Assembly (NCBI GenBank): GCA_014361205.1
Contig: JACIVZ010000012.1
Location: forward strand, 1 to 33,189
DNA: 33,189 nt
Direction: 5' to 3'
Origin: Methanomethylovorans sp.
Lineage (GTDB): Archaea > Halobacteriota > Methanosarcinia > Methanosarcinales > Methanosarcinaceae
Notes under the pieces: generated by a model
The model's database searches: none
Told to the model about the DNA's origin: nothing
The model's input: the letters and a program-made list of their open reading frames with translations, nothing else
Shown here: piece after piece, positions 1-33,189 of the stretch
Position numbering within the stretch: position 1 is the stretch's first letter
Layout of the letters: each line of letters opens with the position of its first letter
Made by a program: the position numbers and the translations under genes

Positions 1-6
1 TATCGC

Positions 7-12
7 GGAGTG
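7..12 (+). promoter_or_regulatory. Ribosome binding site of guaAA
   Basis: GGAGTG lies 5 bases before the ATG at 18. This supports the ATG at 18 over the second in-frame ATG at 27. Confidence 0.6.
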
Positions 13-17
13 TCTGC

Positions 18-587
18 ATGAAACCAATGAATATTCTTGTTATCAATAATTATGGTCAGTTCTGCCATCTGATCCATCGTACTATACGGGATTTAGAAGT
101 GAATACCAGTATAATATCTAACACTTCTTCTGTGGAAGAAATTCTTTCAAAGGAACCTAATGGACTTGTTCTAAGTGGTGGTCCGAGTTTGGAAAGAGCA
201 GGCAATTGTGAACAGTATATAAAAGAAATTGATATTCCAATTCTTGGCATATGTCTTGGTCATCAGCTGATAGCTAAAACCTTTGGAGGGGATGTTGCTC
301 AAGGTAAATACGGTGGATATGCACAAGTCGAGGTAGAAATCCTCGAGGAAGATGAAATTCTGCAAGGAATGAGTCCAAAGACATATGTATGGGCTTCCCA
401 TGCTGACGAAGTAAAAACGTTACCAGATGGTTTTATCAGGCTGGCAAGGTCTCATATATGTGAAATTGAAGCTATGAAACATGACAAAAAACCTCTTTAC
501 GGCGTACAATGGCATCCAGAAGTTGCCCATACAGAAAAAGGGAAAGAGTTATTCTTAAATTTCTTTAAAGTATGTGAAGAATATTAA
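18..587 (+). CDS. guaAA: GMP synthase, glutamine amidotransferase subunit A
   Basis: This is the class I glutamine amidotransferase subunit of archaeal two-subunit GMP synthase. It hydrolyses glutamine and passes ammonia to the ATP-pyrophosphatase subunit that aminates XMP to GMP. The protein has 189 residues, normal for the separate archaeal subunit. The nucleophile elbow GICLGHQ places the catalytic cysteine at residue 79, and the QWHPEV motif near residue 165 supplies the histidine and glutamate. The oxyanion-side SGGPS motif is at about residue 53. The partner gene guaAB is in this window but about 14 kb away (14434-15348), so the two are not co-transcribed. The gene converges on srp54 with only 18 bases between the stops. 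Confidence 0.95.
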
Positions 588-605
588 TATCACATACTTC
601 TCTAT

Positions 606-1925
606 TCACATGCCAAACTTTTTCATCATTTTCTGCATGTTGAATTTTCCGCCACGCAGACCTTTCATTGTGTTTTGCATCGTTTTGTAATAGCGCAATA
701 ATTCTCTTACATCATCAGGACTACAGCCAGATCCTATGGATATCCTCTTTATTCTGGAGCTGCCTATCACACGAGGATTAAGCATTTCTTCTTCTGTCAT
801 GGAATCCATAATCACCCTATATCGTGTAAGTTTTTCGCCTGTCATCTGATATGCTTCTTCAGGAACTTTCAACCCCATACTTCCTAAAGGCAGCATCTGC
901 ATTATCTGTTTCATAGGTCCCATTTTGTTGAGGGTTTCCAGCTGTTTGTACATATCTTTAAGAGTAAAACGTCCTCTCATTATGGCTTCCATGTCAAGCT
1001 CTTCATCCTTCAGATTATCTTGAGCTTTTTCTATAAGGCCTCTTATATCACCCATTCCAAGCAGCTTGGATATGAATCTGTCTGGTTCGAACTTTTCCAG
1101 GTCATCTGGAGTCTCTCCTACACCGATGAAAGCGATTGAGGAATTAGTTTCAGAAACAGCAGATATAGCCCCACCACCTTTTGCAGTTCCGTCAAGTTTG
1201 GAGATGATAACTCCTGAAATACCAATAGAATCATTAAATGCACGGGCTTGTTCACTTGCCTGCTGGCCAATCGCACCATCTAGCACAAGCAGTTTATAAT
1301 CGGGATGTGCAATGTCATTTATTTGTTCCATTTCCTCTATGAGATCCTTTTCAAGAGAGTGGCGCCCGGCAGTGTCTATTAGTATAACATCATATTTTTC
1401 CATTTCTTTAAGGCCTCTCTCTACAATACCAAGTGCGTCAGAGTTCCCTTCTTCCCCGTAAAAAGCGACATTCAGCTTATCACAAAGCGTCTTTAACTGC
1501 TGAAAAGCTCCTGGTCTGAATGTATCAGCACAAATCACAGCAGGTCTTAGTCCTTTACGCTGGAAATACCTTGCAAGCTTCGCTGTAGTGGTGGTCTTTC
1601 CGCTACCCTGCAACCCTACCATCATTATTTTCTGAGGTTTGAGAGGAATATCAGTACCTTTTCCGATTATATTTATGAGTTCCTGATATACGATCCTTAT
1701 CACATGCTCTCGCGGATTCATACCTGCTGGTATATCTTCCTTCAAAGCACGTTCTTTGATATGGTTAGACATTTTCATGACAAGCTTGACGTTAACATCA
1801 GCCTGCAGCAATGCTCTTTGGATGTCCTTTACCACTTCATTGACCGTGTGTTCGTCTATCCTGCCGGACTTGACGAGTTTCTTAAGTGCATCCTGTAAGG
1901 AGCTTCCAAGTTTTTCCATTACCAT
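606..1925 (-). CDS. srp54: Signal recognition particle 54 kDa protein
   Basis: This is the GTPase of the signal recognition particle. It binds signal sequences as they leave the ribosome and docks with FtsY at the membrane. The 439 residues show the full N-G-M order. The N helical bundle covers about 1-95. The G domain has a P-loop GLQGSGKT at 104-111, DTAGRH for G3 and [12 protein letters not shown] for G4/G5. The methionine-rich M domain fills about 300-439 and includes the RNA-contacting GSSRIKRIS-like stretch. The start [10 protein letters not shown] matches the usual beginning of archaeal SRP54. The gene stands alone between the convergent guaAA and the co-oriented usp gene. It ends with TGA. 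Confidence 0.97.
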
Positions 1926-1976
1926 TTAAGGATCGCCCTGTTCAGTTCTTTTTCATTATTAAAGGGTTGCCTTTAT

Positions 1977-2060
1977 TTAATTATATTGCAGGACTTTCAG
2001 ATGCTCAATATTATCTCCTGCACCTATGATGTAATCCATTTCAGAAGCAGTGAAAGCCAT
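1977..2060 (-). CDS. Possible 27-residue small ORF upstream of srp54
   Basis: ATG at 2060 opens 27 codons ending in TAA at 1977. The product begins MAFTASEMDY and has a mixed, soluble-looking composition. No ribosome binding site lies at the usual distance. The codon directly before the ATG is an in-frame TAG, and the frame stays open another 17 codons upstream, starting at a GTG inside a GAGGTG. I do not recognise it; it may be chance or a remnant. Confidence 0.15.
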   Translation of the reverse strand: MAFTASEMDYIIGAGDNIEHLKVLQYN

Positions 2061-2064
2061 CTAT

Positions 2065-2084
2065 CTTTTGGAGTATGCCAAAAG
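2065..2084 (-). terminator. Hairpin downstream of the usp gene
   Basis: CTTTTGG and CCAAAAG form a 7-bp stem around a 6-base loop, 67 bases past the TGA at 2152 of the extended usp frame. No long T-run follows, so it may be a processing or 3-prime-end structure rather than a classical terminator. Confidence 0.35.
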
Positions 2085-2151
2085 GAGAAATAAGAAGGTG
2101 ATACAGTGTTTCACCTCAATAGGAACTATGTTGATAAGTATTTCTGCCTGA

Positions 2152-2616
2152 TCACTTTACTACCATTACTCGTGTCTTTGCATGCCTTACAACGTCTACA
2201 GCCACGCTGCCCATTACTATTCTGTCGATGCCGGATCTTCCCAGTGTTCCCATTACTATCAAATCAATGTCGTTCATCTATGCAAAGTTAATTATCTCAG
2301 AACCTAGATATCCTTTGAGCATCACAGTTTCAACTTCAACTCCGGCTTTTTCTGCCATGTCTTTCACAACATCAAGTGTTCTTTTCCCATCCTCTTCGAG
2401 ACGTTCTTGAAATTCCTTTTCCGCAATTGAAACTGCTTTTGGAGGCTCAATAGGCATACCAAAATATGAAAGATGAGGTATATAAGGCAAGACATTAACT
2501 GCAAAAAGTTTTGCACCTGCCAGCTTTGCTATCTCTATTGCAGAGGACGCTGCTTTCTTTGCATTTTCTGAGCCATCAGTTGCAATGACTATTTTTTTGT
2601 ACATTTCTCTTTGCAT
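2152..2616 (-). CDS. Universal stress protein (UspA family) with an in-frame TAG at codon 113
   Basis: This UspA-fold protein would have 154 residues if the TAG at 2278-2280 is read as an amino acid. The first part begins MQREMYKKIVIATDGS, the usual first strand with the ATP-site aspartate. After the TAG the same frame continues MNDIDLIVMGTLGRSG, then DRIVMGSVAVDVVRHAK and VMVVK, ending at TGA. GTLGRSG with the later GS is the standard Usp nucleotide-binding motif G-2X-G-9X-G(S/T). No indel is needed: the TAG sits where homologues usually have FAEENDIDLI, with glutamate at that position. The start is set by GGGGAGTGG six bases before the ATG. Three readings are possible: UAG decoded as pyrrolysine (known in Methanosarcinaceae), stop-and-restart at the immediately following ATG, or a nonsense mutation. 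Confidence 0.8.
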
Positions 2617-2790
2617 ATTATACCACTCCCCGTTTATTCCTTTATTAAAAGTTAAGCCGCCCAGAGAATAAAGCTTTTGGGCAAGTTTAATATGGGTTCA
2701 ATGGAATAGCTTTTCCTCCCCTTACTTCACATAGATATAATCAACAGATAAGCATCAATTTGAACTTAATAAAAACAGTTTCTTCTAAAT

Positions 2791-2868
2791 TGGTAGCGGG
2801 GAATGGATTCGAACCATTGGTCTACGGGTTATGAGCCCGTCGGGATCTCCTGGCTACCCTACCCCGCT
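2791..2868 (-). tRNA. Initiator tRNA-Met (CAT)
   Basis: On the minus strand an AGCGGGG acceptor pairs with CCCCGCT, followed by an A discriminator and an encoded CCA. The anticodon loop is CTCATAA with CAT at 2831-2833. The anticodon stem ends in three G-C pairs next to the loop (GGG/CCC), the hallmark of initiator tRNA, and the AGCGG start is typical for archaeal initiators. A TATA-like AATATAAAAT stretch lies just upstream at about 2875-2885. Confidence 0.95.
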
Positions 2869-3002
2869 TCACATTTTATATTGCTTGATGTACTCTTTCT
2901 CAAGGGTATTATTACAGATAAATGTTACGATGGAACATCTCTCTTTTTGTATTGTAGGAAGAGTTTTAATATATCACTGTGCTATTTTAAAAACGGTGAA
3001 AT

Positions 3003-3428
3003 ATGTCACATAAGTGCACCAGATGTGGAGAAATATTTGTTGATGGGGCTGCAGTCATCCTTAGTGGATGTCCGTCATGTGGATGGAATAAGTTCCTCTA
3101 CGTCAAAGATCACGAAGAAGAACATAAAGTCTCAGAAGAAATCTCTAATGATATTATTGATGAAACCCGCAAGCAAGTAACTCCTGCAGAGAAACTCATA
3201 AAGGAGATAGATGAAATCATAGGGATAGAAAAGGAAGAACGCACTTTCGTGGAGGAAGATGGGGACAGAGTCGAATCTGTCAGAATACTGGGACCGGGTT
3301 CATACGAACTTAATCTGGATTCTCTTTTACAGCGCAAGGAAATAATTATGGCTATCAAGGAAGATGGCACATATGCTCTGCATCTCCCATCTGTTTTCAA
3401 GGCAGATAAAAAAGAAAAGAAGAAATGA
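3003..3428 (+). CDS. Zinc-ribbon protein, OapC/ArvC-like (COG3364)
   Basis: A 141-residue protein with an N-terminal zinc ribbon: Cys5-x2-Cys8 and Cys23-x2-Cys26. The ribbon is followed by an acidic, charged linker at about 35-85 and a compact C-terminal domain (about 85-135) with a YELNLDSLL core. This arrangement matches the archaeal zinc-ribbon family that NCBI labels OapC/ArvC; its biochemical role is not settled. GGTGA lies 4 bases before the ATG, and TTTAATATATC at 2962-2972 is a plausible TATA box. The membrane acyltransferase gene begins 21 bases downstream, so the two may share a transcript. Confidence 0.75.
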   Translation: MSHKCTRCGEIFVDGAAVILSGCPSCGWNKFLYVKDHEEEHKVSEEISNDIIDETRKQVTPAEKLIKEIDEIIGIEKEERTFVEEDGDRVESVRILGPGSYELNLDSLLQRKEIIMAIKEDGTYALHLPSVFKADKKEKKK

Positions 3429-3449
3429 GTATTTCCGGAGCAGCGTGCA

Positions 3450-4208
3450 ATGCGCAGCGTTTACAACCGGTTTTGGGAAATAGATGCACTAAGAGGAATA
3501 GCCATAATCCTTATGGTGTTCTTCCATTTCATTTATGATCTTGTTTTCTTTGAGGTATTGCAGATAAATCTCCTCCCCTGGCCTGTTGTCCTTATTGGCA
3601 GAATTGCATCCATACTTTTTATTTTTTTGGTAGGTGTGTCCCTTACTCTGAGTTACTCCAGATTGATAGCTTCTGGTTCACAAATCAGTTTCAATAAATA
3701 CCTAAAGAGAGGTTTTCATATTTTTTTCTATGGGCTTATAATCACCACAGGAAGCTGGCTTATTTTTCCAGATAAAGTGATAGTATTCGGTATTTTGCAT
3801 TTTATTGGTGTAGCCATCATCTTGTCCTATCCTCTACTGAAATATCGTTTTCTTAATCTTATAGGAGGCTTTTTAATTGTTTTTGTGGGGAGATTAATAG
3901 AGTATGTGACAGTTGATTTTCCGTGGTTAGTGTGGCTTGGACTTGTACCTGCAGATTTTCAAACACTTGATTATTTTCCGTTGCTGCCCTGGTTTGGTAT
4001 TACTATGATCGGGATATTCACAGGCAACATCATGTACAAAGATTACCAGCGTAAATATGACCTGCCTGATTTATCTAGTCATCCGTTGATATCTATTCTT
4101 AAGTTAATGGGAAGAAAATCACTGCTAATATATCTCGTACATCAACCATTGATTGTCTTTTTCCTTTACATTAGTAGAGTCATTGATTTGCATATCATGG
4201 GTATTTAG
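3450..4208 (+). CDS. Membrane protein of the heparan-alpha-glucosaminide acetyltransferase-like family (DUF1624)
   Basis: A 252-residue multi-pass membrane protein with about seven hydrophobic segments. It begins with the family signature RFWEIDALRGIAIILM followed by FFHFIYD; in related acyltransferases the histidine of this segment is essential. Relatives move acyl groups across or at membranes. The substrate in archaea is unknown, though cell-surface glycans or lipids are reasonable guesses. GGAG lies 9 bases before the ATG. The stop is TAG, one of only three TAG stops in the window. Reading past it meets another TAG after four codons, so this TAG is most likely a true stop. Confidence 0.8.
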   Translation: MRSVYNRFWEIDALRGIAIILMVFFHFIYDLVFFEVLQINLLPWPVVLIGRIASILFIFLVGVSLTLSYSRLIASGSQISFNKYLKRGFHIFFYGLIITTGSWLIFPDKVIVFGILHFIGVAIILSYPLLKYRFLNLIGGFLIVFVGRLIEYVTVDFPWLVWLGLVPADFQTLDYFPLLPWFGITMIGIFTGNIMYKDYQRKYDLPDLSSHPLISILKLMGRKSLLIYLVHQPLIVFFLYISRVIDLHIMGI

Positions 4209-4243
4209 TATCTTATGCAATAGTTATTTGGAAATGCGATGTT

Positions 4244-5326
4244 TCAAAAATCTGTAATCAGAGTTTGTCTCTCGTCTATTTTTTCAAGATTTGAAACTCC
4301 AACTCCAAGTAATCTGAACCTTCCCGTTCCTGTGAATTTTTTCATAAGATTCAGGGCTTCACGTCTAATTACGTAGAGGTCAGTACTGGCACAACTCAAA
4401 GTTTTGGAGCGGGTATATGTAGTAAAGTTCTCATATCTTACCCTAATAGTGATAGTACGGAAACGATACTTTTTTTTCATGAGAGATGAATGTACTTTAT
4501 CGGATAAATCATAAAATACTTTTTTTATAATAGTAGGATCATCTATATCTTCATCAAAGGTATCCTCCTTACTAATGGATTTAACTCCTTTTTTTTCCTC
4601 TATTCCTCTGAGGTCTATCCCATTAGCCAGAGAGTGCATCATTAATCCAAATTTTCCAAAACGTGCTATGAGTAGCTGTACATCATATGTAGCCAGCTGT
4701 TCCACTTTCTCAATTCCCATTTCATGCAGCAGGGGAACCGTTTTCTTTCCGATTCCAGGTATTTTTGATATAGGCAGAGGGTATAAAAATTGCTTTACTT
4801 CTTCTGGTCTTACAACAGTTAGACCATCGGGTTTACTGAAATCGGATGCAATTTTAGCAATCACTTTATTAGGTGCAATTCCCACGGAGCATGTAAGACC
4901 TTCCTGATAAAGTATATTTTCTTTTATTTTCTTTGCGATATGAATAGCTTTATCGTAGTCCGTAATATCCATGCCAAGTTCCATATATGCTTCATCTACA
5001 CTGACCTGCTGAAATCTATAGGAAAAACCTTTTAGTAATTTCATTATCCTGCAAGATGTACTTTTATAGAGCTCCATATTCACAGGCAGGTATACAGCAT
5101 CAGGACACAGTTTATATGCACTTGATATAGGCATGCCCGAATGTATACCATATTTACGTGCTTCATAGGAACAAGTGCTTACTACTCCTCTCCCTCTTCC
5201 CCCTTTTGGATCAGATCCCACTACAACAGGTCTTCCTTTAAGTTCAGGTCTTTCTTTAGTTTCCACTGATGAATAAAAACTATCCATATCTACGTGGAGT
5301 GTTATTTGCGGTTGATTTGTTTTCAT
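4244..5326 (-). CDS. dinB: DNA polymerase IV (Y-family translesion polymerase)
   Basis: A 360-residue Y-family polymerase for replication past damaged bases. The palm begins with HVDMDSFYSSVE, giving the first metal-binding aspartate at residue 13; the second catalytic pair is in SVDEAYMEL. SYEARKYGI is the conserved nucleotide-contacting finger motif. The helix-hairpin-helix thumb IPGIGKKT follows, and a little-finger domain occupies about 240-345. The last seven residues, QTLITDF, fit a minimal PCNA-interacting (PIP) box. The gene converges on the acyltransferase-like gene and ends in TGA. Confidence 0.96.
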   Translation of the reverse strand: MKTNQPQITLHVDMDSFYSSVETKERPELKGRPVVVGSDPKGGRGRGVVSTCSYEARKYGIHSGMPISSAYKLCPDAVYLPVNMELYKSTSCRIMKLLKGFSYRFQQVSVDEAYMELGMDITDYDKAIHIAKKIKENILYQEGLTCSVGIAPNKVIAKIASDFSKPDGLTVVRPEEVKQFLYPLPISKIPGIGKKTVPLLHEMGIEKVEQLATYDVQLLIARFGKFGLMMHSLANGIDLRGIEEKKGVKSISKEDTFDEDIDDPTIIKKVFYDLSDKVHSSLMKKKYRFRTITIRVRYENFTTYTRSKTLSCASTDLYVIRREALNLMKKFTGTGRFRLLGVGVSNLEKIDERQTLITDF

Positions 5327-5458
5327 TTATGCTCTCATATATAATGAAAAGTTTATAATTACTTAGCTATGCGCAGTGAAAGTAATATTCTCTAAATTTT
5401 CCCTTTCCGGTGTATTGAAATATTATTATCTACTTATTGATGAAATAAGGCGAGTCCA

Positions 5459-5746
5459 ATGTACGTGTACATTTCTATTTTGGCTTATTTTGTAGTACTA
5501 TTTCTCACATTAAGGGACATTCGTATATTTAGGCGCACAAGGCTTGTTTCATATAGAAAAGGAGCTATGAAAGGTATTATCTCTTCTTTTGTAATGTTAT
5601 TTGGAGTCATAATAACTTCGCTTAATCCTGAATTAGGTCTTTTGGTTGTTTTCATAGGTCTCTATATAAACCGTAAGGGACAAAGAGAAGTTGTATTTAA
5701 ACAGGCTAACGTTATTGACAGGCTGCTTGGAAAGACTGATATATGA
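5459..5746 (+). CDS. Small membrane protein of unknown function
   Basis: A 95-residue protein with three predicted membrane segments, at about 3-18, 38-56 and 58-72, separated by a basic loop (FRRTRLVSYRKGAMKG). The C-terminus is charged and probably cytoplasmic. I do not recognise a family. It stands alone between dinB (divergent) and the S17e gene. The composition is like its neighbours, so it looks like a real gene, probably lineage-specific. Confidence 0.6.
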   Translation: MYVYISILAYFVVLFLTLRDIRIFRRTRLVSYRKGAMKGIISSFVMLFGVIITSLNPELGLLVVFIGLYINRKGQREVVFKQANVIDRLLGKTDI

Positions 5747-5931
5747 TGCTGTGAATTTAAACATTTATCTGGTATACCGCTTTTATGGAAACAGGATATA
5801 GTTAGATGTATCTTTCAATCCAAAAGTTATAAATGCATGAGCAATTATAAGCGGTACAAATTCCACGTTAGAGTTCATAATACTTAAAAATAGTATGAAA
5901 TAATATGCTTGAATCAAATAATAATTGAATA

Positions 5932-5937
5932 TAGGAG
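5932..5937 (+). promoter_or_regulatory. Ribosome binding site for rps17e
   Basis: TAGGAG ends 8 bases before the ATG at 5946 and fixes that start rather than the ATG at 5925. Confidence 0.65.
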
Positions 5938-5945
5938 AATCATAC

Positions 5946-6140
5946 ATGGGAAATATCAGACAGAACAATATCAAGACAATTTCACTTCGCCTTATAGAAG
6001 CTCATGGCGACGTTTTCACAAAGGACTTTGATACTAACAAGCACCTTGTGACGCAATATACTACAATTCAAAGTAAAGTCATAAGAAACCGTGTAGCAGG
6101 CTATGTCACTCGTAAGATGACGCACGTACGTACTGAATAA
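5946..6140 (+). CDS. rps17e: 30S ribosomal protein S17e
   Basis: A 64-residue small-subunit protein found in archaea and eukaryotes. It begins [18 protein letters not shown] and contains FTKDFDTNK followed by the basic [13 protein letters not shown] segment, typical of the short archaeal S17e. The start is set by the TAGGAG ribosome binding site. dapA begins 19 bases after its stop, so it may share a transcript with the lysine genes, an arrangement seen in related methanogens. Confidence 0.93.
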
Positions 6141-6159
6141 GTTCATTAGTCGAGGTATC

Positions 6160-7035
6160 ATGTTCGAAGGAGTATTCCCTGCTCTAATAACACCATTCGA
6201 TGCTGATAACCGTATAGACGTCACTTCTTTCAAAAACATTATAGATTATGTAGAAAAAGGTGGGGTTTCCGGAGTGGTGGTTTGTGGAACAACAGGCGAA
6301 TCTGCTACCATGTCCACGCAGGAGCACATGGACCTCATTGACCTTGCAGTTGAATCTGCCACAACTACTGTTATTGCCGGTACCGGTTCGAACAATACAA
6401 CCGAGGCTGTAGAGCTCACTAGACATGCGTATGATACAGGTGCAAATGCAGTACTGACCATATCTCCCTATTACAATAAACCAAACAATGCAGGTCTTAT
6501 TGCACACTTTTCCAGCATTGCCAGATGTGCAGATATCCCAGTTATCCTGTACAATGTACCTTCACGCACCGGTCAGGACATGCCTCTGGAAGTCATCACA
6601 GAGCTTGCCAAGATAGATAACATCATAGGCATAAAGGAGGCAAGCGGAAATCCGGTGAAAGTTTCTCGTATAATTGAAAATACAATGGACGAAGACTTCA
6701 TGGTCCTTTCAGGTGATGATAACCTCACCTTGCCTTTGATGTCTCTGGGTGCGGTCGGTGTTATTTCAGTAGTTGCTAATGTTGTTCCTGAAAAAATGGT
6801 AGATCTAGTAAGTTCAATTAAAAATAATGATATTAAAACAGCTCAAAAACTTCACTATGAACTTGCCCCTCTTACGAGAGTTCTCTTTTCTGAAACAAAT
6901 CCCATACCTGTGAAAAAAGCTATGGAGATGTTAGGTTTGGCAAATGGAAGATTGAGGCTTCCTCTTGCTCCTTTGAGCAGAGAGCATGAAATGTCGCTGG
7001 AAGAAGTTCTAAGAGACCTTGGGTGTATATCATGA
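6160..7035 (+). CDS. dapA: 4-hydroxy-tetrahydrodipicolinate synthase
   Basis: This enzyme condenses pyruvate with aspartate semialdehyde, the first committed step to diaminopimelate and lysine. The 291 residues form a class I aldolase barrel. GTTGES near residue 45 binds the pyruvate carboxylate, YYNKP near 108 and YNVPSRTG near 130 hold the catalytic tyrosine and arginine, and GIKEASG near 160 contains the Schiff-base lysine. The start MFEGVFPALITPF is the usual family beginning. The stop overlaps the dapB start as ATGA, so the two are translationally coupled. Confidence 0.96.
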   Translation: MFEGVFPALITPFDADNRIDVTSFKNIIDYVEKGGVSGVVVCGTTGESATMSTQEHMDLIDLAVESATTTVIAGTGSNNTTEAVELTRHAYDTGANAVLTISPYYNKPNNAGLIAHFSSIARCADIPVILYNVPSRTGQDMPLEVITELAKIDNIIGIKEASGNPVKVSRIIENTMDEDFMVLSGDDNLTLPLMSLGAVGVISVVANVVPEKMVDLVSSIKNNDIKTAQKLHYELAPLTRVLFSETNPIPVKKAMEMLGLANGRLRLPLAPLSREHEMSLEEVLRDLGCIS

Positions 7036-7832
7036 TAAGAGCAGCAGTCACAGGTGCTTCAGGAAGGATGGGTAAGCTTATTATTTCTAATATTATTTCT
7101 TTGAAAGAAATGGAACTGTCGGCAGCATTTGATTTGGTGAACATTGGTCAGGATGCAGGAGAAATAGCACAGGTTGGTCATCTTGGTGTTCCCATATCTG
7201 ATGTAAAAGATATGGAAAAAATCCTTAAGGAATCATACACTGATGTACTGATTGATTTTACGATATCAGATGCAACGGTTGTCAATGCTCCCAGAGCAGC
7301 TTCAGCTGGCGTAAATCTTGTTATCGGAACAACTGGTTTTTCCAATGAGCAAAGAAAAATTATTGAAGCAGCCATTAATGAACATGGTGTTGCAGGCATA
7401 ATCTCTCCGAATTTCTCAATAGGTGTAAATGTCTTTTTCAAAATAGTAGCGGAAGCTTCTAAATATCTTGAAGATTTTGATATTGAAATTATTGAAGCCC
7501 ACCATAATAAGAAAAAAGATGCCCCAAGTGGCACTGCCATGAAAGCGGCAGATGTGATCAGTGCTGTATTGGGTGGCAAAAAATATATCTTCGGTCGCCA
7601 AGGTCTTGCTCCCCGCAGCAACGAAATAGGCATCCATGCAGTGCGTGGTGGAGACATTGTAGGTGATCACACTGTACTGTTTGCCGGAGATGGTGAACGT
7701 ATTGAGATAAAACATCAGGCTCATTCCAGGCAGGCTTTTGCATCAGGTGCTGTAAAGGCTGCAGCATGGATATGCAATGCAAAGCCGGGGATTTATACAA
7801 TGGAAGACATTCTGGGTCTTCAATTATATTAA
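7032..7832 (+). CDS. dapB: 4-hydroxy-tetrahydrodipicolinate reductase
   Basis: This enzyme reduces the DapA product with NAD(P)H to tetrahydrodipicolinate. The 266-residue protein has the Rossmann motif GASGRMGK at about residues 8-15 and GTTGF near 95. The catalytic signature EAHHNKKKDAPSGTA near 150 carries the histidine and lysine. The ATG at 7032 is preferred over a GTG at 7023 because it overlaps the dapA stop in the ATGA arrangement and gives the normal IRAAVTGASG start. Transcription probably ends in the T-rich tract before the convergent pyrI. Confidence 0.96.
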   Translation: MIRAAVTGASGRMGKLIISNIISLKEMELSAAFDLVNIGQDAGEIAQVGHLGVPISDVKDMEKILKESYTDVLIDFTISDATVVNAPRAASAGVNLVIGTTGFSNEQRKIIEAAINEHGVAGIISPNFSIGVNVFFKIVAEASKYLEDFDIEIIEAHHNKKKDAPSGTAMKAADVISAVLGGKKYIFGRQGLAPRSNEIGIHAVRGGDIVGDHTVLFAGDGERIEIKHQAHSRQAFASGAVKAAAWICNAKPGIYTMEDILGLQLY

Positions 7833-7868
7833 TTATTTTAAAATATATTTATTACATTGAATGCGTTG

Positions 7869-7887
7869 TGTCTATTTATTTTTAATT
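7869..7887. terminator. T/A-rich tract between convergent dapB and pyrI
   Basis: The 62-base gap between dapB and pyrI is almost purely A and T, with CTATTTATTTTTAATT on the plus strand and matching T-rich stretches on the minus strand. Archaeal polymerase terminates at T-runs, so this could serve both directions. Confidence 0.4.
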
Positions 7888-7894
7888 AAAACTC

Positions 7895-8383
7895 CTAAAG
7901 TAAATGATCAGCTATGTTCTCTGATATTATGCGTTCACAGTAAACACAGCGCAGGTTAATTTTATTATTTTCTTCATATACCCGGAATTTGGATGTAATA
8001 GGTTCTGAACTGTTTGAGATGCAGTTAGGGTTGACACATTGTACGACCCCTTCTACATATTCAGGTATTTTCACTCTGTTTTTTTTGAGGACTTTGAAAT
8101 CCCTTATTATATTGATTGTTGCATTGGGAGCTATCAATGATATTTTATCGAGTTCTTTCACTTTCAGTTCTCTGTTCTCTATTTTTACAACATCTTTTTT
8201 CCCATACTTACTAGGAGAATTGATGAGTACGCTTACCACACTTTCAAATTGTCCGGGTAATTTAAGGATATGCAGGACATTAAGAGCTTGACCTGCATTA
8301 ATATGATCTATCACAGTACCATTTTCTATTGGTCTTACTCGAAGTCCAGGTTCATTCTCAAAGTTGAGATGCTCCTTATTCAT
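7895..8383 (-). CDS. pyrI: Aspartate carbamoyltransferase regulatory subunit
   Basis: This subunit binds nucleotide effectors and holds the catalytic trimers of aspartate transcarbamoylase together. The 162 residues have the allosteric domain first (LRVRPIENGTVIDHI, then NINSPSKYGKKD-type motif) and a C-terminal zinc domain. The four zinc ligands are CVNPNC and CVYC. The start codon overlaps the pyrB stop (ATGA), so production is coupled to the catalytic subunit. The stop is TAG, followed in frame by only two codons and TAA. Confidence 0.96.
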   Translation of the reverse strand: MNKEHLNFENEPGLRVRPIENGTVIDHINAGQALNVLHILKLPGQFESVVSVLINSPSKYGKKDVVKIENRELKVKELDKISLIAPNATINIIRDFKVLKKNRVKIPEYVEGVVQCVNPNCISNSSEPITSKFRVYEENNKINLRCVYCERIISENIADHLL

Positions 8384-9306
8384 TCCATTCCTCCCATTAC
8401 AAGTGCCAAAAGTGCCATTCTCACAGGTACTCCATAGAAAGCCTGCTTGAAATAACAGGCATGAGGAGTATTGTCTACAAGTGTATCTATTTCATTGACT
8501 CTTGGTAAAGGATGCAGAATCTTCAGATGTTTTTTAGCATTTTCAAGCAGTTCAGGAGTTATCTGAAGGCTGGTAGCCACACGAAGATATTCTGCTGGAT
8601 CGGGAAATCTTTCTTTTTGTATTCTTGTCATATATAATACATCTACTTCATTGATAGCTTCATTTATTGAATCAGTCTGTGTTACTTTCATACCCTTAGC
8701 TTCAAGATCTTTTATTATCTCATAGGGCATGCGTAATTCATCTGGAGATACGAGGATTATATCAGCACCATAATGTGAAAGCGCGTAACACAGAGAATGC
8801 ACTGTTCTTCCATATTTCAGATCCCCAGCAAGTGCTATTTTCACGCCATCGAGTTTGCTTTCCCGCTTGATAGTATAAAGGTCCAGTAATGTTTGGGTGG
8901 GATGATGTCCAGCTCCGTCTCCTGCATTTATTACGGGAACATGAGAGAACTCTGAAGCCATCCTTGCGGCTCCCTCTTTAGTATGTCTTAGAACAATAGC
9001 ATCTGCATAGCTCTGAACCACACGAATTGTATCTGCAAGGGTCTCTCCTTTTGCTATAGAGCTTGCATCTACCGATCCCATACTTAATACTTCTCCTCCT
9101 AACCTTATCATAGCAGTTTCAAAAGACATGCGTGTCCGTGTGCTGGGTTCAAAGAACAGTACAGCAAGGACTTTGCCTGCAAGGATATCAGACCTTTTTT
9201 TCATAACAGCTATTGGTTCTAGTTTTTCCGCAGTTTCAAGAATATAATCTATCATATCTTTGGAAAAATCTTTCATAGATAAAATATGCATGTCTTTGAA
9301 GTTCAT
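8380..9306 (-). CDS. pyrB: Aspartate carbamoyltransferase catalytic subunit
   Basis: This enzyme makes N-carbamoyl-aspartate from carbamoyl phosphate and aspartate, the committed step of pyrimidine synthesis. The 308 residues include the carbamoyl phosphate loop FEPSTRTRMSFETA near residue 52. Further along are HPTQTLLDLYTI near 137 and HPLPRVNEI near 265, with the leucine-proline pair that contacts the transition state. It is the first gene of the pyrB-pyrI pair, as in other archaea. Confidence 0.97.
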   Translation of the reverse strand: MNFKDMHILSMKDFSKDMIDYILETAEKLEPIAVMKKRSDILAGKVLAVLFFEPSTRTRMSFETAMIRLGGEVLSMGSVDASSIAKGETLADTIRVVQSYADAIVLRHTKEGAARMASEFSHVPVINAGDGAGHHPTQTLLDLYTIKRESKLDGVKIALAGDLKYGRTVHSLCYALSHYGADIILVSPDELRMPYEIIKDLEAKGMKVTQTDSINEAINEVDVLYMTRIQKERFPDPAEYLRVATSLQITPELLENAKKHLKILHPLPRVNEIDTLVDNTPHACYFKQAFYGVPVRMALLALVMGGME

Positions 9307-9371
9307 TTATCGTAAAAGGTGTCACATTGGATATAATATTTGCTAGAGACTTTATTCATGTAATCAAAATC

Positions 9372-9827
9372 TCATTTTCTACTTTTTTTCTCCATTATAA
9401 TGGTTTCAACAAAATGTTTCCATTCTTTATCTTCTATTCCTTCACAGATATGCTTAGCATCTTTCATTTTTTTTCTTTTAGATTCGTCTTCAATTTCGGT
9501 CAAATCCATAATAGCACGCATCAGACCTGCAGTCTGTTTGAATAATTTTTTTGCTTCTTCATAACTTATATTGTTATGCTCTAATCTTCTTTCATATTCT
9601 TGCTCTTTTTCTCTTAGCATGGAAAGAAACAGTTCCATATTTTCAATATCATTAGTAGAAAAATATTTCTTGTTAAGAATCTCCCAGATTATTTCATGTA
9701 GCTTAAAATTCTTACCATCAATCTCAATTTTGGTTGGTACATACTCACCTACCCAGAAGAGAGGTCTATGCAACTTTTTAAGCAACATATTCCGTTGACT
9801 ATCTGTAATCTTTTCCTTGCTATTCAA
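9372..9827 (-). CDS. DUF5788-like protein of unknown function
   Basis: A 151-residue, highly charged, largely helical protein. The N-terminal RNMLLKKLHRP segment, the YVPTKIEIDGKNFKL strand pair, and the heptad-like segment EREKEQEYERRLE (approximate), followed by ISYEEAKKLFKQTAGLMRAI, resemble the archaeal DUF5788 family known from haloarchaea and methanogens. That identification is from memory of the family pattern and is moderate. No membrane segment or catalytic motif is visible. It lies upstream of pyrB with a 65-base gap and the same orientation. Confidence 0.65.
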   Translation of the reverse strand: MNSKEKITDSQRNMLLKKLHRPLFWVGEYVPTKIEIDGKNFKLHEIIWEILNKKYFSTNDIENMELFLSMLREKEQEYERRLEHNNISYEEAKKLFKQTAGLMRAIMDLTEIEDESKRKKMKDAKHICEGIEDKEWKHFVETIIMEKKSRK

Positions 9828-9927
9828 ATCAAGTCTCCTTAATTGAATTAGGAAACATTGAATATTAAATCCCTTGATTAAGTTTATAGGTATTCAGATA
9901 TGTTAAGTAATAACAAATTATATTCAG

Positions 9928-9935
9928 AAGGTGAT
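9928..9935 (+). promoter_or_regulatory. Shine-Dalgarno sequence before the ATC-start hexulose-phosphate synthase
   Basis: AAGGTGAT matches the archaeal anti-Shine-Dalgarno (AGGAGGTGAT) closely and lies 3 bases before ATC at 9939. It argues that translation begins there rather than at the ATG at 10068. Confidence 0.6.
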
Positions 9936-9938
9936 TAG

Positions 9939-11219
9939 ATCCGAACCATAGTTCAGGTAGCACTTGATCTGGTTGAAACAGATCGTGCCATTCAAATTGC
10001 AAAAGAAGCTATTGAAGGAGGTGCAGACTGGATAGAAGTTGGAACTCCTTTAATTAAAAGCGAAGGAATGGAATCAGTAAGGTCATTTAAGAAAGCTTTC
10101 CCTGATAAAATTATACTTGCTGATATGAAAGTAGCTGATACAGGTGCAATTGAAGTGGAAATGGCTTCAAAAGCAGGTGCAGATGTAGTAATGGTATTGG
10201 CAGGAGCAGATGATTCTACTATAATTGAATCGGTGAAAGCTGCAAAAAAGTATGGTGTGAAAATTATGGCTGACCTTATATCTGTGGCAAATCCTATCTC
10301 CAGGGCTAAGGAACTTGAAAAAATGGGTGTAGACTACATCAATGTGCATTCAGGTATTGATCAACAAATGGTAGGTAAGGATCCATTGGATATAATCTCT
10401 AAAATTGTAGATACAGTTTCTATTCCTGTTGCAGCTGCCGGTGGCCTTGATGCAGCAGGTTGTGCCAGAGCAGTGATGGCAGGTGCAAGTATCGTTATTG
10501 TTGGAGGGAACATAATCAGGTCTGCAGATGTATGTGCTGCTGCCAGAATGATAAGGGAAAGTGTGGATTCGCCTTCCGTTGTTAAAGTTTCGAAGCCTTC
10601 CCAGGATTATGAGATTCGCAAATTGCTTTTAGAAGTTTCCACGCCCAACATCTCGGATGCTATGCATCGTAAAGGTGCTATGAAGGGTATTCGTCCCATG
10701 TTAAAAGGCACAAAAATGGTAGGTACTGCTGTAACTGTACAGACCTTTGCAGGTGATTGGGCAAAACCTGTTGAGGCTATAGATGTGGCAAAAGAAGGTG
10801 ATGTAATCGTTATTTACAACGGTAGCAGGGATGTAGCTCCTTGGGGTGGTTTGGCAACTCTTAGTTGTCTCAATAAAGGTATTTGTGGAGTTGTCATAGA
10901 TGGTGCTGTAAGGGATATAGATGATATCAGTACAATGAATCTGCCAGTTTTTGCAAGTAGCTATGTCCCAAATGCCGGCGAACCCAAAGGATTTGGTGAG
11001 ATAAATGCCGAAATCATTTGTGGGTCACAGACAGTAAGGCCAGGGGATTACATTGTAGGTGATGATAACGGTGTAGTGGTTATACCGAAGGAGAATGCTT
11101 ATGAAATTGCAAGAAGAGCCAAAGAAGTCGAAAAGACCGAAAAACGCCTTTTTGAAGAAATTAAAAGAGGGGCAACGCTTTCCGAAATAATGAAGCTCAA
11201 AAAATGGGAGAAACAGTAA
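9939..11219 (+). CDS. 3-hexulose-6-phosphate synthase fused to an RraA-like domain, with no normal start codon
   Basis: The first ~210 residues are a hexulose-phosphate synthase barrel: [33 protein letters not shown] and the phosphate-binding AAGGLD and VGGNII motifs. In methanogens this enzyme runs towards ribulose 5-phosphate plus formaldehyde, supplying pentoses. Residues ~225-426 are an RraA/aldolase-like domain ([43 protein letters not shown]). This fusion occurs in other archaea. No ATG, GTG or TTG lies in frame before 10068, which would delete the first strands. The family start fits position 9939, where AAGGTGAT is well placed but the codon is ATC. An upstream ATG at 9900 is separated from it by an in-frame TAG at 9936. 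The A24 peptidase gene begins one base after the stop. Confidence 0.88.
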
Positions 11220-11220
11220 T

Positions 11221-11988
11221 ATGATTGATCTTATTAAAATTTTAATATGTTTACCCTTCCTCGCATATTCCTGTTACTCCGATATAAAGACCCGACGTGT
11301 TTCCAATAAAGTCTGGCCGATCATGTTAGGTGCAGCTTCACCTCTTGTACTTTATGAGATGATAACTTTAGGCTTACCTTATATCTTCAGAACAATAATT
11401 TCTTTTATAGTTATATTCGTGTTCGTGTATATTCTTTTCATAATGCATGCTTTTGGAGGAGCAGATGCTAAAGTACTGATGGTTATTTCTGTAATCTTTC
11501 CCGTTTTCCCCAACTTGTCAGTGAATGCTCTACAACTTCCTTTGTGGGGAACTCCTATCCTGGACTTATTTGCGTTCAGTGTTTTTGGTAATTCAGTAAT
11601 ACTTACTATTATAGTGCCCCTTGGTCTTGTAGTCTATAATCTGGTTACAGTTCCTCCAAAGGAACTTATTAAAAAACCATTATATGCTTTCATTGGTTAC
11701 AGGCAGTTGGTAAGTAACCTGCAAGAAGGTCATTTTAGGCTGATCGAAAAGTATGAGCAAACACCCATTGGTGTGGTTGCAAGGTTCAAACGCACAGGCA
11801 CTTCACTAGATAACAATACGATCCTTGAACTAAAAGAACTTCATAAACAAGGCTTGATAGGGGAATATGTGTGGGTAACTCCGGGTCTTCCTTTCATGAT
11901 ACCTATAACAGCAGGATTTTTAGCAGCCGTTGTCTTTGGAGATCTCATATTCCATATCTCTTTTAATTATCTTATACCCTTAGTCTAA
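11221..11988 (+). CDS. A24 family prepilin/archaellin peptidase
   Basis: A membrane aspartyl protease that removes class III signal peptides from archaellins and archaeal pilins. The protein has 255 residues and about six membrane segments. The catalytic aspartates are Asp21 in YSDIKTRRVSN and Asp82 in FGGADAK, the GxGD-type motif. The C-terminal third (about 150-255) has an extra soluble region containing GVVARFKRTGTSL and a final membrane helix, as in the archaeal A24 C-terminal (FlaK-type) domain. The gene starts one base after the preceding gene stops, so the two are probably co-transcribed, although no functional link is obvious. No pilin gene lies nearby. Confidence 0.88.
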   Translation: MIDLIKILICLPFLAYSCYSDIKTRRVSNKVWPIMLGAASPLVLYEMITLGLPYIFRTIISFIVIFVFVYILFIMHAFGGADAKVLMVISVIFPVFPNLSVNALQLPLWGTPILDLFAFSVFGNSVILTIIVPLGLVVYNLVTVPPKELIKKPLYAFIGYRQLVSNLQEGHFRLIEKYEQTPIGVVARFKRTGTSLDNNTILELKELHKQGLIGEYVWVTPGLPFMIPITAGFLAAVVFGDLIFHISFNYLIPLV

Positions 11989-12027
11989 CCGATAATGTTT
12001 AGTAACTGACTCTATATACTTTTCCAT

Positions 12028-12033
12028 GGAGGT
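12028..12033 (+). promoter_or_regulatory. Strong ribosome binding site before the 42-residue ORF
   Basis: GGAGGT ends 6 bases before the ATG at 12040. This is one of the best Shine-Dalgarno matches in the window and is the main reason to believe the small ORF. Confidence 0.65.
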
Positions 12034-12039
12034 ATATCA

Positions 12040-12168
12040 ATGGGAGAAAAAAATAATATGAAAGAAAAGCAGGATAAGGATAAAGAACAGATAGCAAGGG
12101 TAACTCCTATCCATCCTGGTGACAGGCGGGGACATGGAAAACGTCATCTTCTGGATACCTGTAAGTGA
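12040..12168 (+). CDS. Small protein of 42 residues, unknown
   Basis: A short ORF lies between the A24 peptidase and the convergent recQ. It begins MGEKNNMKEKQDKDKEQ, a lysine- and acid-rich, probably disordered stretch. The rest is a basic tail that contains RVTPIHPGDRRGHGKRHLL and ends DTCK. The histidine-, glycine- and arginine-rich tail suggests nucleic-acid or metal binding, but that is a guess. The GGAGGT ribosome binding site and the clean fit into the gap between two genes support it. I do not recognise the family. Confidence 0.55.
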   Translation: MGEKNNMKEKQDKDKEQIARVTPIHPGDRRGHGKRHLLDTCK

Positions 12169-12188
12169 AATTTTCACATTTTATTTGT

Positions 12189-14255
12189 TTATTTTTCCGG
12201 AAGCAAAATTTCAGACCAGACGTCTTCTATATATTTTTCAGAGATCTCAGTACCTATTTTCTCCTTTGTCAGCCTGATAAATTCCAGCCGAAGGCTGAGT
12301 ATACACTGCATTACTTTTTCTTTATTAATTGCTTCAGTTTCAGCATTATGTACATCTATTTCAATACATTTTCTTGGAACTTCATTCAAATAATTCATTA
12401 TCTCTCTCAGGAACATATCCCCATATTTCCGGAGTTTGTATTCTCCCACACCTGTAATTTTCAGTAAATCCTTTTCATTCAGAGGTATCAGGGTTGCCAT
12501 CTGCTTCAGGCTTGTATCTGCAAATACAATGTAAGGTGGAATCTTTTCTTTGTTTGATATCTCTTTGCGTAGCTCTTTTAGCCTGGCGAAAAGCTCAGTA
12601 TTAATACGATTAGTCATTTCGAATTGTTCCATTCTTGTATATTCAATTTCCGGCTCTTTTACAACTGATAGATTGATTTTATTTTCGTCTTTCAATTTAT
12701 CTATTGACATGTGCTTATCTGAAACTAAGAGAGAATCTTTGCATGATGTTAATTGCATTATCTGTACAGTCTTGTTACTTCCAATGACTTGTTTACTGCT
12801 TTCATCGAGCTTGAGTATGGGGTACCGGGACCCCTCAAGTGTCAATATTCCTTGATTGACCAGCTCTCTTATGATATCTACCCACTTTTCTTTTGGGAGG
12901 TAACTTCCCATGCTGTAACTACTGAGACGATGATGTCCTTTTTCAGTTATTTTTTTGCTGTTGGATCCCGTCAATATCTCAGTTATATGTGTTATTCCAT
13001 ATCTTTGACCTACTTCTCCCACACATTTTATAACAAGCTTTGCTTCTTCAGTAACATCAGTTTTTTTCAAAGGCTGAAGGCATACATCACAACCTGCGCA
13101 GTTTTCCTCTTCCAGTTCTTCACCAAAATACCTCAGTAGCATTCTTCTTCTGCACATTGTACTCTGGCAAAAGTCAATTACCTGTTTAAGCTTTAAACGG
13201 GCTGCTTCGCGTTCCTCACTCTTCTCTATCTGATCGATAAAATAATCTATCTTGTATTTGTCACGGTGGCTGAAAAACAGAATACATTCACATTGAAGAC
13301 CATCTCTTCCTCCTCTACCGGTTTCCTGATAATAACTTTCAAGGTTACGCGGAAGGTCGTAGTGAATCACAAAACGTACATTTGGCTTATCTATTCCCAT
13401 ACCAAAAGCTATTGTGGCAACTATAATCTCCACATCGTCCTTTATGAAAACATCCTGATTTCTGCTTCTAGCAGCATCAGAAAGCCCTGCATGATATGGA
13501 AGGGCATTAAAGCCGCTTTTCCTTAACTTGCCAGCTAATTCATCTACTGTCTTACGGCTTTGGCAATATATTATTCCACTTTTATCTTTTCTATCACGCA
13601 AAAATTCTACAATCTGTTCATAAGCATTCTTTTTTTGTCTTACCTGATAAAGAAGGTTTTTACGGTTGAAACTGGCTACATATATCTTACAGCCTTCTAT
13701 ATGCAAATGAGATATAGTGTCCTCACGTACCTTTGGTGTAGCTGTTGCTGTGAGTGCTATGATTGGGATACGTGGATACTTTTTTTTGAGTATGCTTAGT
13801 TTTCTGTACTCAGGTCTGAAATCATGTCCCCATTCTGAAATGCAGTGACTTTCATCAATGGCAAATAAGTTAATTTTTATTCTGTCCAGGAGAGACAGCG
13901 TACTTGATAATGTCAGCCTTTCCGGAGCAACATATAGAAGCTTTATACGATTCTTTTCAAGCTCCTGTTTTATCTGGTGACTTTCCTTATAACTTAATGT
14001 GCTATTCAAATATGCCGCTTCAATACCATTAGCTTTGAGAGTATCCACCTGATCCTTCATGAGAGATATAAGTGGCGACACTACAACAGTAACACCGTCC
14101 ATAAGAAGTGCTGGTAACTGATAACACAATGATTTTCCTCCACCAGTGGGCATTAACACAAATACGTCTCTTCCAGCAATTACATCTTTTATAATATCTT
14201 CTTGAAGGGGTCTGAATGTATCATATCCGAAATACTTGCTTAATGTCTGATGCAT
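12189..14255 (-). CDS. recQ: ATP-dependent DNA helicase RecQ
   Basis: A 3-prime to 5-prime SF2 helicase for recombination and repair. The 688 residues show the complete bacterial-type architecture. Motif 0 is FRPLQED, Walker A is PTGGGKS with Lys41, motif II is DESHCISEWGHDFRPEY, and motif VI is QETGRGGRDG. The zinc-binding region has CRRRMLLRYFGE and NCAGCDVC. A winged-helix region follows at about 400-500, then a long linker and an HRDC domain at about 560-640 (ARLKELRKEIS, LLKITGVGEYKLRKYG). Translation starts very close to the predicted transcription start: a TATA-like sequence lies about 25-35 bases upstream, and an 18-bp palindrome sits between them. Confidence 0.96.
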   Translation of the reverse strand: MHQTLSKYFGYDTFRPLQEDIIKDVIAGRDVFVLMPTGGGKSLCYQLPALLMDGVTVVVSPLISLMKDQVDTLKANGIEAAYLNSTLSYKESHQIKQELEKNRIKLLYVAPERLTLSSTLSLLDRIKINLFAIDESHCISEWGHDFRPEYRKLSILKKKYPRIPIIALTATATPKVREDTISHLHIEGCKIYVASFNRKNLLYQVRQKKNAYEQIVEFLRDRKDKSGIIYCQSRKTVDELAGKLRKSGFNALPYHAGLSDAARSRNQDVFIKDDVEIIVATIAFGMGIDKPNVRFVIHYDLPRNLESYYQETGRGGRDGLQCECILFFSHRDKYKIDYFIDQIEKSEEREAARLKLKQVIDFCQSTMCRRRMLLRYFGEELEEENCAGCDVCLQPLKKTDVTEEAKLVIKCVGEVGQRYGITHITEILTGSNSKKITEKGHHRLSSYSMGSYLPKEKWVDIIRELVNQGILTLEGSRYPILKLDESSKQVIGSNKTVQIMQLTSCKDSLLVSDKHMSIDKLKDENKINLSVVKEPEIEYTRMEQFEMTNRINTELFARLKELRKEISNKEKIPPYIVFADTSLKQMATLIPLNEKDLLKITGVGEYKLRKYGDMFLREIMNYLNEVPRKCIEIDVHNAETEAINKEKVMQCILSLRLEFIRLTKEKIGTEISEKYIEDVWSEILLPEK

Positions 14256-14261
14256 CGCTTT

Positions 14262-14279
14262 ACAGTTAACAATAACTGT
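14262..14279 (-). promoter_or_regulatory. Palindromic operator candidate in the recQ promoter
   Basis: ACAGTTA and TAACTGT form perfect 7-bp arms around a 4-base spacer. The element lies 7-24 bases upstream of the recQ ATG and just downstream of the TATA-like stretch at 14280-14291 (read on the minus strand). It would cover the transcription start, a good position for a repressor. Confidence 0.5.
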
Positions 14280-14328
14280 ATATAACTATAGTTGATGAAT
14301 ATATGCATAATTCAATTTACTGCACAAG

Positions 14329-14340
14329 AATTTAAATATC
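14329..14340 (+). promoter_or_regulatory. TATA-like box of guaAB
   Basis: AATTTAAATATC is about 95 bases before the guaAB ATG. The spacing would leave a 5-prime leader of about 70 bases. Confidence 0.35.
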
Positions 14341-14433
14341 ACGTCGAAAGCGTTAAATCCTATATCTCTAATAATCCGGTCAAATAAGTGAAGTGACCTC
14401 TACTATTGCCATCAATATTTCTGGAGCAATCTC

Positions 14434-15348
14434 ATGGTTAAAGTTGATAAATTTATTTCCCAGAGTATAGAAAAAATAAAAAAGCAGATTTCTGGTCCCT
14501 CCATTATAGCTCTTTCAGGAGGGGTTGATAGTTCTGTCTGTGCTGTACTTGCACATCGTGCAATAGGTAATCTTTTGTTTCCTATCTATATTGATACTGG
14601 TCTGATGCGTAAAGGAGAGACTCAGAGGATAAAGGAAATATTTTCTGACATGAATTTACAGGTAGTTGATGCCAGGAAACGGTTTCTGGAAGCTCTCAAA
14701 GGCATTGAAGATCCGGAACTGAAGCGTAAAGCGGTGGGTGAAACATTCATCAGGGTATTTGAAGAAGAAGCACGGTTGCTTAATGCAGAGTTCCTGATTC
14801 AGGGCACAATATATCCAGACAGAATAGAATCCGAAGGCGGTATAAAATCTCATCATAACGTAGGAGGTCTACCTTCAGTTGTAGATTTTAAAGCTATTGT
14901 AGAACCTCTTGAGGATTTATATAAAGATGAAGTGCGGGAAGTGGCCAGAGCTCTTGGTTTACCTCCAGAAATATCAGAAAGGATGCCTTTCCCAGGTCCA
15001 GGCCTTTCTGTAAGGATAGTAGGTGAAGTCACGGAGGAAAAAATTGAAGCAGTAAGGGAAGCTAATGCTATAGTTGAGGAAGAACTAGTTGAAAGTTTTC
15101 GTCCATGGCAAACTTTTGCGGCCATTGTAGGCAAAGGTACCGGTGTTAAAGGTGACCAAAGGGTACATGGCTGGATAGTGGCAGTACGTGCTGTTGGTTC
15201 CCGTGATGGTATGACTGCAGAAGCTCTTGAATTGCCATGGAGTGTACTAAAGAGGATCGAGTCACGCATTACAAGTGAGATCCCTTCGGTTGCCAGAGTT
15301 GTTTATGATTTGTCTCCAAAACCCCCAGCAACAATAGAGTTTGAATAA
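14434..15348 (+). CDS. guaAB: GMP synthase, ATP-pyrophosphatase subunit B
   Basis: This subunit adenylates XMP and replaces the adenylate with ammonia from GuaAA to give GMP. The 304 residues hold the PP-loop SGGVDSSV at 28-35. The dimerisation domain motifs [15 protein letters not shown] (about 187-201) and the C-terminal KPPATIEFE end are characteristic of GuaA. TGGAG lies about 10 bases before the ATG. The RaSEA gene begins on the next base after the stop (TAAATG). The amidotransferase partner is at 18-587. Confidence 0.97.
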
Positions 15349-16389
15349 ATGTCATTAAATACTATAGTGCTTGATATACGTCAGAGGCAGCGGATAAAAT
15401 CAACTCCTTTGAACATCCCCTCTGCAGTGTGGACAGGTAAGGACCATGTAGAAGGGAAGGTGGAGAATACCCTTACGTTGATTTTTCGTACTTCAGGTTG
15501 CTGGTGGGGTAATGTTGGAGGCTGTACCATGTGTGGTTACGTATATGACAGAGCACTTACTTCCCCCTCTACAAGCGATCTTGTAGCTCAGTTCGAGAAA
15601 GCCATGGCTAAAGCTTCAAAGTTTGACAGGTTCATGGTCAAGATATTCACTTCAGGGAGTTTCCTTGATGAAAAGGAAGTACCTTTAGATGCACGCTCAA
15701 GTATACTTTCCACTCTGGAAGAAGACAGCCGCGTCTTTAAAGTAGTAGTTGAATCCCGTCCCGAGTTTCTGACAAATGAATCTATGAAATTCTGCCTTGA
15801 TCATCTGAAAGATACTTTTTTCGAAGTGGCGATAGGTCTTGAGACAAGCTCGGATTTTATCAGAAAACACTCTATCAATAAAGGTTTTACCTTCAGAAAT
15901 TATGTTCAAGCTGCTGAAATTGCAAAAGCACATGGTGTTGCATTAAAGACTTATCTTTTATTAAAACCCCCTCTCCTCTCAGAAAAACAGGCTTTGGAGG
16001 ACATTTTAGCTTCAGTAAAAGATGCTTCAGTTTATTCCAGGGTGTTCTCCATCAATTTATGCAACGTACAAAAAGGAACACTGGTAGAATATTTGTGGGA
16101 AAGGGGTGAATACCGTCCTCCTTGGCTTTGGAGCATTGTGGAGATACTTAAAAGGACAAAAAAAGAATTTCCAGATTTTATCATCACTTCTGATCCAGTT
16201 GCTGCAGGTGCCAAGAGAGGACCGAGAAATTGTAATAAATGCAGCAGACAGGTCGCAGATGCAATAAAAACTTTTTCTCTAAGCCAGGATTTAAATGATC
16301 TCGAAGGTTTACAATGTGATTGCAGACACCTTTGGGAAAAAGTCCTGCAACTGGATGATCTTACTTTTGGCTCGCCGATATTGGAGTGA
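15349..16389 (+). CDS. Archaeosine biosynthesis radical SAM protein RaSEA
   Basis: RaSEA, acting with ArcS, converts the preQ0-lysine adduct at tRNA position 15 to archaeosine (G+). The 346 residues include three cysteines at 51, 59 and 62 spaced CX7CX2C, a wide version of the radical SAM cluster motif, in TSGCWWGNVGGCTMCGY. Further family features are VESRPEF near 139, EVAIGLETSSD near 160, and a C-terminal cysteine set CNKCSRQ and LQCDCRH that may bind another metal. It directly abuts guaAB, so both are probably on one transcript. The ArcS partner is not in the window. Confidence 0.9.
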   Translation: MSLNTIVLDIRQRQRIKSTPLNIPSAVWTGKDHVEGKVENTLTLIFRTSGCWWGNVGGCTMCGYVYDRALTSPSTSDLVAQFEKAMAKASKFDRFMVKIFTSGSFLDEKEVPLDARSSILSTLEEDSRVFKVVVESRPEFLTNESMKFCLDHLKDTFFEVAIGLETSSDFIRKHSINKGFTFRNYVQAAEIAKAHGVALKTYLLLKPPLLSEKQALEDILASVKDASVYSRVFSINLCNVQKGTLVEYLWERGEYRPPWLWSIVEILKRTKKEFPDFIITSDPVAAGAKRGPRNCNKCSRQVADAIKTFSLSQDLNDLEGLQCDCRHLWEKVLQLDDLTFGSPILE

Positions 16390-16395
16390 AATCTC

Positions 16396-17292
16396 TCATT
16401 CTTCATCATCCCCTCTGTAAACCATTGTACCTATGCCGGTATCAGTGAAGAGTTCCAGCAGAATTGAATGAGATACACTTCCATCTATTATGTGTACTCT
16501 TTGGACACCGCTTTCCACAGCAGTAACAGCACCCTTCAACTTTGGCACCATGCCGCCTGAGATTACTCCTTCTTTTACAAGTTTATCGACGTCTTCAAGT
16601 TTCACTCTGGATAAACGTGATGACTTATCTTCAATATTCCTCAGAATTCCAGGCACATCTGTCATAAGTATGAGTTTCTGTGCTTTTAAAGCTGCAGCAA
16701 TATCTCCAGCAACTGTGTCTGCATTTATATTAAGTCCTCTCCCGTTGGAATCAATGGCAATCGGAGATATCACAGGTATATAGCCATGTTTAGTGACGAT
16801 TTCCAAGATTTCAGTATTTATTATTTCTGTTTCTCCCACCCATCCCAAATCAACCTCTTGTTCTTTATTCTCTATTATTACCTTTTGTGCAGGCATCTTC
16901 TTTGCAACAATTAGTTTCCCATCCTTACCGGATAGTCCAATACCTTTTCCACCATGTTTGCCTATAAGAGAAACTATGCCAGTATTTATGTTTCCTACTA
17001 ATACCATGCGTGCAATTTCAAGTGTTTCATCGTCTGTAATGCGCAATCCACCCACAAATTCGGGCTTTTTTCCCATACGATTCATCTTTTCAGTGATTTC
17101 TGGGCCTCCACCATGAACTATTATGGGGTGTATGCCCACGAACTTGAGTAGCACTATATCTTCAATAATGTCACTCATTATCTGTTTATCAACCATGGCA
17201 TGGCCACCCACTTTGATGACCATTACTGCATTATGAAACTTCCTGATATAAGGAAGAGCTTCTATCAATATGTTTTCTCTTTTTAGTGTCAT
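16396..17292 (-). CDS. argB: Acetylglutamate kinase
   Basis: This enzyme phosphorylates N-acetyl-glutamate in the second step of arginine synthesis. The 298 residues belong to the amino acid kinase fold: IKVGGHAM near 27, IVHGGGPEI near 60, GLSGKDGK near 120, and VISPIAIDSNGRGLNINAD across about 175-195. An N-terminal helix (LKRENILIEALPYIRKF) precedes the core; in characterised enzymes such a helix goes with hexamers inhibited by arginine, so feedback inhibition is likely. It converges on RaSEA with only a few bases between the stops. A short acetyltransferase at 22103-22555 could supply its substrate. Confidence 0.95.
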   Translation of the reverse strand: MTLKRENILIEALPYIRKFHNAVMVIKVGGHAMVDKQIMSDIIEDIVLLKFVGIHPIIVHGGGPEITEKMNRMGKKPEFVGGLRITDDETLEIARMVLVGNINTGIVSLIGKHGGKGIGLSGKDGKLIVAKKMPAQKVIIENKEQEVDLGWVGETEIINTEILEIVTKHGYIPVISPIAIDSNGRGLNINADTVAGDIAAALKAQKLILMTDVPGILRNIEDKSSRLSRVKLEDVDKLVKEGVISGGMVPKLKGAVTAVESGVQRVHIIDGSVSHSILLELFTDTGIGTMVYRGDDEE

Positions 17293-17423
17293 AGCTCACG
17301 CTCATCAGATTAATTTTATTTGTTATAAAATTCATTGGCTTAATATATCACATTATGATGATACACTATATTACTGTATCTTAAAGGATATTAGAAAAAG
17401 AATATTAACTACACCCCGTAATC

Positions 17424-17434
17424 AAAAAAATAAA
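17424..17434 (-). terminator. T-run terminator downstream of MC1
   Basis: On the minus strand a run of TTATTTTTTTG lies 17 bases past the MC1 stop codon, typical for archaeal termination. Confidence 0.45.
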
Positions 17435-17450
17435 AGTGATTATCTTTACT

Positions 17451-17741
17451 TTACAGCTTTTCAAGTTTCTCGATACCCACTTTCTTCACGAAGGGCTTGC
17501 TGATTTTATCGGGCATCCAGGCTGGTTTATTCTTCGGAGCATCTACAATTTCTCTCCAACCCTTAAAGACATGGATCTTCTTGGTGCCTCTTTCCCGGAG
17601 CTTTATTATTTCTGGCTTTGCTTTTGTTCCTTTGCCGCGGTTAGCTACTTTCAATGCTGCCTGACGTGGCTGTTTTCCGGTGAATACACCGTGTTCATTT
17701 CCATTCTTATCTCTCAATACAAAGTTTCTTGTTTCAACCAT
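17451..17741 (-). CDS. Chromosomal protein MC1
   Basis: MC1 is a small DNA-bending chromatin protein that replaces or supplements histones in Methanosarcinales and haloarchaea. The product has 96 residues and keeps the family core: TRNFVLRDKNGNEHGVFTG, KQPRQAALKVANRG, LRERGTKKIHVFKGW and the PAWMPDKISKPFVKK tail. Two ATGs are adjacent. The one at 17741 lies 5 bases after GAGGTGA, while the one at 17744 is only 2 bases after it, so I chose 17741. A strong TATA sequence precedes the gene, as expected for an abundant protein. Confidence 0.95.
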   Translation of the reverse strand: MVETRNFVLRDKNGNEHGVFTGKQPRQAALKVANRGKGTKAKPEIIKLRERGTKKIHVFKGWREIVDAPKNKPAWMPDKISKPFVKKVGIEKLEKL

Positions 17742-17799
17742 CATGGTCACCTCTTAGCTTGCATGTGATTTTACTTGATAAACCTATTCTCCACATATA

Positions 17800-17818
17800 C
17801 TATATATATATTTTCCTT
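17800..17818 (-). promoter_or_regulatory. Strong promoter (BRE/TATA) of MC1
   Basis: Read on the minus strand, AAGGAAAA is followed by TATATATATAG. This is a BRE-like purine stretch joined to a near-ideal TATA box about 60-75 bases before the start codon. Confidence 0.6.
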
Positions 17819-17918
17819 TTAATGTAGTCTTTAGATTCTGATTTATGCAAGTTGGATTATCGGAAGTGCTCATAATCCTTGTCTAAAATTATTGCAGTTT
17901 GAATATTTTAATTTATCC

Positions 17919-17933
17919 CTTGTGTAACACAAG
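17919..17933 (+). promoter_or_regulatory. Palindromic operator candidate upstream of mptA
   Basis: CTTGTG and CACAAG form perfect 6-bp arms around TAA. The element is just downstream of an AT-rich TATA-like stretch (17902-17916) and about 97 bases before the mptA start. Confidence 0.4.
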
Positions 17934-18029
17934 ATTTACATGTAATGAATTCATTTCCTTCTAAAACTACACATAAAAACTGATTAATCTCACTTTTAAA
18001 TGAATGTGATCTGTCCTCGAGGTAATCTC

Positions 18030-18977
18030 ATGGAGCTTTCCACTGTCATGTTACCAGATATACAGGCTAATAAGCCCAAAATACCTATCAATTTGACTCG
18101 CGTAGGTGTAACGAACGTTAAAAAACTAGTTGCAGTCAAAAGAAAAGATAAACGTCCAGTCATGCTTATATCTACATTTGATATCTTTGTTGACTTGCCA
18201 TCTGACAGGAAAGGAGCAAATCTTTCTCGCAATTTTGAAGCAGTAGATGAAGTTCTGGAAAAAGCAGTAAACATGCCGGTTTACGAAATTGAGCAATTAT
18301 GTAGTGATGTAGCTCTTAATTTGCTTGCAAGGCATGAATACGCCACAAGGGCAGAAGTTCATCTTAAAAGTGAATACGTTATCAAAAGAGAATCCCCTGC
18401 CACTAAAATGGAATGTCAGGAAGTGGTTGAAATCTTTGCCGAAGCAAAGGCAAGCAGGGAATCTCTAGGTATAAGCGTTACCAAGCTTATAGGTGCTGAA
18501 GTTGTAGGTATGACTGCCTGTCCATGTGCTCAGGAGATAATGACAGACAATGCACGTAAACAGCTTGAAGAGATTGGTGTAGATAATAAAAAAATTGCAG
18601 AATTTTTACATCGTGTGCCTATGGCTACTCATAATCAGAGAGGAAGAGGCATCATTTCTATCGAAGTTGCAGGTGATGAGTTCATTTCTCTTGAAAAAGT
18701 AATTGCTATCATAGAGAAATCAATGAGTTCAAGTGTCTACGAATTGCTAAAACGTACTGATGAGGCAATGGTTGTGCAGAGAGCTCACAAAAATCCGAAG
18801 TTTGTGGAAGATTGTGTAAGAACCATGGCTAATAATATAGTTAAAGAGTTTAAGGATCTTCCTGATGATGCGATTGTAACAATAAAGCAGATTAATGAGG
18901 AAAGCATCCACCGTCACAATGCATTTGCTGAAAGAGTTGCAACCATGGGTGAACTTCGTAAAGAGATTATAAACTAA
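18030..18977 (+). CDS. mptA: GTP cyclohydrolase MptA (type IV)
   Basis: MptA opens GTP to 7,8-dihydroneopterin 2-prime,3-prime-cyclic phosphate, the first step to the one-carbon carrier tetrahydrosarcinapterin/methanopterin. The protein has 315 residues from the ATG at 18030. It carries the FolE2/MptA motifs [37 protein letters not shown] and [11 protein letters not shown], the last holding the metal-site cysteine. GAGGT lies 6 bases before this ATG. The upstream ATG at 18000 has no ribosome binding site and would add ten residues that are not family-like. A DUF2098 gene follows closely. Confidence 0.95.
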
Positions 18978-19021
18978 TCTCTGTTTTGAAGATGTTAATT
19001 AATATTATGTTTTCAGGAACT

Positions 19022-19342
19022 ATGAATATGGTTGAAGATAAAAATTCTATACGAGCCTATGATTTAAACGGAGCCCCTATTACTATTGGTTCATATGTAA
19101 AGTACCTCAATACAGGCACCACAGGGCAGGTTACAGAACTAAAGGAGGAAGAAGGAACAATATGGGCTCTATTGGATACCACAGGTCTCTATTACAATGT
19201 TCTGGCTCTTGTGGTCACAGATGCAAACGCCATAAAGATTAAAAAGGAACGCGAGGCTGGAAAAGTCAATAAAGAGGATCTTCTTAAGGAACAACCTCCG
19301 GAGAAGGTTGTTGATATCGGGCAGGTGACAGGGGGTGGATAA
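19022..19342 (+). CDS. DUF2098 protein
   Basis: A 106-residue methanogen protein of unknown function. Its core, PITIGSYVKYLNTGTTGQVTE followed closely by WALLDTTGLYYNV, is a small beta-rich domain of the DUF2098 type. The C-terminal tail is charged and ends in glycines. AGGAA precedes the ATG at 19022; the frame is open back to 18986 but those residues look non-coding. It follows mptA by 44 bases in the same direction. Confidence 0.75.
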   Translation: MNMVEDKNSIRAYDLNGAPITIGSYVKYLNTGTTGQVTELKEEEGTIWALLDTTGLYYNVLALVVTDANAIKIKKEREAGKVNKEDLLKEQPPEKVVDIGQVTGGG

Positions 19343-19374
19343 ATATCCCTTTATCGGATGTTGGGCATACTTTA

Positions 19375-20325
19375 TCAAAGCATATTTTCTTTTTCCAGTA
19401 ATGTAACTGACCGGATCCATTCTCCCTTTGGTTCACGTGAAGTACCGACTATAAGTCTTTTCATTTCGCCTATTTTTTCCACTACTCCCTGAGCTTCAAT
19501 GAGCTCTCCAGGTAAAGCCTGTCCCGCGTATGTGTGAGTGTAAGACAACACATAGTCGATTTCAGGATGTTGCACCTTGTATACAGCTGGACTATCAAAG
19601 GCAAAATCTGAATTGATAACAGTTGCTTTAATTTTCATAGTTCCAATGTCTTTTCCTCTTGCTGGTGGTTCTTTTATTTGTTCCCAATCTCTAACGAAAA
19701 GCAAGTCAAAATAAGTTCCTTTTACCATGCCCCTATTGCCTTTTCGTTTCTCATGGACTACAAATTCCTCAAAGGATATCTCTGGAACACGTTTTTTGTA
19801 TATCCTTTCCCACATATTCATATTTATATCCTCTATGAATCCGGCTTCTTTTTTCGCTTGATTTATTGCATCTCTGGCTATGAACCAGTATTTTCCATAT
19901 ACTATAAAATCCACGTCAGAAGTCTCGTTGTCTAACCCAGGTAATAAAGAACCCGTAACTCCCATATGAGTTCTTGGAACCCCTGCTTTTTCAAGAACAC
20001 TCACAATTGCGGCTATTCTACTGTCAGAAGCTTCAAGTCGTTTTATAGCTTCAGTAGGATACAGTATTCTTTTTACTTCATCTTCAGGCACTACATGAAC
20101 ATCTTTAACCCATTCAGGCCGGTGCTTTCTCATAAAATCGAAGGCATCATCAAAATCATATTTATGGTATCTTTTCCCTGCCATTTGGCGCTCTCCATTT
20201 TCATCGGGTACATATCTCAATGTGGAACGTATCCCATATTGATGGAAATAGTCAGATACTGCAAATATCCAATCATCATGTGTTATAAAAAAGTCTCTTA
20301 GCCGTGTTTTTAGCATTGTAATCAT
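19375..20325 (-). CDS. Nucleotidyltransferase of the polymerase beta superfamily (COG1665-like)
   Basis: A 316-residue protein with a central nucleotidyltransferase fold. The GVTGSLLPGL motif (about 140-150) and the metal-binding pair in SDVDFIVYG are clear, and YFDLLFVRDW may supply the third acidic residue. An N-terminal domain of about 130 residues and a beta-rich C-terminal domain (about 230-316, EAQGVVEKIGEMKRLIVG) flank it. The substrate is unknown. The reported start is ATG at 20325; a second in-frame ATG at 20316 is also possible. It is convergent with the DUF2098 gene and divergent from the M20 gene. Confidence 0.8.
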   Translation of the reverse strand: MITMLKTRLRDFFITHDDWIFAVSDYFHQYGIRSTLRYVPDENGERQMAGKRYHKYDFDDAFDFMRKHRPEWVKDVHVVPEDEVKRILYPTEAIKRLEASDSRIAAIVSVLEKAGVPRTHMGVTGSLLPGLDNETSDVDFIVYGKYWFIARDAINQAKKEAGFIEDINMNMWERIYKKRVPEISFEEFVVHEKRKGNRGMVKGTYFDLLFVRDWEQIKEPPARGKDIGTMKIKATVINSDFAFDSPAVYKVQHPEIDYVLSYTHTYAGQALPGELIEAQGVVEKIGEMKRLIVGTSREPKGEWIRSVTLLEKENML

Positions 20326-20431
20326 CTACTGTAGTGTTTGAAAGATAATAAACTTCTTTGGTAATAATTATATTGTAGACAGATAGCGTACAAAATGATT
20401 ATGAGCCAGTATGAAGTATTTCTTCTTATAG

Positions 20432-21655
20432 TTGTATTATTATTTACATTCCATAGGTGATGTTCTGTTTCCCCTTGAACAATGGATTATAGAAAAAAGA
20501 CGTGAGTTTCACCGGTATCCTGAACTTAGTTTCAATGAGTATATCACACAGAAGAAGATAATTGATTCTCTTAAAGAATTCGGAGTAGAAGGTAGTTCCA
20601 TTGCTGGTACCGGTGTAATTGCAGAAATTTTTGGTAACGGCCCGGGTCCTTGTATTGCAATTCGTGCTGATATAGATGCTTTGCCTATACAAGAGGAAGA
20701 AACAAATTATAATAGCAGCTACATTTCCTGCAATAAAGGAGTAATGCATGCATGTGGTCATGATGGGCACATGGCTATAGTATTGGGTGTAGCACGTTTT
20801 CTTTATGAAAAAAGACATGAGTTCCCAGGTAAAGTACGTTTTATATTCCAGCCAGCAGAGGAACAATATCCGGGAGGAGCTCAGATGGTTATTGAAAATG
20901 GTGGGCTTGAAGGTGTTGATGCTATCGTAGGTCTTCATATTTTTGGAGATATAGACATTGGAAAGATCCTTTTCTGTTCCGGACCTTTCATGGCAAGTTC
21001 AAATGATTTCAGAATCAAAATTAAAGGTAAAGGAGGTCATGTTTCTACACCTGATTATTGTATTAATCCTATCAGTATGGCTGCAGATTTAATATACAGA
21101 GCAGAAAAAGAGGTTCGACAACAGATAGATCCTTCAAAATATGTCTTTGGTTTTGGTATGATCAGTGGGGGCACACGTTTTAATATAATCCCTGATGAAG
21201 TAGAGGTCTGTGGAAGTTTCAGAACCTTCAACGAAAAAGATACGAAGACAATTGAGAAAATTCTGGATAAGCTGCTGACTTCAATTATTAAAGAATATTC
21301 TGTGGAAGGTTTGATTGTAGTGCCATCCTATGAGTTAAATGTACTACATGGTTATCCAGTGCTTGTGAACGATTCAAATTTTACAGCAGCTGCTTCCAGA
21401 TTGCTCCGCCAGAAATACGCCGACGTAGATGATACAGCTTCTCCTGTATTTGGTTCAGAGGATTTTGCTTACTATCTTAAATATGTTCCAGGTATGTTCT
21501 TTTTCATTGGAACAAGAAATTTGGATAAAGGTATAAAGGAAAATAATCACTCAAGTAGTTTTGATATCGATGAAACAGTTCTTATAAAAGGGGTGGAGAT
21601 TCTAAGCTATATTGCACTTGATTTTTTGAAAAAGCCAGAGGTATATGTACAGTGA
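20432..21655 (+). CDS. M20 family amidohydrolase/peptidase
   Basis: A metal-dependent amidohydrolase of the M20D type, related to hippurate and N-acyl-amino-acid hydrolases. The family motifs are present: HRYPELSFNE near 27, IRADIDALPI near 74, HACGHDGHMA near 107, PAEEQYPGGA near 140 and VGLHIFG near 167, with the late metal ligand in FGSEDFAYY. The true start is unclear. TTG at 20432 has no ribosome binding site, whereas AGGTGAT at 20455-20461 precedes an in-frame CTG at 20465. A GNAT gene overlaps its stop, so the pair is coupled. Confidence 0.88.
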   Translation: MYYYLHSIGDVLFPLEQWIIEKRREFHRYPELSFNEYITQKKIIDSLKEFGVEGSSIAGTGVIAEIFGNGPGPCIAIRADIDALPIQEEETNYNSSYISCNKGVMHACGHDGHMAIVLGVARFLYEKRHEFPGKVRFIFQPAEEQYPGGAQMVIENGGLEGVDAIVGLHIFGDIDIGKILFCSGPFMASSNDFRIKIKGKGGHVSTPDYCINPISMAADLIYRAEKEVRQQIDPSKYVFGFGMISGGTRFNIIPDEVEVCGSFRTFNEKDTKTIEKILDKLLTSIIKEYSVEGLIVVPSYELNVLHGYPVLVNDSNFTAAASRLLRQKYADVDDTASPVFGSEDFAYYLKYVPGMFFFIGTRNLDKGIKENNHSSSFDIDETVLIKGVEILSYIALDFLKKPEVYVQ

Positions 21656-22101
21656 CAATAAATGTTTTTTCTCTTTTAATGAATTCATCTGTAAAAGATT
21701 TTGTTATAAATGTTTTGGCATCGGAAGGTTTTGCATACGACTTAAAGAAAGATTTAGATCTCGATGATATTTCAGCAAATTACCTTCAGGAAGGAAGCAC
21801 ATTTTATGTAGCTTTCTCAGAAGGCAGAATTATCGGCACCTGTGCTGTGAAAAAAAGAAGCATTGAAAAATGTGAGATTAAAAGATTGTATGTGCATAAA
21901 GATTATAGAAGAAGGGGAATAGGTTATTTGTTATTGAAGAAAGCCTTGCAATTCTCAGAAAAACAATTTACTACAGTAATTTTGAAAACCGATGTTTCTT
22001 TAACACAAGCTATTGAATTATATCTAAGGGCTGGTTTCTGCATTGTAAAAGAAGAGGACAGAATATTATATCTTGAGAAAAACTTACATCAAGAAGATTA
22101 A
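21652..22101 (+). CDS. GNAT family N-acetyltransferase
   Basis: A 149-residue acetyl-CoA-dependent transferase. The acetyl-CoA loop is in RLYVHKDYRRRGIGYLLLKKAL, and the C-terminal half has IELYLRAGF, the usual end of the fold. It starts with GTG overlapping the TGA of the M20 amidohydrolase (GTGA), so expression is coupled. An acetylase next to a deacylase suggests opposite or consecutive action on an N-acyl amino compound, but the substrate cannot be read from the sequence. Confidence 0.85.
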   Translation: MTINVFSLLMNSSVKDFVINVLASEGFAYDLKKDLDLDDISANYLQEGSTFYVAFSEGRIIGTCAVKKRSIEKCEIKRLYVHKDYRRRGIGYLLLKKALQFSEKQFTTVILKTDVSLTQAIELYLRAGFCIVKEEDRILYLEKNLHQED

Positions 22102-22102
22102 T

Positions 22103-22555
22103 TCAGTCTATTGTCTTCATGAGTGCTACTTCATCGCAGTCAGGAAATTTAGGGCAGTTTATGCATCCGCTCCATACCTTATGAGGCAAAATTGATTTGT
22201 CCACTCTTACAAATCCATGTTTTTCAAAAAATGAAGGTACATACGTGAGGGTAAATATTTTTTTAATGTTGAGGTCATATGCATCACCAATGCAGGCTTT
22301 GAGTAATTGGGAACCTATGCCCTGTCTTGTATATTCAGGCTTGACAGCAAACGAAAGTATTTCTGCAAGATCTTCCCATACAACCTGTAAAGCGCAGCAT
22401 CCAATCACTTCTCCATCTATCTCGTATACATAGAAGCTACGGATATATTGATATAACTCATTATATGAGCGGGGAAGCATCTTCTCCTGTTTAGCATATG
22501 CATTAATAATATTCTTCATTGCCTCGACATCTTTGACAGTGGCTTTACGGATCAT
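22103..22555 (-). CDS. GNAT acetyltransferase, short ArgA-like (candidate N-acetylglutamate synthase)
   Basis: A 150-residue GNAT protein that starts MIRKATVKDVEAMKNIINAY. It has ALQVVWEDLAEILSFAVKPEY, TRQGIGSQLL and FFEKHGFVRVDKS. These features match the short acetylglutamate-synthase-like family (Rv2747 type) rather than general GNATs. The C-terminal cysteine set GCINCPKFPDC is characteristic of one branch of this family. With argB in the same region, a role in making N-acetylglutamate for arginine synthesis is plausible but unproven. It converges on the preceding GNAT gene with one base between stops. Confidence 0.75.
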   Translation of the reverse strand: MIRKATVKDVEAMKNIINAYAKQEKMLPRSYNELYQYIRSFYVYEIDGEVIGCCALQVVWEDLAEILSFAVKPEYTRQGIGSQLLKACIGDAYDLNIKKIFTLTYVPSFFEKHGFVRVDKSILPHKVWSGCINCPKFPDCDEVALMKTID

Positions 22556-22598
22556 TAGATGATTCTCCTAAGGTTTATTAATTTGGAAAAAAGTATAG

Positions 22599-22673
22599 CG
22601 AGCGTGAAGGGATTTGAACCCCTGGCTTGCAGCTTAGGAGGCTGCCGCCATATCCTGGCTAGGCCACACGCTC
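22599..22673 (-). tRNA. tRNA-Arg (CCT)
   Basis: The acceptor GAGCGTG pairs with CACGCTC. The anticodon stem GCAGC/GCTGC encloses loop CTCCTAA, giving anticodon CCT at 22636-22638, which reads AGG. The T-loop TTCAAAT is intact. The discriminator is G and no CCA is encoded, unlike the initiator tRNA in this window. Confidence 0.95.
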
Positions 22674-22842
22674 TCTTTGACTTTCACTCTCCTAATAACA
22701 TTAAATATCTTAAATCTATTGGTACTAATTAGTTTGCTTAATAGTTATCGTTTTTTCTATATTTCATTTCTCTATTTGTGGGAGAATTTATTCTTCTTAA
22801 TTTTACTTTAGTATTTCAAAAAGGTTTGTAGTTTCAGCAATT

Positions 22843-22852
22843 GCTATATAAG
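22843..22852 (+). promoter_or_regulatory. TATA box of the lipoprotein gene
   Basis: GCTATATAAG lies about 50 bases before the ATG at 22899, leaving a leader of roughly 25 bases that contains a TAGGAAATTAAG ribosome-binding region. Confidence 0.55.
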
Positions 22853-22898
22853 GGAAACTCTAATAGTTCAGTGTATTAAATTATAATAGGAAATTAAG

Positions 22899-23381
22899 AT
22901 GAAAACAACTTATTTACTAACATTTGTGTCAATCACATTGGCTATTGTGATATCTGGGTGTTTTTGTCAACCAAATGTTGTATCCAATTATTCTCAGAAC
23001 CTAACAGAGAATCAGACAGAAGGCATGGGAGAAACCAATCAAGACAAATTTATAACTGGTATGGCATCTGTTGATACTGTCCAGGTATTCATAATGGAGT
23101 CTTTTCCTGTACAAGTAAACGTCGAAGCTACGGGTTATTTTCCGGATGGTTGTACAAACATCAGTAATGTCACTACAAGAAAGGATGGTAATACATTCTA
23201 TGTGCAAATAAATACAATACGACCTAAAGATGCTTTATGCACACAGGCATTAGTTCCGTTCACAAAAGTTGTGCCTCTTGAGGTGTATGGTTTGGAAAAA
23301 GGTTTATACATTGTAGACGTGAATGGTAAGACTGCATCTTTTGAATTGTCTGTTGATAATATCTTTTTGAACAATACCTAA
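22899..23381 (+). CDS. Putative secreted lipoprotein of unknown function
   Basis: A 160-residue exported protein. A hydrophobic signal peptide ends in the lipobox ISGC with Cys21, so the protein is probably lipid-anchored to the outside of the cell membrane. After a polar, asparagine-rich linker, residues about 60-155 form a beta-rich domain with DGCTNISNV and DALCTQALVPF. These two cysteines may form a disulfide. The segment LEVYGLEKGLYIVDVNGK resembles domains found in other secreted proteins, but I cannot assign a function. Confidence 0.75.
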   Translation: MKTTYLLTFVSITLAIVISGCFCQPNVVSNYSQNLTENQTEGMGETNQDKFITGMASVDTVQVFIMESFPVQVNVEATGYFPDGCTNISNVTTRKDGNTFYVQINTIRPKDALCTQALVPFTKVVPLEVYGLEKGLYIVDVNGKTASFELSVDNIFLNNT

Positions 23382-23398
23382 GAATTTAATCTGGTAAT

Positions 23399-23418
23399 AT
23401 TTTTGTTTTTATTTATAT
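23399..23418 (+). terminator. T-rich terminator after the lipoprotein gene
   Basis: ATTTTTGTTTTTATTTAT follows the stop by about 20 bases. Confidence 0.4.
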
Positions 23419-23466
23419 TTCATACTTTTTATGTAGATCCACTAAACCTATATCAACAATATACTG

Positions 23467-24387
23467 CTAGACCTCTATTGAGGAGGCAAGCTTCTCTTCA
23501 AATTCCTGATTTTTTATAGCATTCAGGTGGATGCCTAGCTTTTCAGGTGTAAATCCCAGAGCAAGCCCAAGAAGCTGGGAATAATGGAGCACAGGTATGT
23601 TATAGGCTTTACCAAATGTTTTTTCTATCTCCTGTTGACCATGATCCATCTGCATATGGCAAAAAGGACAGGCATTTACTATGCAATCCACTCCAGCCTC
23701 TTTAATTTTTGATAATTTATGTTCGGCCATTGCAAGTGATCTCTCCTTAAATCCGGATCTCATTCCCCCTCCAGCTCCACAGCATTCCATTTTATCAGGA
23801 TATTCGATGCTCTTTGCTCCGGTAGCTTCTACAATTTCATCAAAGAAATGTGGTCTTTCAAAACTTCCAAGACCTCTTTCCATGGAAGGTTTTATGAGAT
23901 GACATCCATAGTGGACTGCCACTTTTAGTGCAAGAGTTTTCTCTATAGATTCTTTAATGGTTTTAGGTCCGATATCCGAATAGAGAAATTCGGCTATATG
24001 ACGTACATCTATCGTCCCTTTAAACTGATGATTTATCATTTGGAGGTGCACATTAGTCTTTTTTCTCAGATCTTCTCTTTCCTTTAATGTTCGGTTTGCA
24101 TCTGCGAGGGATCCGAAACAACCATTACAAATGGTGAGAAGATCACGTTGCATCTCTTCTCCAAGTGCAAGGTTACGCCCTGCCACTGTTAGCCAGGTCG
24201 GACTATCAAAAGAACGAAATACACCAGGTGCGGGGCAGCAGGAAGCACCACGTAAGTCGGTGACATCAATACCCAGTTTTGACAGACATAGTTTTGTTGC
24301 CATTTCTATACCTGGATATCTGTTAGGGATAAGACATCCCAGAAAAAGTGCTATTTGTACCATTTTTACCGTCCGTTTAACTGTCAT
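23467..24387 (-). CDS. hdrB: CoB-CoM heterodisulfide reductase subunit B
   Basis: HdrB carries the catalytic iron-sulfur site where the CoM-S-S-CoB heterodisulfide is reduced in the last step of methanogenesis. The 306 residues have the two cysteine-rich CCG domains: CCPAPGVF and CNGCFGSL in the first half, then HYGCHL, CCGAGGGMRSG and CPFCHMQMD in the second. The hdrC stop lies 8 bases inside this gene, so the two are coupled. No hdrA is adjacent. The exact start is uncertain (ATG at 24387 or at 24363). The stop is TAG. The frame then runs 17 more codons to TAA at 23413. Confidence 0.95.
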   Translation of the reverse strand: MTVKRTVKMVQIALFLGCLIPNRYPGIEMATKLCLSKLGIDVTDLRGASCCPAPGVFRSFDSPTWLTVAGRNLALGEEMQRDLLTICNGCFGSLADANRTLKEREDLRKKTNVHLQMINHQFKGTIDVRHIAEFLYSDIGPKTIKESIEKTLALKVAVHYGCHLIKPSMERGLGSFERPHFFDEIVEATGAKSIEYPDKMECCGAGGGMRSGFKERSLAMAEHKLSKIKEAGVDCIVNACPFCHMQMDHGQQEIEKTFGKAYNIPVLHYSQLLGLALGFTPEKLGIHLNAIKNQEFEEKLASSIEV

Positions 24388-24865
24388 GGTCTAAGATTTT
24401 ATCTAAGTTACAACTCTTAAGAAGCGTTTTTATCTCCTCTAAAGCTTCAGGATATTTATGAACTGTTTCAGGTAATCTTTCAAGTCCAAGTTGTTCTCTT
24501 TTATTCATGCTCATTTCATCGATCGGTACAGCATGGCCATATTCTATGAGTAGTTTGATCACATGTCTGTGTTCAGCCAGAATCATACCTTCGTGGGCGG
24601 CAATGGTGCGTATTTTGAGGATCGCATCTACTATGTTTATATTGCGGGGGCAGCGTTCCTGACAGTTATAGCAGGTAGTACACATCCACAGTTCTTTTTT
24701 TCTTAGTACATCAGGGTTTTTGCATGCATGCCGTATAAGTCGGCGTACATTTAGGCTGGTATGGCGTCCAGAAGGACAGCTTCCAGAGCACATGCCACAT
24801 TGCATGCACTTCAATATATCAATCCCGACTTCTTTTAATTGTTCCTGTACATTGTTTTTGTTCAT
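24377..24865 (-). CDS. hdrC: CoB-CoM heterodisulfide reductase subunit C
   Basis: HdrC passes electrons from HdrA to HdrB through two [4Fe-4S] clusters. The 162-residue protein has Cys20-x2-Cys23-x2-Cys26-x3-Cys30 and Cys62-x2-Cys65-x2-Cys68-x3-Cys72, the usual pair. The stretch SGRHTSLNVRRLIR between them is typical. It overlaps hdrB by 11 bases. The gene is divergent from glnA, with about 150 bases between the starts. Confidence 0.95.
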   Translation of the reverse strand: MNKNNVQEQLKEVGIDILKCMQCGMCSGSCPSGRHTSLNVRRLIRHACKNPDVLRKKELWMCTTCYNCQERCPRNINIVDAILKIRTIAAHEGMILAEHRHVIKLLIEYGHAVPIDEMSMNKREQLGLERLPETVHKYPEALEEIKTLLKSCNLDKILDHDS

Positions 24866-24957
24866 GTCACATCAATTAATGTAATTTCTATTGTTTATAA
24901 ATTGTTCCAGCATCTTTCTCTTCTTCTCTTTTTTTCCCAGTCATTCCCAAAACAAAA

Positions 24958-24967
24958 TCTTTATATA
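24958..24967 (+). promoter_or_regulatory. TATA box of the first glnA
   Basis: TCTTTATATA lies about 50 bases before the glnA ATG and is preceded by CAAAA, a BRE-like element. Confidence 0.55.
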
Positions 24968-24977
24968 CTATAAAGTA

Positions 24978-24991
24978 GGTAAACAGTTACT
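24978..24991 (+). promoter_or_regulatory. NrpR-type operator candidate in the glnA promoter
   Basis: GGTAAACAGTTACT contains the perfect palindrome GTAA-N4-TTAC and matches the GGTA-N6-TACC nitrogen-repressor pattern of Methanosarcina at all but the last base. It lies just downstream of the TATA box, over the expected transcription start. Confidence 0.4.
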
Positions 24992-25013
24992 TAATACCTA
25001 TGAGGTAATAGGA

Positions 25014-26351
25014 ATGGCAGAAAAAGCAATGACAAAAGAGGAAGTACTGCAACAAGTTGCAGAAAATGATGTAAAGTTCATAAGAACTCAATTTACTGAT
25101 ATTCTTGGTATCATCAAAAGCTGGGCTATCCCAGCAGAGGATCTCGAGGATGCTTTTGATACAGGTGTCATGTTCGATGGATCTTCAATTGAGGGTTTCG
25201 CAAGAATTGAAGAATCAGACATGATGCTTATGCCCGACCCTTCGACTTTCAGGATACTTCCCTGGAGACCAAAGGAAGGCGCTGTAGCTCGTATCATCGG
25301 AGATGTTAAGAAACCGGATGGAACTCCTTTTGAAGGTGATCCAAGATATGTGCTCAAGAAGACAATGGAAGATGCTGCAAAAATGGGTTATTCAATGAAC
25401 GTAGGACCAGAAATTGAATTCTTTTTGTTCAGACTGGATGCAGAAGGCAATCCTACTACCGATCTCACTGACCAAGGAGGATATTTCGACTTTGCTCCTC
25501 TTGATAAAGCACAGGATGTAAGGAGAGATATAGACTTCGCACTTGAAGCCATGGGTTTCAAGCTGGAAGCCTCTCATCATGAAGTAGCACCATCACAGCA
25601 TGAAATCAACTTTAGATTCGGTGATATGCTTTCAACTGCAGACAAGGTAATCACCTTCAAGTATGTTGCAAAATCCATTGCATATCATAAGGGCTACTAT
25701 GTTTCCTTCATGCCAAAACCTTTGTTCGGTGTGAACGGTTCAGGGATGCATACTAATCAGTCTCTCATGAAAAACGGAAGCAATGCTTTCTATGATGCAG
25801 ATGCTCCAAACGGACTGTCTCAGACTACGATGCATTACATAGGAGGTATACTTAAGCGCATCAGAGAGTTCACTGCGGTTACAAACTCAACTGTTAACTC
25901 CTACAAAAGACTTGTGCCCGGATATGAGGCACCTATCTATGTTACATGGTCTGCTATCAATAGGAGTTCTCTAATAAGGATTCCAGCTACAAGAGGTATG
26001 GGTACAAGAATAGAACTAAGGTGCCCTGATCCTGCATGTAATCCCTACTTAGCATTCGCCTTGATGTTGAGGGCGGGTCTGGAAGGTATTAAGGAAAAGA
26101 TAGAACCACCGGAGCCAACAAATTTCAATATCTTCAAGTTAAGTGAAGAAGAGCGTGCTAATAGAGGAATCCAATCACTTCCAGGGAGCTTGAAAGAAGC
26201 TATTGATCTTATGCTTGGTAGCGAATTTACAAAGGAAGCTCTTGGTGAACATGTATTTAATAGCTTCATTAAAGCGAAGAGCGCTGAATGGAATTCATAC
26301 AAGGCACAGGTGCATAAGTGGGAGTTGGACAACTATCTTCACATATTGTAA
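25014..26351 (+). CDS. glnA: Glutamine synthetase type I (first copy)
   Basis: This enzyme makes glutamine from glutamate, ammonia and ATP; twelve subunits form two stacked rings. From the ATG at 25014 the product has 445 residues. It carries the latch/metal motifs MFDGSSIEGFARIEESDM, GPEIEFFLF, NGSGMHTNQSL and NRSSLIRIPATRGMGTRIELR. At the position of the adenylylated tyrosine of GSI-beta (NLYDL) it has NIFKL, so it is a GSI-alpha type not regulated by adenylylation. AGGTAATAGG precedes the ATG; the open frame back to 24891 is not protein-like. It is divergent from hdrC. A hairpin overlaps its stop codon. Confidence 0.97.
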   Translation: MAEKAMTKEEVLQQVAENDVKFIRTQFTDILGIIKSWAIPAEDLEDAFDTGVMFDGSSIEGFARIEESDMMLMPDPSTFRILPWRPKEGAVARIIGDVKKPDGTPFEGDPRYVLKKTMEDAAKMGYSMNVGPEIEFFLFRLDAEGNPTTDLTDQGGYFDFAPLDKAQDVRRDIDFALEAMGFKLEASHHEVAPSQHEINFRFGDMLSTADKVITFKYVAKSIAYHKGYYVSFMPKPLFGVNGSGMHTNQSLMKNGSNAFYDADAPNGLSQTTMHYIGGILKRIREFTAVTNSTVNSYKRLVPGYEAPIYVTWSAINRSSLIRIPATRGMGTRIELRCPDPACNPYLAFALMLRAGLEGIKEKIEPPEPTNFNIFKLSEEERANRGIQSLPGSLKEAIDLMLGSEFTKEALGEHVFNSFIKAKSAEWNSYKAQVHKWELDNYLHIL

Positions 26352-26367
26352 GGGACATATCCCTTAC
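26348..26367 (+). terminator. Hairpin overlapping the glnA stop codon
   Basis: GTAAGGG and CCCTTAC form a 7-bp stem with a 6-base loop. The TAA stop is inside the left arm. It may mark the 3-prime end or stabilise the transcript; no T-run follows directly. Confidence 0.45.
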
Positions 26368-26443
26368 ATACAACTTTGCTTCAAATCTTTATGATGTGAG
26401 TTTCAATGCTTTAGTGTTAACTATACTTTTGATTAATCTCAAG

Positions 26444-26485
26444 GGAACGACGAGGTAAGCCTTCCATTGATGTTTGCATGGTTAG
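26444..26485 (+). repeat. Leader of the gltB operon with two words repeated (inverted) in the downstream hairpin
   Basis: GGAACGACGAGG at 26444-26455 and TGCATGGTTAG at 26475-26485 both recur as reverse complements at 30905-30916 and 30916-30926. In the downstream copy the two are adjacent and in swapped order. The words lie 52-93 bases before the gltB1 ATG. Confidence 0.6.
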
Positions 26486-26536
26486 TCTGTGAAAGGCAAT
26501 TTGTATATCTCCAAAAAACAATTCTTAGTGGTTAAT

Positions 26537-27589
26537 ATGTGTGGAATTATAGGAGTTATAAACCGGGTCAGATCTGTGATGGATGGCTCAGGTATAAAAA
26601 AGGCTCTTAGCCTTATGAATGAACGAGGAAGTGGAGAAGGTGCAGGTTATGTAGGTTATGGCATATATCCCGATTTTGCCGATTGTTATGCTCTTCATGT
26701 ATTTTACGATAATCTCGTAGAACCGAAAAAGAAAGTAGATAACTTGCTGGAAAAATGGGGTCGTATAGTTCATCAGGAAGAAATACCTACTTATGAGCGC
26801 CCCAATCTCAGAAAACAACATATTCCATGGCGATATTTCTACAAACCTCACAAGGATCTTATGGTGGGCAGTTCCACCCCAGAAGATGATCTTGTAAAAA
26901 ACCTTGTGATGGATATAAACTCCTGTATAGAAGGGGCACTGGTGTTCTCTTCAGGAATAAATCTGGGTGTATTCAAAGCTGCTGGCTGGCCAGAAGATGT
27001 TGCAGATTTTTATCGTATACAGGATTATAAAGGTTATATATGGCTTGCTCATAACCGTTATCCAACGAATACTCCCGGTTGGTGGGGAGGAGCCCATCCA
27101 TTCAATTTACTAGATTGGTCAGTTGTTCACAATGGAGAGATTACTTCCTATGGTACCAACAGACAATATGTGGAAAGCAATGGATATAAATGCACCATGT
27201 TTACGGATACCGAGGTTGTGGCTTATCTTTTTGATTTACTTGGCAGACGTCATGGATTATCAGAAGACCTGGTTGTAAAAGCCCTGGCCCCCCCCTTCTG
27301 GGATGAGATTGATACAATGACTGAAAGAGATAAAAAACTCAATCTTGCAATGCGTCTTACATATGGATCTGCTCAGATGAATGGACCTTTTGCTATAATC
27401 GTTGCAACAAGCCAAAGTATAGTAGGTTTTACTGATCGTATCAAGCTTCGTCCACTGGTCGTGGGTGAAAACGGTGATAAACTATATATCTCGAGTGAGG
27501 AAGCCGCAATTCGAATTATGGATCCCAAGGTACAGAACATCCGAATGCCCAGAGCCGGCGAACCAGTTGTTGGGAGGCTTATTGTATGA
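26537..27589 (+). CDS. Glutamate synthase, glutamine amidotransferase part (archaeal GltB1)
   Basis: This is a class II (Ntn-type) amidotransferase that frees ammonia from glutamine for glutamate synthase. From the ATG at 26537 the product has 350 residues and starts MCGIIGV. Cys2 becomes the N-terminal nucleophile after methionine removal. HNRYPTN, GGAHPFNLLDWSVVHNGEITSYG (split: GGAHPF and VVHNGEI) and CTMFTDTEV are the substrate-binding motifs. The residues encoded from 26489 would block the catalytic cysteine, so that longer start is wrong. The stop overlaps the start of gltB2 (ATGA). Confidence 0.93.
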   Translation: MCGIIGVINRVRSVMDGSGIKKALSLMNERGSGEGAGYVGYGIYPDFADCYALHVFYDNLVEPKKKVDNLLEKWGRIVHQEEIPTYERPNLRKQHIPWRYFYKPHKDLMVGSSTPEDDLVKNLVMDINSCIEGALVFSSGINLGVFKAAGWPEDVADFYRIQDYKGYIWLAHNRYPTNTPGWWGGAHPFNLLDWSVVHNGEITSYGTNRQYVESNGYKCTMFTDTEVVAYLFDLLGRRHGLSEDLVVKALAPPFWDEIDTMTERDKKLNLAMRLTYGSAQMNGPFAIIVATSQSIVGFTDRIKLRPLVVGENGDKLYISSEEAAIRIMDPKVQNIRMPRAGEPVVGRLIV

Positions 27590-29097
27590 CTCTTGGAAGT
27601 GTGCCTTTAAGGTACAAGGTTAGTATTGATCGTGATCAATGTATGCAATGTATGCGTTGCGTAGATAATTGCTCCTATGGAGTTTACAGGGTAGAAGGCG
27701 ACAATATATTAATTGATTCTCGGAAATGTACAGCATGTCATCGCTGTATTTCCATGTGCCCAAGGGATGCTATAATTCTTCAGGAAAGGCCAGTAGATTA
27801 TCGTAGTCATCCCTTGTGGACAGCTCAGACCAGAGAAGATATCATCAACCAAGCCCGTACTGGGAAGATACTCCTTGCAGGGATGGGGAATGCACTTGAA
27901 TATCCTATTATTTTCGATAGGCTGGTTCTGGATGCATGTCAGGTTACCAACCCCAGCATTGATCCACTTAGGGAGCCTATGGAATTACGTACTTATATCG
28001 GTAAGAAACCCGCAAGGCTGGAGTTCAGGAAAAACGATCAAGGTGATGTGGAACTTGCCACAGAACTTGCTCCTAATCTGAAGCTAGAGACGCCTATTAT
28101 GATAGGTCATATGAGTTATGGTGCTATAAGTCTTAATACCCAGCTAAGCCTTGCAAAAGCAGTAAAGGCAATGGGTACTTTCATGGGTACAGGTGAAGGC
28201 GGGATGCATAAATCTCTGCATCCTTATCAGGATCATACGATTGTTCAGGTGGCTTCAGGCCGTTTTGGTGTTGATATCGATTATCTCGAAAGGGGTGCAG
28301 CAATTGAGATTAAGATTGGACAAGGTGCGAAGCCAGGCATAGGCGGTCATCTGCCAGGTGAAAAAGTATGTGTTGATGTGTCATGTACACGTATGATCCC
28401 GTTGGGTTCAGATGCTATTAGTCCTGCACCTCATCATGATATATACAGTATCGAGGATCTTGCACAATTGGTAAGAAGCCTTAAAGAAGCTACCGAATGG
28501 AAAAAACCTGTATTCGTGAAGATTGCTGCTGTCCATAATGTAGCAGCTATAGCTGCAGGCATAGCACGTTCATCTGCAGATGCAGTAGTTATAGATGGTT
28601 TTCGGGGAGGTACAGGAGCAGCTCCCAAGGTATTCAGGGATAATGTAGGCATACCAATAGAGGCAGCTATTGCAGCTGTGGATCAAAAGCTGAATGATCA
28701 AGGCATAAGGAATGAAGTTTCTATTATTGCCAGCGGAGGTATCCGCAATAGTGCAGATCTTGCAAAATCTATTGCTCTTGGGGCGGATGCAGTATATATA
28801 GGAACTGCTGCTCTTATTGCTCTTGGATGCAGGGTATGTGGGAACTGTTATCGAGGTTTGTGCCCCTGGGGCATAGCTACTCAGAGACAAGATCTTGTAG
28901 AACGCATAGATCCTGATATAGGTGCAAAAAACGTTGCTAATCTTATTCATGCATGGACACTGGAACTTAGTGAACTGATGGGTGCGGCAGGGTTGAACAG
29001 CATCGAAAGTCTTAGAGGAAACCGTGATCGTTTGCGTGGATATATGCTTGATGAAGGACTTATGAAAGTGCTTAATGTCAAGCCAGTGGGGGCCTAA
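27586..29097 (+). CDS. Glutamate synthase, FMN/iron-sulfur synthase part (archaeal GltB2)
   Basis: This is the core of glutamate synthase: it reduces 2-iminoglutarate, formed from 2-oxoglutarate and ammonia, to glutamate on FMN. The 503 residues begin with a two-cluster ferredoxin domain (Cys19, 22, 25, 29 and Cys48, 51, 54, 58), an archaeal addition. The TIM-barrel synthase domain follows, with GHMSYGAISLN, GTGEGGMH, GQGAKPGIGGHLPGEKV and VIDGFRGGTGAAP. The cysteine set CRVCGNCYRGLCPWG binds a 3Fe-4S cluster as in bacterial GltB. It overlaps gltB1 and is 2 bases from gltB3. Confidence 0.95.
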   Translation: MTLGSVPLRYKVSIDRDQCMQCMRCVDNCSYGVYRVEGDNILIDSRKCTACHRCISMCPRDAIILQERPVDYRSHPLWTAQTREDIINQARTGKILLAGMGNALEYPIIFDRLVLDACQVTNPSIDPLREPMELRTYIGKKPARLEFRKNDQGDVELATELAPNLKLETPIMIGHMSYGAISLNTQLSLAKAVKAMGTFMGTGEGGMHKSLHPYQDHTIVQVASGRFGVDIDYLERGAAIEIKIGQGAKPGIGGHLPGEKVCVDVSCTRMIPLGSDAISPAPHHDIYSIEDLAQLVRSLKEATEWKKPVFVKIAAVHNVAAIAAGIARSSADAVVIDGFRGGTGAAPKVFRDNVGIPIEAAIAAVDQKLNDQGIRNEVSIIASGGIRNSADLAKSIALGADAVYIGTAALIALGCRVCGNCYRGLCPWGIATQRQDLVERIDPDIGAKNVANLIHAWTLELSELMGAAGLNSIESLRGNRDRLRGYMLDEGLMKVLNVKPVGA

Positions 29098-29099
29098 AA

Positions 29100-29840
29100 A
29101 TGGAAAAAATCATTATCGATGCAAAGGGCATGCATTATACCCCCCTCAACAGGCAGATTAGACAGGCAGTGGCTGCAGGTATTAAAGAAATTGAGATTAA
29201 AAATGTACTTGGACAGCGTTTTATAGCAAACGGTCTGAGAGGTGATGTGAAAATAACTATTTACGGTATTCCGGGAGGAGATCTTTGTATGTTCATGAAT
29301 GGTCCTGAATGTACTGTTTACGGCGATTGTGAACATGCTCCAGGCAATACCATGGATGGGGGTATGATAATTGTTCATGGCAGTGCTGGTGATGCTGTAG
29401 CACACAGTATGCGTGGTGGAAAAGTCTACATCCGGGATAATATAGGATATCGGGGTGGAATTCATATGAAAGAATATGAATCTAAAAAACCGATCCTGGT
29501 AATTGGAGGCTCATGTCATGCTTTTCTTGGTGAGTACATGGCAGGAGGCCTTATATTGGTTCTTGGAATTGGCTTGCAATCACCTATCAATGACAGAGGC
29601 ATTGGCAGTGGAATACATGGTGGGGAAATTATCATTCGTGGAAATGTGGATGACCGGCTACTTGGAATAGGTTCCAGAAAGGTGGAGTTCAATGAAAATG
29701 ATTTGAGAAGAATATCACCATTGATAGAGGATTTCTGTTCAAAGTTTAATATAGATCCGAATCCTCTGATGGACACTAACTACACTCATATTGTTCCCTC
29801 AAGTAGTAGACCCTTTGCTGACAAATATACATGGGAGTGA
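29100..29840 (+). CDS. Glutamate synthase, GXGXG structural domain (archaeal GltB3)
   Basis: A 246-residue right-handed beta-helix subunit equal to the C-terminal domain of bacterial GltB. Repeating glycine patterns such as GDVKITIYGIPGGDLCMFM, GNTMDGGMIIVHG and GGKVYIRDN are typical. It has no active site of its own and holds the amidotransferase and synthase parts together. It starts 2 bases after the gltB2 stop and its own stop overlaps the ribosome binding site of the next gene. Confidence 0.93.
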   Translation: MEKIIIDAKGMHYTPLNRQIRQAVAAGIKEIEIKNVLGQRFIANGLRGDVKITIYGIPGGDLCMFMNGPECTVYGDCEHAPGNTMDGGMIIVHGSAGDAVAHSMRGGKVYIRDNIGYRGGIHMKEYESKKPILVIGGSCHAFLGEYMAGGLILVLGIGLQSPINDRGIGSGIHGGEIIIRGNVDDRLLGIGSRKVEFNENDLRRISPLIEDFCSKFNIDPNPLMDTNYTHIVPSSSRPFADKYTWE

Positions 29841-29845
29841 TTAAA

Positions 29846-30868
29846 ATGGGTAAAAATTATCTTGATCTTAAAGCTGAAGTCTGGGATTCAGGTTTATGTG
29901 CAGCGTGTGGTGCCTGTGTAGCTGTATGTCCTGCAGATGCCATATTTTTTAAAACTGGGGAAGAATCCATACGTCCTTTTAACAATGGGTACTGTAAGGA
30001 AGTAAATGACGGCGTTCCATGTGGTGCATGTTATGCTATTTGTCCAAGGTTGGACTCATTGCCTACACAATTAGTGGGAAAATATCTGGAAATCTTTTCT
30101 GCAAAAGCAGAGATACCCATTCCTGGAAAACAGAGTGGTGGGGCTGTCACTGCTATCCTTGTGAATGCTCTTGAAGAAGGTATGATTGATGCAGTGGTAA
30201 CTGTGGAAGAGGATCCGTGGACTCGTAAACCATCATCCACTGTCATCACATCGGAAGAAATACTTATTAACAAGGCAGGAAGCCGTTATAACTGGTGGGT
30301 TCCCTTGGTTTCTTCTCTAAAAGAAGCTGTAGTTCTCCGTAAATACAGGAACATTGCAGTTATAGGAGTACCCTGTGTGGTTCAGGCTGTAAGAAAAATG
30401 CTTGATAGTGATCATGACCTTATAAGGCCTTTCAGGAAATCCATTCGTTTGGTTATTGGTCTATTCTGTACTGAGACATTCGACTATGAAAAACTGGTAG
30501 AGGGAAAACTTATCAGAGAATTAAAGATTGAACCCATGGACATAATCCGCTTTGATGTAAAAGGAAAATTAGAGCTGACCATGAAAGACGGGAGTTTTCT
30601 AATAATACCATTAAAGGACATAGATGACTGTGTAAGGCCTGGTTGCAGGATTTGTACAGATTTAACTGCCATTGGTTCAGACATATCTGCAGGTTCAGTA
30701 GGAAGTCCGCAGGAATATACTACTCTTATAATACGCAGTTCTGCAGGAAGCAATCTTGTAAAAAGCGCCATAAAAAACGGTTTTCTTTCTAAAGGGCCGG
30801 ATGTTGACTTAATGGCTATAGAGAAACTTTCAAGCAAAAAAATATCAAGAAGAAGGGAAACTGTTTAA
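29846..30868 (+). CDS. F420-type (FrhB/FdhB-like) iron-sulfur flavoprotein, probable electron donor subunit of glutamate synthase
   Basis: A 340-residue protein of the coenzyme F420 hydrogenase/dehydrogenase beta family. In FrhB, FpoF and Fsr this domain takes hydride from F420H2 through FAD. Here the N-terminus has a cluster motif Cys18-x2-Cys21-x2-Cys24-x3-Cys28, then CGACYAICPR. FrhB-family stretches follow: GKQSGGAVTAILVNALEEG, VIGVPCVVQAVRK and GLFCTETFDY, with the later CRICTD cluster motif. GGAGTGA lies 5 bases before the ATG at 29846; part of it is the gltB3 stop. The gene is locked into the gltB operon, so I infer that it feeds F420H2 electrons to the synthase. Confidence 0.9.
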   Translation: MGKNYLDLKAEVWDSGLCAACGACVAVCPADAIFFKTGEESIRPFNNGYCKEVNDGVPCGACYAICPRLDSLPTQLVGKYLEIFSAKAEIPIPGKQSGGAVTAILVNALEEGMIDAVVTVEEDPWTRKPSSTVITSEEILINKAGSRYNWWVPLVSSLKEAVVLRKYRNIAVIGVPCVVQAVRKMLDSDHDLIRPFRKSIRLVIGLFCTETFDYEKLVEGKLIRELKIEPMDIIRFDVKGKLELTMKDGSFLIIPLKDIDDCVRPGCRICTDLTAIGSDISAGSVGSPQEYTTLIIRSSAGSNLVKSAIKNGFLSKGPDVDLMAIEKLSSKKISRRRETV

Positions 30869-30888
30869 TAAATTCACTCTTACGGCTG

Positions 30889-30937
30889 CGGTGTCTATCC
30901 TCTTCCTCGTCGTTCCTAACCATGCAGATAGACACCG
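30889..30937 (+). terminator. Large hairpin after the glutamate synthase operon
   Basis: CGGTGTCTATC and GATAGACACCG make a perfect 11-bp stem around a 27-base loop. AT-rich sequence with TTTTAATTTT follows within 15 bases. It could end the operon transcript, but the long loop is unusual: 30905-30926 consists of the two words found inverted in the gltB leader (26444-26455, 26475-26485). A small RNA or protein-binding role is possible. Confidence 0.55.
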
Positions 30938-31051
30938 TATATCCATTTTAATTTTGCCTTTGGAATTAGGTAGCTTCATGGATAAAGTTATTGCTATAAA
31001 AGTTCTAAATTATCAATCCATAAAGATAATAAAATACGTTCTTCTTCGATG

Positions 31052-31558
31052 TTATAAATGGAATGTTTTCCTGTAATGAATGGTATCAACACCGTGATTT
31101 CTGTCATCCTTAACTACACAGTAGGGTATAAAGCCGTTAGACTCATAAAAACTCATAGCCGCAGTATTTGTGGACCAAGTGCAAACGTATAATTTTTTAA
31201 TATCTTGATTGATAAGATCATATTCAAGTTTTTGAAATAATATTCTGCTGATTCCCTTTTTTCTGTACAGGGGATGAACACACATTATGTTGATATATGC
31301 ATCCTTTTCTTTTTTCCAGTACTTGTTGCAGCCAATAACACCGAGTATCTTAGAAGCGTCGTCATTCTCTATATCAGTAGTATTCTTTGCAAGAAGATAG
31401 TAGGAATATTGCCCTAAAAGACATTTTCTAACTCTTTGTTCTATACCGTCACCTCGCAAACTGAGTGGAGGGTAGAACTCTTTATCTACAAGTTCTATAA
31501 ATTGGCAAAGAGAATGATAATCTCCCTGCCCAGCACGACATATCTCTATTTCCAGCAT
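31052..31558 (-). CDS. GNAT family N-acetyltransferase downstream of the second glnA
   Basis: A 168-residue acetyltransferase. The acetyl-CoA motif is MCVHPLYRKKGISRILFQKLE and the C-terminal AAMSFYESNGF is the usual end of the fold, as in ribosomal-protein or small-amine acetyltransferases. Its ATG overlaps the stop of the second glutamine synthetase (TAATG), so it is translated from the same message. A link to glutamine metabolism is suggested only by this arrangement. The substrate is unknown. Confidence 0.85.
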   Translation of the reverse strand: MLEIEICRAGQGDYHSLCQFIELVDKEFYPPLSLRGDGIEQRVRKCLLGQYSYYLLAKNTTDIENDDASKILGVIGCNKYWKKEKDAYINIMCVHPLYRKKGISRILFQKLEYDLINQDIKKLYVCTWSTNTAAMSFYESNGFIPYCVVKDDRNHGVDTIHYRKTFHL

Positions 31559-32886
31559 TATATGATGTTAAGATATCTTTCAATTTCCCATCCATGTACC
31601 TGTTTTTTATAAGCGTCCCATTCGGCTCTTGCGAGTCTGAGGACATTGTCATGTACATGTTTGCCAAGTGCTTCCTTTAGCAATTCATCCTGTTCAAAGT
31701 AGTTTGCACTCTCAAAAAGAGTCCCAGGAAGGCTTTCAATACCATGTTCTATACGTTCTTTGGTGTTCAGATCGAAGATATTAAAATCTACGAAATATTT
31801 GGGGGAACTTTTATTTTTGATTCCTTCCAGCCCGGCTGCGAGTATGGCAGCGAAAGTAAGATATGGATTACATGACGGGTCAGGGCTTCTCAGTTCTATA
31901 CGGGTGCTGTTACCCCTTGCAGCAGGTATGCGTATTAGGGAACTGCGGTTAGCACCAGACCAAGCAATATATACGGGAGCTTCATATCCTGGTATTAGTC
32001 GCTTATATGAGTTAACAATGGGGTTTGCTAAACAAGTTATTGCTTTGATATGATTTATTACACCTGCAATAAAATATCTTGCAGTATCACTTATTTGCAT
32101 ATCAGCATCTGGATCGTAGAAAGCATTTTTACCATCAAGTGAAAGAGAAAGATTCACATGCATCCCTGAACCATTGACTGTAGCTATGGGTTTGGGCATG
32201 AATGTTGCATGCAATCCATTTAATTTTGCTATTGTCCTGGCCACATATTTGAAAGTAACCACATTGTCAGCCATTCTCAGTGCATCATCGTATTTGAAAT
32301 CTATTTCGTGCTGTCCAAATGCCACTTCGTGATGTGATGCTTCAATATCAAAATTGAGGTCCATAAGCGTCAGGACGATCTCGCGCCGTATATCTTCTGC
32401 AATGTCGGTTGGTGCAAATTCAAAATAACTTCCGTAATCATGGGGTATGGTAGTGGCTTTTCCGTTCTCTCTTTCAAATAGGAAGAATTCCATCTCAGGT
32501 CCTACATTCAAAGTAAAACCCATTTGTGCAGCCTTTTCTGTCATTTTTCTAAGCACATAGCGGGGATCACCTTTGAAAGGTTCACCATTTGTCTGATAAA
32601 CATCACATATAATACGTGCAACCTGTCCTTTTCCGTTATTCCATGGAAGTAGTGCGAATGTAGTTACATCTGGTCTAAGGAGCATGTCAGATTCATATAT
32701 TCTGACAAATCCCTCTATAGAAGAGCCATCAAAGCTTATACCTGTGGTTAGAGCTTTTTTAATCTGAGTGGCAGGTATTTCTACGTCTTTAACAACACCC
32801 TGTATGTCTGTAAACTGCAACCTTATGAACTTTACATTATGTTCCTCAATGGCTTTTATAACATCATTATCATTCTTAATGATCAT
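31558..32886 (-). CDS. glnA: Glutamine synthetase type I (second copy)
   Basis: A second complete glutamine synthetase of 442 residues. It has SFDGSSIEGFVRIYESDM, GPEMEFFLF, NGSGMHVNLSL and NRSSLIRIPAARGNSTRIELR. The adenylylation-site tyrosine is again replaced (NIFDL). It differs throughout from the copy at 25014-26351, so it is an old paralogue rather than a recent duplicate. ACAGGAG lies just before the ATG, and a TATA-like CTATATTATAG is at 32964-32974. No clear NrpR-like operator is visible here. It converges on the glutamate synthase operon and shares a transcript with the GNAT gene. Confidence 0.96.
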   Translation of the reverse strand: MIIKNDNDVIKAIEEHNVKFIRLQFTDIQGVVKDVEIPATQIKKALTTGISFDGSSIEGFVRIYESDMLLRPDVTTFALLPWNNGKGQVARIICDVYQTNGEPFKGDPRYVLRKMTEKAAQMGFTLNVGPEMEFFLFERENGKATTIPHDYGSYFEFAPTDIAEDIRREIVLTLMDLNFDIEASHHEVAFGQHEIDFKYDDALRMADNVVTFKYVARTIAKLNGLHATFMPKPIATVNGSGMHVNLSLSLDGKNAFYDPDADMQISDTARYFIAGVINHIKAITCLANPIVNSYKRLIPGYEAPVYIAWSGANRSSLIRIPAARGNSTRIELRSPDPSCNPYLTFAAILAAGLEGIKNKSSPKYFVDFNIFDLNTKERIEHGIESLPGTLFESANYFEQDELLKEALGKHVHDNVLRLARAEWDAYKKQVHGWEIERYLNII

Positions 32887-33189
32887 TGGATCTCCTGTCC
32901 GGCAGCATATACTGCTATTATTTTGACTATATTATCATCTGAATGAAGATAAAATTATTCTTTCTATATTATAGTTAGTTACCCAAATTTATTAACTTTT
33001 TATTTCAAGAAATTTTCCACCCAACTTTTTTCCAACCTGAGTTTTGCTGAATATTCCATAAATTCTTTTGCAATTATTATAATTGCCATTTTTATGGAAA
33101 ATAGAAAATCACATACATCTTCATTGGTAGAAATCTCATCATGCAGGTTTAAAGAACCCAAAATAAAGTTTCAATATAAATTCAAATCC
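32887..33189. other. Intergenic region at the right edge, no gene seen
   Basis: This AT-rich stretch contains the promoter of the second glnA (TATA-like 32964-32974, read on the minus strand). Beyond it I see no reading frame with coding character, tRNA or clear repeat. Confidence 0.5.

Follow-up and report, generated by a model that had tools for sequence, protein, structure and literature searches.

The window, that is the whole stretch of 33,189 nucleotides that was analysed, contains a reading frame for a universal stress protein (usp) on the minus strand, from position 2616 to position 2152. This frame comprises 154 codons followed by a TGA stop and is interrupted at codon 113 by an in-frame TAG (2278-2280, minus strand). 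With the TAG translated as a residue, the frame displays no other stop and no indel, as the first-pass annotation had described. Both sides of the stop match the Pfam profile PF00582 (Usp) above the cut-off of 24 bits (51.3 bits for the upstream part, 48.0 bits for the downstream part and 113.1 bits for the whole), and the gene belongs to the Usp family. The predicted truncated product of 112 residues (2281-2616, minus strand) covers the positions 1-99 of the 141 positions of the profile. The 41 codons located 3' of the TAG (2155-2277, minus strand) begin with an ATG. They include the nucleotide-binding motif G-2x-G-9x-G-S (residues 123-137; 2206-2250, minus strand), which was recognized from the translation and from the alignment to MJ0577 (1mjh), and the residues Gly123, Gly126, Gly136 and Ser137 are all encoded after the TAG. 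The first-pass annotation had placed this motif in a C-terminal half; the whole motif is present, but the part that contains it represents about a quarter of the protein (41 residues). Upstream of the gene, a putative ribosome-binding site GGGGAGTGG (2623-2631, minus strand) is similar in the sister genomes and a BRE/TATA-like promoter box CCAAAAGCTTTAT (2668-2680, minus strand) is identical in five Methanomethylovorans copies, both signals being judged by eye. The adjoining gene downstream of usp is an intact srp54 (606-1925, minus strand), and this neighbourhood is kept in the sisters.

The closest named records to the genome of the window (G000) are Methanomethylovorans MAGs, in agreement with the lineage near Methanosarcinaceae that had been proposed. 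A co-linear and uninterrupted usp orthologue was found in five relatives with 69-80% amino acid identity; four of them (G001, G002, G003 and G005) belong to the same genus and one (G009) to the same family. As in the window, srp54 adjoins usp in G002, G003 and G005. The alignment of the sister homologues at codon 113, which the first-pass annotation had suggested, reveals CAG in G001 and GAG in G002, G003, G005 and G009; none of the five relatives with an orthologue has a TAG at this position. These uninterrupted orthologues with a sense codon exclude chance as the source of the interrupted frame. The premature stop is private to G000 and the orthologues are intact elsewhere, as expected of a nonsense pseudogene; of the options that had been listed for this codon, nonsense mutation is the one that holds up. 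No close orthologue was found in G004, a different species, where the best match reached 44%. Five other Usp domain matches are present in G000 and, together with the situation in G004, they indicate that the loss of usp is tolerable.

Values of dN/dS were obtained with purpose-written codon models without site-rate variation and are rough; for usp, the models were run on the best of three trees. The dN/dS of usp is 0.20 on the G000 branch and 0.13 elsewhere, and that of the part located after the TAG is 0.15 versus 0.09; neither pair is different. Neutrality along the whole G000 branch was rejected for usp (2 delta lnL of 9.95), and the same comparison restricted to the 41 downstream codons gave 2 delta lnL of 4.3. 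These values indicate that purifying selection has acted on usp during most of its past. The normal selection of the usp flanks and of the downstream part suggests that the stop is recent, although usp by itself would date it weakly, as the neutral share of the G000 branch is estimated near 5% with a range from 0 to about 40%. It had been proposed that the downstream part was either under selection or very recently changed; we retain the recent change, and not a selection acting on this part now. Three changes private to G000 are clustered near the stop (H103Y, P104L and K114M), and this cluster may represent early decay or chance.

The assembly of G000 is a draft of 170 contigs (2.15 Mb, 99.85% complete). 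With profile searches, PylS and PylD were detected above the cut-off in the five other genomes of the genus (5/5). In G000, the best PylS score was 26.1 bits for a cut-off of 178 (profile TIGR02367) and the PylD score was 19.6 bits for a cut-off of 150. The profile PF01409 had been considered as a PylS marker; it matched only PheS and SepRS and was replaced by TIGR02367. A DNA query made of 20 kb of the island of the sister G002 (tRNA-Pyl, pylSBCD, mttBC and mtbBC) recovered neither pylTSBCD nor mtt in G000, the only matches being mtbBC (85%) and weak paralogues. A search for pylTSBCD had been recommended by the first-pass annotation, and the absence of these genes from the results is half of what it had named as evidence against its proposal. 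The genes mtmB and mttB are also absent from G000. Only the tail of the island mtbA is left, and the two other genes of the MtaA/MtbA family score like copies that are present in the sisters too. A single pylS copy was found in each sister genome. PylS is also below the cut-off in G008, G017, G021 and G034 of the family; some of these genomes are incomplete, and further losses of the Pyl system are possible.

In G005, the methylamine/pyl island is located on a 2.43-Mb contig (C2); the two regions that flank it there are joined in G000 on a single contig of 9.5 kb (C153). The segment C153:520-4615 aligns to G005:C2:47066-42970 and the segment C153:6684-9453 aligns to G005:C2:7149-4401. The flanks in G005 consist, on the left, of a RamA-like gene and a TPR gene and, on the right, of a radical-SAM gene, an aRF1-like release-factor gene and argS (names given by eye). 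About 35.6 kb of the sister segment, between positions 7360 and 42970 of G005:C2, are missing from C153. The breakpoint is inside mtbA, of which the last 44 codons (stop included) remain, with 40 of the 44 identical in translation (91%) and with 18 synonymous versus 4 nonsynonymous codon differences. In this scar region (L106, G000:C153, 4500-6700), the mtbA stub adjoins the radical-SAM gene, and a gene of 415 codons with a PAS domain is also present. The latter lies between the stub and the left flank, displays only short and weak matches in the island region of G005, and may have been gained in G000 or lost in G005. In G005, inverted near-identical blocks (99.6-99.7%) that include mtbA are localized near both island ends (L064/L065). 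We rejected the possibility that C153 results from a collapse of the assembly at these inverted repeats: the stub is oriented like the left copy, whereas a passage into the right copy would have given another orientation, and the intervening PAS-domain gene also disfavours it. The aRF1-like gene (archaeal release factor) is found beside the island in G005 (G005:C2:44061-45329) and beside the scar in G000 (L106, 2240-3484). As C153 carries both island flanks contiguously, the absence of the pyl genes is not simply an assembly gap. The G000 lineage once had the island and then lost it by deletion, at least as far as the assembled strain is concerned.

An intact mtbC-mtbB-permease cluster, where the dimethylamine methyltransferase gene mtbB retains its conserved TAG, is present elsewhere in G000 (L080, G000:C127, 11184-14828) and shares its neighbourhood with the second mtbB of G005. 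The MtbB protein is 93-95% identical to those of the sisters. With a dN/dS of 0.02 on the G000 branch, mtbB shows no decay, and a neutral portion of this branch above about 1% is disfavoured (2 delta lnL of 4.7 at 1%). The nearly undecayed state of mtbB and of the mtbA stub makes the loss of the island look recent. The absence of decay in mtbB implies that Pyl decoding worked until very recently or that it still works from unassembled genes. A divergent second mtbB-like gene of G002 (L112, G002:C69:5311-6441), about 50% identical, contains one TAG and one TGA in frame and may be decaying. In the 328 kb of G000 that were sampled (about 275 genes), usp and mtbB are the only genes with coding sequence on both sides of a stop that two adjacent genes do not account for. 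Two other TAG/TGA candidates were discarded: L102:3319, examined in full, is an ordinary gene end that is followed by another gene, and L107:19202 was judged from its sequence context only to be a gene junction. The share of TAG among stop codons is 13% in both G000 and G005 and is uninformative about the use of Pyl.

From these data, the explanation that we favour, and consider probable, is that a dispensable Usp paralogue recently acquired an amber nonsense mutation, in a genome that has recently lost its pyl genes. A single base change, from CAG or GAG to TAG, would have created the stop; the deletion of about 35.6 kb would have recently removed pylTSBCD, leaving UAG to act only as a stop. 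Translation would most likely end at codon 113 and yield a 112-residue fragment devoid of the nucleotide-binding loop and of the last strands, and the usp of G000 would be a young pseudogene. We infer that the base call of the TAG is correct, that the Usp product ends at codon 113 and that no pyl copy exists outside the assembly. The order of the two events leaves room for a variant that overlaps this explanation, where the TAG would have arisen with the pyl genes still present, would have been partly suppressed with Pyl and would have become a full stop after the deletion. Both the usp stop and the island loss look recent, and Methanosarcina acetivorans can insert Pyl at UAG codons of unrelated genes (PMC2933860), but usp alone dates weakly; this variant is a modest possibility. 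A consensus error or a base from a minor strain, with a true sense codon and an intact usp, is unlikely. It would concern a single base in a draft of 170 contigs, it would agree with the normal selection of the usp flanks, and apart from mtbB the usp stop stands alone in the sampled sequence. However, the nearby changes H103Y, P104L and K114M would need more errors or an independent origin, and full-length frames are seen for the rest of the genes listed for the window.

The pyrrolysine option of the first-pass annotation is difficult to reconcile, for the present day, with the profile scores, the DNA search and the scar, and the recent loss of the whole pyl island makes such a reading of the usp TAG unlikely. 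One form of it supposes that decoding persists from pyl genes that were unassembled or unbinned, and that Usp is a methylamine-unrelated gene newly captured by the Pyl code. The mtbB result, with its intact TAG and its strong purifying selection, would by itself also fit such genes and is the main argument against our explanation. The 41 usp codons after the TAG are well preserved, and the emergence of a TAG in an unrelated gene has a precedent (PMC2933860). Residue 113 would moreover occupy a tolerant position; it aligns in MJ0577 to the point where a helix ends, ahead of a core strand. Against this, the island site is contiguously deleted, with one pylS per sister; at 99.85% completeness, neither pylTSBCD nor the island mtbA, mttB or mtmB is present, and the TAG is found in no sister. 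We consider this persistence quite improbable. The stop-restart option, in which pieces of 112 and 41 residues of a split gene would work together, was suggested by the ATG located directly 3' of the TAG. This ATG is preceded by no ribosome-binding site, unlike the real usp start, it is found only in G000 (AAG or AAT in the relatives), and a piece of 41 residues is unlikely to fold alone; this option is scarcely plausible.

The usp of G000 shares with the nonsense-mutated pseudogenes of bacteria and archaea a single in-frame stop in an otherwise intact frame, a recent origin and redundant paralogues. It differs from them in that its lineage was, until recently, able to translate this very stop codon as pyrrolysine. 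In the genes of the methylamine methyltransferases MtbB, MtmB and MttB, an in-frame TAG is likewise flanked by coding sequence, but their TAG is conserved and is part of the enzyme whereas that of usp is private to one genome. The combination of pylS, pylT and pylBCD that characterizes genomes with pyrrolysine proteins is lacking in the G000 assembly. Conservation of the TAG, another mark of such proteins, is lacking in usp; it is not required, since it is lacking as well in Thg1 of M. acetivorans, where a TAG gained in a non-methyltransferase gene is read as Pyl (PMC2933860). In both Thg1 and usp, the TAG is unique to one species and the gene is unrelated to methylamines. UAG decoding has been reported to be independent of a specific mRNA context (PMC8211752). 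The pyl system is complete in M. acetivorans and lacking in the G000 assembly, and the usp TAG would resemble that of Thg1 in its origin and not in its decoding. The MJ0577-type Usp (PDB 1mjh) belongs to the same family by sequence (E-value of 2.2e-12) and has the same nucleotide-binding motif but is uninterrupted; the predicted 112-residue product of G000 falls outside this nucleotide-binding class, as its motif is encoded after the TAG.

The usp stop is thus most likely a real and recent nonsense mutation, ordinary and of little importance by itself, in a setting that is unusually informative. With its readable breakpoint and its nearly undecayed mtbA stub, G000 looks like a snapshot taken just after the loss of the 22nd amino acid, where mtbB is stranded with a codon that apparently can no longer be read. 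Such genomes offer a natural test of the fate of UAG-containing genes once the expansion of the code has been lost.
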